DNA of 43,894 nucleotides from assembly GCA_017883415.1 (NCBI GenBank), contig JADGNR010000004.1, positions 1 to 43,894 of the forward strand, in the 5' to 3' direction. The notes beneath the pieces were generated by a model that made no database searches, was not told the DNA's origin, and was given only the letters and a program-made list of their open reading frames with translations. Numbering within the stretch: the stretch's first letter is position 1; each line of letters begins with the position of its first letter. Below are positions 1 through 43,894 of the stretch, one piece after another. Made by a program: the position numbers and the translations under genes. Source of the stretch: Bryobacteraceae bacterium. GTDB taxonomy: Bacteria > Acidobacteriota > Terriglobia > Bryobacterales > Bryobacteraceae.

Positions 1-4
1 CGGC

Positions 5-385
5 ATGTCGACCCTGCTGGTTGTAGATGACGATTCCGAGATGCTCGAAGCAGCATCGATGATGCTGGAATTCGCCGGCTACGATGTGCTCACCGCCGGC
101 TCCGGCTATGCCGCCCTCAAACTCTGCGAGGAGCATAGCGAAATCGACCTGGTGCTGACCGATATCGACATGCCGGAAATGAATGGCATGGAACTGGCGG
201 ACCGCCTGTCCGGTCTCACGCGGCACGTCGCCATCGTCCTCATGACCGCGCACCCCGTCGAAACACCGCACACCCGGGCAACTCGCTCGTCTCGCGAATA
301 CCGGATTCTTCGCAAGCCTTTTGGGGCTGCCGAACTGCGCGAGCAGATGGCCTACGCCCTCGGTGTCCCAGCCCCGGCCGGGTAG
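5..385 (+). CDS. Single-domain response regulator (CheY-like receiver)
   Basis: A 126-aa protein made of one receiver domain and no output domain. It shows the acidic pocket near the N-terminus (VVDDDSEM), the phospho-acceptor Asp in LVLTDIDMPEMNG at about residue 55, the conserved Thr in VLMTAH, and the Lys in LRKPFG near residue 103. Such stand-alone receivers relay phosphate or act by protein contact. The start lies four bases from the window edge, so the ribosome binding site cannot be judged, but the receiver fold begins normally at MSTLLVVDDD and the gene is probably complete. Its partner kinase is not visible. It converges with the minus-strand respiratory operon. The family is sure; the pathway is unknown. 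Confidence 0.85.
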   Translation: MSTLLVVDDDSEMLEAASMMLEFAGYDVLTAGSGYAALKLCEEHSEIDLVLTDIDMPEMNGMELADRLSGLTRHVAIVLMTAHPVETPHTRATRSSREYRILRKPFGAAELREQMAYALGVPAPAG

Positions 386-398
386 CCGCGACCGGCCT

Positions 399-880
399 TC
401 AGAACCCCGAACCGAAGTGCATGGCGAAAGTGACCGGGTTGGTCTTTGGGCCGGTGACCGGCCGGTTGAAGCGGACCGGCAAATCCGCCTCGACAAAATA
501 AGCCTTGAAGAAACACTTGTCGCGCCGGATGGGCCAACGGTGGTTCACCAGCGGCGTGAATCCCCACGATGCGGCATTGACGTCGAACGCCGCGCGCATG
601 CCAACCCCGAAGTGGTGGCCGACGTCCCAGACCAGGCCCGGGTGGACGGTGAGACTGGTATCGCGCGGGTGGGCTTCGTGCAGCCGATGGTGAAGTCGTC
701 GGCGAGGTCGTTGGTGGTGTGGCCTCCCGCGCGAGTCACCAGGCGGAGCACAAAGCCGATGTGGCCGCCCACCGTGTCCTGGGCTCGCACGATAGGCACG
801 GCGGCCGCCAGGGCCCGGAGCGCTGCCAGCGGTCATGCCCGGCGTGCAAGCGAGATGGTTCGTTCGATCCCGATGGTCAT
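399..880 (-). pseudogene. Broken beta-barrel-like outer-membrane protein gene, last gene of the ACIII operon
   Basis: An ATG at 880 overlaps the stop of the pentaheme cytochrome gene (ATGA) and has AAAGGA upstream, so this was the last cistron of the operon. Translation begins MTIGIERTISLARRA and meets TGA at 833-835. The same frame continues as a signal-peptide-like stretch ending VPIVRAQDTVGGHIGF, then loses sense. The protein resumes in another frame at about 665-690 (DTSLTVHPGLVWDVGHHFGVG) and runs to a C-terminal Phe at the stop (399-401). Alternating short strands and a terminal Phe suggest an outer-membrane beta-barrel; this is inference. Two lesions are needed, one nonsense and one frameshift. 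They could be real decay or assembly errors. Confidence 0.6.
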
Positions 881-3708
881 TTTTCTTGTCCTTTCGACTT
901 ACCGTTCGGGCTTTGGGCTGGGGGCCGGGCGCCCGGGGCGGGGGTCGGCAGCGGCTGAACGCCGACCTGAAATCCCGTGAGCACGCTGGTATCGCCGGTT
1001 CCCTGGCCGGCTTCGGGGCTCACCTGAAAACTCCAGACCGTGTCTTTGGTGGTGCAGTTGCCGGCGGCGCCGCAGAGGCCCCGTTTCAGCCGCGCGGTGT
1101 ATTTCTCGCCGGCTTTCAAGATCACGGAGTGGGAGAAGAGGCCCCAGGCGCCATCGCCGATCTGGTCCACCGAGGCCGGAACCGGGGCGCCGTGCGCGTC
1201 GGCGAGGGTGAACGACGCGGCATCGACGCCGCGCACCGGTTCGGAGAAGAATGCTTTCACCACGGCATCCTGATAGACATTGGCCGCGCCCGCGGGCGGA
1301 TAGGTCCCCACGCGCGGCTCGGCTTTCTGCGGCAGGGCTCCGGCAATCGGGATCACCCAATTGCGCACGATCACGGGCACGGCGGGCGCGCCTTCCACCA
1401 CGGCCGGTTCCACCGACGGTTTACGCCCATCGCACCGGCCGCCGAGGATGCACGGCTCGAGCACAAAATTGCCGTTGGTATCCGCCATGTTGCCCAAGAA
1501 TTCCAGGGCCACGATGGCCTCCACGGACTGGTAGTACACGGCGGCGGTGACCGCAATCGGCCCGCGCGTGCCGGGGGGAACCACCACGGAATAACGGGCG
1601 ATTCTCTTGACGGCCTCGGGGCGGGGCAGCGGCCGGAAGCGCGTGTCGCGGAGAAATGCGTCGTCGAACAGTTGCTGGTTGCCGTTCAGGTCCTTGAACA
1701 GGGGCAGCGCGGTGGGATTCGAGCGATCGATCACCCGCCCGTCTTTATCGATGGGCAGCCCGTTCTTGTCGACGATCAGGTTCAGCGGCGCGGCATAGGG
1801 CAGGTCCAGCGTCGGACAACCGTCTCCCAGCGAGGCCATGGCCTTAAACTGCATGGCATAGGGATCCACCGAGCCGGGCGGAATCTTCCAATTGCAGCCG
1901 GGATAGTTGGGGTCGACCATCTCTTCGGTGGTGAGATTGCCCACGCCGATGGAGGTGCGGTCCCAAACCGAATCCTGGATGGGCAATTCCGTGCCGGTGG
2001 CCAGGTCATAGGCATGCACCGCCAGCCAGGCGGTGCGCGCTTCGGGGAATCCGGTAGGAAAGTTATGCCCGCTTCCGGTATTGGCGAGGGTGATGCGGAG
2101 CGGCACGGAGGCGCCCGGCTGGGCTTGGGCCGGTCCGAGGAACTCCATGCTGAGCACGTGGCGCAGCCGGTCCCAAGCCAGCCGCGCCTGCTGCGCATAA
2201 GCCCCACGCCGTTCGGTGTGGGTAAAGTAGGCGCGGGAGTACGGGCTATGGGGGTCGGCGGACGAGAAACTGAAAGCCGACAGTTCCGGGTAGGGAGAGA
2301 CGTTGCCCGACGTGTCTACATCCTTGCCGATCATGCGCGGGACAAACGTGTTGCCGCCGACGAAATGATGGGTGAAGAACGGGTGCAGCGCGCCGTCGGT
2401 AGCCACGCGGTCGACCGCGGCCGGGAGCGGATGGCCGTCCTGGTACAACGTCTGCGCGGTGCCCGGCTGGCCGTAATCCTGCTGCATATGGCAATCCTGG
2501 CAATCGCGCTTAAAGCGCGGGTCGAAATTGGCGTTGCGCGGGCGGTCGGCATAGCGGCTGGTGGACCACTCCGTGTACGTGCGCTCGATGGGGAATCCGC
2601 CCACCCACTTGTGAAGCTGGTTCTTGATGGGCAGGGCGTTGGTGACATCGTGGCACGCGGCGCACATCTCGGCGCGGACATACATGGCCTGGTGAAAGCC
2701 TTTGTGCTTGGCGGGGTCCATGTGCTGGTAGGGCATATCCTGGCCGAACGTGCGGCTGCTGTTGCTATCGAGGGGCTGGGGAGGCGTGCCGGCCGCCAGC
2801 GGCCCAAAGGTTTCCGCGGTGCCTATGGCATGCGGCGAGAGGCGGTAGGCGCCGGCCCCGACGCTGTATCCCAGGCTCCGTTTGTTGGGGTCGGCCACCT
2901 GGAACATATCCAGCCGGTCCGCGGGCAGGATCTCGCTGCGCGGTTGCGTGCCTACGGCGGCATGGTACTCCGTGCCGCCGCGCTCGTAGTTGTGAAACGG
3001 CGTGTCGCGCGTTTCGCCGAAGCTGTGACAGACGGCGCAGAAGATCCCGGACTTCCCCGAGTCGGTATTGCGATACTGCGAGTCCAGCGTGGCGAAGGCC
3101 AGCCCCGTGCCGTTGTCCGAAGTGGGATTGAAATTGGGATCCACCGTGGCCGATTCCAGGTGCGTCTTGGGATCGATTTTGACGTTGCGCAGGGGTACGT
3201 TGTCCAGGTAGTTGGTGGGCATGTGGCAGCGCGAGCAGAAGGCATCGAGCAGCGAGCCCGGGCGGGACACGGTGTACAGGCCGGTTCCGATATCGAACTC
3301 GGAGGCGCACTGGCCCGGCTTGGCGAAAGGATTGTGGCGGGCGCGCGGGGTGCCGTCGGGAGGCTCGGGGGTATCGCACTCGCCGTTGGCCGACGTGGCC
3401 CGCGCCGAATAGAGGAAGGCGCCGCGCCACACCGGATCGCGCCAGGCGTTGGCCATCATGGAGCCGTTCCATTCGTCGAAGATCTTCTTGTGGCAGTTCT
3501 GGCACTGTCCGGGGTGGTCCTGCGACTGCCAATGGTCCTCGAACGGCGGGGGGAAGGCGGCGGCTTCGGCGGTATCGTACGGCGCGGCTTCGGGGATGCG
3601 GTTGGGCAGGTCGGTGAGCTTCCTGCTGTCGGGCTGATACACCAGAAAACTCAGGCCCACAATCGTGCCCAGGAACGTCGCGCCTTTGACCAGCTTCATG
3701 TTGCTCAT
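877..3708 (-). CDS. Pentaheme cytochrome c with C-terminal Ig-like domain
   Basis: A 943-aa protein with an N-terminal hydrophobic anchor (about residues 8-24) and no obvious cleavage site. Five CxxCH haem sites are visible: CQNCH near residue 67, CSRCH near 158, CAVCH near 223, CAACH near 349 and CQDCH near 403. The first lies in a CQNCHKKIFDEWNGSMM context like cytochrome c554-type multihaem proteins. The second half has no haem sites and ends in a Big_5-like Ig module (VKAFFSEPVRGVDAASFTL) and a Pro-rich tail. The start ATG at 3708 overlaps the actF stop (ATGA), so it is translationally coupled. It probably accepts electrons from ACIII in the periplasm. The electron acceptor beyond it is unknown. 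Confidence 0.85.
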   Translation of the reverse strand: MSNMKLVKGATFLGTIVGLSFLVYQPDSRKLTDLPNRIPEAAPYDTAEAAAFPPPFEDHWQSQDHPGQCQNCHKKIFDEWNGSMMANAWRDPVWRGAFLYSARATSANGECDTPEPPDGTPRARHNPFAKPGQCASEFDIGTGLYTVSRPGSLLDAFCSRCHMPTNYLDNVPLRNVKIDPKTHLESATVDPNFNPTSDNGTGLAFATLDSQYRNTDSGKSGIFCAVCHSFGETRDTPFHNYERGGTEYHAAVGTQPRSEILPADRLDMFQVADPNKRSLGYSVGAGAYRLSPHAIGTAETFGPLAAGTPPQPLDSNSSRTFGQDMPYQHMDPAKHKGFHQAMYVRAEMCAACHDVTNALPIKNQLHKWVGGFPIERTYTEWSTSRYADRPRNANFDPRFKRDCQDCHMQQDYGQPGTAQTLYQDGHPLPAAVDRVATDGALHPFFTHHFVGGNTFVPRMIGKDVDTSGNVSPYPELSAFSFSSADPHSPYSRAYFTHTERRGAYAQQARLAWDRLRHVLSMEFLGPAQAQPGASVPLRITLANTGSGHNFPTGFPEARTAWLAVHAYDLATGTELPIQDSVWDRTSIGVGNLTTEEMVDPNYPGCNWKIPPGSVDPYAMQFKAMASLGDGCPTLDLPYAAPLNLIVDKNGLPIDKDGRVIDRSNPTALPLFKDLNGNQQLFDDAFLRDTRFRPLPRPEAVKRIARYSVVVPPGTRGPIAVTAAVYYQSVEAIVALEFLGNMADTNGNFVLEPCILGGRCDGRKPSVEPAVVEGAPAVPVIVRNWVIPIAGALPQKAEPRVGTYPPAGAANVYQDAVVKAFFSEPVRGVDAASFTLADAHGAPVPASVDQIGDGAWGLFSHSVILKAGEKYTARLKRGLCGAAGNCTTKDTVWSFQVSPEAGQGTGDTSVLTGFQVGVQPLPTPAPGARPPAQSPNGKSKGQEK

Positions 3709-4919
3709 GGCTCTACTCCAGGTGCCGGTTGGGGAATCGACTCCCGGTGCGCGGCCAGGGCTTCGGCCGCCAGGATCGGGTCGCTCACCGGCGTGAGCGG
3801 AGCCGCCCCCAGGCTCCAGATGAAGAACAGATAGGCCAGCGCCGCGCAGCCTAGGGCAATCGTGACTTCGGGGATGCCGATCCGGGGCGCGCTCCAGGCG
3901 GAGGGCATGATCAGGATATACAGGTCCAGCCAGTGCCCCAGCAGAAGCAGCACGCACACGATCTTGAGCGCTCGCGGGTTGCGCTTCACGGGGGCGCCCA
4001 GCAGCACGGCGAAGGGGACCATCCAGTTCACCGCGAAATTCGCCACGAAGAACGGAAGCCACGGCCCGTTGGTGCGCCGGACATAATGAGTCACTTCTTC
4101 GGGGATGTTGCCGTACCAGATCAGCAGGTACTGGCAGGTCCAGATGTAGGCCCAGAAGGTGGAGAAGGCGAACAGCAGCTTTCCCAGATCGTGCAGATGA
4201 TGACCGGTGACGGCCTCGGTCAAAAAGCCGCGCCCCCGCAACAGGACCGCGGCCAGCGTGATGGCCGCCAGGCCCTCGACGAAGGTCCCCGCGAAAACGT
4301 AAATCCCGAACATGGTGCTGAACCACGAAGGATCGAGCGAGAGGATCCAGTCGTAGGAGCCCAGGGTGAACGAGAGCGCAAACACCACCACAAAGGCCGC
4401 GGCATAGCGGTTCAGGCGGTAGTGATAGACCAGGCTCGAGCCCGGATTCCGGTCCTGCGCGAGCGAGGTCCGGCGGAAGAGCCAGGCGAAGACCATCCAC
4501 AGGAACAGCGCCACGCCCGCGCGTACGAAGACCCAGGGCTCCGCGAGGTAGCGCACCTTGCCGGCGAGGGCGGGCGCGTGGGCGAACGCACCGGGGCGGC
4601 TCCAGGGGTAAATCCAGTGACGCCCGAAATAGAGCGCCATCATGAGCGCCGCGGCTGCGGGCAACACCGCCATAAACGCTTCCGGGATGCGCCGCAGGCC
4701 GGCCGACCAGCGCGCCCCGGTGAGCCGCTGGGATGCAATGAAGAACATGGCCGATACCGCCAGCGAGGTGATATAGAAGCCGTCCAGCAGGAGGTTCAGC
4801 CAGGTGCGCTCCGGCGCCGTCGCGAGACCGTACGCGGCCACGCCCGCACCCGCGAGCACCAGCACAATCGCCGCCGTGAAGTGGCGGGCGGAGGGCCTGA
4901 ACCGGAGGTTGGCGGTCAC
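3705..4919 (-). CDS. actF: Alternative complex III subunit ActF (NrfD-like membrane protein)
   Basis: A 404-aa polytopic membrane protein, about ten hydrophobic segments, of the quinol:cytochrome c oxidoreductase NrfD/PsrC-like family. Visible segments include SLDPSWFSTMFGIYVFAG, FAFSTFWAYIWTCQYLLIWY and NWMVPFAVLLG, typical of ActF. The start is GTG at 4919, overlapping the actE stop (GTGA) with a strong GGAGG six bases upstream; open frame further upstream is only an out-of-frame copy of actE. In ACIII, ActC and ActF are homologous membrane subunits, one of which binds quinol. The next gene overlaps by four bases. Assignment is firm from family features and gene order. Confidence 0.93.
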   Translation of the reverse strand: MTANLRFRPSARHFTAAIVLVLAGAGVAAYGLATAPERTWLNLLLDGFYITSLAVSAMFFIASQRLTGARWSAGLRRIPEAFMAVLPAAAALMMALYFGRHWIYPWSRPGAFAHAPALAGKVRYLAEPWVFVRAGVALFLWMVFAWLFRRTSLAQDRNPGSSLVYHYRLNRYAAAFVVVFALSFTLGSYDWILSLDPSWFSTMFGIYVFAGTFVEGLAAITLAAVLLRGRGFLTEAVTGHHLHDLGKLLFAFSTFWAYIWTCQYLLIWYGNIPEEVTHYVRRTNGPWLPFFVANFAVNWMVPFAVLLGAPVKRNPRALKIVCVLLLLGHWLDLYILIMPSAWSAPRIGIPEVTIALGCAALAYLFFIWSLGAAPLTPVSDPILAAEALAAHRESIPQPAPGVEP

Positions 4920-5623
4920 CGCTTGCCTCCTGGCTGGCCGGCCGCCGGCTGGTCCGCGAACTGTTGCAGAGCGATGCGCACGTAGGTCACGATCTTCCAC
5001 CGCTCGGCGGCGCTGAGCTGCGCGGCATAGGGCCGCATCTTGCCCGCGCCCATGGTGATCACGTGGAAGAGGCGGCCCGGCGGAAACTGCATTACGCGAT
5101 CGGAGGCGTAGGAAGGCGGATGAGGAATCCTCTCGGCCACCGGCCCGTCTCCCCTGCCACTCTTGCCGTGGCATACCAGGCAGTAGGTCTGGTACAGCGC
5201 CCAGCCTTCCTGCATCACCTGTGGCGTGGCGCGGAGCGGATTCGCGAGCTCGCGTCCGGCGCGGGCGGCTTCCTGCTCGCCGGCCCCGTAGTGAAACGGC
5301 ACGTACCCGCGCGGGATGGTGCCCGCCACCGGAAGCTGGAGCGTAAGGCCGTCGCGGGTCACCGGATTGGGCGCATACGCTTTGTAGGCCGGGTCCCTCG
5401 CCATGTCGGGCATGTACTCGTAAGCGCGATGTTGGGAGCTGGCGCCGCAGCCCGCCGCCGCAGCCGCGGCCAGCACGACGAACCACGTCGCCAGGGCGGC
5501 AGGCTGAAGCCTGCCCCACCACCGCGCGCGGCGCGCTGGGCAGGCCAGGAGGCCTACCCCACTGCGCCGGCTGAAAGCCGGCGGCAGCCAGGATTGGCTG
5601 CCCCACAACGGGATGGTTTTCAT
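4916..5623 (-). CDS. actE: Alternative complex III subunit ActE (monohaem cytochrome c lipoprotein) with repeat-derived N-terminus
   Basis: A 235-aa lipoprotein cytochrome with one haem site (CLVCHGKSGRGDGP) and a likely Met ligand region (MGAGKMRPYAAQL). ActE is the monohaem subunit of ACIII. The lipobox LAAAAAAGC puts the lipidated Cys at residue 59, far from the start. Residues about 7-42 are encoded by a run of GC-rich palindromes at 5498-5604, so the signal sequence carries an extra 36 residues (for example PAFSRRSGVGLLACPARR). The start ATG at 5623 overlaps the actD stop (ATGA), and no other start sits nearer the lipobox. The rest looks intact, including MPDMARDPAYKAY and the haem domain. 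Confidence 0.9.
   Translation of the reverse strand: MKTIPLWGSQSWLPPAFSRRSGVGLLACPARRARWWGRLQPAALATWFVVLAAAAAAGCGASSQHRAYEYMPDMARDPAYKAYAPNPVTRDGLTLQLPVAGTIPRGYVPFHYGAGEQEAARAGRELANPLRATPQVMQEGWALYQTYCLVCHGKSGRGDGPVAERIPHPPSYASDRVMQFPPGRLFHVITMGAGKMRPYAAQLSAAERWKIVTYVRIALQQFADQPAAGQPGGKR
5498..5604. repeat. Cluster of four palindromes inside actE
   Basis: Four hairpins in a row within the actE coding region: GGCAGGCT-GA-AGCCTGCC (5498-5515), GGGCAGGCC...GGCCTACCC (5538-5560), CGCCGGCT-GAA-AGCCGGCG (5565-5583) and GGCAGCCA-GGAT-TGGCTGCC (5583-5602). The frame stays open and the block supplies residues 7-42. The second hairpin is the same family as intergenic copies at 12838 and 26564. In those, TAG in the arm acts as a stop; here it is read out of frame as GVGLL. 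Confidence 0.85.
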
Positions 5624-6141
5624 AGCTCGGCCGCCTTTTCTTCGAGCTTGTCGGGCCGGCTGAGCTCCAGGATCTGGCGCGCCCGCGCCGTCCCGTCGGA
5701 GTCCGATTTCGGGATCGCCAGGGCGAAGCGGTTGTCGGTGACGCCTTCCACGATGAGGCACTCGCGCTTGCCGGGATACAGGCGCGCGCGCAGTAACAGG
5801 GCGGCCACCGTGGCCAGTCCGCCGGCCAGTACGGTGAGCTCGAAGGCGATGGGCAGAAACGCGAGCGTCGAGTTGTCCGGCTTGCCGCCCACGTTCATGC
5901 CCCAGTCGAATACCGCCGCATAAAACTGGAAGGCCAGCGCCACGCCGCATCCGCAGAGCCCCGCGAGCAAGGTGACCCAAGGCAGGCGCGTCCGCCCGAG
6001 GCGCATGGCCCGATCCAGCCCATGGATGGGGTACGGAGCGTAGACATCGTGGATCTTGAGATTCTCGGCGCGCAGCGCCTCCACGGTGCTCATGAGACTG
6101 TTGGCGTCGGAATAGGTGGCTACCAGGAACTCCCTAGCCAT
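5620..6141 (-). CDS. actD: Alternative complex III subunit ActD (DUF3341)
   Basis: A 173-aa protein with an N-terminal cytoplasmic domain (EFLVATYSDANSLMSTVEAL) followed by two hydrophobic segments, LPWVTLLAGLCGCGVALAF (about residues 54-73) and LAFLPIAFELTVLAGGLATV. The motif DVYAPYPIHGLDRAM is characteristic of ActD. In ACIII this subunit is a small membrane component beside ActC and ActF. The start ATG at 6141 has GGAGGTGG just upstream and overlaps the actC stop by eight bases; its own stop overlaps actE. Length is normal for the family. Confidence 0.93.
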   Translation of the reverse strand: MAREFLVATYSDANSLMSTVEALRAENLKIHDVYAPYPIHGLDRAMRLGRTRLPWVTLLAGLCGCGVALAFQFYAAVFDWGMNVGGKPDNSTLAFLPIAFELTVLAGGLATVAALLLRARLYPGKRECLIVEGVTDNRFALAIPKSDSDGTARARQILELSRPDKLEEKAAEL

Positions 6142-7582
6142 GGGCCACCTCCGGCGCGGCCTCGTCGTCGCTCAAGGCCATCCGGTGCGCGCCGTGGCCC
6201 ACCGTCCCTTTCACTTCCCAAATGGCCACCATGGGGAGCACCCGGATGAACAGCAGGAAGCAGGTGAAGAACAGCCCGAAGGCGCCTACCAGAATGCCCA
6301 CATCGAAGACCGTCGGGTAGAACATGGCCCAACTGGAGGGCAGGAACCCGCGGTGCAGCGAGACCACGATGATGATGAAGCGCTCAAACCACATCCCGAT
6401 ATTCACCGCCACCGAGGCCACGAACAGCGCCGCCACGTTCGCGCGCGCCTTTCGGAACCAGAAGACCTGCGGCGTGATGGCGTTGCACAGCACCATGATG
6501 TAGAAGCCCCAGGCGTAGGGGCCCGTGGCGCGATTGATGAAGTGATACCGCTCGTATAGATTGCCGCCGAACCACGCGCTGAAGAACTCCGTGGCGTAGG
6601 CGTAGCTGACGATCGACCCGGTGAGCAGCAGCACGCGCGCCATGGCGTCCAGGTGGCGCATGGTGATATAGCGCTCCAGGTGCATGGTCTGCCGCGTGAG
6701 GATCAACAGCGTCATCACCATGCCGAAGCCGGAATAGATGGCGCCGGCCACGAAGTAGGGCGGGAAGATGGTGGCGTGCCATCCGGGCACCAGCGACGTG
6801 GCGAAGTCCATGCTTACGATGGTGTGCACCGAAACCACCAGCGGCGTGGCCAGGCCGGCTAGAATGATGCTGACCGTTTCGTAACGCGACCACGTGCGGT
6901 GCGATCCATTCCAGCCCAGGCTCAGCACGCGGAAGACGACTTTCTTGATTCCGCACGCGGCGCGGTCGCGCAGCGTGGCCAGATCGGGAATCATGCCCAG
7001 ATACCAGAACACCAGCGAGATGGTCAGGTAAGTGCTGATGGCGACCACGTCCCAGACCAGCGGCGAACGGAAATTCACCCACAGCGGGCCGCGCTGGTTG
7101 GGGTACGGAAAAATGAAGAACGCGTCCCAGGGCCGGCCCATGTGCAGCAGCGGGAACAGGCCCGCGCACATGACGGCGAAGATGGTCATGGCTTCGGCCG
7201 AGCGGTTGATGGAGTTGCGCCACTGCTGGCGGAACAGCAGCAGGATGGCGGAAATGAGCGTGCCGGCGTGGCCGATGCCCACCCAGAAGACGAAGTTGGT
7301 GATGTCGAACGCCCAGCCCACGCTGCTGTTGAGGCCCCAGATGCCGATTCCCTTGGCGAACAGGTAAGCCACCATGACGCCCAGGTTCCCCAGCGCGGCC
7401 AGCGAGATGGCGAAACAGATCCACCACCCTTTGCCCGGCCGCGCCTCCATGGCACGCACCACATCGTCGGTGATCTGGTGGAGCGTGGGATGCCCGTCCA
7501 CCCACCGGGGCGCCGGCAGAATCTGCGCGAGGCCTCCCGGCGTGCCTTCGTCCGCCGCGGTTTGGATTATCGGGCTCATCAT
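6134..7582 (-). CDS. actC: Alternative complex III subunit ActC (NrfD-family, quinol oxidation)
   Basis: A 482-aa polytopic protein of the NrfD/PsrC family with about ten hydrophobic segments. Recognisable ActC blocks are WGLNSSVGWAFDITNFVFW, GHAGTLISAILLLFRQQWR, FPLLHMGRPWDAFFIFPYP and FHR-type loops near the end. It is the membrane subunit that works with the ActB iron-sulphur subunit and is the probable quinol site. The start is the first of two adjacent ATGs at 7582, overlapping the actB stop; the second, at 7579, is an alternative. The C-terminus (SDDEAAPEVAHG) overlaps the actD start. Assignment is firm. Confidence 0.94.
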   Translation of the reverse strand: MMSPIIQTAADEGTPGGLAQILPAPRWVDGHPTLHQITDDVVRAMEARPGKGWWICFAISLAALGNLGVMVAYLFAKGIGIWGLNSSVGWAFDITNFVFWVGIGHAGTLISAILLLFRQQWRNSINRSAEAMTIFAVMCAGLFPLLHMGRPWDAFFIFPYPNQRGPLWVNFRSPLVWDVVAISTYLTISLVFWYLGMIPDLATLRDRAACGIKKVVFRVLSLGWNGSHRTWSRYETVSIILAGLATPLVVSVHTIVSMDFATSLVPGWHATIFPPYFVAGAIYSGFGMVMTLLILTRQTMHLERYITMRHLDAMARVLLLTGSIVSYAYATEFFSAWFGGNLYERYHFINRATGPYAWGFYIMVLCNAITPQVFWFRKARANVAALFVASVAVNIGMWFERFIIIVVSLHRGFLPSSWAMFYPTVFDVGILVGAFGLFFTCFLLFIRVLPMVAIWEVKGTVGHGAHRMALSDDEAAPEVAHG

Positions 7583-10545
7583 GCGGTCTCCAGCGGGTTG
7601 CGCACCTTTTTGAGGTGCCCCACGTTAGGCCGGGTTCCCAGCTCTTCGAGCACGCGGTAAAACCGCCGGTTGCGGTGCAGTTGGGAGGCGCGGCTGGCGG
7701 GATTCTTGAGGTCGCCGAAGACGATGGCTTCGCTGGGACAGGCCTGCTGGCAGGCCGTGCGAATATCGCCATCGGCCAGTTCGCGCTTGCCCTGCAAGGC
7801 GGAATTCTTGGCCCACTGAATGCGCTGCACGCACAGGCTGCACTTCTCCATCACGCCGCGCGAGCGCACCACCACGTCGGGGTTCAGCACCATGCGGCCC
7901 AGCGGGCTTTCCATGTTGAAATCGAAATCCGGATTCTGCGTGTAGTTGTAGAAGTTGAAACGCCGCACTTTGTACGGACAGTTGTTGGCGCAGTAGCGCG
8001 TCCCGATGCAGCGGTTGTAGACCTGCTGGTTCAGCCCTTCGGAGCTGGTGGTGGTGGCAAGCACGGGGCAGACCGTTTCGCAGGGCGCGTTGCCGCAATG
8101 CACACACATCATGGGCTGGTGCACGCTGGCCGGGTTCTCTTCCGCCCCACTGTAGTAGTGGTCGATGCGCATCCAGTGCATAATGCGCGTGCGCCTTACC
8201 TGATCCTTTCCGACGACGGGCACGTTGTTCTCGGCCTGGCAGGCGATGACGCAGGCGGAGCAGCCGGTACAGGCGTTCATGTCGATGGCCATGCCCCAGG
8301 AGTGTTCGCCTTCCGGCCGGGCGGCCCACAGCGTTGCCGCCGCTTCCGGCGCTTCCTCGGGCTGATGCAGTTCCTCGAGCGTGGTTTCGAGCGCGATGGG
8401 GCGGCCCTCCATCGAGAAATGGGTCTGCGTACTGGCCAGTTCGTCGCGTCGCCCGGTCTTTTGGAGGGTCACATCGCGCGTGGCCATGAGCGGATACGCA
8501 TTCACTCCCACGTCCTGGCCGGCCTTGCCCACCAGTTTTCTGCCGTACCCCAGCGCCACCGAAATGGTGCGGCCCTCCTGGCCCGGCTGGATCGCCACGG
8601 GAAGCTGAAGCTGCGCCTGCGCCGCGCGCAGGGAGACCACGTCGCCCTCGGTGAGGCCGAGCTTCCTGGCCAGTTGCGGCGACACGGCGGCGAAGTTGCC
8701 CCAGGTGACCTTGGTGATCGGGTCGGGCAGTTCTTGCAGCCAGGGATTGTTGGCGTGCCGGCCATCGCGCAGGGCCACACTCTCGTAGAGCTTGACCTCG
8801 TACCGATCGTCGCGGCGCGCCGCCAGCGCCTGCCGCCGGGCCTCGACGATGGCGCCGGCCGCAGCGGCCCACGCTCCGTGGAACGGGGGCGTCCCGGGCG
8901 GGCCCGCGGGCGCCAGCGTCACCACGCCGGCTTCGAGCGAGCGGTCCCAGAAGGCGTCGAAATCGGGGGCCTCCTTCTGCCGCGGGAACAGATTCTTGCG
9001 CCAGTACTCGCGCAGCCAGGTGTAATAGCCGGTATCGCTGCCCGACCAATTGAGCAGGCTGTCCTGCATGGCGCGCGTATCGAATAAAGGAGCGATCACG
9101 GGTTGCGCGAGGCTGAAGTGGGACTCCACCGGCTCGGCATCGCCCCAGGCTTCGAGGAAATGATGGTCCGGACAGATGGCGCCGGCGCGCGAGCTGGTTT
9201 CGTCGCGGCGGTCGGAAAAAGAAACCGCCAGCGCCACTTTCTCCATTCCCGCGAGGAACCGCGCGCTATCGACGTAATCGTAGCCGGGGTTCACGCCGTG
9301 GAGCAGCAGGGTGTGAATCTCGCCGCGGTGCATCTGGTCGACCAGCGCGGCCATAGCCTGGCCGTCGCCCGCGCGCTGGAGCGATGGGAGGGCCAGGTCC
9401 ACGGTCGTGCCGATATTGCCGAGGAAGGCGTTAAGCGCGTTCACCACCAGTTGCATCGATTGGTCTTGAACACCGGATACGACCAGGGATGCGCCCCGAT
9501 GCCGCCAGAGCTGCTCCGCTACGTCATCCAGTTTCCGCGCTTCCACGGCCGGTTCGGGCCCTTCCGGGACGCCCGCTACCCCGGCCTTCGCCGCGATCCG
9601 CCGCAGCAGCGCCACGGCGACAGCGCCCAGTTCCGACGGAGCGACGGGCACGCGCACATCCGCGTTGCTCCCCGTGACCGACAGGCCCGATTCGAATTGC
9701 ACGTGCAGCGCGAAACCGCGCTCGGGCCGGCGCGATTGGGCATACTGGCGGGCGAATTCCACGGGCGAAAGCCAGGTGCCCAGGAAGTCCGCTTCCATCC
9801 CCACAATCACGCGCGCGCCATCGAACGCGTAATGCGGTATCACGGCGCGGCCAAAGCCTTCCAGGTTGGCGGCGCGCATGGCGTCGTAAGAGACGGCATC
9901 GTACACCACGTGGCGGAAGTTGGGATAGCGCTTGCGCCACTCGGCGATCATCTCGCGCGTGGACGGGCTGGTGATAGTCCCTGAAAGCAGCACGATGGCC
10001 CGCCCGCTTCCCTGGGCCGCGCGCAGCGATTCGCCCACGCGCTGGTCGATCTCCTGCCACGTGGCGGGCTTTCCCTTCCACAGAGGGCCGCGCAATCGCT
10101 CGCCATCGTAGAGCGAGAGGACCGTGGCCTGACCGGTGGCGCACGTTCCGCCGCCGAACAGGGTGGATTGCGCGTTGCCTTCGATCTTGATGGGCCGCCC
10201 GTCGCGCTGCTTCACCAGCAGGCTGCACGAGGAAGGGCAGCCGCCGCAGGTGGTGGCATAGAAGTTGGCCACGCCGGGAATAAGCTGGTCCGTGCCCGCC
10301 ACCGTGGGGACGGCGTACTGCACGGGCGCGCGGCAGCCGGCCAAGCCCGCCGCGGCCAGGGAGAAACCCATCAGCGACAGAAAATCCCGCCGCGTGTTCG
10401 CCGGCCGTGCCTGGCCCTCGCCCGGCAGACCGCCGGGAAATTCCGCCGTGGGACGCAGGCCGGAGCGGAGCTCTGCGAGGCTCTTCCAGGAAGCGGGCGC
10501 CTCGCCGATCTGGATGAACTCGTCTTTTGAGCTCTTACAACTCAT
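7579..10545 (-). CDS. actB: Alternative complex III subunit ActB (molybdopterin-oxidoreductase-like fused to iron-sulphur protein)
   Basis: A 988-aa protein with a Tat-type signal placed internally (TRRDFLSLMGFSLAAAGLAGC, beginning near residue 51), usual for ActB. A molybdopterin-oxidoreductase-like domain follows (TTCGGCPSSCSLLVKQRDG and onward to about residue 700). In characterised ACIII this domain holds no molybdenum cofactor. The C-terminal ferredoxin-like part, about residues 755-930, has Cys clusters CTGCSACVIAC, CVHCGNAPCETVC, CIGTRYCANNC and CSLCVQRIQ plus CQQACP, enough for four Fe-S clusters. The stop overlaps actC. It sits 12 bases downstream of actA. It passes electrons from the quinol site toward the haem subunits on the periplasmic side. 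Confidence 0.94.
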   Translation of the reverse strand: MSCKSSKDEFIQIGEAPASWKSLAELRSGLRPTAEFPGGLPGEGQARPANTRRDFLSLMGFSLAAAGLAGCRAPVQYAVPTVAGTDQLIPGVANFYATTCGGCPSSCSLLVKQRDGRPIKIEGNAQSTLFGGGTCATGQATVLSLYDGERLRGPLWKGKPATWQEIDQRVGESLRAAQGSGRAIVLLSGTITSPSTREMIAEWRKRYPNFRHVVYDAVSYDAMRAANLEGFGRAVIPHYAFDGARVIVGMEADFLGTWLSPVEFARQYAQSRRPERGFALHVQFESGLSVTGSNADVRVPVAPSELGAVAVALLRRIAAKAGVAGVPEGPEPAVEARKLDDVAEQLWRHRGASLVVSGVQDQSMQLVVNALNAFLGNIGTTVDLALPSLQRAGDGQAMAALVDQMHRGEIHTLLLHGVNPGYDYVDSARFLAGMEKVALAVSFSDRRDETSSRAGAICPDHHFLEAWGDAEPVESHFSLAQPVIAPLFDTRAMQDSLLNWSGSDTGYYTWLREYWRKNLFPRQKEAPDFDAFWDRSLEAGVVTLAPAGPPGTPPFHGAWAAAAGAIVEARRQALAARRDDRYEVKLYESVALRDGRHANNPWLQELPDPITKVTWGNFAAVSPQLARKLGLTEGDVVSLRAAQAQLQLPVAIQPGQEGRTISVALGYGRKLVGKAGQDVGVNAYPLMATRDVTLQKTGRRDELASTQTHFSMEGRPIALETTLEELHQPEEAPEAAATLWAARPEGEHSWGMAIDMNACTGCSACVIACQAENNVPVVGKDQVRRTRIMHWMRIDHYYSGAEENPASVHQPMMCVHCGNAPCETVCPVLATTTSSEGLNQQVYNRCIGTRYCANNCPYKVRRFNFYNYTQNPDFDFNMESPLGRMVLNPDVVVRSRGVMEKCSLCVQRIQWAKNSALQGKRELADGDIRTACQQACPSEAIVFGDLKNPASRASQLHRNRRFYRVLEELGTRPNVGHLKKVRNPLETA

Positions 10546-10557
10546 TCTCCAGGCTCC

Positions 10558-11133
10558 TCAGTAATGACAACTCGCGCAATCCAGGCCCGCCGCCGGCTTG
10601 GGCCTCTGGGTCAGAGCCGCGAGCGACCGCTCGACGCCGGTCGCCGCGAGGTGTGCCTCCTCGCGGTGGCAGTCCAGGCACCAGCCCATGGTCAGCGGAG
10701 AAGCCTGCGCCACGCGGTCCATCTGTTCGATGGGTCCATGACACCGCTGGCAGGCCACGCCGGAAAGCACGTGCTGGCTGTGATTGAAGTACACAAAGTC
10801 GGGAAGATTATGGATCTTGATCCAACGGATGGGCCGTCGCTGTTCCACCGCTTCCAGCAGCTTTTCGATCTCCGCCGTCTGCTTTTCAAGGAGGCTGTGA
10901 CAGTTCATGCACACGCTCTCCGGCGGGATTCCGGCGTGCCGGCTGGTGCGCGCCGCATAGTGGCAATACAGGCAGGGAATTTTGTAATCGCCGGCGTGCA
11001 CCTTGTGCGGGAAGGCGATCGGCTGAACGGGTGCGTAGCCTTGATGGATGCCGACGCGTGACAACTGCCAAGCCACAAGTCCGGTGCCCAAACCGAGGGC
11101 CAGAATGCCGGCGGCGATGAACCTAAGTCGCAT
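10558..11133 (-). CDS. actA: Alternative complex III subunit ActA (pentahaem cytochrome c)
   Basis: A 191-aa protein with one N-terminal membrane anchor (FIAAGILALGLGTGLVAWQL) and five CxxCH sites: CLYCH, CMNCH, CQRCH, CLDCH and CASCH, the last close to the C-terminus. IAFPHKVHAGDYKIPCLYCH is a typical ActA opening. It is the periplasmic pentahaem subunit. I chose ATG 11133, which puts basic MRLR directly before the anchor; an in-frame ATG at 11160 would add MPPGAHSCD. Neither has a clear Shine-Dalgarno. A TACAAT box at 11175-11180 would start transcription around 11168 and so favours 11133. The 87-base gap to the NarI-like gene may hold this internal promoter. Confidence 0.92.
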   Translation of the reverse strand: MRLRFIAAGILALGLGTGLVAWQLSRVGIHQGYAPVQPIAFPHKVHAGDYKIPCLYCHYAARTSRHAGIPPESVCMNCHSLLEKQTAEIEKLLEAVEQRRPIRWIKIHNLPDFVYFNHSQHVLSGVACQRCHGPIEQMDRVAQASPLTMGWCLDCHREEAHLAATGVERSLAALTQRPKPAAGLDCASCHY

Positions 11134-11220
11134 GTCGCATGAATGTGCCCCGGGGGGCATCAGACGTAGGAATTATTGTAGCTGTATTTCTACGGTTGCG
11201 GACCTCTTTTCGACAGTTTC

Positions 11221-11940
11221 TCAATCCTCCTCGGGCCAAAGCAGTTCGAGCGGGTTGTGTTTTCGGAACGACAGGTCCAGTGTTCTCCGCACAGCCGACA
11301 GCGGCCTGCCCAGCAGACGCAACGCGCTGTGCAGCGGAACCATCGCGAGCGGCGCCAGGCGGCTGAACGGTATCGCGGCCAGGGCCGCCAGGCTGGAGAA
11401 GACGTGGAGCCGGACCAGGAACGGCAGATCGGCGGCGAGCGAGGCGGCGGGATTGCCGCTGGCGAGCGAGCGTGCGTAGGGCGTCAGGGTCAACACTCCC
11501 CAGGACGAGCCCCAGCGATACAGAATCGCCGTGAGCAGACCCGATAGAAGCGCCACAAACAGCAGCGACAGGAACACCGCATCGGCCACCTCTCCGGCGG
11601 CCGATCCCGCGGCGCGTCCCAAGTGGCGCCACATCACACCTGCCCAGCCGGCCAGGGCCGCGATGCCGGCCGCAAAAGCTAAACCTTCCAAGATATAGAG
11701 CCGCACGGGCACGGTATTCCAAAGGAGAATCTGCTGCGGGAACAGCAGCCCAGCGCCGTGGCCCACGAACAGCAGCAAAACACCGAGGCGCCAGAGCCTG
11801 CCTCCAATGAACAGTTTCTGGCCCTCGGCGAAGCCGGCCGCCCGATCGCGTCTGTGCGCAAGTGCGTAGCGTACGGCGAGCCCTCCGAAAAAAACGATCG
11901 TCGCCACATACGGCCCGACCCGGAAGAGGCCGGGATTCAT
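11221..11940 (-). CDS. NarI-like cytochrome b (nitrate reductase gamma-subunit family)
   Basis: A 239-aa membrane protein with about five hydrophobic segments, including VGPYVATIVFFGGLAVRYAL, LGVLLLFVGHGAGLLF, LAFAAGIAALAGWAGVMW and AVFLSLLFVALLSGLLTAIL. His residues in VGHGAGLLF and LVRLHVFSSLAAL sit where the NarI family binds two b haems. NarI-like subunits take electrons from quinol. There is no NarG, NarH or NarJ gene here; the partner is the diheme cytochrome whose stop overlaps this start (ATGA at 11940). It probably forms a separate quinol-cytochrome c module cotranscribed with ACIII. The family is likely; the substrate is unknown. Confidence 0.8.
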   Translation of the reverse strand: MNPGLFRVGPYVATIVFFGGLAVRYALAHRRDRAAGFAEGQKLFIGGRLWRLGVLLLFVGHGAGLLFPQQILLWNTVPVRLYILEGLAFAAGIAALAGWAGVMWRHLGRAAGSAAGEVADAVFLSLLFVALLSGLLTAILYRWGSSWGVLTLTPYARSLASGNPAASLAADLPFLVRLHVFSSLAALAAIPFSRLAPLAMVPLHSALRLLGRPLSAVRRTLDLSFRKHNPLELLWPEED

Positions 11941-12698
11941 CGCAAGCCTTCCGCGAGGGATGTCCGCGCCGTGGCGATGGTGACCACGGGGCCCTTTGCC
12001 GGGGCCGGTATGGCCAGGCCGGCGGCCCGGGCCAGAAAGGCTTTCAGGTCAAACGATTCTTGCGGCGTCAGGAGTGCGCCCGCCGTCTTCGCGGAAGTCA
12101 TCAGGAAGCAGGGGTGCTTCAGGAAATCGGTAAGCGCCTTATCCTGATACTTGAAATACGCGCGCGTAAGGTCCGGCCCGAGCGTACCGCCGTGCGCCAC
12201 GCCGGCGCCCCTCAAGCTGTGGCAGGTGACGCACATCCGCCCTCCGGTGGCGAAGCGCGCCTGGCCCTCGAACAACTGCCGGCCCATGTCGATCTCGGCA
12301 ACCGTGGCGGTGGACGCATGCCGCTCGTCGGGTTCCTTCTGCGACGGCCCATCGGCTGCGAAGTAATCGAGAATGGCGTCGATCTGCTCGGCGGAAAGGT
12401 CGGTCCAGTCCGGCATTCTTTCCTGCTTGTACTGATGGAACAGCGTGACCGCGGTGGGATCGCCCGACTGAATCACTTTGGAGGACGAGCGGATGAAGTT
12501 AGTCAGCCAGAAGCGCTGGCGGCGCTCCGTGACTCCCCGCAGATCCGGTCCTACTTTGATGCCTTTTCCGTAAGTGTGGCAGCCCGTGCACCGTTTGCGA
12601 AAGATGACCTTGGCTCCCGCCAGATCGTTGGCAAAGACTGGCATGGCCAAAGACCCGGTGACGGCTACCGTCAAAATGAAGAGAGCGCGCTTGGTCAT
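11937..12698 (-). CDS. Diheme c-type cytochrome, first gene of the respiratory operon
   Basis: A 253-aa secreted protein with a signal peptide (MTKRALFILTVAVTGSLAMPVFA). The first haem domain carries CTGCHTYGKGIKVGPDLRG, the second CVTCHSLRGAGVAHGGTLGPDL. Both resemble class I cytochrome c domains. The first contains Met residues such as ERMPDWTDLSAEQIDAIL that suit an axial ligand. I start at ATG 12698, where the signal peptide begins, with GGGGA-type purine runs upstream; open frame further upstream has no signal. Its stop overlaps the NarI-like gene. The pair plausibly takes electrons from the quinone pool. The 139 bases upstream (12699-12837) presumably hold the operon promoter, but I cannot place it. 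Confidence 0.85.
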   Translation of the reverse strand: MTKRALFILTVAVTGSLAMPVFANDLAGAKVIFRKRCTGCHTYGKGIKVGPDLRGVTERRQRFWLTNFIRSSSKVIQSGDPTAVTLFHQYKQERMPDWTDLSAEQIDAILDYFAADGPSQKEPDERHASTATVAEIDMGRQLFEGQARFATGGRMCVTCHSLRGAGVAHGGTLGPDLTRAYFKYQDKALTDFLKHPCFLMTSAKTAGALLTPQESFDLKAFLARAAGLAIPAPAKGPVVTIATARTSLAEGLR

Positions 12699-12837
12699 AT
12701 CAGGTCCCCTTACTCCCCCTCTATGGGGCTGACATGAAGTTACCGCACAAGCATTCGGTGACGTAATCGTAAAAATACGGTAAAAAGTAGCGTTGAATAC
12801 GTAGAGTAAGACAACGGTGAATAACAACAGGGGCAAA

Positions 12838-12913
12838 GTGGGGTAGGCCTCCTGGCCTGCCCTCGGAACCGGCTGCGCGCCGCGCGCTGGGCAGGCCGGG
12901 AGGCCTACCCTAC
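12838..12913. repeat. Dispersed palindromic repeat, copy A
   Basis: Two arms about 22 bases long form an inverted repeat: GGGTAGGCCTCC... at 12841-12862 and its near-perfect complement GGGCAGGCCGGG... at 12889-12910, with a GC-rich spacer. The right arm contains the stop codon of the GH2 gene (TAG on the minus strand, 12910-12912). It can fold into a strong hairpin and probably works as a terminator. Related arms occur at 5538-5563, 24351-24420 and 26564-26635. Confidence 0.85.
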
Positions 12914-15477
12914 TTCGCCTCGATTTGTACTTCGCCGGGTGCGAGGCCGTCGGACGTGGCGCTTAGACGAATCGGTCCCAGCTTGCCGTTTTGCGACCGC
13001 ACGATCGCCAGCGCCAGGCCGCTGAACGCCTTGCGGTAGTCCGCCTGGAACGGCTCCACCGATGCCGCGTTGCCGTTATCTACGGCTGCGATCGCGGCGG
13101 GCCCCTCCAGATGGAATTTGACGAGGTTATCGGCCAGGGGGCAGAGGTTGCCGTCCTTGTCTTCGATGCGCACGGTTACGAAGGAGAGATCCTCGCCATC
13201 GGAGGCGATGGCCTTCCGGTCCGGAGTCAGCACCACGCGCGCCGGCGCTCCGGCGGTCTTCACGCTGTCCACCGCGAACTGCTTGCCATCGCGGTAGCCA
13301 ATGGCTTTCAAATCCCCGGCCGCGTAAGCCACTTCCCATTCCAGCCGGTATTTGCTGGTGAACGTGCCGGCCTGGCTGACGTTCTTGCCGACCGGCAGCA
13401 CCACCGTGTCCGCGCCCAGCTTTTTGCGGCCCAGCGACTGGCCGTTCAGGAAAAGCTCCACCTCCGGGGCATTGGTGTAGACCATGACCGGAATCTTCTC
13501 GCCTTCATGTCCCGCCCAGTTCCAATGGGGAAACAGGTGCACGGTCGGCTCACTGGTCCAGACGCTCTTGTAGATGTAGTAGCGGTCCTTGGGGAATCCA
13601 GCCAGATCGACAATGCCGAAGTAGGAGCTGCGCGACGGCCAATCGGCTCGGGCGCCGTAGGGCGTCGGCTCGCCCAGATAGTCGAACCCGGTCCACACGA
13701 ATTCGCCCAGAACCGCGGGCAGTTCGTGCTGGTAGGTGAATTCGACATCGGGGCAGTAGGCCCAGGGGGGCGCTTCGATATCGTAGCTGCTCACCTGCAG
13801 ATCGGGCGTTTTGTTTTCCAGCTTCATGGGCAGATGATATACGCCGCGGGAGCTCACGCACGACGCCGTCTCCGAGCCGAAGATCACCCACGCGGGGTGG
13901 TCCTTGCGGATCTGGCTGTACTGAAAGGGCTGATAGTTGAAGCCGGGGACGTCGACTGCGGCGGCCAGCCCGTTCTTGATGGCGCCCGAGAAATCGTTGA
14001 AGGCCGCCGTGGTGGGACGCGTGCGGTCCTCCTCGTGGCAGATGTCGGTCAGGCGTTGCGCCAGCTTGCCGCCATCGGCGCGGCCCTGCTCTTCGATTTC
14101 GTTGCCGATGCTCCACAGGATGACGCTCGGGTGGTTGCGGTCGCGGCGGATAAGATCGCGCAGGTCGCGTTCGAACCACTGGTCGAAAAACTTGCTGAGC
14201 CCGTTCTTCACTTTCGGAATGCGCCACATGTCGAAGGCTTCGTCCATCACCAGCAGACCGAGGCGGTCGGCCGCTTCCAGCAACTCGGGCGAGGGCGGAT
14301 TGTGGCTGGTGCGGATGGCGTTCACGCCCATCGAGCGCATAATCTGCAACTGCCGCTCGGTGGCGCGCGCATTCACCGCCGCTCCCAGCGCGCCCAGGTC
14401 GTGGTGATTGCACACGCCCTGCAGTTTGCGGTAGCGGCCGTTCAGCAGGAAGCCCTTCTCGCGGTCGAACTCGATGGTGCGAATGCCGAACGGCGTCGTG
14501 TAACGGTCGACGACACTTCCGCCCTGCCTTACTTCGGTGACTGCGCTGTAGAGGTACGGGCTGTCGATGTCCCACCGCCGCGGGTTGGCGACGGTCAACT
14601 TCTGCGAGAGGGTCTGCTTACCGCCGGCGGGCAGCGAGCCGTCGCTGGTCACCTGCGCCACGCGCTTCCCGGAGGCGTCCAGGATAGACGTTGTGAGCCG
14701 GATCGGCGCCGCAGCGGGCCCCTGATTTTCGATCTCGGTCGCAATGGCGACGGTTGCCTTGCCGGCGGTGACCGCGGGAGTCGTAACGTAAGTGCCCCAG
14801 TGCGCGACGTGCACCGGACCGGTGACGGTGAGCCACACGTTGCGGTAGATGCCGGCCCCCGGATACCAGCGCGAGGACTGCTCTTCCGGCGTCAGCCGCA
14901 CGGCCAGCACGTTGTCGCCATCCGGGTTGATGTAGGGTGTAAGGTCCAAGGCAAAGCTCGAGTAGCCGTAGGGCCGCTCGCCGAGCTCATGGCCGTTCAG
15001 CCATACGCGCGCATTGGACATGGCGCCGTCGAATTCCACCGTTCGGCGGTAGCTTCTGTATTCCGTCACGGTGAAGTGCTTGCGATACCAGCCCGTGCCG
15101 GAGATGGGCAGACCGCCGGTGTGGGCGCTGATCCGCTGGTCGAACGGGCCTTCGATGGCCCAGTCGTGCGGCAGCGTGAGCGAGCGCCACGAGGAGTCGT
15201 CGAACGCGGGCATTTCCGCGCCCGCCGCCTCGCCTTTGAAGAACCGCCAGCCGTCGTTGAAGAGCACGCGTCGTTCATACCTGGTCCGGCCCTGTGCGCC
15301 GGCCGGCAGCGCGGCTATCACGAGACTGCAAATCAAGATCGCATACCGCGCAGCTTTGATCGGTTGGCAGGCGAAAGCGCCTGCCCCACCAGAGCGCACA
15401 TTCCGGTGCAATGTGGGACAGACGTTTTCGTCTGTCAACCTGGAGGTCCCAAGGGAGGGGTTCTTGCCTGGAAACAT
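12910..15477 (-). CDS. Secreted glycoside hydrolase family 2 (beta-galactosidase-like) with repeat-derived N-terminus
   Basis: An 855-aa GH2 enzyme. In order: signal peptide (about residues 41-62, AILICSLVIAALPAGAQ), sugar-binding domain (NDGWRFFKGEA, GTGWYRKHFTV), Ig-like domain, TIM barrel (SMGVNAIRTSHNPPSPELLE), a DUF4982-like part and a C-terminal Ig-like domain. The acid/base is E460 (SIGNEIEE) and the nucleophile E536 (FGSETASC). It should cleave beta-linked sugars, galactoside most likely, outside the cytoplasm. The start ATG at 15477 has AAGGAT upstream. About 25 residues ahead of the signal peptide come from palindromes at 15366-15436, and no start codon lies between them and the signal peptide. 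The stop lies in repeat copy A. Confidence 0.88.
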   Translation of the reverse strand: MFPGKNPSLGTSRLTDENVCPTLHRNVRSGGAGAFACQPIKAARYAILICSLVIAALPAGAQGRTRYERRVLFNDGWRFFKGEAAGAEMPAFDDSSWRSLTLPHDWAIEGPFDQRISAHTGGLPISGTGWYRKHFTVTEYRSYRRTVEFDGAMSNARVWLNGHELGERPYGYSSFALDLTPYINPDGDNVLAVRLTPEEQSSRWYPGAGIYRNVWLTVTGPVHVAHWGTYVTTPAVTAGKATVAIATEIENQGPAAAPIRLTTSILDASGKRVAQVTSDGSLPAGGKQTLSQKLTVANPRRWDIDSPYLYSAVTEVRQGGSVVDRYTTPFGIRTIEFDREKGFLLNGRYRKLQGVCNHHDLGALGAAVNARATERQLQIMRSMGVNAIRTSHNPPSPELLEAADRLGLLVMDEAFDMWRIPKVKNGLSKFFDQWFERDLRDLIRRDRNHPSVILWSIGNEIEEQGRADGGKLAQRLTDICHEEDRTRPTTAAFNDFSGAIKNGLAAAVDVPGFNYQPFQYSQIRKDHPAWVIFGSETASCVSSRGVYHLPMKLENKTPDLQVSSYDIEAPPWAYCPDVEFTYQHELPAVLGEFVWTGFDYLGEPTPYGARADWPSRSSYFGIVDLAGFPKDRYYIYKSVWTSEPTVHLFPHWNWAGHEGEKIPVMVYTNAPEVELFLNGQSLGRKKLGADTVVLPVGKNVSQAGTFTSKYRLEWEVAYAAGDLKAIGYRDGKQFAVDSVKTAGAPARVVLTPDRKAIASDGEDLSFVTVRIEDKDGNLCPLADNLVKFHLEGPAAIAAVDNGNAASVEPFQADYRKAFSGLALAIVRSQNGKLGPIRLSATSDGLAPGEVQIEAK
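15366..15436. repeat. Cluster of short palindromes inside the GH2 signal region
   Basis: Three adjacent hairpins lie within the coding sequence: GGCAGGCG-AAAG-CGCCTGCC (15366-15385), CACATT...AATGTG (15397-15415) and GACAGACG-TTTT-CGTCTGTC (15417-15436). They encode residues about 14-38 of the GH2 protein. The arrangement of tandem hairpins flanked by CCCAC matches the block in actE at 5498-5604. Confidence 0.8.
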
Positions 15478-15517
15478 AAGTGATCCTTATCCGAAATCTG
15501 AAATTACCACACCCCGT

Positions 15518-17161
15518 CTACACGCCGTCCGCCGACCCGCGCCCCAGCAGTCCGGCCGCCTGCAAGATGCGCCGCACCTTCTTGGGTGAAATCGAAAGGC
15601 GGTCCGCCACGCGCGAGATTTTGCGGTCCTCCCGCTCCCAGACTTTGGGAATAATCACCGCGGCGAATTCGTCGGTAATCTGCTGAAAGCTTTTTCCCCC
15701 GGTGTGGCCGTCGGACCACTCGCGCAGGACGGGATCGATTTCGCCGGTGCGGCGCAGCCGGGCCTCGAGCGCGTCCAGGTCCTCCCACTCGTGCTCCTGT
15801 TCGTGCCCGTCGGGCCGGAGCAGCGCCCGGGCTTCGTCCAGGCAGCGCCGTGCGGCCTCGCGGTTTTGAAAATGGTCGCTGGCATGCGTGAGACCCTGCC
15901 ACACGCAAGCGCGGGCCAGCAAGCGCCGGTTCTGCGTCTGCCGGGCGTACTCCACGGCATCGCGGGCGCAATTGTAGGCGAGCTGCGCGTGCCGCGCCGG
16001 GTCCTCGCCGATCTGCTCTTCCAGCCGCGCGTTCTCGATGGTGCACTGGAGCATGCGCGCCCGCGCCATCACGATGGTATCCCGCTTCTCTTCTCCCTGG
16101 CGGAAGGCCCGTTGGGCATCGGAGCTGGCGGATTCCAGGTCGCCCGAATCCAGGTGCAGGAGCCCGGAGTTGATATGGACGCTGCCGATGCCGCGATGAA
16201 TTCCGCGCTGGAGGTAGATCTCGCTGGCCTCGGCCAGATGCGCCCGCGCCGCGGAGCGCAAGCGCTCCACTTCCAGTCTCCGGGCGCGCGAGTTTTCCGA
16301 CGACCGTTCGAGCGCTTCGGCGCTGCGGCGGCGGGCCGAGGCCCGGTCGATCTGCTTCTGGCAGCGCAGCGCGATGAGGCGCTCCACCGACGCAATGTTG
16401 ACCAGCGAGCGCGCCAGGTGGAGGTGTTGCGGGTCCCACCGCTTATACTCCGTGATGGCGCGGTCGAAATACTCCAGCGCCTGTTCGTACCGCCCCTGGC
16501 GGCGGGCGATGCGTCCATAGGCCGATTGGATGTTGCCGCGGCTGACGAAATCGTCGGTGGCGCCGAGCGTCGCTTCCGACTGTTCCAGCAGCCCGCACGC
16601 CTCTTTGAGTTTCCCTTTCTGAAACGCCAGCCAGCTTTCCAGCACCTGCATCACCGCGGCCATGGGACCGTAGCCGCAGTCGTTCGCCAGGGTTATGGCC
16701 TTCGCCGTATAGCTCAGCGCGTCGTCGTAGCGGCCGATGCGCCGCAGGCAGCGCGCGGTCCAGAAGTTGGCAATGGCCAGCAACTCCGCGTCGTCGACCT
16801 CGCCTTCGAGCGACTGCACAAAGCGGAAGTGCTGGCTGGCCTGCTCGAAGTCCTCCCCGGCCAGGGCCACCATGCCTTCGGCCATGCGGACGTGCAGGTA
16901 ATCGAGCAGCGGCAGCGCCGCCCTCGATGGCGCGGGAAAGCGGGCCAGCAACTCCCGCACCAGTTCCGGACCTCCGAATCCGGCATCGACCCATTGCGCC
17001 AGCATCCCCAGAAAGACGCCGGAGTGCGGCAGCACCGGTCCCAGCGAGGCGAGTACGGGGGCGGCGGATTCCAGGGTTCGCATCCCGCTGGCGATGCGCC
17101 GGAATGCCAGATCCTCCCGAAGCTGCCGGATGATGGCGTCGAGCTCGGGAGGGGCGCTCAT
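15518..17161 (-). CDS. TPR protein with C-terminal Fis-type helix-turn-helix
   Basis: A 547-aa, largely helical protein with several TPR-like units, for example RIGRYDDALSYTAKAITLA and RQGRYEQALEYFDRAITEY, and a C-terminal DNA-binding helix-turn-helix (KISRVADRLSISPKKVRRIL, about residues 512-531) of the Fis/NtrC C-terminal kind. It has no receiver or AAA domain. It follows the Ser/Thr kinase gene by 42 bases on the same strand, so the two probably form an operon and the TPR protein may be the kinase substrate; this is inference. The start ATG at 17161 has no clear Shine-Dalgarno. Its targets are unknown. Confidence 0.75.
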   Translation of the reverse strand: MSAPPELDAIIRQLREDLAFRRIASGMRTLESAAPVLASLGPVLPHSGVFLGMLAQWVDAGFGGPELVRELLARFPAPSRAALPLLDYLHVRMAEGMVALAGEDFEQASQHFRFVQSLEGEVDDAELLAIANFWTARCLRRIGRYDDALSYTAKAITLANDCGYGPMAAVMQVLESWLAFQKGKLKEACGLLEQSEATLGATDDFVSRGNIQSAYGRIARRQGRYEQALEYFDRAITEYKRWDPQHLHLARSLVNIASVERLIALRCQKQIDRASARRRSAEALERSSENSRARRLEVERLRSAARAHLAEASEIYLQRGIHRGIGSVHINSGLLHLDSGDLESASSDAQRAFRQGEEKRDTIVMARARMLQCTIENARLEEQIGEDPARHAQLAYNCARDAVEYARQTQNRRLLARACVWQGLTHASDHFQNREAARRCLDEARALLRPDGHEQEHEWEDLDALEARLRRTGEIDPVLREWSDGHTGGKSFQQITDEFAAVIIPKVWEREDRKISRVADRLSISPKKVRRILQAAGLLGRGSADGV

Positions 17162-17203
17162 AATTGCAGTATAAGGCGATGGCTCACCGCCGAGACGCCG
17201 AGC

Positions 17204-19867
17204 CTAGAACAGCTCTTCCCGCAGCAGCGGGCGGCCGGCCAGAGAGATGCGGAACCCGTAGACCGCGATCAGCGCCGCCACCACCAACGGCACCAGGCCC
17301 ATGGGGGCGTACCATGCCGAGAAATCGAGCGAGCGCGGAAACGCCAGCAGCAATTGCGAAACGAAGTCGGCCGCGATCAGGGCCAGCAGGCCAAAGCGCA
17401 GCAGCATGAAGGCATAGATCACGGCGAACAAGGCGTTGGTCGGCCAGTCGATCAGCGGATATCTGCTCCCCAGAGAATAGATCGCGGTCATGATGGCGAT
17501 GAATCCGAGGGCCGTCAGCCACTCCTTGCGCAGCGCGATGCGGATCAAAAACAGCAGGAAGAAGAACAGCAGCGCATCGCTCAGTGCGCCGTACAGGGCT
17601 TGCAGCAGTACCCCGGTGGCTGGCCGGATGCCGCCCAGCGACGCCAGCGGCGGCATGATGGGCTCGCCGGCCGCGCCGTGCAGCGCGAATTGCAACACGA
17701 TGAGCGAGCCCCAGAGGGAGCCCAAGGCGGCGCCATAGAGCAGGTCGCGCCCTACCAGCGGGTCGCGAATTCCCCGCGTGGTGTAACGGCTCCAGCCGAT
17801 CACCGTCTGGGGCCAGCGGCGCCGCACCCACGGCTCCAGCGCCAGGTAGAAGAGCGCGCCCATGCAGGCGTTGACCGCGGCGCCGGCCACGGCATCCCAG
17901 AACAGGTTCAGCTCCTCGATCGATGCCGAATGGTGCATGGTGAGGAAATACCGGCCGGCCATGGAACCAAAAAACAGAAGGCCCAGGCGGAGCGCGCCGC
18001 GGCGGTCCCCCCTTTTCGCGCGCAGGTTGTGCCACGCAATCAGCCAGGCCGCAATGAGCGCCGTATACACGATCGCCAGGATCGCGAGCTGGCCCGCTTG
18101 CGTACTGGCCTGCTCGGTGCGTTCGGGACGGCTCCACGGCCCGACGATGCGGAAGAACACCGGGCGTCCGCGCCACGCCGCCGCCTCCACGCGCAGAGCC
18201 GCGCCGGTCTCCGAGTCGGCGCCAGTCCAGGCGCGCCGCGCGTCCCAATTCGCCAGCGGAGTCCATTGCGGTTCGGTCGGCTGGAAAGCGGCCGGGTCCA
18301 GCCCCGCGGCTCGGAACAAGACGGCCCAATCGAACTCGCCCGCCGCCGGCGCGGGCCCTTCCACTTGCGGGGGGACCGTTTCCAACTCGCGGAGCTTTCC
18401 CTCGGGATCGGTTTTGAGCCGCGCCATGCCGGACATCTCGAGCGGCGGGTCGCCGTAGCTCACGACGACATTGAAGTGGCGCATGGCCACGATATCGTGC
18501 GGGCTTTCGCGGTACCAGAAATCGATGACCGGCGGCAGTCCGGCGGCGGGATTCCGCCATCGCCGGCCGGCGGCGTCGGGGTGCTTGCTCAAATAATCCT
18601 GGTAGGTCTTGTCATAGTCGAATCCCCACACGGCGTCGCCGGGCCTGGCGGTGTAGCCGAAACTCTTCAGCAGATTGCGCGCATCGCGGGCCAGCGCCTC
18701 CGGCGGCTCCTCCAGCGGAATTTTCGCGGTGAAGCAGAACTTCGCACCGGCGATGCCCGCCAACAGGATTCCCACAAGGGCGGCCGCCAGCCAGATCAGG
18801 GCGACACGGGGCCTCAGCCCCTCGGTATCGCCGGCGGCGGCCACCAGGTCCGGGGAAGGCGTCTCGCCCGCGGCCATCGCCGCCGCCAGCACATCGCCGC
18901 CGGGCAGTCCCGCCGCCACCGCCAGCGCCGAAGAGGGCCGCCGCCGCGGATCCGGCTCGAGACAGCGCATGATGACCCGCTCCACCGCGGGGTCCAGTTC
19001 CTTCACCGTTTCGGTGATCGACCGCGGTTGGGCGCGCTGCTGCATATCGACCAGTTCCATCAGGGACGCCGCTTCGAAGGCCCGCTTGCCGGTGAACAGC
19101 TCGTAGAGCACCAGGCCCAGGGCGTAGAGATCGCTCCGCTGGGTCACTTCGGTTCCGGCGAGCTGCTCCGGCGCCATGTAGGCGGGCGTGCCGCTGCGAA
19201 TGTCGCCCTGGTGCAGTTGATCGCTCAGGCCGGCCAGCCCGAAATCCATGACGATCACCTGGCCGCGCCCGTCGATCATCACGTTGGCCGGCTTCAGGTC
19301 GCGATGCAGCACGCCTTTTTCGTGCGCCGCCGCGAGGCCGGCGCACAACTTGCGCGCCGTTTCGGTGGCCTTATCCACGGGCAGCCGTCCGATGCGGCGC
19401 AGCAGCGACGCCAGATCCTCGCCATCGACGTACTCCATGGAGATGTAGTGGATCCCCTCCACCTGTCCGATGTCGTAGACCCGGCAAACGTTGGGATGGG
19501 TCACCTGCCGCGCCAGGCGCACTTCATTGTAGAAGCGGGCCAGCGCGTGTTCGTCGCGCGCCATGGCTTCCGGCAGGAACTTCAGCGCCACCGCCTGGCC
19601 CAGCGTCAGGTCGGTGGCACGGTAGACCTCGCCCATGCCGCCGCGGCCCAGGAGGCCGGCAATGCGGTAGCGTCCGGCCAGCACGGTCCCCGGAAGAAAT
19701 CGTCCTTCGTCCACGCTGCCCGAGGAGCTCAGGTGCGGCGCGGAGGAGGCGCCGGGTTCCGCCAGCACCGCCGTTTCCGCGGAGGTGGTATCGAGCGCTG
19801 CCGCGCACCAGGGGCAGAAACGGCCGTCCCCGGGGGATACGCGCGAGCAGGAAGGACAGCGAGGCAT
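17204..19867 (-). CDS. Membrane Ser/Thr protein kinase with N-terminal zinc ribbon
   Basis: An 887-aa protein. Residues 4-21 form a zinc ribbon (CPSC...CPWC). A complete Hanks-type kinase domain follows at about residues 65-330: Gly loop GLLGRGGMGEVYRATD, Lys in VALKFL, catalytic loop HRDLKPANV, DFGLA and GTPAYMAPEQL. A first membrane helix (IWLAAALVGILLAGIAG) leads to an extracytoplasmic part, and then a multi-helix membrane domain fills the C-terminal 300 residues. All catalytic residues are present, so it should be active. Acidobacteria carry many kinases of this kind. It precedes the TPR-HTH gene. The upstream region carries a G-rich inverted repeat. The signal sensed is unknown. Confidence 0.9.
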   Translation of the reverse strand: MPRCPSCSRVSPGDGRFCPWCAAALDTTSAETAVLAEPGASSAPHLSSSGSVDEGRFLPGTVLAGRYRIAGLLGRGGMGEVYRATDLTLGQAVALKFLPEAMARDEHALARFYNEVRLARQVTHPNVCRVYDIGQVEGIHYISMEYVDGEDLASLLRRIGRLPVDKATETARKLCAGLAAAHEKGVLHRDLKPANVMIDGRGQVIVMDFGLAGLSDQLHQGDIRSGTPAYMAPEQLAGTEVTQRSDLYALGLVLYELFTGKRAFEAASLMELVDMQQRAQPRSITETVKELDPAVERVIMRCLEPDPRRRPSSALAVAAGLPGGDVLAAAMAAGETPSPDLVAAAGDTEGLRPRVALIWLAAALVGILLAGIAGAKFCFTAKIPLEEPPEALARDARNLLKSFGYTARPGDAVWGFDYDKTYQDYLSKHPDAAGRRWRNPAAGLPPVIDFWYRESPHDIVAMRHFNVVVSYGDPPLEMSGMARLKTDPEGKLRELETVPPQVEGPAPAAGEFDWAVLFRAAGLDPAAFQPTEPQWTPLANWDARRAWTGADSETGAALRVEAAAWRGRPVFFRIVGPWSRPERTEQASTQAGQLAILAIVYTALIAAWLIAWHNLRAKRGDRRGALRLGLLFFGSMAGRYFLTMHHSASIEELNLFWDAVAGAAVNACMGALFYLALEPWVRRRWPQTVIGWSRYTTRGIRDPLVGRDLLYGAALGSLWGSLIVLQFALHGAAGEPIMPPLASLGGIRPATGVLLQALYGALSDALLFFFLLFLIRIALRKEWLTALGFIAIMTAIYSLGSRYPLIDWPTNALFAVIYAFMLLRFGLLALIAADFVSQLLLAFPRSLDFSAWYAPMGLVPLVVAALIAVYGFRISLAGRPLLREELF

Positions 19868-19900
19868 AGGAGATCGAGATCCAATCTTAGCTGACAGGGA

Positions 19901-20020
19901 CTGGGGGCTGGGGGCTGGGGGTTAGGGAAAGGAGCTCGCTTCGCTCGCAGCGTTCTGGAAAAGACGCGAGCGAAGCGAGCAAACTTTCCCCAGCCCCTAG
20001 CCCCCAATCCCCAGCCCCCG
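19901..20020. repeat. Large inverted repeat with G-quadruplex-type runs on both strands
   Basis: The core is a perfect 15-bp stem (GCTCGCTTCGCTCGC at 19934-19948 with its complement at 19966-19980) around a 17-base loop. Outside it, the left arm has four G-runs on the plus strand (19903-07, 19910-14, 19917-21, 19925-27). The right arm has five C-runs (19988-91, 19994-97, 20001-05, 20009-12, 20015-19), that is, G-runs on the minus strand. It fills the region between the kinase start and the infC promoter. Confidence 0.8.
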
Positions 20021-20035
20021 TCGGTTGCATGTTCG

Positions 20036-20066
20036 TTGACATTTACCGCTCCTCTTGGTGTACACT
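20036..20066 (+). promoter_or_regulatory. Likely sigma-70-type promoter of infC
   Basis: A consensus -35 TTGACA (20036-20041) is followed by TACACT (20061-20066, spacing 19) or the overlapping TGTACA (20059-20064, spacing 17). Transcription from here would give a leader of about 120 bases before infC. Confidence 0.55.
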
Positions 20067-20191
20067 GTATCTAACGAAACTCGCGCTTGTTTTTAATTCG
20101 CACCATTCCGACCCCTCGACCAGAGTTTTCCGGGCGTCCCGGTCCTTCCCGCATGCCTTCCCAATCCTCAACTGAATTGAACGCATAACCA

Positions 20192-20773
20192 ATGTATCCA
20201 GGAAGAAACTACCCGCCTCGCAGGCAGAATCGCAGAGAGAACGTGAACGAATCGATCCGCGCGCGCGAAGTCCGTGCGGTGTTTCCGGATGGGACTACCG
20301 AGGTGATGCCCACTTCGGCGGCGTTGCGGAAGGCGCAGGAATTGGGGCTCGATCTGGTTCTGATCGCTCCTACCGCCGTTCCCCCGGTCGCCAAGGCCGT
20401 CGATTTCGGGCACTATCAGTATGAGCAGAAGAAGAAGCAGCACGACGCCAAGAAGAAACAGCATGTCGTCCAGGTGAAAGAGCTCAAGTTTCGGCCCAAC
20501 ACCGACGATCATGACTACGACTTCAAGATGAAGCATGCCATTCGCTTCCTCGCGGAAGGCAACCGGGTGAAGGCGGTGGTGCAGTTCCGCGGCCGCGAGA
20601 TCGCCCATGCCGACTTGGGTAAGAAGCTGCTCATGCGTTTTGCCGCGGACCTCGCCAGCCATGGCTCGGTGGAGGGCATGCCCCGGTTGGAGGGCCGCAA
20701 CGCCCACATTCTGATCAGCCCGACCAAGACCGCCGGCAAGAGCGCTGGTGAAAAGCCGCCGCCCGAGAACTAG
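20192..20773 (+). CDS. infC: Translation initiation factor IF-3
   Basis: A 193-aa protein with the full IF-3 layout: an N-domain (VNESIREVR-type opening, VNESIRAREVRAVFPDG; LIAPTAVPPVAKAVDFGHYQYEQ), a Lys-rich linker (KKKQHDAKKKQH) and a C-domain (VKELKFRPNTDDHDYDFKMKHA, VVQFRGREIAH). IF-3 binds the 30S subunit and checks start-codon pairing. The ATG at 20192 has no visible Shine-Dalgarno. The usual downstream partners rpmI and rplT are absent; a hairpin follows and then an unrelated ATPase. The C-terminal tail is slightly extended and charged. The identification is firm. Confidence 0.96.
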   Translation: MYPGRNYPPRRQNRRENVNESIRAREVRAVFPDGTTEVMPTSAALRKAQELGLDLVLIAPTAVPPVAKAVDFGHYQYEQKKKQHDAKKKQHVVQVKELKFRPNTDDHDYDFKMKHAIRFLAEGNRVKAVVQFRGREIAHADLGKKLLMRFAADLASHGSVEGMPRLEGRNAHILISPTKTAGKSAGEKPPPEN

Positions 20774-20778
20774 CCCTC

Positions 20779-20805
20779 CGCGGTGAGTTGGGAACCGCGC
20801 GTTTT
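20779..20805 (+). terminator. Possible rho-independent terminator after infC
   Basis: Stem CGCGGT (20779-20784) and ACCGCG (20794-20799) with a 9-base loop, followed by CGTTTT. The stem is short and the T-run has only four bases, so the call is moderate. Confidence 0.5.
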
Positions 20806-20860
20806 GGCCCGGCTCCCGCCGCATGATAAGATTGCGATAAGAGTTCTCAGCCGCAGCCCT

Positions 20861-21754
20861 ATGTACAACGCTTTCTTCGGCTTCACCGAAAATCCGTTCA
20901 ACATGAGCCCGGACCCTTCGTTTCTGTTCCGCAGCCCCCAGCACGAGGAAGCCTTGGCCAACCTCATCTACGGAGTGCAGAGCCGGAAAGGCTTCATTGT
21001 GCTCACCGGCGAGGTGGGCACCGGCAAGACCACCATGCTGGAGTGTCTTCGCGACTTTCTGTATTCCCAGCAGATCGCCTTCGCTTCCCTATTCAATTCC
21101 CGGCTCAACGTGGAACAGTTCTTCGAGCTGCTGGCTTATGATCTGGACCTGCGCTGCAATCGCCTTTCCAAGACCGAGGTGCTGCTCTCCCTGAACAACC
21201 TGCTGCTCGAGAGAGCGGCGGCCGGGCGCACCACCGTCCTGATCGTCGATGAGGCGCACAATCTCGAATGGGACGTGCTCGAGGAGATCCGGCTGTTGGG
21301 GAACCTGGAAAACCGCCGCGGCAAGCTGCTCCAGATATTTCTCGCGGGCCAGCAGGAATTGGACCGTAAGCTCGAAGCTCCCGAGTACCGCCAACTCAAG
21401 CAGCGCGTCGCTTTGCGCTGCACCTTGCGCAGCTTCGATCCGGCGGAGGCTGCGGCCTACGTGGATTCGCGGATGGCCCGCGCCGGCCTCAAGAACCAAA
21501 CCATCATTTCCCCCGAACTCATGGATGAGATTCAATTCAGGTCTCAGGGCATTCCCCGCCTCATTAATGCCATCTGCGACAACCTGCTCTTGACCGCGTT
21601 CGCCATGGAGACCAGGACGGCCACGCTCGCCATGCTCGATGAGGTCACCGCCGACATGCGCCTGGAATATCTCGGTCACCGTGCTTTCCACGCAGAAGGT
21701 GCGTACCCGGAGCACGGTTTGCGACCGAGCCAGATACCCTTCCGAGCGGATTAG
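20861..21754 (+). CDS. ExeA/GspA-like AAA ATPase
   Basis: A 297-aa protein of the ExeA/XrtA-associated ATPase family. It opens with MYNAFFGFTENPFNMSPDP, the family signature, and has Walker A GEVGTGKTT (about residues 47-55), Walker B TVLIVDEAHNL and a C-terminal lid (GIPRLINAICDNLLLTAFA). Such ATPases serve type II secretion or exopolysaccharide/exosortase loci. Neither kind of locus is present here, so the role is open. I start at ATG 20861; a GTG at 20783 would add 26 unlikely residues overlapping the terminator. Nothing is recognisable between its end and 21975, which probably includes the promoter of the next gene. Confidence 0.85.
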   Translation: MYNAFFGFTENPFNMSPDPSFLFRSPQHEEALANLIYGVQSRKGFIVLTGEVGTGKTTMLECLRDFLYSQQIAFASLFNSRLNVEQFFELLAYDLDLRCNRLSKTEVLLSLNNLLLERAAAGRTTVLIVDEAHNLEWDVLEEIRLLGNLENRRGKLLQIFLAGQQELDRKLEAPEYRQLKQRVALRCTLRSFDPAEAAAYVDSRMARAGLKNQTIISPELMDEIQFRSQGIPRLINAICDNLLLTAFAMETRTATLAMLDEVTADMRLEYLGHRAFHAEGAYPEHGLRPSQIPFRAD

Positions 21755-21993
21755 CGGTTTCCAAGGCCCCGTCTAAGGGTTTTACCTGATACGTAAATTA
21801 ACCAATGCCAACTAAAAGTACTAGCTGTCACCCTACTATCGTTATTCTTCAGGCAGTTCATTACGATACACTGCGGATAGGATAGGAAGGCGATCAGCGT
21901 GCTTTGGTAGACAGAATGGGACCGGCACTAGCCATCCAATTTCGAGGGCGAGTCCTTCGTGATTCGCAATACGTGGTGATAAGGAGATCCTAA

Positions 21994-22224
21994 ATGCGCA
22001 GATTTTTCGAAAACAAATTAGCGTTTGCCGCAATTCTGTTCCTGTTCGCGCTTGCATTCACCGCGAACCTCATCCAGGGTGCTGAGGCGCCTCGATCCGG
22101 CCAACTGCAAATCACGCTCGCTACATTCGCCATGGTGCATGGCCCGACCATGCCGCCCGATCCGTGGATTGGCGTCGCGCTGGCGCACGGTCCGACGATC
22201 CCGCCCGATCCGTGGATCGGATAA
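21994..22224 (+). CDS. Small secreted peptide with two HGPT-PPDPWIG repeats
   Basis: A 76-aa protein with a strong Shine-Dalgarno (AAGGAG at 21980-21985) and a signal peptide (LAFAAILFLFALAFTANLIQGAEA). The rest is short. It ends in two copies of a 12-residue motif, HGPTMPPDPWIG at residues 49-60 and HGPTIPPDPWIG at 65-76, spaced 16 residues apart; the second copy is the very C-terminus. Codon third positions differ between copies while the amino acids hold, so the motif looks selected. I do not recognise a characterised family. A secreted signalling or structural peptide, or a precursor peptide, are possible; no modification enzymes are adjacent. A membrane protein gene follows 75 bases downstream. 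Confidence 0.8.
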   Translation: MRRFFENKLAFAAILFLFALAFTANLIQGAEAPRSGQLQITLATFAMVHGPTMPPDPWIGVALAHGPTIPPDPWIG

Positions 22225-22299
22225 CCCTGAGCACAACCCTAGGGTATTTCGTTGCCTTGATCCCACGGGACCTCGCCTCCGGCTTAGAATTGTAGTGGC

Positions 22300-23052
22300 A
22301 TGAGCCTCAACTGGAGCTGGATGAACTATGCGGTTCAGGTGTGCGGATGGGCGCTCGGCCTGCCCCTGGAACTGCTCGTGGTCGCTGTGCTCCTGCGAGG
22401 CGGCTATCGCCGTTTCCCGGTACTGTTCGGCTACACCATTGCCAGCTTTCTGACGACCCTCATTGAGATCTCGCTTGAGTTCGTCTATTACCGCACCGGC
22501 GATCCGCAAGTCCTGGTGAGAGCGGCGCGCGCCTACTGGATCAATGAATGGATTCTGCAGTTCCTGGTTTTTGCCGTGGTCATCAGCCTGATCTATCAAG
22601 CCACCACGGCTGCGAGATCGCGCCGCGTCGTGCGCGCGGCCCTGATTCTCGGCGCCATCCTGTTCGCCGGGATATCGCTCGCCATCCATTTCCGGCCGGG
22701 GCCGAAGTTCGGGCCGTGGATGACTCCCTGGACCCGCGATCTGAATTTTGGAGCGGCGATTCTGGATCTCGCCTTGTGGGGCATGCTCCTGGCCGCGCGC
22801 GAAAAAGACCGGCGGGTACTCATGCTCAGCGGCGGGCTGGGACTGCAGTTTACCGGCGGAGCTATCGGGGAGTCGATCCGCAGCCTGTCGACCCGTAACC
22901 AGTCCCACGCCCTGTCATTCGGCGGCGGCGTCGTCGCCATGCTGGCCAACCTGTTGTGCCTTTATGTCTGGTGGCAGACGCTCCGTGCGCCGCTACGGAA
23001 TGGACCCGGACGCCCACTCGGCCCCAGCGAAATAAGGGCTGCTACAAAATAA
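22300..23052 (+). CDS. Hypothetical multi-pass membrane protein
   Basis: A 250-aa protein with about six or seven hydrophobic segments, such as WALGLPLELLVVAVLLRGG, FPVLFGYTIASFLTTLIEI, LQFLVFAVVISLIYQAT, ALILGAILFAGISLAI and VVAMLANLLCLYVWWQTL. It ends in a short basic cytoplasmic tail. I do not recognise a named family or catalytic residues. The start ATG at 22300 has no clear Shine-Dalgarno; a TAGAAT box at 22285-22290 could give an almost leaderless message. It may be cotranscribed with the small repeat peptide. It converges with the OmpA gene across a hairpin. Confidence 0.75.
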   Translation: MSLNWSWMNYAVQVCGWALGLPLELLVVAVLLRGGYRRFPVLFGYTIASFLTTLIEISLEFVYYRTGDPQVLVRAARAYWINEWILQFLVFAVVISLIYQATTAARSRRVVRAALILGAILFAGISLAIHFRPGPKFGPWMTPWTRDLNFGAAILDLALWGMLLAAREKDRRVLMLSGGLGLQFTGGAIGESIRSLSTRNQSHALSFGGGVVAMLANLLCLYVWWQTLRAPLRNGPGRPLGPSEIRAATK

Positions 23053-23053
23053 A

Positions 23054-23085
23054 GGAGCCGCTCGCCACCCTGGGCGCGCGGCTCC
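23054..23085. terminator. Bidirectional hairpin between convergent genes
   Basis: GGAGCCG (23054-23060) pairs with CGGCTCC (23079-23085), with further GC pairing inside. It lies directly after the membrane-protein stop and before the OmpA stop on the other strand. Confidence 0.55.
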
Positions 23086-23110
23086 GTCCTGTTTCCAATC
23101 GTCCGGCGAT

Positions 23111-23887
23111 CTAGTGGTCCTGCTGTTGATCCCGGTTGGCGGCCCCGTTCTGGCCCAGAGAAGCCGTGACCTGATCGGCGCTGAAGACTTTCACTTCCAC
23201 ACGACGGTTCTTCGCTCGCGCGGCACGGTTGCGGGCTTCGTCCACGGGCTTCTCGTCGCCCAGCCCGATCATGTGAATGCGGTAGATCGGGATATCGTGC
23301 TTGGCGACCAGATACTCCACGACGGCGTCGGCGCGCTTGCGGCTCAAGGCCTCGTTATAGACTCTCGACCCGGTGCGATCGGTATAGCCTTCCACGGCGA
23401 TGAAGAAACGCTTGTCCGCCTTCACGTCCTCGACCAGTTTGTCCAGGTCCTGTTTTGCGTCGGGCGTCAGCGCATATTTATCGAATTTGAAAGCGACCAT
23501 GGCCGAGGTCTGCAGCTTGTAGTCGTCGATGTTCGAAACCACCGTGCGCAAGCTGTTCAAACCCTGCGTATTCTGGTCGGCTACCTGGGCCACCTGGTTA
23601 GCCTTGTTCATCGCATCACCGGCGTGTTGATCGGCGGTGGCCGCGTGCTGGTCGGCACTCGAGGCCCGCTCCTGAGCCGCGCTGATGCCGCTCTGCGCCT
23701 TCTCGTCAACCTGCTTGACAGTGTTGCGAGTGTCTTCAATCTGTTGGGAGTTTTGGGTGGTCTGCTGGCCTACCTGGTCCACCTTAGCTTGGATAGGAGT
23801 GGTCGTGTTGCGGACATACTTCTTGGTCGCGCAGCCGCCGGCGAGCAACGCGCCCGTTACGATGCACGTCGTAAGGAAAGCTTTCAT
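23111..23887 (-). CDS. OmpA-family outer-membrane lipoprotein
   Basis: A 258-aa lipoprotein with signal and lipobox (MKAFLTTCIVTGALLAGGC, Cys at residue 19). A predicted coiled coil follows, rich in Gln, Ala and Asp (about residues 30-120: QVGQQTTQNSQQIEDTRN, SADQHAATADQHAGDAMNKA). The C-terminal OmpA peptidoglycan-binding domain comes last (FDKYALTPDAKQDLDKLV, VEGYTDRTGS, EALSRKRADAVVEYL, NRAARAKNRRVEV). It would anchor the outer membrane to peptidoglycan. ATG 23887 has GAGG upstream and begins the signal peptide. A plausible promoter (TTGCGT at 23953-23958, TATACA at 23930-23935, spacing 17) lies upstream. Confidence 0.9.
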   Translation of the reverse strand: MKAFLTTCIVTGALLAGGCATKKYVRNTTTPIQAKVDQVGQQTTQNSQQIEDTRNTVKQVDEKAQSGISAAQERASSADQHAATADQHAGDAMNKANQVAQVADQNTQGLNSLRTVVSNIDDYKLQTSAMVAFKFDKYALTPDAKQDLDKLVEDVKADKRFFIAVEGYTDRTGSRVYNEALSRKRADAVVEYLVAKHDIPIYRIHMIGLGDEKPVDEARNRAARAKNRRVEVKVFSADQVTASLGQNGAANRDQQQDH

Positions 23888-24076
23888 AGTCGAGAACCTC
23901 GTTCCCGTTATTAGCAATCCATGCACCGTTGTATATAAAACACGTTTTTTCAACGCAAAAGAGCCATGTTCGCAGCCTGGCGACGATTGGCGGAAGGTAA
24001 GGATTACGCAATACGCGCCTACACAATCCAAACTTCGTGCAAGAACGCACGAGGATCGTGCAACGCGTGCACGCAG

Positions 24077-24226
24077 CTAGGAACGCGGCTTCCGATTCCC
24101 GGAGGACTTCGTTGTTTTGTTCCGCGGACGCAGGGCGCGGCGGAAACCGGGCAGATCCCACGACACATTGTCGTAGATCTCGCCTTCGGGGTCGTAATCG
24201 AGGGGCCAGAACTTGCGGGTGCTCAT
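24077..24226 (-). CDS. Small hypothetical protein, 49 aa
   Basis: A short open frame with a Shine-Dalgarno (AGGTGAAG) before ATG 24226 and its own strong promoter at 24277-24285. It opens MSTRKFWPLDYDPEGEI, continues YDNVSWDLPGFRRAL and ends in a basic tail (RPRNKTTKSSGNRKPRS). The N-terminal half is acidic and aromatic. Most codons end in G or C like neighbouring genes, which supports coding. No transmembrane or signal segment. I do not recognise it. It lies 189 bases upstream of the OmpA gene on the same strand. Confidence 0.6.
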   Translation of the reverse strand: MSTRKFWPLDYDPEGEIYDNVSWDLPGFRRALRPRNKTTKSSGNRKPRS

Positions 24227-24276
24227 TTGTGCTTCACCTGATTTGCTACGGGACTACAAGGGAGGTTACCAAGTCC

Positions 24277-24285
24277 ATTATAGCA
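24277..24285 (-). promoter_or_regulatory. Extended -10 promoter for the 49-aa protein
   Basis: On the minus strand the sequence is TGCTATAAT, a perfect extended -10 element. No good -35 is visible 17 bases upstream, as is usual for extended -10 promoters. The start codon lies about 45 bases beyond the expected transcription start. Confidence 0.6.
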
Positions 24286-24350
24286 TGTAACGAGAGGAAT
24301 ACGGCAGCTCGTAAATATATGAATTTACACTACTTATGTGCCACAGCAAG

Positions 24351-24420
24351 CCAGGCCTCCTGGCCTGCCGAGGGCGCGGAGCGCGACTTCGTCGCGAGGC
24401 AGGCCTGAGGACTTACCCAC
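24351..24420. repeat. Dispersed palindromic repeat, diverged copy
   Basis: CCAGGCCTCCTGGCCTGCC (24351-24369) with a partly matching right arm at 24397-24420 and a GCGCGACTTCGTCGCG palindrome between. The outer arms have drifted from copies at 12838 and 26564. The rest of 24227-24650 holds only the extended -10 promoter; I see no gene in 24421-24650. Confidence 0.65.
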
Positions 24421-24650
24421 CTGGGAGAAGATGGGCCAGGAGCGGTTGTTCATCAGGCGAAACATTATAGAGACGCCATGTTTTTGGGAATGGGACCTAT
24501 CTGGAACAGTATGCGCGGGGAATCATGGAAGCCGCCCGTTGCGCTTGCCTTCCACTCCTACGGAATTCAGGGGTCGCCACGCACACCGGCCACCCACCCG
24601 TAACGCGAAATGCGCAGGCCGGCGAATCGGAATGTGCGCGGACTGGTCCT

Positions 24651-24944
24651 TCAAACACCTACGAGCTTGCGGCTGCGGGCCCAGAGCTCGGTGGCATCCT
24701 CGACCACCTTCCGGCTCTCCTCGTAGATGGTCTTAACCCGGTCCACGAGTTCGCGCGAGACTTCGGCGAACTCTCCGGAGCGGCTGGCCATACGCTTGGT
24801 GATATCGCGCGCCGTATCCCAGCGGGTTTTCCTGGTGCGGCGCGAAAGGACGATGCCGACTCCGACTGCCGTTCCCAGGGCAACTCCAATCCAGATCTTC
24901 GCTGCGTTGCGATTCCAGCCGTTGGTGATGATCTCCGCCTGCAT
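24651..24944 (-). CDS. YtxH-like small membrane protein
   Basis: A 97-aa protein with one transmembrane segment near the N-terminus (AAKIWIGVALGTAVGVGIVL) followed by basic RRTRKTR and a helical tail (SGEFAEVSRELVDRVKTIYEE, SRKVVEDATELWARSRKLV). This layout matches YtxH/gas-vesicle-like small stress proteins, though similarity is modest. ATG 24944 has GGAGGGG upstream. It is transcribed alone, divergent from the MerR gene. Confidence 0.7.
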   Translation of the reverse strand: MQAEIITNGWNRNAAKIWIGVALGTAVGVGIVLSRRTRKTRWDTARDITKRMASRSGEFAEVSRELVDRVKTIYEESRKVVEDATELWARSRKLVGV

Positions 24945-25113
24945 AATCCCCTCCGCTAACAGTGTACTGCGCCAGCGCCACCGCGCCGCCTGCCGGGCTC
25001 CGGGTGGCGTATTCCTTCGCACACCCCCGGGCGGCGCTGGCGGCGCTGGCGGCGTCCCGCGCATCGCAGAGAATGAGGTATGCTTGTCCTGCTTCTTGTT
25101 TACGCTTTGACCC

Positions 25114-25141
25114 TTGACACCGGCGGCAGCCAATGTACAAT
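25114..25141 (+). promoter_or_regulatory. Sigma-70-type promoter of the MerR gene
   Basis: Consensus -35 TTGACA (25114-25119), 16-base spacer, -10 TACAAT (25136-25141). The start codon is 41 bases beyond the -10. Confidence 0.7.
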
Positions 25142-25181
25142 CCAAAGTGGCCCTTAATTTTAACAACGGAAGTGGCACAGA

Positions 25182-25685
25182 ATGTTTAAAGCCAGGAAAT
25201 CCCGCCCGGCGCCTCCGGCGGACGCGCAAGGCTATAACAGCAGCGACGTCGCCCGCATCTGCAGCGTCAGCCTGCGGCAGTTGCAGTGGTGGGACGAGCG
25301 GAACGTCGTTTCCCCGCGCCAGAATGGTCACAAGCGCATTTACATGCCGGAAGAAGTGGTCGAGATTTCCGTCATCGCCGAACTGCGGCGCAAGGGCTTC
25401 TCGCTCCAGAAGATCCGCCGCGTTCTGCGCTTCCTCCAGAAGGATATGGGCAAGCGGCTCAGCGAAGCGCTGGCGTCTTCCTCCGATGTCCACCTGCTCA
25501 CCGATGGCAAGTCCATCTACCTGGAGGAGACGCCCAGCCGCATCCTCGATCTCCTCAAGAATGCGCGCCAGCCGATGTTCCTGGTCTGCGTGACCGACCA
25601 GGCCCGGCGGCTGGCGGCCACCGCGGAGCGCAAGCCCGCGAAATCGGAGACCGGCGCCGCGGCTCGCAAAGCGCGCGCCGTCTGA
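25182..25685 (+). CDS. MerR-family transcriptional regulator
   Basis: A 167-aa protein with an N-terminal MerR winged helix-turn-helix (YNSSDVARICSVSLRQLQWW, then RIYMPEEVVEISVIAELRRK and FSLQKIRRVLRFLQKD). The C-terminal half lacks metal-binding Cys clusters, so the effector is not a typical metal. It ends in a basic Ala-rich tail. The start ATG at 25182 is preceded by GGAAG. The epimerase gene follows after 24 bases on the same strand, so it may be cotranscribed, and the regulator may act on its own promoter. The effector is unknown. Confidence 0.85.
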   Translation: MFKARKSRPAPPADAQGYNSSDVARICSVSLRQLQWWDERNVVSPRQNGHKRIYMPEEVVEISVIAELRRKGFSLQKIRRVLRFLQKDMGKRLSEALASSSDVHLLTDGKSIYLEETPSRILDLLKNARQPMFLVCVTDQARRLAATAERKPAKSETGAAARKARAV

Positions 25686-25709
25686 CACGCATCCGCACCA
25701 CTTTGTAGC

Positions 25710-26564
25710 ATGAGACTCTTCCTGACGGGCGCCACCGGCTACATCGGCGCGGTAGTTACGGAAAAGTTGCGTGCCGCGGGACACCAGGTGGCGGGACTGG
25801 CGCGTTCCGGCGAATCCGCGCGCACGTTGGAAAAGCTGGGCGCGGAGGCGGTGCGGGGCGACCTACGGGATACTGCGGCGATAGCTGTCGGCGCGGGTCA
25901 GGCCGACGCCGCGATGCATCTCGCCATGGAGCCGTCTCCGGAGGCGCCGCGGCTCGACGGCGCCGCCGTCGGGGCGATCCTGGCTGGCTTGCGCGGCTCC
26001 GCCAAGCCTTTTCTCTATACCAGCGGCGTATGGGTAATGGGCGGCACCGGCGGTCACGTAGCCGACGAAAACACGCCAGTGAACCCCGCTCCTTTTGTGG
26101 CGTGGCGGCCCGCAAACGAGCAGCTGGTGCTGAACGCAGCAGGACCGCACGGGATCGTGATCCGCCCGGCGATGGTCTACGGCCGCGGCGGAGGATTCCC
26201 CGGTGACTTCGCGCGCCAGGCCAGAGAGCAGGGAGTCGTGCGCTATGTCGGCTCGGGTGATAATCGCTGGCCGTTGGTGCACGTGGACGACCTGGCGGAC
26301 CTCTACGTGCTAGCGCTCGAGGCCCGCGCCGGATCGCTCTACTTCGCCTCGACGGGACCCTCACTGCCGGTGAAGGAGGTGGCGCACGCCGCCGCCGCGG
26401 GAGCACGCGTCGAAGCCATCCCCCTGGAGGAGGCTCGCCGCGTGATGGGCCCCATGGCCGATGCCCTCACGCTCGATCAGGTAATCAGCGCGCAGAAAGC
26501 CGTCCGCGAGCTCGGCTGGAACCCCAAAGGCAAATCTCTTCTCGAGGAGCTTTCCGTCGAGTAG
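25710..26564 (+). CDS. NAD-dependent epimerase/dehydratase family protein (extended SDR)
   Basis: A 284-aa Rossmann-fold protein. The dinucleotide-binding motif is FLTGATGYIGAVV at the very N-terminus. Other SDR landmarks are VRGDLRDT, the active-site-like FLYTSGVWVMGG, and IRPAMVYGRGGGFP. The usual YxxxK pair is not obvious, so it may be an atypical SDR that binds NAD(P) for redox or sensing. The C-terminal part resembles NAD-dependent epimerases acting on small substrates. It follows MerR closely. Its stop codon TAG (26562-26564) merges into palindromic repeat copy B, which shares it with the convergent FAD gene. Confidence 0.82.
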   Translation: MRLFLTGATGYIGAVVTEKLRAAGHQVAGLARSGESARTLEKLGAEAVRGDLRDTAAIAVGAGQADAAMHLAMEPSPEAPRLDGAAVGAILAGLRGSAKPFLYTSGVWVMGGTGGHVADENTPVNPAPFVAWRPANEQLVLNAAGPHGIVIRPAMVYGRGGGFPGDFARQAREQGVVRYVGSGDNRWPLVHVDDLADLYVLALEARAGSLYFASTGPSLPVKEVAHAAAAGARVEAIPLEEARRVMGPMADALTLDQVISAQKAVRELGWNPKGKSLLEELSVE

Positions 26565-26635
26565 GGTAGGCCTCCTGGCCTGCCCACGCGCCGTAGGCGC
26601 GCTCCCCGCGCGAGGCAGGCCGGGAGGCCTACCCC
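26564..26635. repeat. Dispersed palindromic repeat, copy B, between convergent genes
   Basis: Left arm GGGTAGGCCTCCTGGCCTGC at 26564-26583 and its complement at 26614-26635, with an inner GC-rich palindrome. It fills the whole gap between the epimerase and the FAD-dependent gene, touching the stop codon of the first and containing that of the second. It can serve as a bidirectional terminator. Confidence 0.85.
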
Positions 26636-28005
26636 ACGGCGGCCATGGCCGCGTGATAGCCGCACATTCCGTGGACGCCGCCGCCGGGGGGCGTGGAGGA
26701 CGAGCATAGGAAGACGCCGTGGAGTGGGGTGCGGTAAAGGCGGCGCGTGGGCCGGAGGAAGAATTGGCGTAGGTCGAGCGCCCCGCCCGCGATATCGCCT
26801 CCCACCAGGTTGGGATTGTGACGCTCGAAGGCGGCCGGGGTCAGGACGTGGCGCTCCAGGATGCGGGCGCGAAAACCGGGAGCGAATCGTTCGACCTGCT
26901 CCTCGATGGCCGCGGTCATATCCACCGTCGAAGCGTGGGGGACGTGGCAGTAGGCCCAGGCGACGTGCTTTCCGGCCGGCGCGCGGGTGGGGTCGAACAG
27001 GCTGGGCTGCGCCAGGATGACGAAGGGTCGGCCGGTGTGGCGCGACTCCCAGAGGGCGATCTCGTCGAGCGTTCCTCCGAGGTGGACCGTGCCGGCGCGG
27101 GCGCATGCCGGCGCGCGCCAGGGGATGGGGCCATCGAGCGCCCAATCCAGCTTATAGGCGCCGGGACCATACCGATAGCGCGCCAGGGCGCGGCGGAAAC
27201 TTGCAGGGAGACGATCGCCCGCGAGCGCCAGGAACTGGCGGGGGGTTACGTCGCACATGACGATCGGCGCTTCGGGCAGCGTCGCGACCGGCGATGCGGT
27301 GCGGATCTCGCCACCGAGCGAGCGCAGGTAGCCGGCCAGGGCGTTGCTGATGCGCTGCGCGCCACCACGCGGGATGGGCCAGCCCACGGTGTGCGCCAGA
27401 ACGCCGAGCACCATCCCGGCAGCGGCGCTGGGGCGCGCTTCAAGCGGCAGGATCGCGTGGGCGGCGAGGCCGGCGAAGAGCGCGCGGGCGCGCGGTCCGC
27501 GGAACAAAGCTTCGGCCAGGGCGCGGGCGGGGCGGATGGCGCGCAGGCCGAATCGCGCCATCAGCAGAGGGTGCCGTGGGATCCCCAGGGGCGCCAGGAT
27601 ATCGTCGCGCAGGCGCGGCCAGGCAGCGGCGAGGGGCGTCATCAAACGGCGCCAGGCTTCGCCATCGGGGCCGAGGTTCTTCGCGGTCGCATCGATGGAG
27701 CGTTCCAGCAGCACGGCAGTGCCGTCATCGAGCGGGTGCGCGAGCGGGGTCCCGGGATGGATCCATTCCAGGCCATACTCCGCCAGCGGGAACTGCTCGA
27801 AGCACGGCGAGCCGGCGGCCATGGGATGCACCGCGGAACAGATATCGTGCATGAATCCGGGGAGCGTGAGCTCGGCGGAACGGGCGCCCCCGCCGATTTG
27901 CGGGGCGCCTTCGTGGACGGTCACCGGGCAACCTGTGCGCGCCAGTACGATGGCCGCGGCCAGACCGTTGGGGCCGGAGCCGATCACGATGGCGCGGGGA
28001 TTCAT
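26629..28005 (-). CDS. Phytoene-desaturase-like FAD-dependent oxidoreductase
   Basis: A 458-aa protein with an N-terminal FAD-binding Rossmann motif (AIVIGSGPNGLAAAIVLA) and the CrtI/NAD(P)-FAD family pattern VHEGAPQIGGGARSAEL. The C-terminal motif LFLCSSSTPPGGGVHGMCG (HGVFLCSSSTPPGGGVHGM) closes the FAD site. The family includes phytoene desaturases and retinol-saturase-like enzymes; no other carotenoid gene is nearby, so the substrate is unknown. ATG 28005 is chosen because the FAD motif begins five residues later. The last two residues and the stop are encoded by repeat copy B. It is divergent from the aldo/keto reductase. Confidence 0.85.
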   Translation of the reverse strand: MNPRAIVIGSGPNGLAAAIVLARTGCPVTVHEGAPQIGGGARSAELTLPGFMHDICSAVHPMAAGSPCFEQFPLAEYGLEWIHPGTPLAHPLDDGTAVLLERSIDATAKNLGPDGEAWRRLMTPLAAAWPRLRDDILAPLGIPRHPLLMARFGLRAIRPARALAEALFRGPRARALFAGLAAHAILPLEARPSAAAGMVLGVLAHTVGWPIPRGGAQRISNALAGYLRSLGGEIRTASPVATLPEAPIVMCDVTPRQFLALAGDRLPASFRRALARYRYGPGAYKLDWALDGPIPWRAPACARAGTVHLGGTLDEIALWESRHTGRPFVILAQPSLFDPTRAPAGKHVAWAYCHVPHASTVDMTAAIEEQVERFAPGFRARILERHVLTPAAFERHNPNLVGGDIAGGALDLRQFFLRPTRRLYRTPLHGVFLCSSSTPPGGGVHGMCGYHAAMAAVG

Positions 28006-28066
28006 AGGAAACACAACCTTCGATATTGTAGAGGAGTAACGAGTGCCTGTACGAGGAGCGGAGAAG

Positions 28067-29044
28067 ATGCGGAAGAAACGGCTGGGCCAGAGCGATATGG
28101 AGTTGACCTCCATCGGGGTCGGGGCGTGGGCCATGGGCGGCGGCGGTTGGGCGTTTGCCTGGGGCCCGCAGGACGACGCGCAATCGATTGCGGCCATCCA
28201 CACCGCGCTCGATCAGGGCGTGAACTGGATCGATACCGCGGCGGTGTACGGTCTGGGGCATTCCGAAGAAGTGGTGGCGCGCGCGCTGGCGGAGCGGAAG
28301 GGCACGCGCCCTTACGTGTTCACCAAGTGCGAGCGCACCTGGAACGAGAAAGGCGAGATTCGCGGCGTGCTGAAGAGCGAATCGATCCGCAAAGAGTGCG
28401 AAGCCAGCTTGCGGCGGCTGCAGGTGGATGCGATCGATCTCTACCAGATCCACTGGCCGGAGCCGGCCGAAGACGTCGAGGAAGGGTGGGGCGCCTTGGC
28501 CCGGCTGCAGGAAGAGGGCAAGGTGCGGTGGATCGGCGTTTCCAATTTCAACGCGGAGCAGATGGAGCGGTGCCGGCGGATCGCGCCGGTTACGTCCTTG
28601 CAGCCGCCCTACTCGGCCGTCTCACCGGACGTGGAGAAAGAGCATTTTCCGTATTGCCGGGAGAAGGGGATCGGGGTGATTGTGTATTCTCCTATGAAGT
28701 CGGGCCTGCTCGCGGGGACGATGACCAAGGAGCGGGTGGCGGATTTTCCGCAGGACGATTTCAGGCGCCGGGCGCTGGCGTTCCAGGAGCCGCAGCTTTC
28801 GCGCAACCTGGAACTGGCGGCGCTGATGAAGCGCATCGGCCTGCGGCACGGGCGTTCGGCGGGCGAAGTGGCGATCGCCTGGACGCTGCGGCATCCGGCG
28901 GTGACGGCGGCGATCGTCGGCATGCGCTCGGCGGAGCAGGCCAGGGGCGTGCTGGGTGCGCTCGAGTTCCGGCTGACGGAGGAGGAGATTGCCGAGATCC
29001 AGGGGTTTCGCGCCGGCGGCGCGGCGGGCGCGTCAGTGCTCTAA
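28067..29044 (+). CDS. Aldo/keto reductase
   Basis: A 325-aa TIM-barrel oxidoreductase. The catalytic tetrad is visible: Asp and Tyr in WIDTAAVYGLGHSE, Lys in YVFTKCERTW and His in LYQIHWPEP. VKWIGVSNF-type signature is present as RWIGVSNFNAEQM. It would reduce aldehydes or ketones with NADPH. I start at ATG 28067 with GGAG nearby; a GTG at 28043 would add eight residues. The 61 bases between it and the divergent FAD gene hold both promoters. The end overlaps a hemerythrin remnant on the other strand by 12 bases. Confidence 0.92.
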   Translation: MRKKRLGQSDMELTSIGVGAWAMGGGGWAFAWGPQDDAQSIAAIHTALDQGVNWIDTAAVYGLGHSEEVVARALAERKGTRPYVFTKCERTWNEKGEIRGVLKSESIRKECEASLRRLQVDAIDLYQIHWPEPAEDVEEGWGALARLQEEGKVRWIGVSNFNAEQMERCRRIAPVTSLQPPYSAVSPDVEKEHFPYCREKGIGVIVYSPMKSGLLAGTMTKERVADFPQDDFRRRALAFQEPQLSRNLELAALMKRIGLRHGRSAGEVAIAWTLRHPAVTAAIVGMRSAEQARGVLGALEFRLTEEEIAEIQGFRAGGAAGASVL

Positions 29045-29206
29045 GTTGAAGCCCTGCAGGCCGCGCCGCAAGGCCGGCGGCCGGAATCGCTCGATGCGGC
29101 GGTGGCAATCGTCCAGCAGGCCGATCGGATTTGTGAAGCCGCTTTCAGGCCTGGCTCCGATGACGATGGGCAGTTGAGTTTCGTCGCGTGGAGCGGGCGG
29201 CGCAGG
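29033..29206 (-). pseudogene. Truncated hemerythrin-domain gene fragment
   Basis: The minus strand encodes ETQLPIVIGARPESGFTNPI followed by GLLDDCHRRIERF, the typical opening of a hemerythrin HHE-type protein (DPIGLLxDCHRRIE). After RIERF the similarity stops and the frame ends 18 residues later. Helices carrying the other iron-binding His and Glu residues are missing, so no functional domain can form. No convincing start codon is seen. The left end overlaps the aldo/keto reductase gene. I read it as decay debris. Confidence 0.55.
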
Positions 29207-29232
29207 GGTTAGCGTTTCTGTGGGACTTGCCG

Positions 29233-29637
29233 CTACAGGACGGCTTCGGGCACCCGCACCACGGTGTCGATGGCCGGCGCATGCAGCAGGGTGTTGTGGA
29301 TCAGGCACGCCTTGACCGCCCGCAGCACGCCCTCCTCATGGTGGGGATCGAGGCCGGGAACGATCACCTCGATGTGGAACTGTCCTAGCCGCGCCGGCTG
29401 CATCGCTTTGTCCGCGCTGACTTTGATTTCCAGTCCTTCGGCTGAAAGGCGCCTGGTTTTCAAGTACTGCGCCGCATAGAATCCGGCGCACGTGCCGAGC
29501 GAGACGAGCAGGTATTCGGGCGGCGTCATGCCCTCGTCCAGGCCCCCGTTATCAACGGGTTGGTCGCAGATCACGCGGTGGCCCCGCGCGCTCGCCTCGA
29601 ACTTCACGCCTCCCTGGTGCCGGATTGTGACTTCCAT
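29233..29637 (-). CDS. OsmC-family peroxiredoxin-like protein
   Basis: A 134-aa OsmC/Ohr-fold protein. It has the conserved block [20 protein letters not shown] with the first Cys, and the second Cys in [15 protein letters not shown]. Both thiols are present, consistent with peroxide reduction. The start ATG 29637 has GGTGGGAG upstream and gives the normal OsmC N-terminus ([17 protein letters not shown]). It is intact although both flanks hold broken genes. Confidence 0.9.
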
Positions 29638-29690
29638 ATGTCTCCCACCTTGAAAGATGCAGTTTCGCGAGTTTGGTGACAGTGTCACGA

Positions 29691-30010
29691 AATGCCGAAT
29701 GGCACATCACCTACGAAGTCTTCCGCGAGGCCGGTATTGCTTTCGCCGCAGTGCTGATTTCTGATCTACGGCCTGGTGGCGGGCTGATTCCAGTCGTTCG
29801 TCACGCCGCTGGAGCGGGGGGATGGCGCTCGATGAAGCGGTAATCGACGCCGGAGCGGGAAGAATCCGCCCCATGCCGCCGACCGCCGCGGCGGTGGTGG
29901 GGGGCCGGCGTGATTCTCTTCGACCCTTCGACCCCATTTTCCAGGGTCGGGAGATCGCGCTCATGGCGGGGGACCTGCGAAAGGTGGGGCTGGAAGGGGC
30001 GCGGAAATCC
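29691..30010 (+). pseudogene. Remnant of an RND efflux pump (AcrB/HAE1-like) gene
   Basis: Segments of an RND permease appear in shifting frames. First comes [20 protein letters not shown], then after a frameshift LIYGLVAG[13 protein letters not shown] (TGA where Trp is expected). About 60 residues are then missing. The match resumes with [20 protein letters not shown], switches frame at AGVILFDP and back to [15 protein letters not shown]. At least one nonsense codon, several frameshifts and an internal deletion show long decay. Neither the N-terminal part nor the membrane-fusion partner is present. Confidence 0.65.
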
Positions 30011-30037
30011 GGCTAAAGAGGGCCGGAGCCGCGTAGG

Positions 30038-30949
30038 TCAGCCCGATCCATGCGCAAGGTCGCGACGGGATCCCACGGTCTGGGCATACACCTTACTGAA
30101 CTCGGCGCCCCAGAAGAATAGCTGCGCCGAGTAGTATACCCACAGCAGCACGACCAGCGGCGAGCCGGCGGCACTATACGTCGATCCGAGCCTGGCATGC
30201 GCGAAGTAGAGCCCCATGAGCTGCTTGCCCAGCATAAACAGCAATGAGGCGATCATGGCTCCGAGGACGACGTCGGTCCACTTCAAGGTGACGTCCGGAA
30301 CGATCTTGTAGAGGACCGCGAACAGCACTGCGATGACCAGATACAGAATCATAAACGTCGCGGCGGGCGGCACCGCGATCCTCATGGCCGCGAGCCAGGC
30401 GTTCCACAGCAGAGAAACCATCAGCAGAAAACCAATGCCCAGCACCGTTACGAACGAATAGAAGCGATCCACGATCAGACGAATGACCGTGGCGGCATTC
30501 GTCTGGTCGGGGGGGAGCGAAACATGCCAGATGGTGTTCATGGAGTCGCGCAGCTCGACGAAGATGGAAGAAGCGCCAAAGAGCAAGGTCGCCAGGCCGA
30601 GCAGAGTCGCAACCATGCCCGTCCCGGGATGATAGGCGCCTTTGACGATTCTCTGAATCGTCCGTGCTACTTCGGGCCCGGCCACGCCACGGATTTCCGA
30701 TGCGAGCCGGCCCTGGGCGGCATCCTCCCCATAAACCACCGCGGCCAAGGCGACCGCGATGACAATCACCGGGGCCACCGACAGCAGGGTATAAAACGAG
30801 ACGGAGGCGCCGAGGCGCGGAACATTATCGTCGATCCATTCGCTCGACGCCCGCCGGAACATGCGCGGCAACGCCTGGAGGAGAGGCCGTATGGCGCTGC
30901 TGCGGTGGCGCGAGGCGGTGGGCGCCGGTGGTTTGGACTCTCGGCCCAT
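30038..30949 (-). CDS. YihY/BrkB-family inner-membrane protein
   Basis: A 303-aa polytopic protein with about six membrane segments: GASVSFYTLLSVAPVIVIAV, GMVATLLGLATLLFGASSIF, VLGIGFLLMVSLLWNAWL, ATFMILYLVIAVLFAVLY, VVLGAMIASLLFMLGKQL and SPLVVLLWVYYSAQLFFW. Motifs such as DNVPRLGASVSFYTLLSVAP, FVELRDSMNTIW and FWGAEFSKVYA are typical of YihY/BrkB proteins. The molecular role of the family is not settled. It lies 26 bases downstream of the sigma-54 activator gene on the same strand and is probably in its operon. Confidence 0.9.
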   Translation of the reverse strand: MGRESKPPAPTASRHRSSAIRPLLQALPRMFRRASSEWIDDNVPRLGASVSFYTLLSVAPVIVIAVALAAVVYGEDAAQGRLASEIRGVAGPEVARTIQRIVKGAYHPGTGMVATLLGLATLLFGASSIFVELRDSMNTIWHVSLPPDQTNAATVIRLIVDRFYSFVTVLGIGFLLMVSLLWNAWLAAMRIAVPPAATFMILYLVIAVLFAVLYKIVPDVTLKWTDVVLGAMIASLLFMLGKQLMGLYFAHARLGSTYSAAGSPLVVLLWVYYSAQLFFWGAEFSKVYAQTVGSRRDLAHGSG

Positions 30950-30975
30950 CGCAGGCTAAGGTCAGGCCGAGGTAA

Positions 30976-32382
30976 TCATGAGCCGGGAGATATCGCGTTC
31001 TCCTCTTCGCGCAGTTCGGCGATCCGGTTCTGCAGCGTCCGCAGGCTGATCCCCAGCATCTCGGCGGCGAGTTTGCGATTGCCGCGCACGTGCTCCAGAG
31101 TGAGCTTGATGTAAGCCTCCTCGATTTTCGTGAGTGGCTGGCCAGGCCGAAGCAAGACGGGACTCTCATAGGCCGGGGACGGCCGGGTATACGCGGCCGG
31201 GTTTACCCCGAAAACAGGGGAGGAAAGGTCCTTCAGGCCGACCAAACCCTCGCCGGCAATGATGGCGGCCCGCTCCAGAAGATTGCGCAACTCCCGCACA
31301 TTTCCGGGCCAGTCATGGTGTTGAAGAAGATCCAGCACTTCGGTATCGACGCCGGCCACGCGCGTGCCGTGTTTCTTGTTCAGATTCTGCAGCATGATGT
31401 CGGCGATCGGCGGGATATCTTCTTTATGCTCACGCAGCGGCGGAACTACGATCTGGAATACACTCAACCGATAGTAAAGTTCTTCGCGCAGATGGGTGGC
31501 GAGATCCTGACTGGTGGCGGCCAGCACGCGAGCGTCTACCGCGATTTCGTGCTTCCCGCCCAGCCTTCGGACGCGCAAATCCTCGAGAACCCGCAACAGC
31601 TTGGGCTGCGTAGACGACGGCATCTCGCCGATCTCGTCGAGAAACAGGGTGCCCCCGTGTGCCTGCTCAAAGCAGCCGGCCGAACGCTCCATGGCTCCCG
31701 TAAAGGCGCCCTTCTCGTGGCCGAACAACTCACTCTCAATCAGAGTTTCGGGTAAGGCGGCGGCGTTGATCGCGACGAAAGGCCCGTCACTGCGAGGGCT
31801 GCACTTATGGATCTCCCGCGCCACCAACTCCTTCCCCGTGCCGCTCTCTCCACAGATCAATACGGGCGCGGAAGTGGGCGCTACCTGCCGGATCTGGGTG
31901 AAGATTTGCTGCATCGCCGGGGAGGTTCCTACCATGTCCCCGAGGACCCCATGAAGGCTCAGTTCGCGCTTCAGCTCGTCGTTTTTCTGCAGACTTCTCT
32001 TGTAGCGAATCGCGCGATCCAGAAGGGTCTTGAAGGCGCGTGGTTCCACCGGCTTCTCCAGGAACCAAAATGCCTTGAGGTCATGGACGACGGAAAGCGC
32101 CTTTTCCATGCTGCCGAAGGCGGTGAGGGCGATCGCCGGCGTGAGGTCGCCGTGCTCCTTCAGGTGCCGGAGGAGTTCAAAGCCGTCCATGCGCGGCATA
32201 ACCAGATCCGAAACGATCACGTCGGCGTTGAAGGCGGCGAGCCGTTCCAGCGCTTCCTGCCCGTCGGCCGCGACCTGCATGTCGAAGTCACAATCGGCAA
32301 GCATGGCGGCCATGTCGGTGCGCTGGCGCTCGTCGTCATCGACGATGAGTATCCGGCCTGAAACCGCAGGCTGTCTGGACAT
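30976..32382 (-). CDS. NtrC-type sigma-54-dependent response regulator
   Basis: A 468-aa protein with three domains. The receiver (about residues 10-125) has VDDDER, the acceptor Asp in VIVSDLVMPRMDG and Lys in FLEKPVEP. The AAA+ domain (about 150-375) has Walker A CGESGTGKELVAREIH, the sigma-54 contact loop GAFTGA and Walker B GGTLFLDEIGEMP. The Fis-type helix-turn-helix is at the C-terminus (NRKLAAEMLGISLRTLQNRI). It should activate RpoN promoters when phosphorylated. Good -24/-12 boxes lie at 33251-33266, 33478-33495 and 36022-36037, with dyads upstream of two of them. The first would drive this gene too, an autoregulatory loop. Its kinase is not adjacent; candidates are at 39853 and 43562. 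Confidence 0.94.
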   Translation of the reverse strand: MSRQPAVSGRILIVDDDERQRTDMAAMLADCDFDMQVAADGQEALERLAAFNADVIVSDLVMPRMDGFELLRHLKEHGDLTPAIALTAFGSMEKALSVVHDLKAFWFLEKPVEPRAFKTLLDRAIRYKRSLQKNDELKRELSLHGVLGDMVGTSPAMQQIFTQIRQVAPTSAPVLICGESGTGKELVAREIHKCSPRSDGPFVAINAAALPETLIESELFGHEKGAFTGAMERSAGCFEQAHGGTLFLDEIGEMPSSTQPKLLRVLEDLRVRRLGGKHEIAVDARVLAATSQDLATHLREELYYRLSVFQIVVPPLREHKEDIPPIADIMLQNLNKKHGTRVAGVDTEVLDLLQHHDWPGNVRELRNLLERAAIIAGEGLVGLKDLSSPVFGVNPAAYTRPSPAYESPVLLRPGQPLTKIEEAYIKLTLEHVRGNRKLAAEMLGISLRTLQNRIAELREEENAISPGS

Positions 32383-32434
32383 GAAGGTTCTATTTTAGCA
32401 AGTTGCGACGGAACAGGGGTGGATCAGACGCCGA

Positions 32435-33019
32435 TCATCGTTTTCGGTGGAGGATCTTTCGTTTAAGATCGGGCCCGAACTCGGAACCGACATTGCTGAG
32501 GAAATCGAACCCCAGTTGGAGAGAGCCCTCGGCGAATCCCAGGGCCACCGTGTTGAGCCGGCCCGGATACCACTGGTTCGAAAGATAAGCCGCCCCGTAC
32601 GCGCTCCCGAGGCGCCAAACGGACAGCGTCTCGGTTCCCCGGTCGGTCCGCGTGAGTAAGGTGCCGCGGACCGCATGTCCCACACGGCGCCAGAACCCGC
32701 CGGAGGCGGCACGGAAATAGCGGGGATCCTCGTGCAGGGTGGAATCCAAACCAAAGGCGAGGGCGCTATGGAGCCCGGAGCAAGCCAGGGTCGACGCGAA
32801 GCGTTTCCCATAGCCGGACCCGCCTTGTCCCCATTCCGTCGGGGTATCGGCTTCCTGGAGGATTCCGGCGTACGCCGCATCCCCGACCAGCGCCAGCGGA
32901 CCAACCGTCCGCTTGATGTGGAAGCTGAGTTTATCGTTCACTCCCAGCGGCGTAAACGGCTGCGCGAATCCCGTTATCGGAATCGCCAGGACTATGCCGA
33001 GGACGAGCATCGAACGCAT
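32435..33019 (-). CDS. Secreted hypothetical protein
   Basis: A 194-aa protein with a signal peptide (MRSMLVLGIVLAIPITGFAQ). The mature part has no membrane helix or recognised catalytic motif. Features include DAAYAGILQEADTPTEWGQGGSGY (shown in part as GYGKRFASTLACSGLHSALA), LHEDPRYFRAASGGFWRRV and YLSNQWYPGRLNTVALGF. Aromatic, Gly-rich stretches suggest an envelope or outer-membrane-associated protein. The start has AAGGAGAT upstream and lies 16 bases after the Thivi_2564-like gene; the sigma-54 activator follows after 52 bases. Confidence 0.75.
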   Translation of the reverse strand: MRSMLVLGIVLAIPITGFAQPFTPLGVNDKLSFHIKRTVGPLALVGDAAYAGILQEADTPTEWGQGGSGYGKRFASTLACSGLHSALAFGLDSTLHEDPRYFRAASGGFWRRVGHAVRGTLLTRTDRGTETLSVWRLGSAYGAAYLSNQWYPGRLNTVALGFAEGSLQLGFDFLSNVGSEFGPDLKRKILHRKR

Positions 33020-33035
33020 GAATCAATCTCCTTCA

Positions 33036-33221
33036 CTACAACTTATAACTGGTGATACGCCCCCACAGTCCGGCCGCCTGCAGGACCCAGACGACGACGG
33101 CAACCACAACCACCACATTGAGAATCGTCTTAATGGCGGAGGCCATGGGGATGTACGTATTGATCAGCCACAACAAGACGCCGACCACGATCAGCACAAG
33201 GACCACATTCACTAAGGGCAT
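33036..33221 (-). CDS. Thivi_2564-family small membrane protein
   Basis: A 61-aa protein with two transmembrane segments, VNVVLVLIVVGVLLWLINTY and IKTILNVVVVVAVVVWVLQ, joined by IPMASA. The sequence pattern (MPLVNVVLVLIVVGVLLWLI then KTILNVVVV) is that of the small Thivi_2564-type membrane proteins, whose function is unknown. It has a GGAGAGG Shine-Dalgarno and a sigma-54 box (33251-33266) 30 bases upstream, and heads an apparent operon with the secreted protein, the NtrC-type regulator and BrkB. Confidence 0.85.
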   Translation of the reverse strand: MPLVNVVLVLIVVGVLLWLINTYIPMASAIKTILNVVVVVAVVVWVLQAAGLWGRITSYKL

Positions 33222-33250
33222 CTCTTTTTCCTCTCCCGCCGCTCCCTGGC

Positions 33251-33266
33251 AGCAATTCTCCGCCCA
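33251..33266 (-). promoter_or_regulatory. Sigma-54 promoter of the regulator operon
   Basis: Minus strand reads TGGGCGGAGAATTGCT: TGG at -24 and TTGCT at -12 with the required 10 bases between GG and GC. It fits 9 of 12 consensus positions. Transcription would start near 33240, 19 bases before the start codon at 33221. Confidence 0.7.
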
Positions 33267-33300
33267 GTCGCCGGTGCACGCCTGGGCGGATATGACTTCG

Positions 33301-33453
33301 TTAACTCATCACCCTGCGTCCCTGGACCAGGCGGATTACCATTACCACCAGCGCGACCACCAGCAGGATGTGAATCAGCCCGGAGGCGGTGTAGGAAGTG
33401 GCCATTCCCAACGCCCACAGAACCAGCAGAATTACACAGATCGTCCAAAGCAT
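33301..33453 (-). CDS. lmo0937-family small membrane protein
   Basis: A 50-aa protein with two transmembrane segments (LWTICVILLVLWALGMATSY and LIHILLVVALVVMVIRLV) ending QGRRVMS. The pattern MLWTICVILLVLWALG with SGLIHILLVVALV and RLVQGRR is that of lmo0937-type membrane proteins, widespread and often stress-linked, of unknown function. Start ATG 33453 has AAGGAG upstream. A strong sigma-54 promoter lies at 33478-33495. Confidence 0.88.
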   Translation of the reverse strand: MLWTICVILLVLWALGMATSYTASGLIHILLVVALVVMVIRLVQGRRVMS

Positions 33454-33477
33454 CTTTTGCTCCTTCTCGATCGATGA

Positions 33478-33495
33478 TTGCAAGCGCGGGTCCAA
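33478..33495 (-). promoter_or_regulatory. Sigma-54 promoter of the lmo0937-like gene
   Basis: Minus strand reads TTGGACCCGCGCTTGCAA, with GG and GC separated by 10 bases and a perfect TTGCA at -12. It matches 9 of 12 consensus positions. The start site would fall about 15 bases before ATG 33453. Confidence 0.78.
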
Positions 33496-33569
33496 AGCGG
33501 CAAATGAGCTACAGGCGGTCTCGCGGCAACCGTAGCCCCGTCGGAGTAAGGGAGTTTTCTTGGCCCAAG

Positions 33570-33604
33570 GTGCAGAATCTGCACGCGACCCGGCAGGTGC
33601 TGCC
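33570..33604. promoter_or_regulatory. Likely activator-binding dyads upstream of the 33478 promoter
   Basis: A perfect inverted repeat GTGCAGA-A-TCTGCAC (33570-33584) is followed by a second dyad GGCAG-GTG-CTGCC (33592-33604). Their centres lie about 90-110 bp upstream of the -24/-12 promoter, the usual place for enhancer sites of NtrC-type activators. The rest of the 33454-33805 gap shows no gene. Confidence 0.65.
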
Positions 33605-33805
33605 GTGTCCATGCCAGGTGCAGGGAGTTGGACATGCGCACAGAGGCGCGACCAGAGAGCCGTGCGGGAATGAGGGCGACCGCCGCGGAGGCGGCAGTCG
33701 CGTATGGTAAGAGATCGGGCAGGACCGGGGCTCGCCGCCCGCGAACCCAGGCGGCAGACCCTGGCGGTGTGGAACGAGGCGGGTTAATCGGAGGACGCGG
33801 GCCGG

Positions 33806-34876
33806 CTACAGTTCCACCGAGATGGCCAGTCTGACGTCCGGATACCTGCGGTTGTACAGGTAGTAGCCGTCGTCATAGTCGATGTAAACATCGTCGGTGT
33901 CGTACCAGTTCTCGGCCCAGTATTCCGGCCAGGGATCCAGGAGCAGGAACGAATAGCCGCCGTATGAGAAGCGCGGATACCCCATGTAGATCGTGGGCTG
34001 GCTGCGCATTCGGAACCCGTGGTCACTCCCGAAAGAGAGTACGAAGGTGTTCTGAGGAATGTAGTAACCGCCATAGCCGCCACGCTGCGCCCAGGTGCGG
34101 TGATCGCTGGCCCAGTGTTGCGCACGGCCCTGCTGCCAGGTGCTGTGCCCCTGCCAGCCGCCGCCCTGCTGTAGCCAGCCGCGCTGCTGTTGCCACGAGA
34201 CGGCCTGCGCCTGGGTGCGTTGCGGCTGTTGTTGTTGCCGGGCCTGCTGCGGCCGCTGGGCCTGCTGCTGTTGTTGTTGCCGGGCCTGCTGGGGCCATTG
34301 TGCCTGTTGCTGTTGCTGCCGCTGCGGCTGCTGGGCCTGTTGCGGTTGCTGGGCGCGTTGCGCCGGCTGCTGCGCCTGTTGCTGCTGCGGTTGCTGGGCG
34401 CGTTGCGCCGGCTGCTGCGCCTGTTGCTGCTGCGGTTGCTGGGCGCGTTGCGCCGGCTGCTGCCGCTGAGCCTTCTGGGCCTGCTGCGGTTGGGGTTGCT
34501 GGGCGCGTTGCGCCGGTTGCTGCCGCTGCGGCTGCTGGGCCTGTTGCTGTTGGGGTTGCTGGGCGCGTTGCGCCGGCTGCTGCCGCTGCGGCTGCTGGGC
34601 CTGTTGCTGTTGCGGTTGCTGGGCGCGTTGCGCCGGCTGCTGCCGCTGCGGCTGCTGGGCCTGTTGCTGTTGCGGTTGCTGGGCGCGTTGCGCCGGCTGC
34701 TGCGCCCGTTGCTGCTGCGGCTGCGCCTGGGGGTGCTGCGGCTGTGCAGGTGCGGCCTGCTGCTTGTCAGGCTTGCCTTGTTTTTCCTTCTGCTGGTCGC
34801 GCTGGCCGTAGACAGGGCCAATCGTCCCGAAAAGGAGAATCAGGGCAGCGATACGAATAGCTCGAACGAATTGCAT
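33806..34876 (-). CDS. Secreted Gln/Pro/Ala-rich repeat protein
   Basis: A 356-aa protein with a signal peptide (FVRAIRIAALILLFGTIGPVYG). About residues 25-230 are low-complexity, built of AQQPQQQQAQQPQRQQPAQR-type units. At DNA level the core GGGCGCGTTGCGCCGG recurs at 34351, 34396, 34441, 34501, 34561, 34621 and 34681, giving 45-bp then 60-bp periods. The C-terminal 120 residues are ordered and aromatic (SYGGYSFLLLDPWPEYWAE, DDVYIDYDDGYYLYNRRYPD). Acidobacterial proteins with such a C-terminal part are usually uncharacterised envelope proteins. ATG 34876 has a strong GGAGGTGA. Only a weak sigma-54-like box (34911-34926) lies upstream. Confidence 0.8.
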   Translation of the reverse strand: MQFVRAIRIAALILLFGTIGPVYGQRDQQKEKQGKPDKQQAAPAQPQHPQAQPQQQRAQQPAQRAQQPQQQQAQQPQRQQPAQRAQQPQQQQAQQPQRQQPAQRAQQPQQQQAQQPQRQQPAQRAQQPQPQQAQKAQRQQPAQRAQQPQQQQAQQPAQRAQQPQQQQAQQPAQRAQQPQQAQQPQRQQQQQAQWPQQARQQQQQQAQRPQQARQQQQPQRTQAQAVSWQQQRGWLQQGGGWQGHSTWQQGRAQHWASDHRTWAQRGGYGGYYIPQNTFVLSFGSDHGFRMRSQPTIYMGYPRFSYGGYSFLLLDPWPEYWAENWYDTDDVYIDYDDGYYLYNRRYPDVRLAISVEL

Positions 34877-34932
34877 TATATTCACCTCCGTGAAGGTCGC
34901 TATGGTGTATGGCACGCGGGCGACCAGTCCGC

Positions 34933-35328
34933 CTAGTTCGTCACCAAACCCACGGGCTCTGCTGCTTCCGCCTCGGCCCTGGTCTTGTGCACCGTTCCCG
35001 CCGGGTGGTTGGGCGGAGAGTAGATCGTATACAGCTTCAACGGCGCGGTCTTCGAGGTATTGATCACGTTATGGTACGTGCCCGCCGGAACCACGACCGC
35101 TTCTCCCTCTCGGGCCTGGCGCTCTTGCTTCTCGTCGAAGACGAATTTCGCCTCCCCCTGTTCAATGCGGAAGAACTGGTCCACATTGGGGTGCACCTCG
35201 TTTCCGATTTCCTCCCCCGGTTTCAGGCACATGACCACCAGCTGGGAGTGTTTTCCGGTGAATAACACCCGGCGAAAGTACGTGTTCTCCAGAGTCTGTT
35301 GTTCGATGGGTCCAACGTATTCAGTCAT
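34933..35328 (-). CDS. Cupin-domain protein
   Basis: A 131-aa single cupin. Motif 1 is GNEVHPNVDQFFRIEQGEAKF and motif 2 is VPAGTYHNVINTS, giving three possible metal ligands (two His and a Gln/Asp region); the usual second His of motif 1 is replaced by Asp or Gln. Such small cupins are often mannose-6-phosphate-isomerase-like proteins without known substrate. ATG 35328 has AGGAGG. It lies 13 bases downstream of the general-stress gene and is surely cotranscribed with it under the sigma-54 promoter at 36022-36037. Confidence 0.85.
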   Translation of the reverse strand: MTEYVGPIEQQTLENTYFRRVLFTGKHSQLVVMCLKPGEEIGNEVHPNVDQFFRIEQGEAKFVFDEKQERQAREGEAVVVPAGTYHNVINTSKTAPLKLYTIYSPPNHPAGTVHKTRAEAEAAEPVGLVTN

Positions 35329-35341
35329 TGTCCGCGTCCTC

Positions 35342-35980
35342 CTATTTTTCGATCTCGTGCACCACGTATTCCGGCTTCTCCGGGGCAGGCGCTTCGACAC
35401 GAGTCGCGACCATCACCGGCGCCCTCTCCGTCGGCTTATCCGACGTCCCGTAATCGGCCGCAGCCTCCGTGGCGGAGGAGATATCTTGCGCTCCCGTGTT
35501 TTTCAGGGTCTTCTTCGCGCGCTCACACCACTCCGGACTGTCGCAGTGAACGGATAGGAGACTGCCGCCCCGTCTGATTCTGCCCGCATACCGCCGGGCG
35601 ACATATTCTGTCAGACGAAGGCCAGCCAGGAACCCCACGATCCAACCCAGCGCCCCTCCGGCTCCCGCGCCGGCCAACGCAGCCAGCACCGGTCCGGCCG
35701 TTACCAGCGGCCCCAAGAAGGCGAGGGGCAAGGTCAAGGTCTGAACGGAAACGAGCCAAGCCAATGCCGCGCCAACCACCGCGCCCGGTATCGCTCCCGT
35801 CGCCGCGCCCTCCAAAGCCTTCGTGCGCTTGGTGTGCGCGAAATCCTTTGAGCCTTGATTGTCGGACGCCAGGACCGAGATGTCCGTCGCCCGATACCCC
35901 GTTTTATGCAGGACGTCGATGGCGTCCGAAACGGTTGTGCGATCCGGATAGATTCCCATCACCGATGTATTCCTTGCCAT
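35342..35980 (-). CDS. General-stress-type protein with glycine-zipper membrane region
   Basis: A 212-aa protein. The N-terminal part (VMGIYPDRTTVSDAIDVLHK, GYRATDISVLASD) and the DFAHTKRTKALEGAATGA signature are those of YflT/GsiB-like general stress proteins common in soil bacteria. Two Gly/Ala-rich hydrophobic stretches follow (AIPGAVVGAALAWLVSV, LAALAGAGAGGALGWIVGFL), then a ferredoxin-like repeat (SLLSVHCDSPEWCERAKKTL). It has AAGGAG before ATG 35980 and a sigma-54 box 42 bases upstream. It heads an operon with the cupin gene. Confidence 0.82.
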   Translation of the reverse strand: MARNTSVMGIYPDRTTVSDAIDVLHKTGYRATDISVLASDNQGSKDFAHTKRTKALEGAATGAIPGAVVGAALAWLVSVQTLTLPLAFLGPLVTAGPVLAALAGAGAGGALGWIVGFLAGLRLTEYVARRYAGRIRRGGSLLSVHCDSPEWCERAKKTLKNTGAQDISSATEAAADYGTSDKPTERAPVMVATRVEAPAPEKPEYVVHEIEK

Positions 35981-36021
35981 TTCGTGTTTCTCCTTAATGT
36001 GCGTGTCTGGTTCTGTGCCTG

Positions 36022-36037
36022 TGCACGAACCGGGCCA
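36022..36037 (-). promoter_or_regulatory. Sigma-54 promoter of the general-stress/cupin operon
   Basis: Minus strand reads TGGCCCGGTTCGTGCA, matching 10 of 12 consensus positions with correct GG-N10-GC spacing. The expected start site leaves a leader of about 33 bases. Confidence 0.78.
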
Positions 36038-36089
36038 CGCGCCTTAGACCGCCGCATTGCGGAGATACGGGACAAAATGGCGCGCGCAG

Positions 36090-36103
36090 GTGCAGAAGCT
36101 GCC
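36090..36103. promoter_or_regulatory. Likely activator-binding dyad upstream of the 36022 promoter
   Basis: GTGCAGAAGCTGCC resembles GTGCAGAATCTGCAC at 33570. It is centred about 66 bp upstream of the sigma-54 box. An inverted repeat AAATG-CA-CATTT (36109-36120) lies next to it. Confidence 0.5.
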
Positions 36104-36244
36104 TTGAGAAATGCACATTTGGCTGCGGGAAAGGGTAGCATCCGGCGGCTCGCGGCAGCCTCGCCCGATACGCTTCTCGCATGCAAACGGCGGCAAACGT
36201 GCCCCAGGTAAGTTGCTCCCGGAAGACCGGAAGGAATAAAAGAG

Positions 36245-36472
36245 ATGAAAGCACCCCAAACGCGAATCGCGGATTTCTGGTGCCGATCGATGCACACCGC
36301 GCCCATGTGGCCTTCTCATGGACAGTACCAGTGCCGGAAGTGCGGGCGGCGGTACCCGGTCTGCTGGGAACAACCTCTACCTGCCACGCCGCGGGGGATG
36401 ACATGGTCCCACGAAATACGCGCGCAGAGCGCGTTGGCGATGGCCACCGAATCGCGGATCCCATGTTCGTAA
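36245..36472 (+). CDS. Small Cys-rich zinc-ribbon-like protein
   Basis: A 75-aa protein with AAGGA upstream of ATG 36245. The centre reads HGQYQCRKCGRRYPVCWE, a CxxC knuckle in a context seen in short acidobacterial proteins, with one further Cys in the motif. A second full knuckle is missing, so metal binding is uncertain. A short open frame at 36463-36555 overlaps its end and could encode a 30-residue membrane peptide (MFVTTTLAVLVLVVFVLSIV), but nothing else supports it. Function unknown. Confidence 0.45.
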   Translation: MKAPQTRIADFWCRSMHTAPMWPSHGQYQCRKCGRRYPVCWEQPLPATPRGMTWSHEIRAQSALAMATESRIPCS

Positions 36473-36723
36473 CCACAACCCTGGCTGTTCTGGTACTGGT
36501 GGTCTTCGTTCTGTCGATTGTTCCCGGTCCGGGCCGTGCCGCTCGCACACGCTGACCGGGAACGGGTGGGGGCCTCGAGTTGAAATCCCGATTGCGGCCG
36601 CCAGCGCCTCATCGCCACCCTGTGGCCCCCTCTCGCCATGCCGCCGCACGCCAAGTCCTCAGGGTGGACACACCGGCGGCGGCGCGGTGGGCCCCGTGGG
36701 GGAGACGCCGCCGCCTTTCTGCT

Positions 36724-36736
36724 TGCAGATCCTGCA
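36724..36736. promoter_or_regulatory. Likely activator-binding dyad upstream of the 36811 promoter
   Basis: TGCAGATCCTGCA differs at two positions from TGCAGAATCTGCA inside the 33570 dyad. Its centre is about 88 bp upstream of the moderate sigma-54 box before the sortase-substrate gene. The remainder of 36473-36863 shows no convincing gene. Confidence 0.5.
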
Positions 36737-36810
36737 TATTGGGTCGGCAACAATTGCATAAATTGGCTGGGATCCACTCATAAATGCCGGATTTGAGAGG
36801 CCTTCCGCTT

Positions 36811-36826
36811 TGGCGTCCAATCTGCC
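36811..36826 (+). promoter_or_regulatory. Possible sigma-54 promoter of the sortase operon
   Basis: TGGCGTCCAATCTGCC has the correct GG-N10-GC spacing but fits only 7 of 12 positions (-12 is CTGCC). The start codon at 36864 and its AAGGAG are well placed downstream. Confidence 0.5.
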
Positions 36827-36863
36827 TATAGACAGCCGAAATCGAAAAGGAGATGGAAGACAT

Positions 36864-37637
36864 ATGAACTATTTTCGGAGCATTGCGTGGGCAGCTTTCG
36901 CCGGATGCATCGGCGTTGCGCTGCTTCCCAGCCTCCAGGCGGATACCTGGAACAAGAAAACGATACTGACCGTCACGGAACCCCTTCAAGTCCCGTCCTG
37001 CTGCACCCCCGACCACACCGTGATTCTGCAACCCGGCGAGTATGTAATGGTGCTGGTCGACTCCCTCTCGGACCGGCACATCGTCCGGATCTTCGACAAG
37101 GATCAGCAGCACGTCATCACGACGATCCTGGCGATCCCGAACTATCGCCTGGAGCCGACCGGGAAGACCGTATTCCAGTTCTGGGAAGTTCCCGCGGGGC
37201 AGCCCAGAGCGCTTCGGGCGTGGTTCTACCCGGGCGATAACTTCGGCCAGGAGTTCGCATACCACAAAGGCACGGCCGTGCAGATTGCCGCCTACGTGAA
37301 GACTGCCGTTCCGGCCATCGTCATCGACACCACCTCGGAAGAGGATTTGAGAACGGTGCCGGTCGTGGCGGTAGACGAAACCGGCAAGACCACCGAGTTG
37401 GCAGCCCTGCCTACGAGGGCTCCCGATGCAGTTCTACCCCCGGTACAACAGGCTGAGCCGTTAGCGCCGCAGATGGCGGAGCGAGCCGTAGAAGAAACAC
37501 CCGCACCCGCACCCGCACCCGCACCGGAAATGCCCCATACCGCCAGCGCCATGCCGCTGCTTGGCCTGGTGGGACTCGTGTCCCTGGCCCTGTTTGCCGC
37601 CCTTGGATTTCGCTCCAAGCGCACTTTGAAGGCCTAG
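36864..37637 (+). CDS. Secreted protein with C-terminal sortase-type sorting signal
   Basis: A 257-aa protein. It has a signal peptide (YFRSIAWAAFAGCIGVALLP, cleavage near LQA-D), a beta-rich middle domain (LQVPSCCTPDHTVILQPGEY, VFQFWEVPAGQPRALRAWFY), a Pro/Ala-rich linker with PAPAPAPAPE, and a tripartite C-terminus: MPHTAS at residues 223-228, a hydrophobic helix (LLGLVGLVSLALFAALGF) and the basic tail RSKRTLKA. This is the plan of a sortase substrate; MPHTA is close to LPxTA, the class D motif. A sortase gene lies two genes downstream in the same operon. The mature domain is unrecognised. AAGGAG precedes the ATG. Confidence 0.82.
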   Translation: MNYFRSIAWAAFAGCIGVALLPSLQADTWNKKTILTVTEPLQVPSCCTPDHTVILQPGEYVMVLVDSLSDRHIVRIFDKDQQHVITTILAIPNYRLEPTGKTVFQFWEVPAGQPRALRAWFYPGDNFGQEFAYHKGTAVQIAAYVKTAVPAIVIDTTSEEDLRTVPVVAVDETGKTTELAALPTRAPDAVLPPVQQAEPLAPQMAERAVEETPAPAPAPAPEMPHTASAMPLLGLVGLVSLALFAALGFRSKRTLKA

Positions 37638-37698
37638 GGTCTAGCGTCGTCAATAGGCCGTGGTCCTGCAGACGGGCCACGGCGCGGGGGGAGTTACG

Positions 37699-38667
37699 GT
37701 GCTCAGAGAAATCTTGATCTTCGGGCTGGCGATCGCGGCGCCCACGCTCCCGGCACAGGCCCCCGCGGGGGACGCGCCCGGACCGCCCTTCAAGCTCAGC
37801 GCCACGGCCGAACTGGTGCTTCTGGATGTAAGCGTCAGAAACGCAGCGGGCGAGCACATCTGGCATCTGAGCAAAGACAACTTCCGGGTGTTTGAAGACG
37901 GGAAGCTGCAAAGCATATCCCATTTTGCGAGCGACGATGTCCCGGTCACGGTGGGCTTGGTCATCGATACCAGCGGCAGCATGCGCCCGAAGTACCAGGA
38001 GGTAGTCGGGGCCGCGCTGGCGTTCATTCACGCGAGCAACCGGCACGATGAGGTGTTCGTGGTGAGTTTTGGCGACCGCGTAAGCAGCGGCCTTCACGCC
38101 GATGTTCCGTTGACCTCCGACATGAACCAACTAAGGGCCGCCCTGTCGTTGGGCGTGCCCGCGGGCCGCACGGCGCTCTACGACGCGATCCTGTTCTCCC
38201 TGCAGCATCTGGAGAAGGGCAAGTGCGAGAAGAAGGTCCTGATGCTGGTGAGCGACGGAGGAGACAACAGCAGCGTCCATGGGTCCGAAGAGGCCATGCG
38301 GATGGTCCGGGAGTCGCGCGCGACCATCTATACGATCGGGATTTTCGACGAGGCGGATGCCGATCGTAACCCGGAGCTGCTGCGACGCCTCGCCCAGGTA
38401 AGCGGCGGGGAGGCCTTCTTCCCCGAACAACTTTCCGAAGTCACCAACATCTGCCGGCAGATTGCCCTCGACATTCGCACGCGATACACCCTCGGCTACG
38501 TCCCCGTTCGCTCGGGCGAAGAGGGTTCGCTGCGCAAGATCAAAGTGACCGCGGCGACGTCCGCCGGGCACAAGTTGGTGGTATCCACGCGCCGGAGCTA
38601 TGTCCTGCCACCCAAACACCCGTTGGCCGATGGTACGGGCGAGCCGGCACGGAAGCAGGGCCTATGA
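37699..38667 (+). CDS. VWFA-domain protein (acidobacterial VWFA-related type)
   Basis: A 322-aa secreted protein. It has a signal peptide (ILIFGLAIAAPTLPAQAPA), a short beta domain (VLLDVSVRNAAGEHIWHLSK, FRVFEDGKLQSISHF) typical of acidobacterial VWFA-related proteins, and a von Willebrand A domain with a complete MIDAS DTSGSM at about residue 90, plus the later TALYDAI and SDGGDN motifs. It probably binds protein ligands with Mg2+. I choose GTG 37699, with GGGGGGAG seven bases upstream and the signal peptide directly after; a GTG at 37660 would add an unlikely leader. Its stop overlaps the sortase start. Confidence 0.88.
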   Translation: MLREILIFGLAIAAPTLPAQAPAGDAPGPPFKLSATAELVLLDVSVRNAAGEHIWHLSKDNFRVFEDGKLQSISHFASDDVPVTVGLVIDTSGSMRPKYQEVVGAALAFIHASNRHDEVFVVSFGDRVSSGLHADVPLTSDMNQLRAALSLGVPAGRTALYDAILFSLQHLEKGKCEKKVLMLVSDGGDNSSVHGSEEAMRMVRESRATIYTIGIFDEADADRNPELLRRLAQVSGGEAFFPEQLSEVTNICRQIALDIRTRYTLGYVPVRSGEEGSLRKIKVTAATSAGHKLVVSTRRSYVLPPKHPLADGTGEPARKQGL

Positions 38668-39350
38668 GACTTCGGATCCTCATCCCCGCGGCATCCCTCC
38701 GGAACGTGGTCCGATACTTCTTCCTGGCTCTGGCGATCATATGCCTCGGGTTCTACGGCTATGCGTATCTCGCGCGGGTCCTGTACCAGACTTATGAAAG
38801 CCGGGAATTCGACCGGATGCCGGAGCGCGGTTCCGTTGCCTTGGCCGCCTCCAGCGGCGAAGCCGCTCCGATCGGCCGCGCCGGGCGGTCGTGGCGGAAG
38901 TCCGTGCCGGTGTCCAGGCGGCCGGCGCCCTCGGCGCTCATTGGACGGCTCTCGGTTCCGAGATTACATTTATCCGCTATGGTTCGGGAAGGCATCGACC
39001 GGAATACGTTACAACTCGCCGTAGGCCACATTCCGGCGACGGCGCTGCCCGGGCAGGCCGGAAACGTCGGCCTGGCGGGCCACCGCGATACGTTCTTTCG
39101 CGGGCTGAAGGATATGAGGACCAGCGACCAGATTCAATTCTCCACGCTGCGCGGCGATTTCCACTACGTAGTCGAATCGATCGTCGTGGTCGAGCCGGAC
39201 TATCTGGGAGCCCTGGCCCCTTCCTCGGAAAACCTGCTCACGCTGGTGACCTGCTATCCCTTTTCCTACATCGGAAACGCGCCCAAGCGGTTCATCGTAA
39301 GGGCCCGGCAGGTGTCGCCGCCGTGGGCTCCGTCATGGAGTGTGCAATGA
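38664..39350 (+). CDS. Sortase, class D-like
   Basis: A 228-aa membrane-anchored transpeptidase. The N-terminal anchor is VRYFFLALAIICLGFYGYAY. The catalytic domain begins at LIGRLSVPRLHLSAMV. The triad is complete: H140 (GLAGHRDTFF), C197 (LVTCYPF) and R209 (PKRFIVRAR). Sequence and motif spacing resemble class D sortases. It would cleave the sorting signal, most likely MPHTAS of the protein encoded at 36864, and join it to an amine acceptor. The start overlaps the VWA stop (ATGA) and its stop overlaps the receiver gene start, so the operon is tightly coupled. Confidence 0.9.
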   Translation: MRLRILIPAASLRNVVRYFFLALAIICLGFYGYAYLARVLYQTYESREFDRMPERGSVALAASSGEAAPIGRAGRSWRKSVPVSRRPAPSALIGRLSVPRLHLSAMVREGIDRNTLQLAVGHIPATALPGQAGNVGLAGHRDTFFRGLKDMRTSDQIQFSTLRGDFHYVVESIVVVEPDYLGALAPSSENLLTLVTCYPFSYIGNAPKRFIVRARQVSPPWAPSWSVQ

Positions 39351-39817
39351 TGAAAAGCGGACCGGCGATGGGAGTGCGTTTGAAACATGCTTCTATGAGG
39401 CCCGCGGCCCGCATCCTGGTCATTGAAAACAACGACTCGGACGTGTTCCTGCTCGATCGGGCGCTGAAGAAGCAGGAGTTCAGATTTGAACTGGTCCACC
39501 TGCTGGACGGAGGCGAAGCCCTGGCATTCATTCGCCGGCAGGGAGCGTATGTGGATGCGGCCATTCCCAACCTGATCCTGGTGGACTTGAATCTGTCCAA
39601 ATACACCGGCGAAGACATCTTGCACGAGATCCGCAGCGCCGCACACCTGGGCGGCGTTCCCGTGTGCGTGTGGAGTTCTTCGCGGTCGCGGCGGGACGAG
39701 GCGCTGCTCAAGGACCTGGGAGTCTCTCAATTCATCACCAAGCCTTCCGGTCTGGATCAGTTCATGGAGATCGGCAAAATCATCAAGGACCTGCTGGCAG
39801 GTCCCAGAGCCGGCTGA
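39347..39817 (+). CDS. Response regulator receiver protein (Rcp1-like)
   Basis: A 156-aa single receiver domain. Motifs: VIENNDSDVFLLDRAL (one acidic residue of the usual pair is replaced by Asn), the acceptor Asp in LILVDLNLSKYTGEDIL, Ser in VWSSSRS and Lys in FITKPSGL. The layout with an extended alpha-4 region is that of Rcp1-type regulators, which pair with phytochrome-like or hybrid kinases. ATG 39347 overlaps the sortase stop and has GGAG upstream; ATG 39395 is a possible internal start. The large hybrid kinase gene follows after 35 bases and is the likely partner. Confidence 0.85.
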   Translation: MMKSGPAMGVRLKHASMRPAARILVIENNDSDVFLLDRALKKQEFRFELVHLLDGGEALAFIRRQGAYVDAAIPNLILVDLNLSKYTGEDILHEIRSAAHLGGVPVCVWSSSRSRRDEALLKDLGVSQFITKPSGLDQFMEIGKIIKDLLAGPRAG

Positions 39818-39852
39818 CGGTCGTGCGGTTCCGGCGAGAAAGGTAATGGCGC

Positions 39853-42800
39853 TTGGCAAAGAAGACCGGAGGTCGCCGGACAGGCGGCGTGGCACGCTCT
39901 CGGCGTGCGCCTGACTCGCCTGGTCCCAAGCGACGCGCGGGCACGCCAGGAAAGACCACCCCAGCAGCAGCCGCAAGTCCCGTTTCGCCATCCGCCGGGG
40001 AACGCGCGGAAAGCGGTTCCCTCCCCATTGTCGTTGGCGTAGGGGCGTCCGCCGGCGGGCTGGAGGCCTTCACCGAGCTGCTCAGCCACCTGCCGAACGA
40101 TACCGGCATGGCGTTCGTGCTGATTCAGCACCTCGATCCGAGCCACGAGAGCCACCTGACGGAGTTGCTTTCCAAGGCGTGCAGAATGCCCGTCTCGGAA
40201 GTGAAGGGCGAGACGCGCGCCCGGGCGAATCATGTGTACGTGATTCCGCCGCGCTGCAATCTGAGCATTTCCGGTGGAGTCCTGCAGACCCCGCCGCGGC
40301 CGGACAGCGGCCGCAACATGCCCATCGATGCTTTCCTGCGCGCCCTGGCGGTGGACCGGGGTCATGAGGCTCTTGGCGTCATTCTGTCGGGAACCGCCTC
40401 CGATGGGACGCTGGGTCTCCAGGCGATCAAGGCAGCGGGCGGTACCACCTTCGCTCAGGAAATGCGCACCGCGAAGTTCGACAGCATGCCGAGAAGCGCC
40501 ATCGCCGCCGGTGTCGCGGACTATGTGCTGCCGCCGGCGGGAATCGCGCGGCAACTGGTGGCCCTGGCGCGGAACTCCCATGCCCCCATCGCGATTCGGA
40601 ACACGGCTGGGCCGGCGGAGGCCGAACTGGCCAAGATTCTCCGCCTGGTGCGCAACGCCACCGGAGTGGATTTCACGCACTACAAGCACAGCACGCTGGC
40701 GCGGCGGATCAATCGGCGCATGGCCGTCCGCGGATTTGACAATCTGGAAGACTACGGCCGGGAACTGGCGCAGGATCGCGAGGAAGCAAGCGCGCTGTGT
40801 GAGAGCTGTTTTATCAGCGTCACGGCATTTTTCCGGGAGCCGGCGGTCTTCGAGGAACTGAAGAAGAGGGTGTTCCCCGCACTGTTGGAAAAGCGAGCGC
40901 CCGAAGATCCGATCCGGATCTGGGTGCCGGGGTGCGCCGCCGGCGAGGAGGCGTATTCTATCGCCATCTGCCTGACGGAGTTTCTGGACGACGCGAAAGC
41001 GAGCGTTCCGTTCGAGATTTTCGCCACCGATATCAGCGAAGTGGCGATCGAACAGGCCCGCGCCGGTGCCTACAAGGACTCCGCGCTGGCCCATGTCTCG
41101 CCGCAACGCCTGGCGCGGTTTTTCATCAGGACGGACCGCAGGTACCAGGTCGCGAAGGCGATCCGCGACGTCTGCGTTTTCGCCCGGCACAACGTGGCGC
41201 AGGACCCGCCTTTCTCGAGGCTGGACTTGATCAGTTGCTGTAATGTGCTGATCTATCTGGGGGCGGGATTACAACGCAAGGTGTTGTCGATCCTGCATTA
41301 CTCCCTCAAGCCTACGGGCTTCCTGGTGCTCGGTCCCTCGGAAAGCGTCGGCACCCTTACTGAGTCGTTTCATCAGGTGGCGAAGACCCACAAGATCTAT
41401 AGCGTGGCGCCGGCCGCGGGTATGCCGGCGCAGCGCGTGAGCGAAGGCCGCCGCGCCGAGGGCCGGGCGGATCCGCGGGAGAGAGTTGCCGAGGGCCGGG
41501 CGGGGCCGGACGTGCTGCGCGAAGCCGACCGGCTGGTGCTGGCCGAACATGGCCCCCCCGGCGCCATCGTCGACGATGATTTGAACCTCATCCAGGTCCG
41601 GGGGCGCACCGCTCCGTACCTCGAGCTTTCGCCGGGCCAGCCGACCCAGAATCTTCTGAAACTGGCGCGCGAGGGCTTGATTGCGGGCTTGGGCAAGGCG
41701 ATCCGGGTGGCCCAACAAACCAACGCCATCGCCACAGAAGACGGCTTTCGGATCGAAGATGGCGGGCAGTTACTCGACGTCACCATCAAGGTAATCCCGT
41801 TCCGGGGCTCGTCCACTTCCAAGGAACGCTATCTCCTGGTCCTGTTCGAGGAGGCGGAGCTGGGTGGGGGCCCGAGCGCGATGCCCTCGCCCGCGGCACC
41901 GGACAACGTAGGAAGCGCCCGGCTGCGGCGTGAGCTGATCGCAACCAAGGAGTATCTGCAATCGATCGTCGAGGATAATGCCACCACTCTGGAACAGCTC
42001 AGGGCGGCGAACGAAGAGGCGCAGGCGGGCAATGAAGAGCTGGAAACCGCGCAGGAAGAGCTGGAATCGGCCAACGAAGAATTGAACACGCTGAACGAAG
42101 AGCTGAAGGTCAGCAACGTGGAATTCAGCAAGGTCAATCGCGACCTGAGCAATCTTCTCGAAAGCATCAGCATCCCCCTGGTGATGGTCGGCCGCGATCT
42201 GCGCATTCGCCGCTATACCCGCGCCATGGAACCCATGCTGAACCTGATCGCCTCCGATGTCGGACGGTCGATCACCGATCTTCAGCCGCAAATGGAACTG
42301 CCCGACCTGCGGCGGCTGCTGTTGGATGCGATGGAAGGCCGCGATCGGAAGCCGCGCGATGTCCGCGATGCGCACGGCCACTGGTATTCGCTACGCATCC
42401 TCCCATCGGTGGGGCCGGATGGCAAGACCGACGGCGCCGTGCTGATGTTGATCGATATCGATGCCGCCAAGCGCGGTCTGGACTTCGCCGAAGCCATTGT
42501 GGAAACGGTGCGGGAGCCCCTGGTGATCCTGAACCAGAATCTGCAAGTGATGAAAGCCAACAGGACGTTCTACGCGACCTTCCAGGCCGTGCCGGGGGAG
42601 ACGGAAGGGCGCCTGATCTACGACCTGGGAGACGGACAATGGAATATCCCGGCACTGCGCGAGCTGCTGGAGAACATTCTGCCCACGCGGTCGACCTTCC
42701 GGGACTTCGAGGTAACCTACGATTTTGAACATGTCGGACGGAAAGTAATGCTGCTCAACGCAAGCGAGATCTTCAATCCTAACGCGCAGGCGCGGGCGAT

Positions 42801-43575
42801 CCTGCTGGCGATTGAGGACGTAACGGACCGCAAGCAGGCTGAGGAGGCACTCAAGACGACCAATGCGGAACTGCAGCACTTTGCCTATGCGCTCACGCAC
42901 GACTTGCAGGAACCTCTACGGATGGTGGTGAACTTTACCGAGTTGTTGGGGCAAGAGTATGCGGGAAAGCTGGGCGCCGAAGCGGACAAATACATCTCCT
43001 ATTCCGTGGAGGGGGCCCTGCGCATCGAGGCCCTGCTGAAGGCCCTGCTGGCCTATTGGGAGGTTGCAGAGCGGGAACAGGGCACCTTTGCCACGCTCGA
43101 TTGCGGCGCGGTTCTGGCCAACGCGCTGTTCAACCTCCAGGCGGCCATCGCGGAGAGTGGCGCCATCGTAACCTACGATCCGTTGCCGACCCTGGTAGCC
43201 GAAGAGGTCATGCTGATGCTGCTTTTCCAGAATCTCATCTCCAATTCGATCAAGTATAGAGGCAGGGAGACACCGAGCATCCATGTCTCGGCGGAGAGAG
43301 GCACGGAAGGGTGGCTGTTTGCGGTGCGGGACAATGGAATCGGCATCGATCCGCAAGACGCCGACCGGGTGTTCGGCATGTTCAAACGCCTGCATGGCAG
43401 CGAGATTCCCGGCACGGGCATCGGTCTGGCGATTTGTAAGAAAGCCGTCGAGCGCCAGGGTGGACGAATCTGGGTGGAATCGAAAACAGGGCGGGGTGCT
43501 ACGTTCAAGTTCACAATTCCCGCCGGCGTTCAGAATCTCGAGCGTGGAACGCGGACGAAGAATGGGCAACTCTGA
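39853..43575 (+). CDS. CheB-CheR-PAS-histidine kinase hybrid
   Basis: A 1240-aa soluble fusion. Order: CheB methylesterase (about residues 55-240, GVGASAGGLEAF, VLIQHLDPSHESH, LSGTASDGTLGL), CheR methyltransferase (about 260-515, TLARRINRRMAVRG, VPGCAAGEEAYSIAI, NVLIYLGAG), a long coiled coil (about 690-770, AQEELESANEELNTLNEEL), two PAS domains, HisKA with the phospho-His near residue 1016 (YALTHDLQEPLRMVV), and HATPase_c (NLISNSIKYR, DNGIGIDP, GTGIGLAICKKAVE). No transmembrane segment. No chemoreceptor is present, so it may tie methylation-like chemistry to phosphorelay. The start is TTG at 39853; a stop nine bases earlier excludes more upstream frame. A candidate kinase for the local regulators. 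Confidence 0.92.
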   Translation: MAKKTGGRRTGGVARSRRAPDSPGPKRRAGTPGKTTPAAAASPVSPSAGERAESGSLPIVVGVGASAGGLEAFTELLSHLPNDTGMAFVLIQHLDPSHESHLTELLSKACRMPVSEVKGETRARANHVYVIPPRCNLSISGGVLQTPPRPDSGRNMPIDAFLRALAVDRGHEALGVILSGTASDGTLGLQAIKAAGGTTFAQEMRTAKFDSMPRSAIAAGVADYVLPPAGIARQLVALARNSHAPIAIRNTAGPAEAELAKILRLVRNATGVDFTHYKHSTLARRINRRMAVRGFDNLEDYGRELAQDREEASALCESCFISVTAFFREPAVFEELKKRVFPALLEKRAPEDPIRIWVPGCAAGEEAYSIAICLTEFLDDAKASVPFEIFATDISEVAIEQARAGAYKDSALAHVSPQRLARFFIRTDRRYQVAKAIRDVCVFARHNVAQDPPFSRLDLISCCNVLIYLGAGLQRKVLSILHYSLKPTGFLVLGPSESVGTLTESFHQVAKTHKIYSVAPAAGMPAQRVSEGRRAEGRADPRERVAEGRAGPDVLREADRLVLAEHGPPGAIVDDDLNLIQVRGRTAPYLELSPGQPTQNLLKLAREGLIAGLGKAIRVAQQTNAIATEDGFRIEDGGQLLDVTIKVIPFRGSSTSKERYLLVLFEEAELGGGPSAMPSPAAPDNVGSARLRRELIATKEYLQSIVEDNATTLEQLRAANEEAQAGNEELETAQEELESANEELNTLNEELKVSNVEFSKVNRDLSNLLESISIPLVMVGRDLRIRRYTRAMEPMLNLIASDVGRSITDLQPQMELPDLRRLLLDAMEGRDRKPRDVRDAHGHWYSLRILPSVGPDGKTDGAVLMLIDIDAAKRGLDFAEAIVETVREPLVILNQNLQVMKANRTFYATFQAVPGETEGRLIYDLGDGQWNIPALRELLENILPTRSTFRDFEVTYDFEHVGRKVMLLNASEIFNPNAQARAILLAIEDVTDRKQAEEALKTTNAELQHFAYALTHDLQEPLRMVVNFTELLGQEYAGKLGAEADKYISYSVEGALRIEALLKALLAYWEVAEREQGTFATLDCGAVLANALFNLQAAIAESGAIVTYDPLPTLVAEEVMLMLLFQNLISNSIKYRGRETPSIHVSAERGTEGWLFAVRDNGIGIDPQDADRVFGMFKRLHGSEIPGTGIGLAICKKAVERQGGRIWVESKTGRGATFKFTIPAGVQNLERGTRTKNGQL

Positions 43576-43894
43576 CCAAGACTGCACGCAAGACGACATC
43601 GAGGCTTTGCGCCAGGCGCTCGACGCGGAAACGGGGCGGTGTGTGGAAGTCCAGAGGCAGTTGGACCGGGCGCGGACGGAGTTTGAGGAGTTTGTCTCGC
43701 TAGCGGCGCACAACCTGCGCGAGTCTCTGCGGGACGTGGCTTCGTTCAGTCAACTGCTGGCCGAGACCGGTTCCGGCCGCCTCGATTCCGATGCCGGCGT
43801 GTTCCTCCAGCGCATCCAGGAGGGGGCGGCACGCATGCAGTCGCTGCTCACCGACATGGTGGACTACTGGGCCACGGGCAATGGTGCAGGCCAG
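43562..43894 (+). CDS. Histidine kinase, N-terminal part (cut by window end)
   Basis: The first 111 residues of a protein that continues past the window. A coiled coil (ALRQALDAETGRCVEVQRQL) leads into a HisKA dimerisation domain with the H-box FVSLAAHNLRESLRDVASFS and LLTDMVDYWATG. The H-box resembles that of phytochrome-like kinases and of the upstream hybrid kinase. The start ATG overlaps the end of the hybrid kinase gene by 14 bases, so it is translationally coupled. The ATPase domain is expected just beyond the end. Confidence 0.82.
   Translation, partial: MGNSDQDCTQDDIEALRQALDAETGRCVEVQRQLDRARTEFEEFVSLAAHNLRESLRDVASFSQLLAETGSGRLDSDAGVFLQRIQEGAARMQSLLTDMVDYWATGNGAGQ

Follow-up and report, generated by a model that had tools for sequence, protein, structure and literature searches.

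The window analyzed here is a 43,894-nt stretch of contig JADGNR010000004.1 of a Bryobacteraceae bacterium (Acidobacteriota). Its minus strand carries a gene for a GH2 glycosidase with GH2 N, sandwich, TIM barrel, DUF4982, and GH2_C5 domains (Pfam), the nearest named relatives of which come from Terriglobia, Bryobacteraceae, and Solibacter MAGs. Residues 14 to 38 of the product are encoded, in frame, by a palindromic repeat, and a second gene of the window, for an ActE-like cytochrome c, has a palindrome cluster in the corresponding part of its signal peptide (Table 1). An 830-aa open frame on the plus strand (12991 to 15483), antisense to the GH2 gene, is most likely a G+C-rich shadow frame.

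Table 1. Coordinates, strand, and basis of assignment of features in the window
Feature	Position	Strand	Basis or remark
Palindrome cluster of another REP subfamily, n-region of ActE-like cytochrome c (gene 5623..4916)	5496..5606	-	
GH2 glycosidase gene, 855 aa, with the repeat inside the signal-peptide n-region	12910..15477	-	Pfam and sister ortholog
Signal-peptide hydrophobic core AILICSLVIAAL	15307..15342	-	Translation; retained in sister species
REPIN/BIME, head-to-head pair of GTGG-tagged REPs around a variable spacer	15358..15448	-	BLAST boundaries; 14 near-full-length own-genome copies
REP A, GTGGGGCAGGCGCTTTCGCCTGCC, encoding GGAGAFACQ	15366..15389	-	82 copies at ≤3 mismatches, own genome
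Middle hairpin, weak, CACATT-CCGGTGC-AATGTG, 6-bp stem, in variable spacer	15397..15415	.	Direct reading
REP B, GTGGGACAGACGTTTTCGTCTGTC, inverted relative to REP A, stem differences paired	15413..15436	+	Sequence reading and copy comparison
Probable GH2 start, AAGGAT + CACTT + ATG	15475..15488	-	Direct reading; sister species has GAGGAT, then ATG
Gene upstream of GH2	15518..17161	-	Syntenic in sister species (DNA alignment)

A REPIN, probably translated, in a signal peptide

The preliminary description of this DNA reported three hairpins between 15366 and 15436 that encode residues ~14 to 38, before the hydrophobic core, and so extend the signal peptide. This is confirmed, in that two hairpins with perfect stems of 8 bp and loops of 4 nt (15366 to 15385 and 15417 to 15436) and a third, weak hairpin lie in frame within the n-region. 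The perfect palindromes are GTGGGGCAGGCG-CTTT-CGCCTGCC and the inverted GTGGGACAGACG-TTTT-CGTCTGTC; the sequence differences between REP A and REP B are paired, and both stems are therefore kept. BLAST within the genome nevertheless indicates that the repeated unit (~91 nt, about 15358 to 15448) exceeds the span first reported. Each REP has a GTGG head and a GC-rich palindrome (GGCAGGCG-CTTT-CGCCTGCC), and the unit that is repeated is an inverted REP pair with a short spacer, which differs from copy to copy among 14 near-full-length copies with conserved arms.

As the preliminary description also stated, AAGGAT and an ATG lie upstream of the repeat, 5 nt separating the two, and the stretch from the repeat to the hydrophobic core has no ATG, GTG, or TTG. 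The other in-frame candidate codons fall within the repeat (TTG14, TTG23, and GTG27) or within the core (TTG48 and GTG53). The view that the second cluster of the window is independent also stands, since the GH2 and ActE clusters belong to different REP subfamilies. Further REPs of the ActE-cluster subtype lie at 12875 to 12919, overlapping the GH2 stop codon, and at 26560 to 26593.

The GH2 repeat belongs to a numerous and dispersed family. In this genome of 5.84 Mb, which is 96.5% complete, the 24-nt core has 82 copies at ≤3 mismatches, 42 on one strand and 40 on the other, on >60 contigs. This is far above chance, because the reversed control gave 0 copies and a 99-nt stretch containing the repeat gave 44 BLAST matches. 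Most copies are extragenic, 47 of the 82 being clearly intergenic and just one of these 47 lying between divergent genes. Within the family Bryobacteraceae the core is patchily distributed, occurring in 31 of 101 genomes with up to 172 copies; at ≤2 mismatches there are 71 copies in this genome versus 5 in the sister species (G001).

In a relative (G037, contig C155), a Y1 RAYT-type transposase gene (L333) is flanked by inverted REPs one mismatch from the window type, and no other RAYT-type gene with flanks of that subtype was found; a search for one across the 636 contigs of the own genome, which is 96.5% complete, gave none. The genome does contain a Y1 transposase gene (L121, contig C64) flanked by inverted REPs that resemble its own ActE insert subtype, and the inverted REPs around a RAYT-like gene of the sister species (L318, contig C37) resemble the ActE insert subtype of that species.

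Empty sites in the sister species

Gene order at this locus, with the upstream gene next to GH2, is the same in the sister species, where DNA alignment shows the repeat block to be absent. The two GH2 proteins are 91% identical from residue 37 on; in the sister species only 7 codons, with no repeat, separate the start from the matching n-region residues, and the protein of the window has 36 net extra codons, in frame. Some 18 nt of the net gain lie outside the REPIN, which counts against a simple REPIN insertion. Of 18 further GH2 orthologs that were read, none has this REP in the stretch from start to core; two of them bear another palindrome, upstream of the ATG. These comparisons suggest that the GH2 repeat block is probably an insertion derived after the split from the sister species.

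Two other genes have an in-frame insert that is absent from its homolog in the sister species. In L114, ATGAGCATGAAACGCAACTTAGG followed by the REP aligns with the sister sequence ATGAGGACGAAACGGAACTGG, and in L100, CCCATGAATAGGAGC and the REP align with GCCATGAACGTGA; in both, the ATG is retained and the REP lies between it and the core. These empty sites show that some N-terminal REPs went in behind a start codon that was kept, and such copies are very probably translated. The ActE ATG, which overlaps the upstream stop codon, is homologous in both species; a palindrome cluster follows it in each, and the two clusters differ in subtype. L080 and the ActE gene were excluded as empty sites because the sister species has a different palindrome cluster at the same place, and for L129 there was no convincing sister match.

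Distribution of translated copies

Each of the genome's 82 copies of the 24-mer class was retrieved with its flanks and read in context. Genes were placed by a hidden-Markov gene call trained on the same genome and seeded with known genes of the window, which it recovered; an earlier hexamer gene caller was dropped because it drifted to antisense frames. To these were added 122 copies from three relatives (G036, G037, and G094), which were the first among the matches listed and not a random sample, giving a pooled set of 204 copies in which one event was counted per locus. Genes and signal peptides were called with home-made scripts, and the calls were then curated by hand; one of the C-terminal cases is doubtful. 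L270 and L278 were reassigned by hand to interior positions, and L129, which has prolines near its core, and L275, which has a Tat motif, to exported proteins. Automated calls of L087, L143, L245, and L293 as translated but not exported were dropped, since in these genes the repeat is followed by an ATG and the coding model overran upstream. L107 (contig C494) was left out of the counts; the signal-peptide core of this CHAT-domain protein may be the REP-encoded GAGAFACVLAVSLL itself.

The copies in this genome that are not intergenic lie, by the gene call, in an open frame of the neighboring gene. Five are certainly in frame at an N terminus with no start before the core (GH2, L114, L129, L100, and L080), and all five are in signal-peptide n-regions; two others encode C-terminal tails, of glutamate synthase (L134) and of a proton antiporter subunit (L145). 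Among the 122 copies from relatives, exported N termini are represented by L251 and its ortholog L300, L275, L282, and L304, and a cytosolic N terminus by one M24 peptidase (L248). The same sample contains C-terminal tails and, at interior sites, a dozen in-frame inserts, among them those in IleRS (L277), TrmD (L278), GlyS (L279), a CCA-adding enzyme (L243), a carboxyltransferase-domain protein (L290), and an M20 peptidase (L287) of G036 and G037.

The preliminary description had suggested a genome-wide check for hairpins in coding DNA near exported N termini, and the translated copies of the pooled set are indeed enriched there rather than evenly spread. Signal-peptide N termini hold 9 of 27 translated events versus a 5.3% share of codons (~6-fold; P ~7e-6), and N-terminal translated events are exported rather than cytosolic in a ratio of 9:1 versus a generous 35% baseline (P ~6e-4), these P values resting on hand curation of small numbers, a crude signal-peptide rule, and copies from relatives that were first among the matches listed. 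Open-frame copies lying before a usable start follow the baseline, 16 exported to 33 not (16/49); the contrast of 9:1 with 16:33 gives a Fisher P of ~0.001, with the same reservations. The preliminary description had left open whether signal peptides tolerate or attract the repeats. That the bias vanishes for copies just outside the coding sequence favors tolerance, and attraction is not borne out. Nor are signal peptides an exclusive site, given the in-frame REPs inside housekeeping enzymes of relatives; only the bias toward them holds.

Proposed insertion behind the start and selective tolerance

REPs are usually viewed as intergenic, and N-terminal cases are usually put down to wrong start calls. 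A REP is defined by a GT(A/G)G head followed by a GC-rich palindrome with a 2- to 4-nt center (PMC2817692), and GTAG/GTRG-tagged REPs and BIMEs have RAYT (TnpA-REP) partners (PMC2817692, PMC3733652). The repeat of the window resembles these in its GTGG head, its GC-rich perfect palindrome with a 4-nt loop, its dispersal in dozens of copies, its inverted pairs, its location mostly between convergent or codirectional genes, and the inverted REPs flanking a RAYT-type gene in a relative; it differs in that the window copy lies within a coding sequence and no RAYT gene of the same subtype was found in its own genome. REPINs, described as REP doublets that form hairpins, were defined in extragenic space (PMC3116915). 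The unit of the window, with two inverted REPs and a short variable spacer, ~90 nt in all and in 14 near-full-length copies, matches that description except that it lies in a coding frame.

Intragenic, translated REPs have precedents. PMC3733652 describes them in Opitutus terrae, Thauera, and Rickettsia conorii (RPE-4 and RPE-6), including in tRNA-related enzymes, notes an N-terminal excess, and ascribes most of the N-terminal cases in several species to downstream starts; it also cites the Rickettsia palindromic element RPE-1, which is found in frame in protein genes and is expressed in N-terminal cases. That intragenic REPs exist, are translated, occur in tRNA-related enzymes, and are in excess at N termini is thus already known from that source. 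The inserts described here are likewise short, palindromic, and in frame, and they too occur in tRNA-related enzymes, but here empty sites reveal inserts behind a kept start, with a concentration in signal-peptide n-regions that the relevant section of that paper does not mention. The likeness to RPE-1, which is described as longer, is one of description, and no homology is claimed. Literature searches on REPs located in signal peptides turned up no relevant work. The present comparison adds two points: empty sites as evidence that REPs were inserted behind a start codon that was kept, and the clustering of translated copies in signal peptides.

We propose that RAYT-type transposition scatters the REPINs of a dispersed family and that the GH2 repeat is one such copy, presumably placed by a RAYT. 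After the split from the sister species, a ~91-nt REPIN would have inserted in frame between the GH2 start codon and the core, and the n-region would have gained a net 36 codons through this insertion. The n-region of a signal peptide requires little more than a start and a net positive charge. Copies in coding DNA would survive only where the protein tolerates ~10 to 30 extra residues and the frame stays open, above all in signal-peptide n-regions and also in C-terminal tails and at interior sites of enzymes; such selective tolerance would account for the signal-peptide bias. Judging from its frame, the GH2 repeat appears to be translated, and the enzyme is probably still exported, because the demands on the n-region are slight and neither the core nor the cleavage site has changed. 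We consider this explanation as a whole highly probable.

The main alternatives concern the start codon. The preliminary description held that the insertion destroyed the original start and that an upstream ATG was recruited. The distance from the upstream stop codon to the GH2 ATG, ~42 nt versus ≤7 nt in the sister species, indicates that the leader was rebuilt, but L114, L100, and the ActE gene all keep their original ATG, leaving the proposed loss unsupported. The start contexts are AAGGAT-CACTT-ATG here and GAGGAT-ATG, with a single ATG, in the sister species; because the sister ATG also directly follows GAGGAT, the two may be the same codon. We regard destruction and recruitment as unlikely, and on these alignments the GH2 ATG would be at least as likely to be original as recruited. 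Alternatively, translation could begin at GTG27 within the REPIN, or at a nonstandard codon, leaving most of the repeat as 5' leader, with mRNA hairpins providing whatever role it has. GTG27 is in frame and would yield a compact signal peptide, MRSGGAGAFACQPIKAARYAILICSL, with only REP A translated; the leader folds strongly (z = −3.25), REPs elsewhere here precede a usable start in 16 + 33 cases, and PMC3733652 places most N-terminal REPs of several species before the true start. Yet GTG27 has no evident Shine-Dalgarno sequence, in contrast to AAGGAT at ATG1, the ancestral ATG lies upstream of the REP in L114 and L100, and since the stretch from REP A to the core has no start, translation would include REP A in any case. 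A start at GTG27 is, in our judgment, quite improbable.

Two further alternatives concern how the repeat came to be where it is. The different-subtype clusters that the ActE gene and L080 bear at the same place in both sisters suggest recurrent insertion or subtype replacement, as might be expected if signal peptides were hot spots that actively attract the transposition machinery. However, REPs just before starts show no bias toward exported proteins (16/49 versus the 35% baseline), and housekeeping enzymes of relatives carry interior insertions, so that we consider active attraction very improbable. A misjoined repeat in the metagenome assembly might be suspected in a genome fragmented into 636 contigs, as repeats break assemblies, but both flanks are continuous and syntenic in the sister species, the element is short, and sites of the same type are seen in further genes and genomes; such an artifact is scarcely credible.

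In practice, automatic start and signal-peptide calls in such genomes require care. The contrast of 9:1 with 16:33 separates tolerance from attraction and offers a simple rule, testable in any REP-rich genome. More tentatively, signal-peptide n-regions might be the main part of the Bryobacteraceae proteome in which REPINs survive translation, with the REP/RAYT system repeatedly lengthening export signals behind fixed starts and acting as a general source of new leader peptides; we offer this as a possibility to which we do not yet lean.

Among the C-terminal cases, L145 and L307, from different genera, are both Proton_antipo_M subunits with REP-encoded C-terminal tails.
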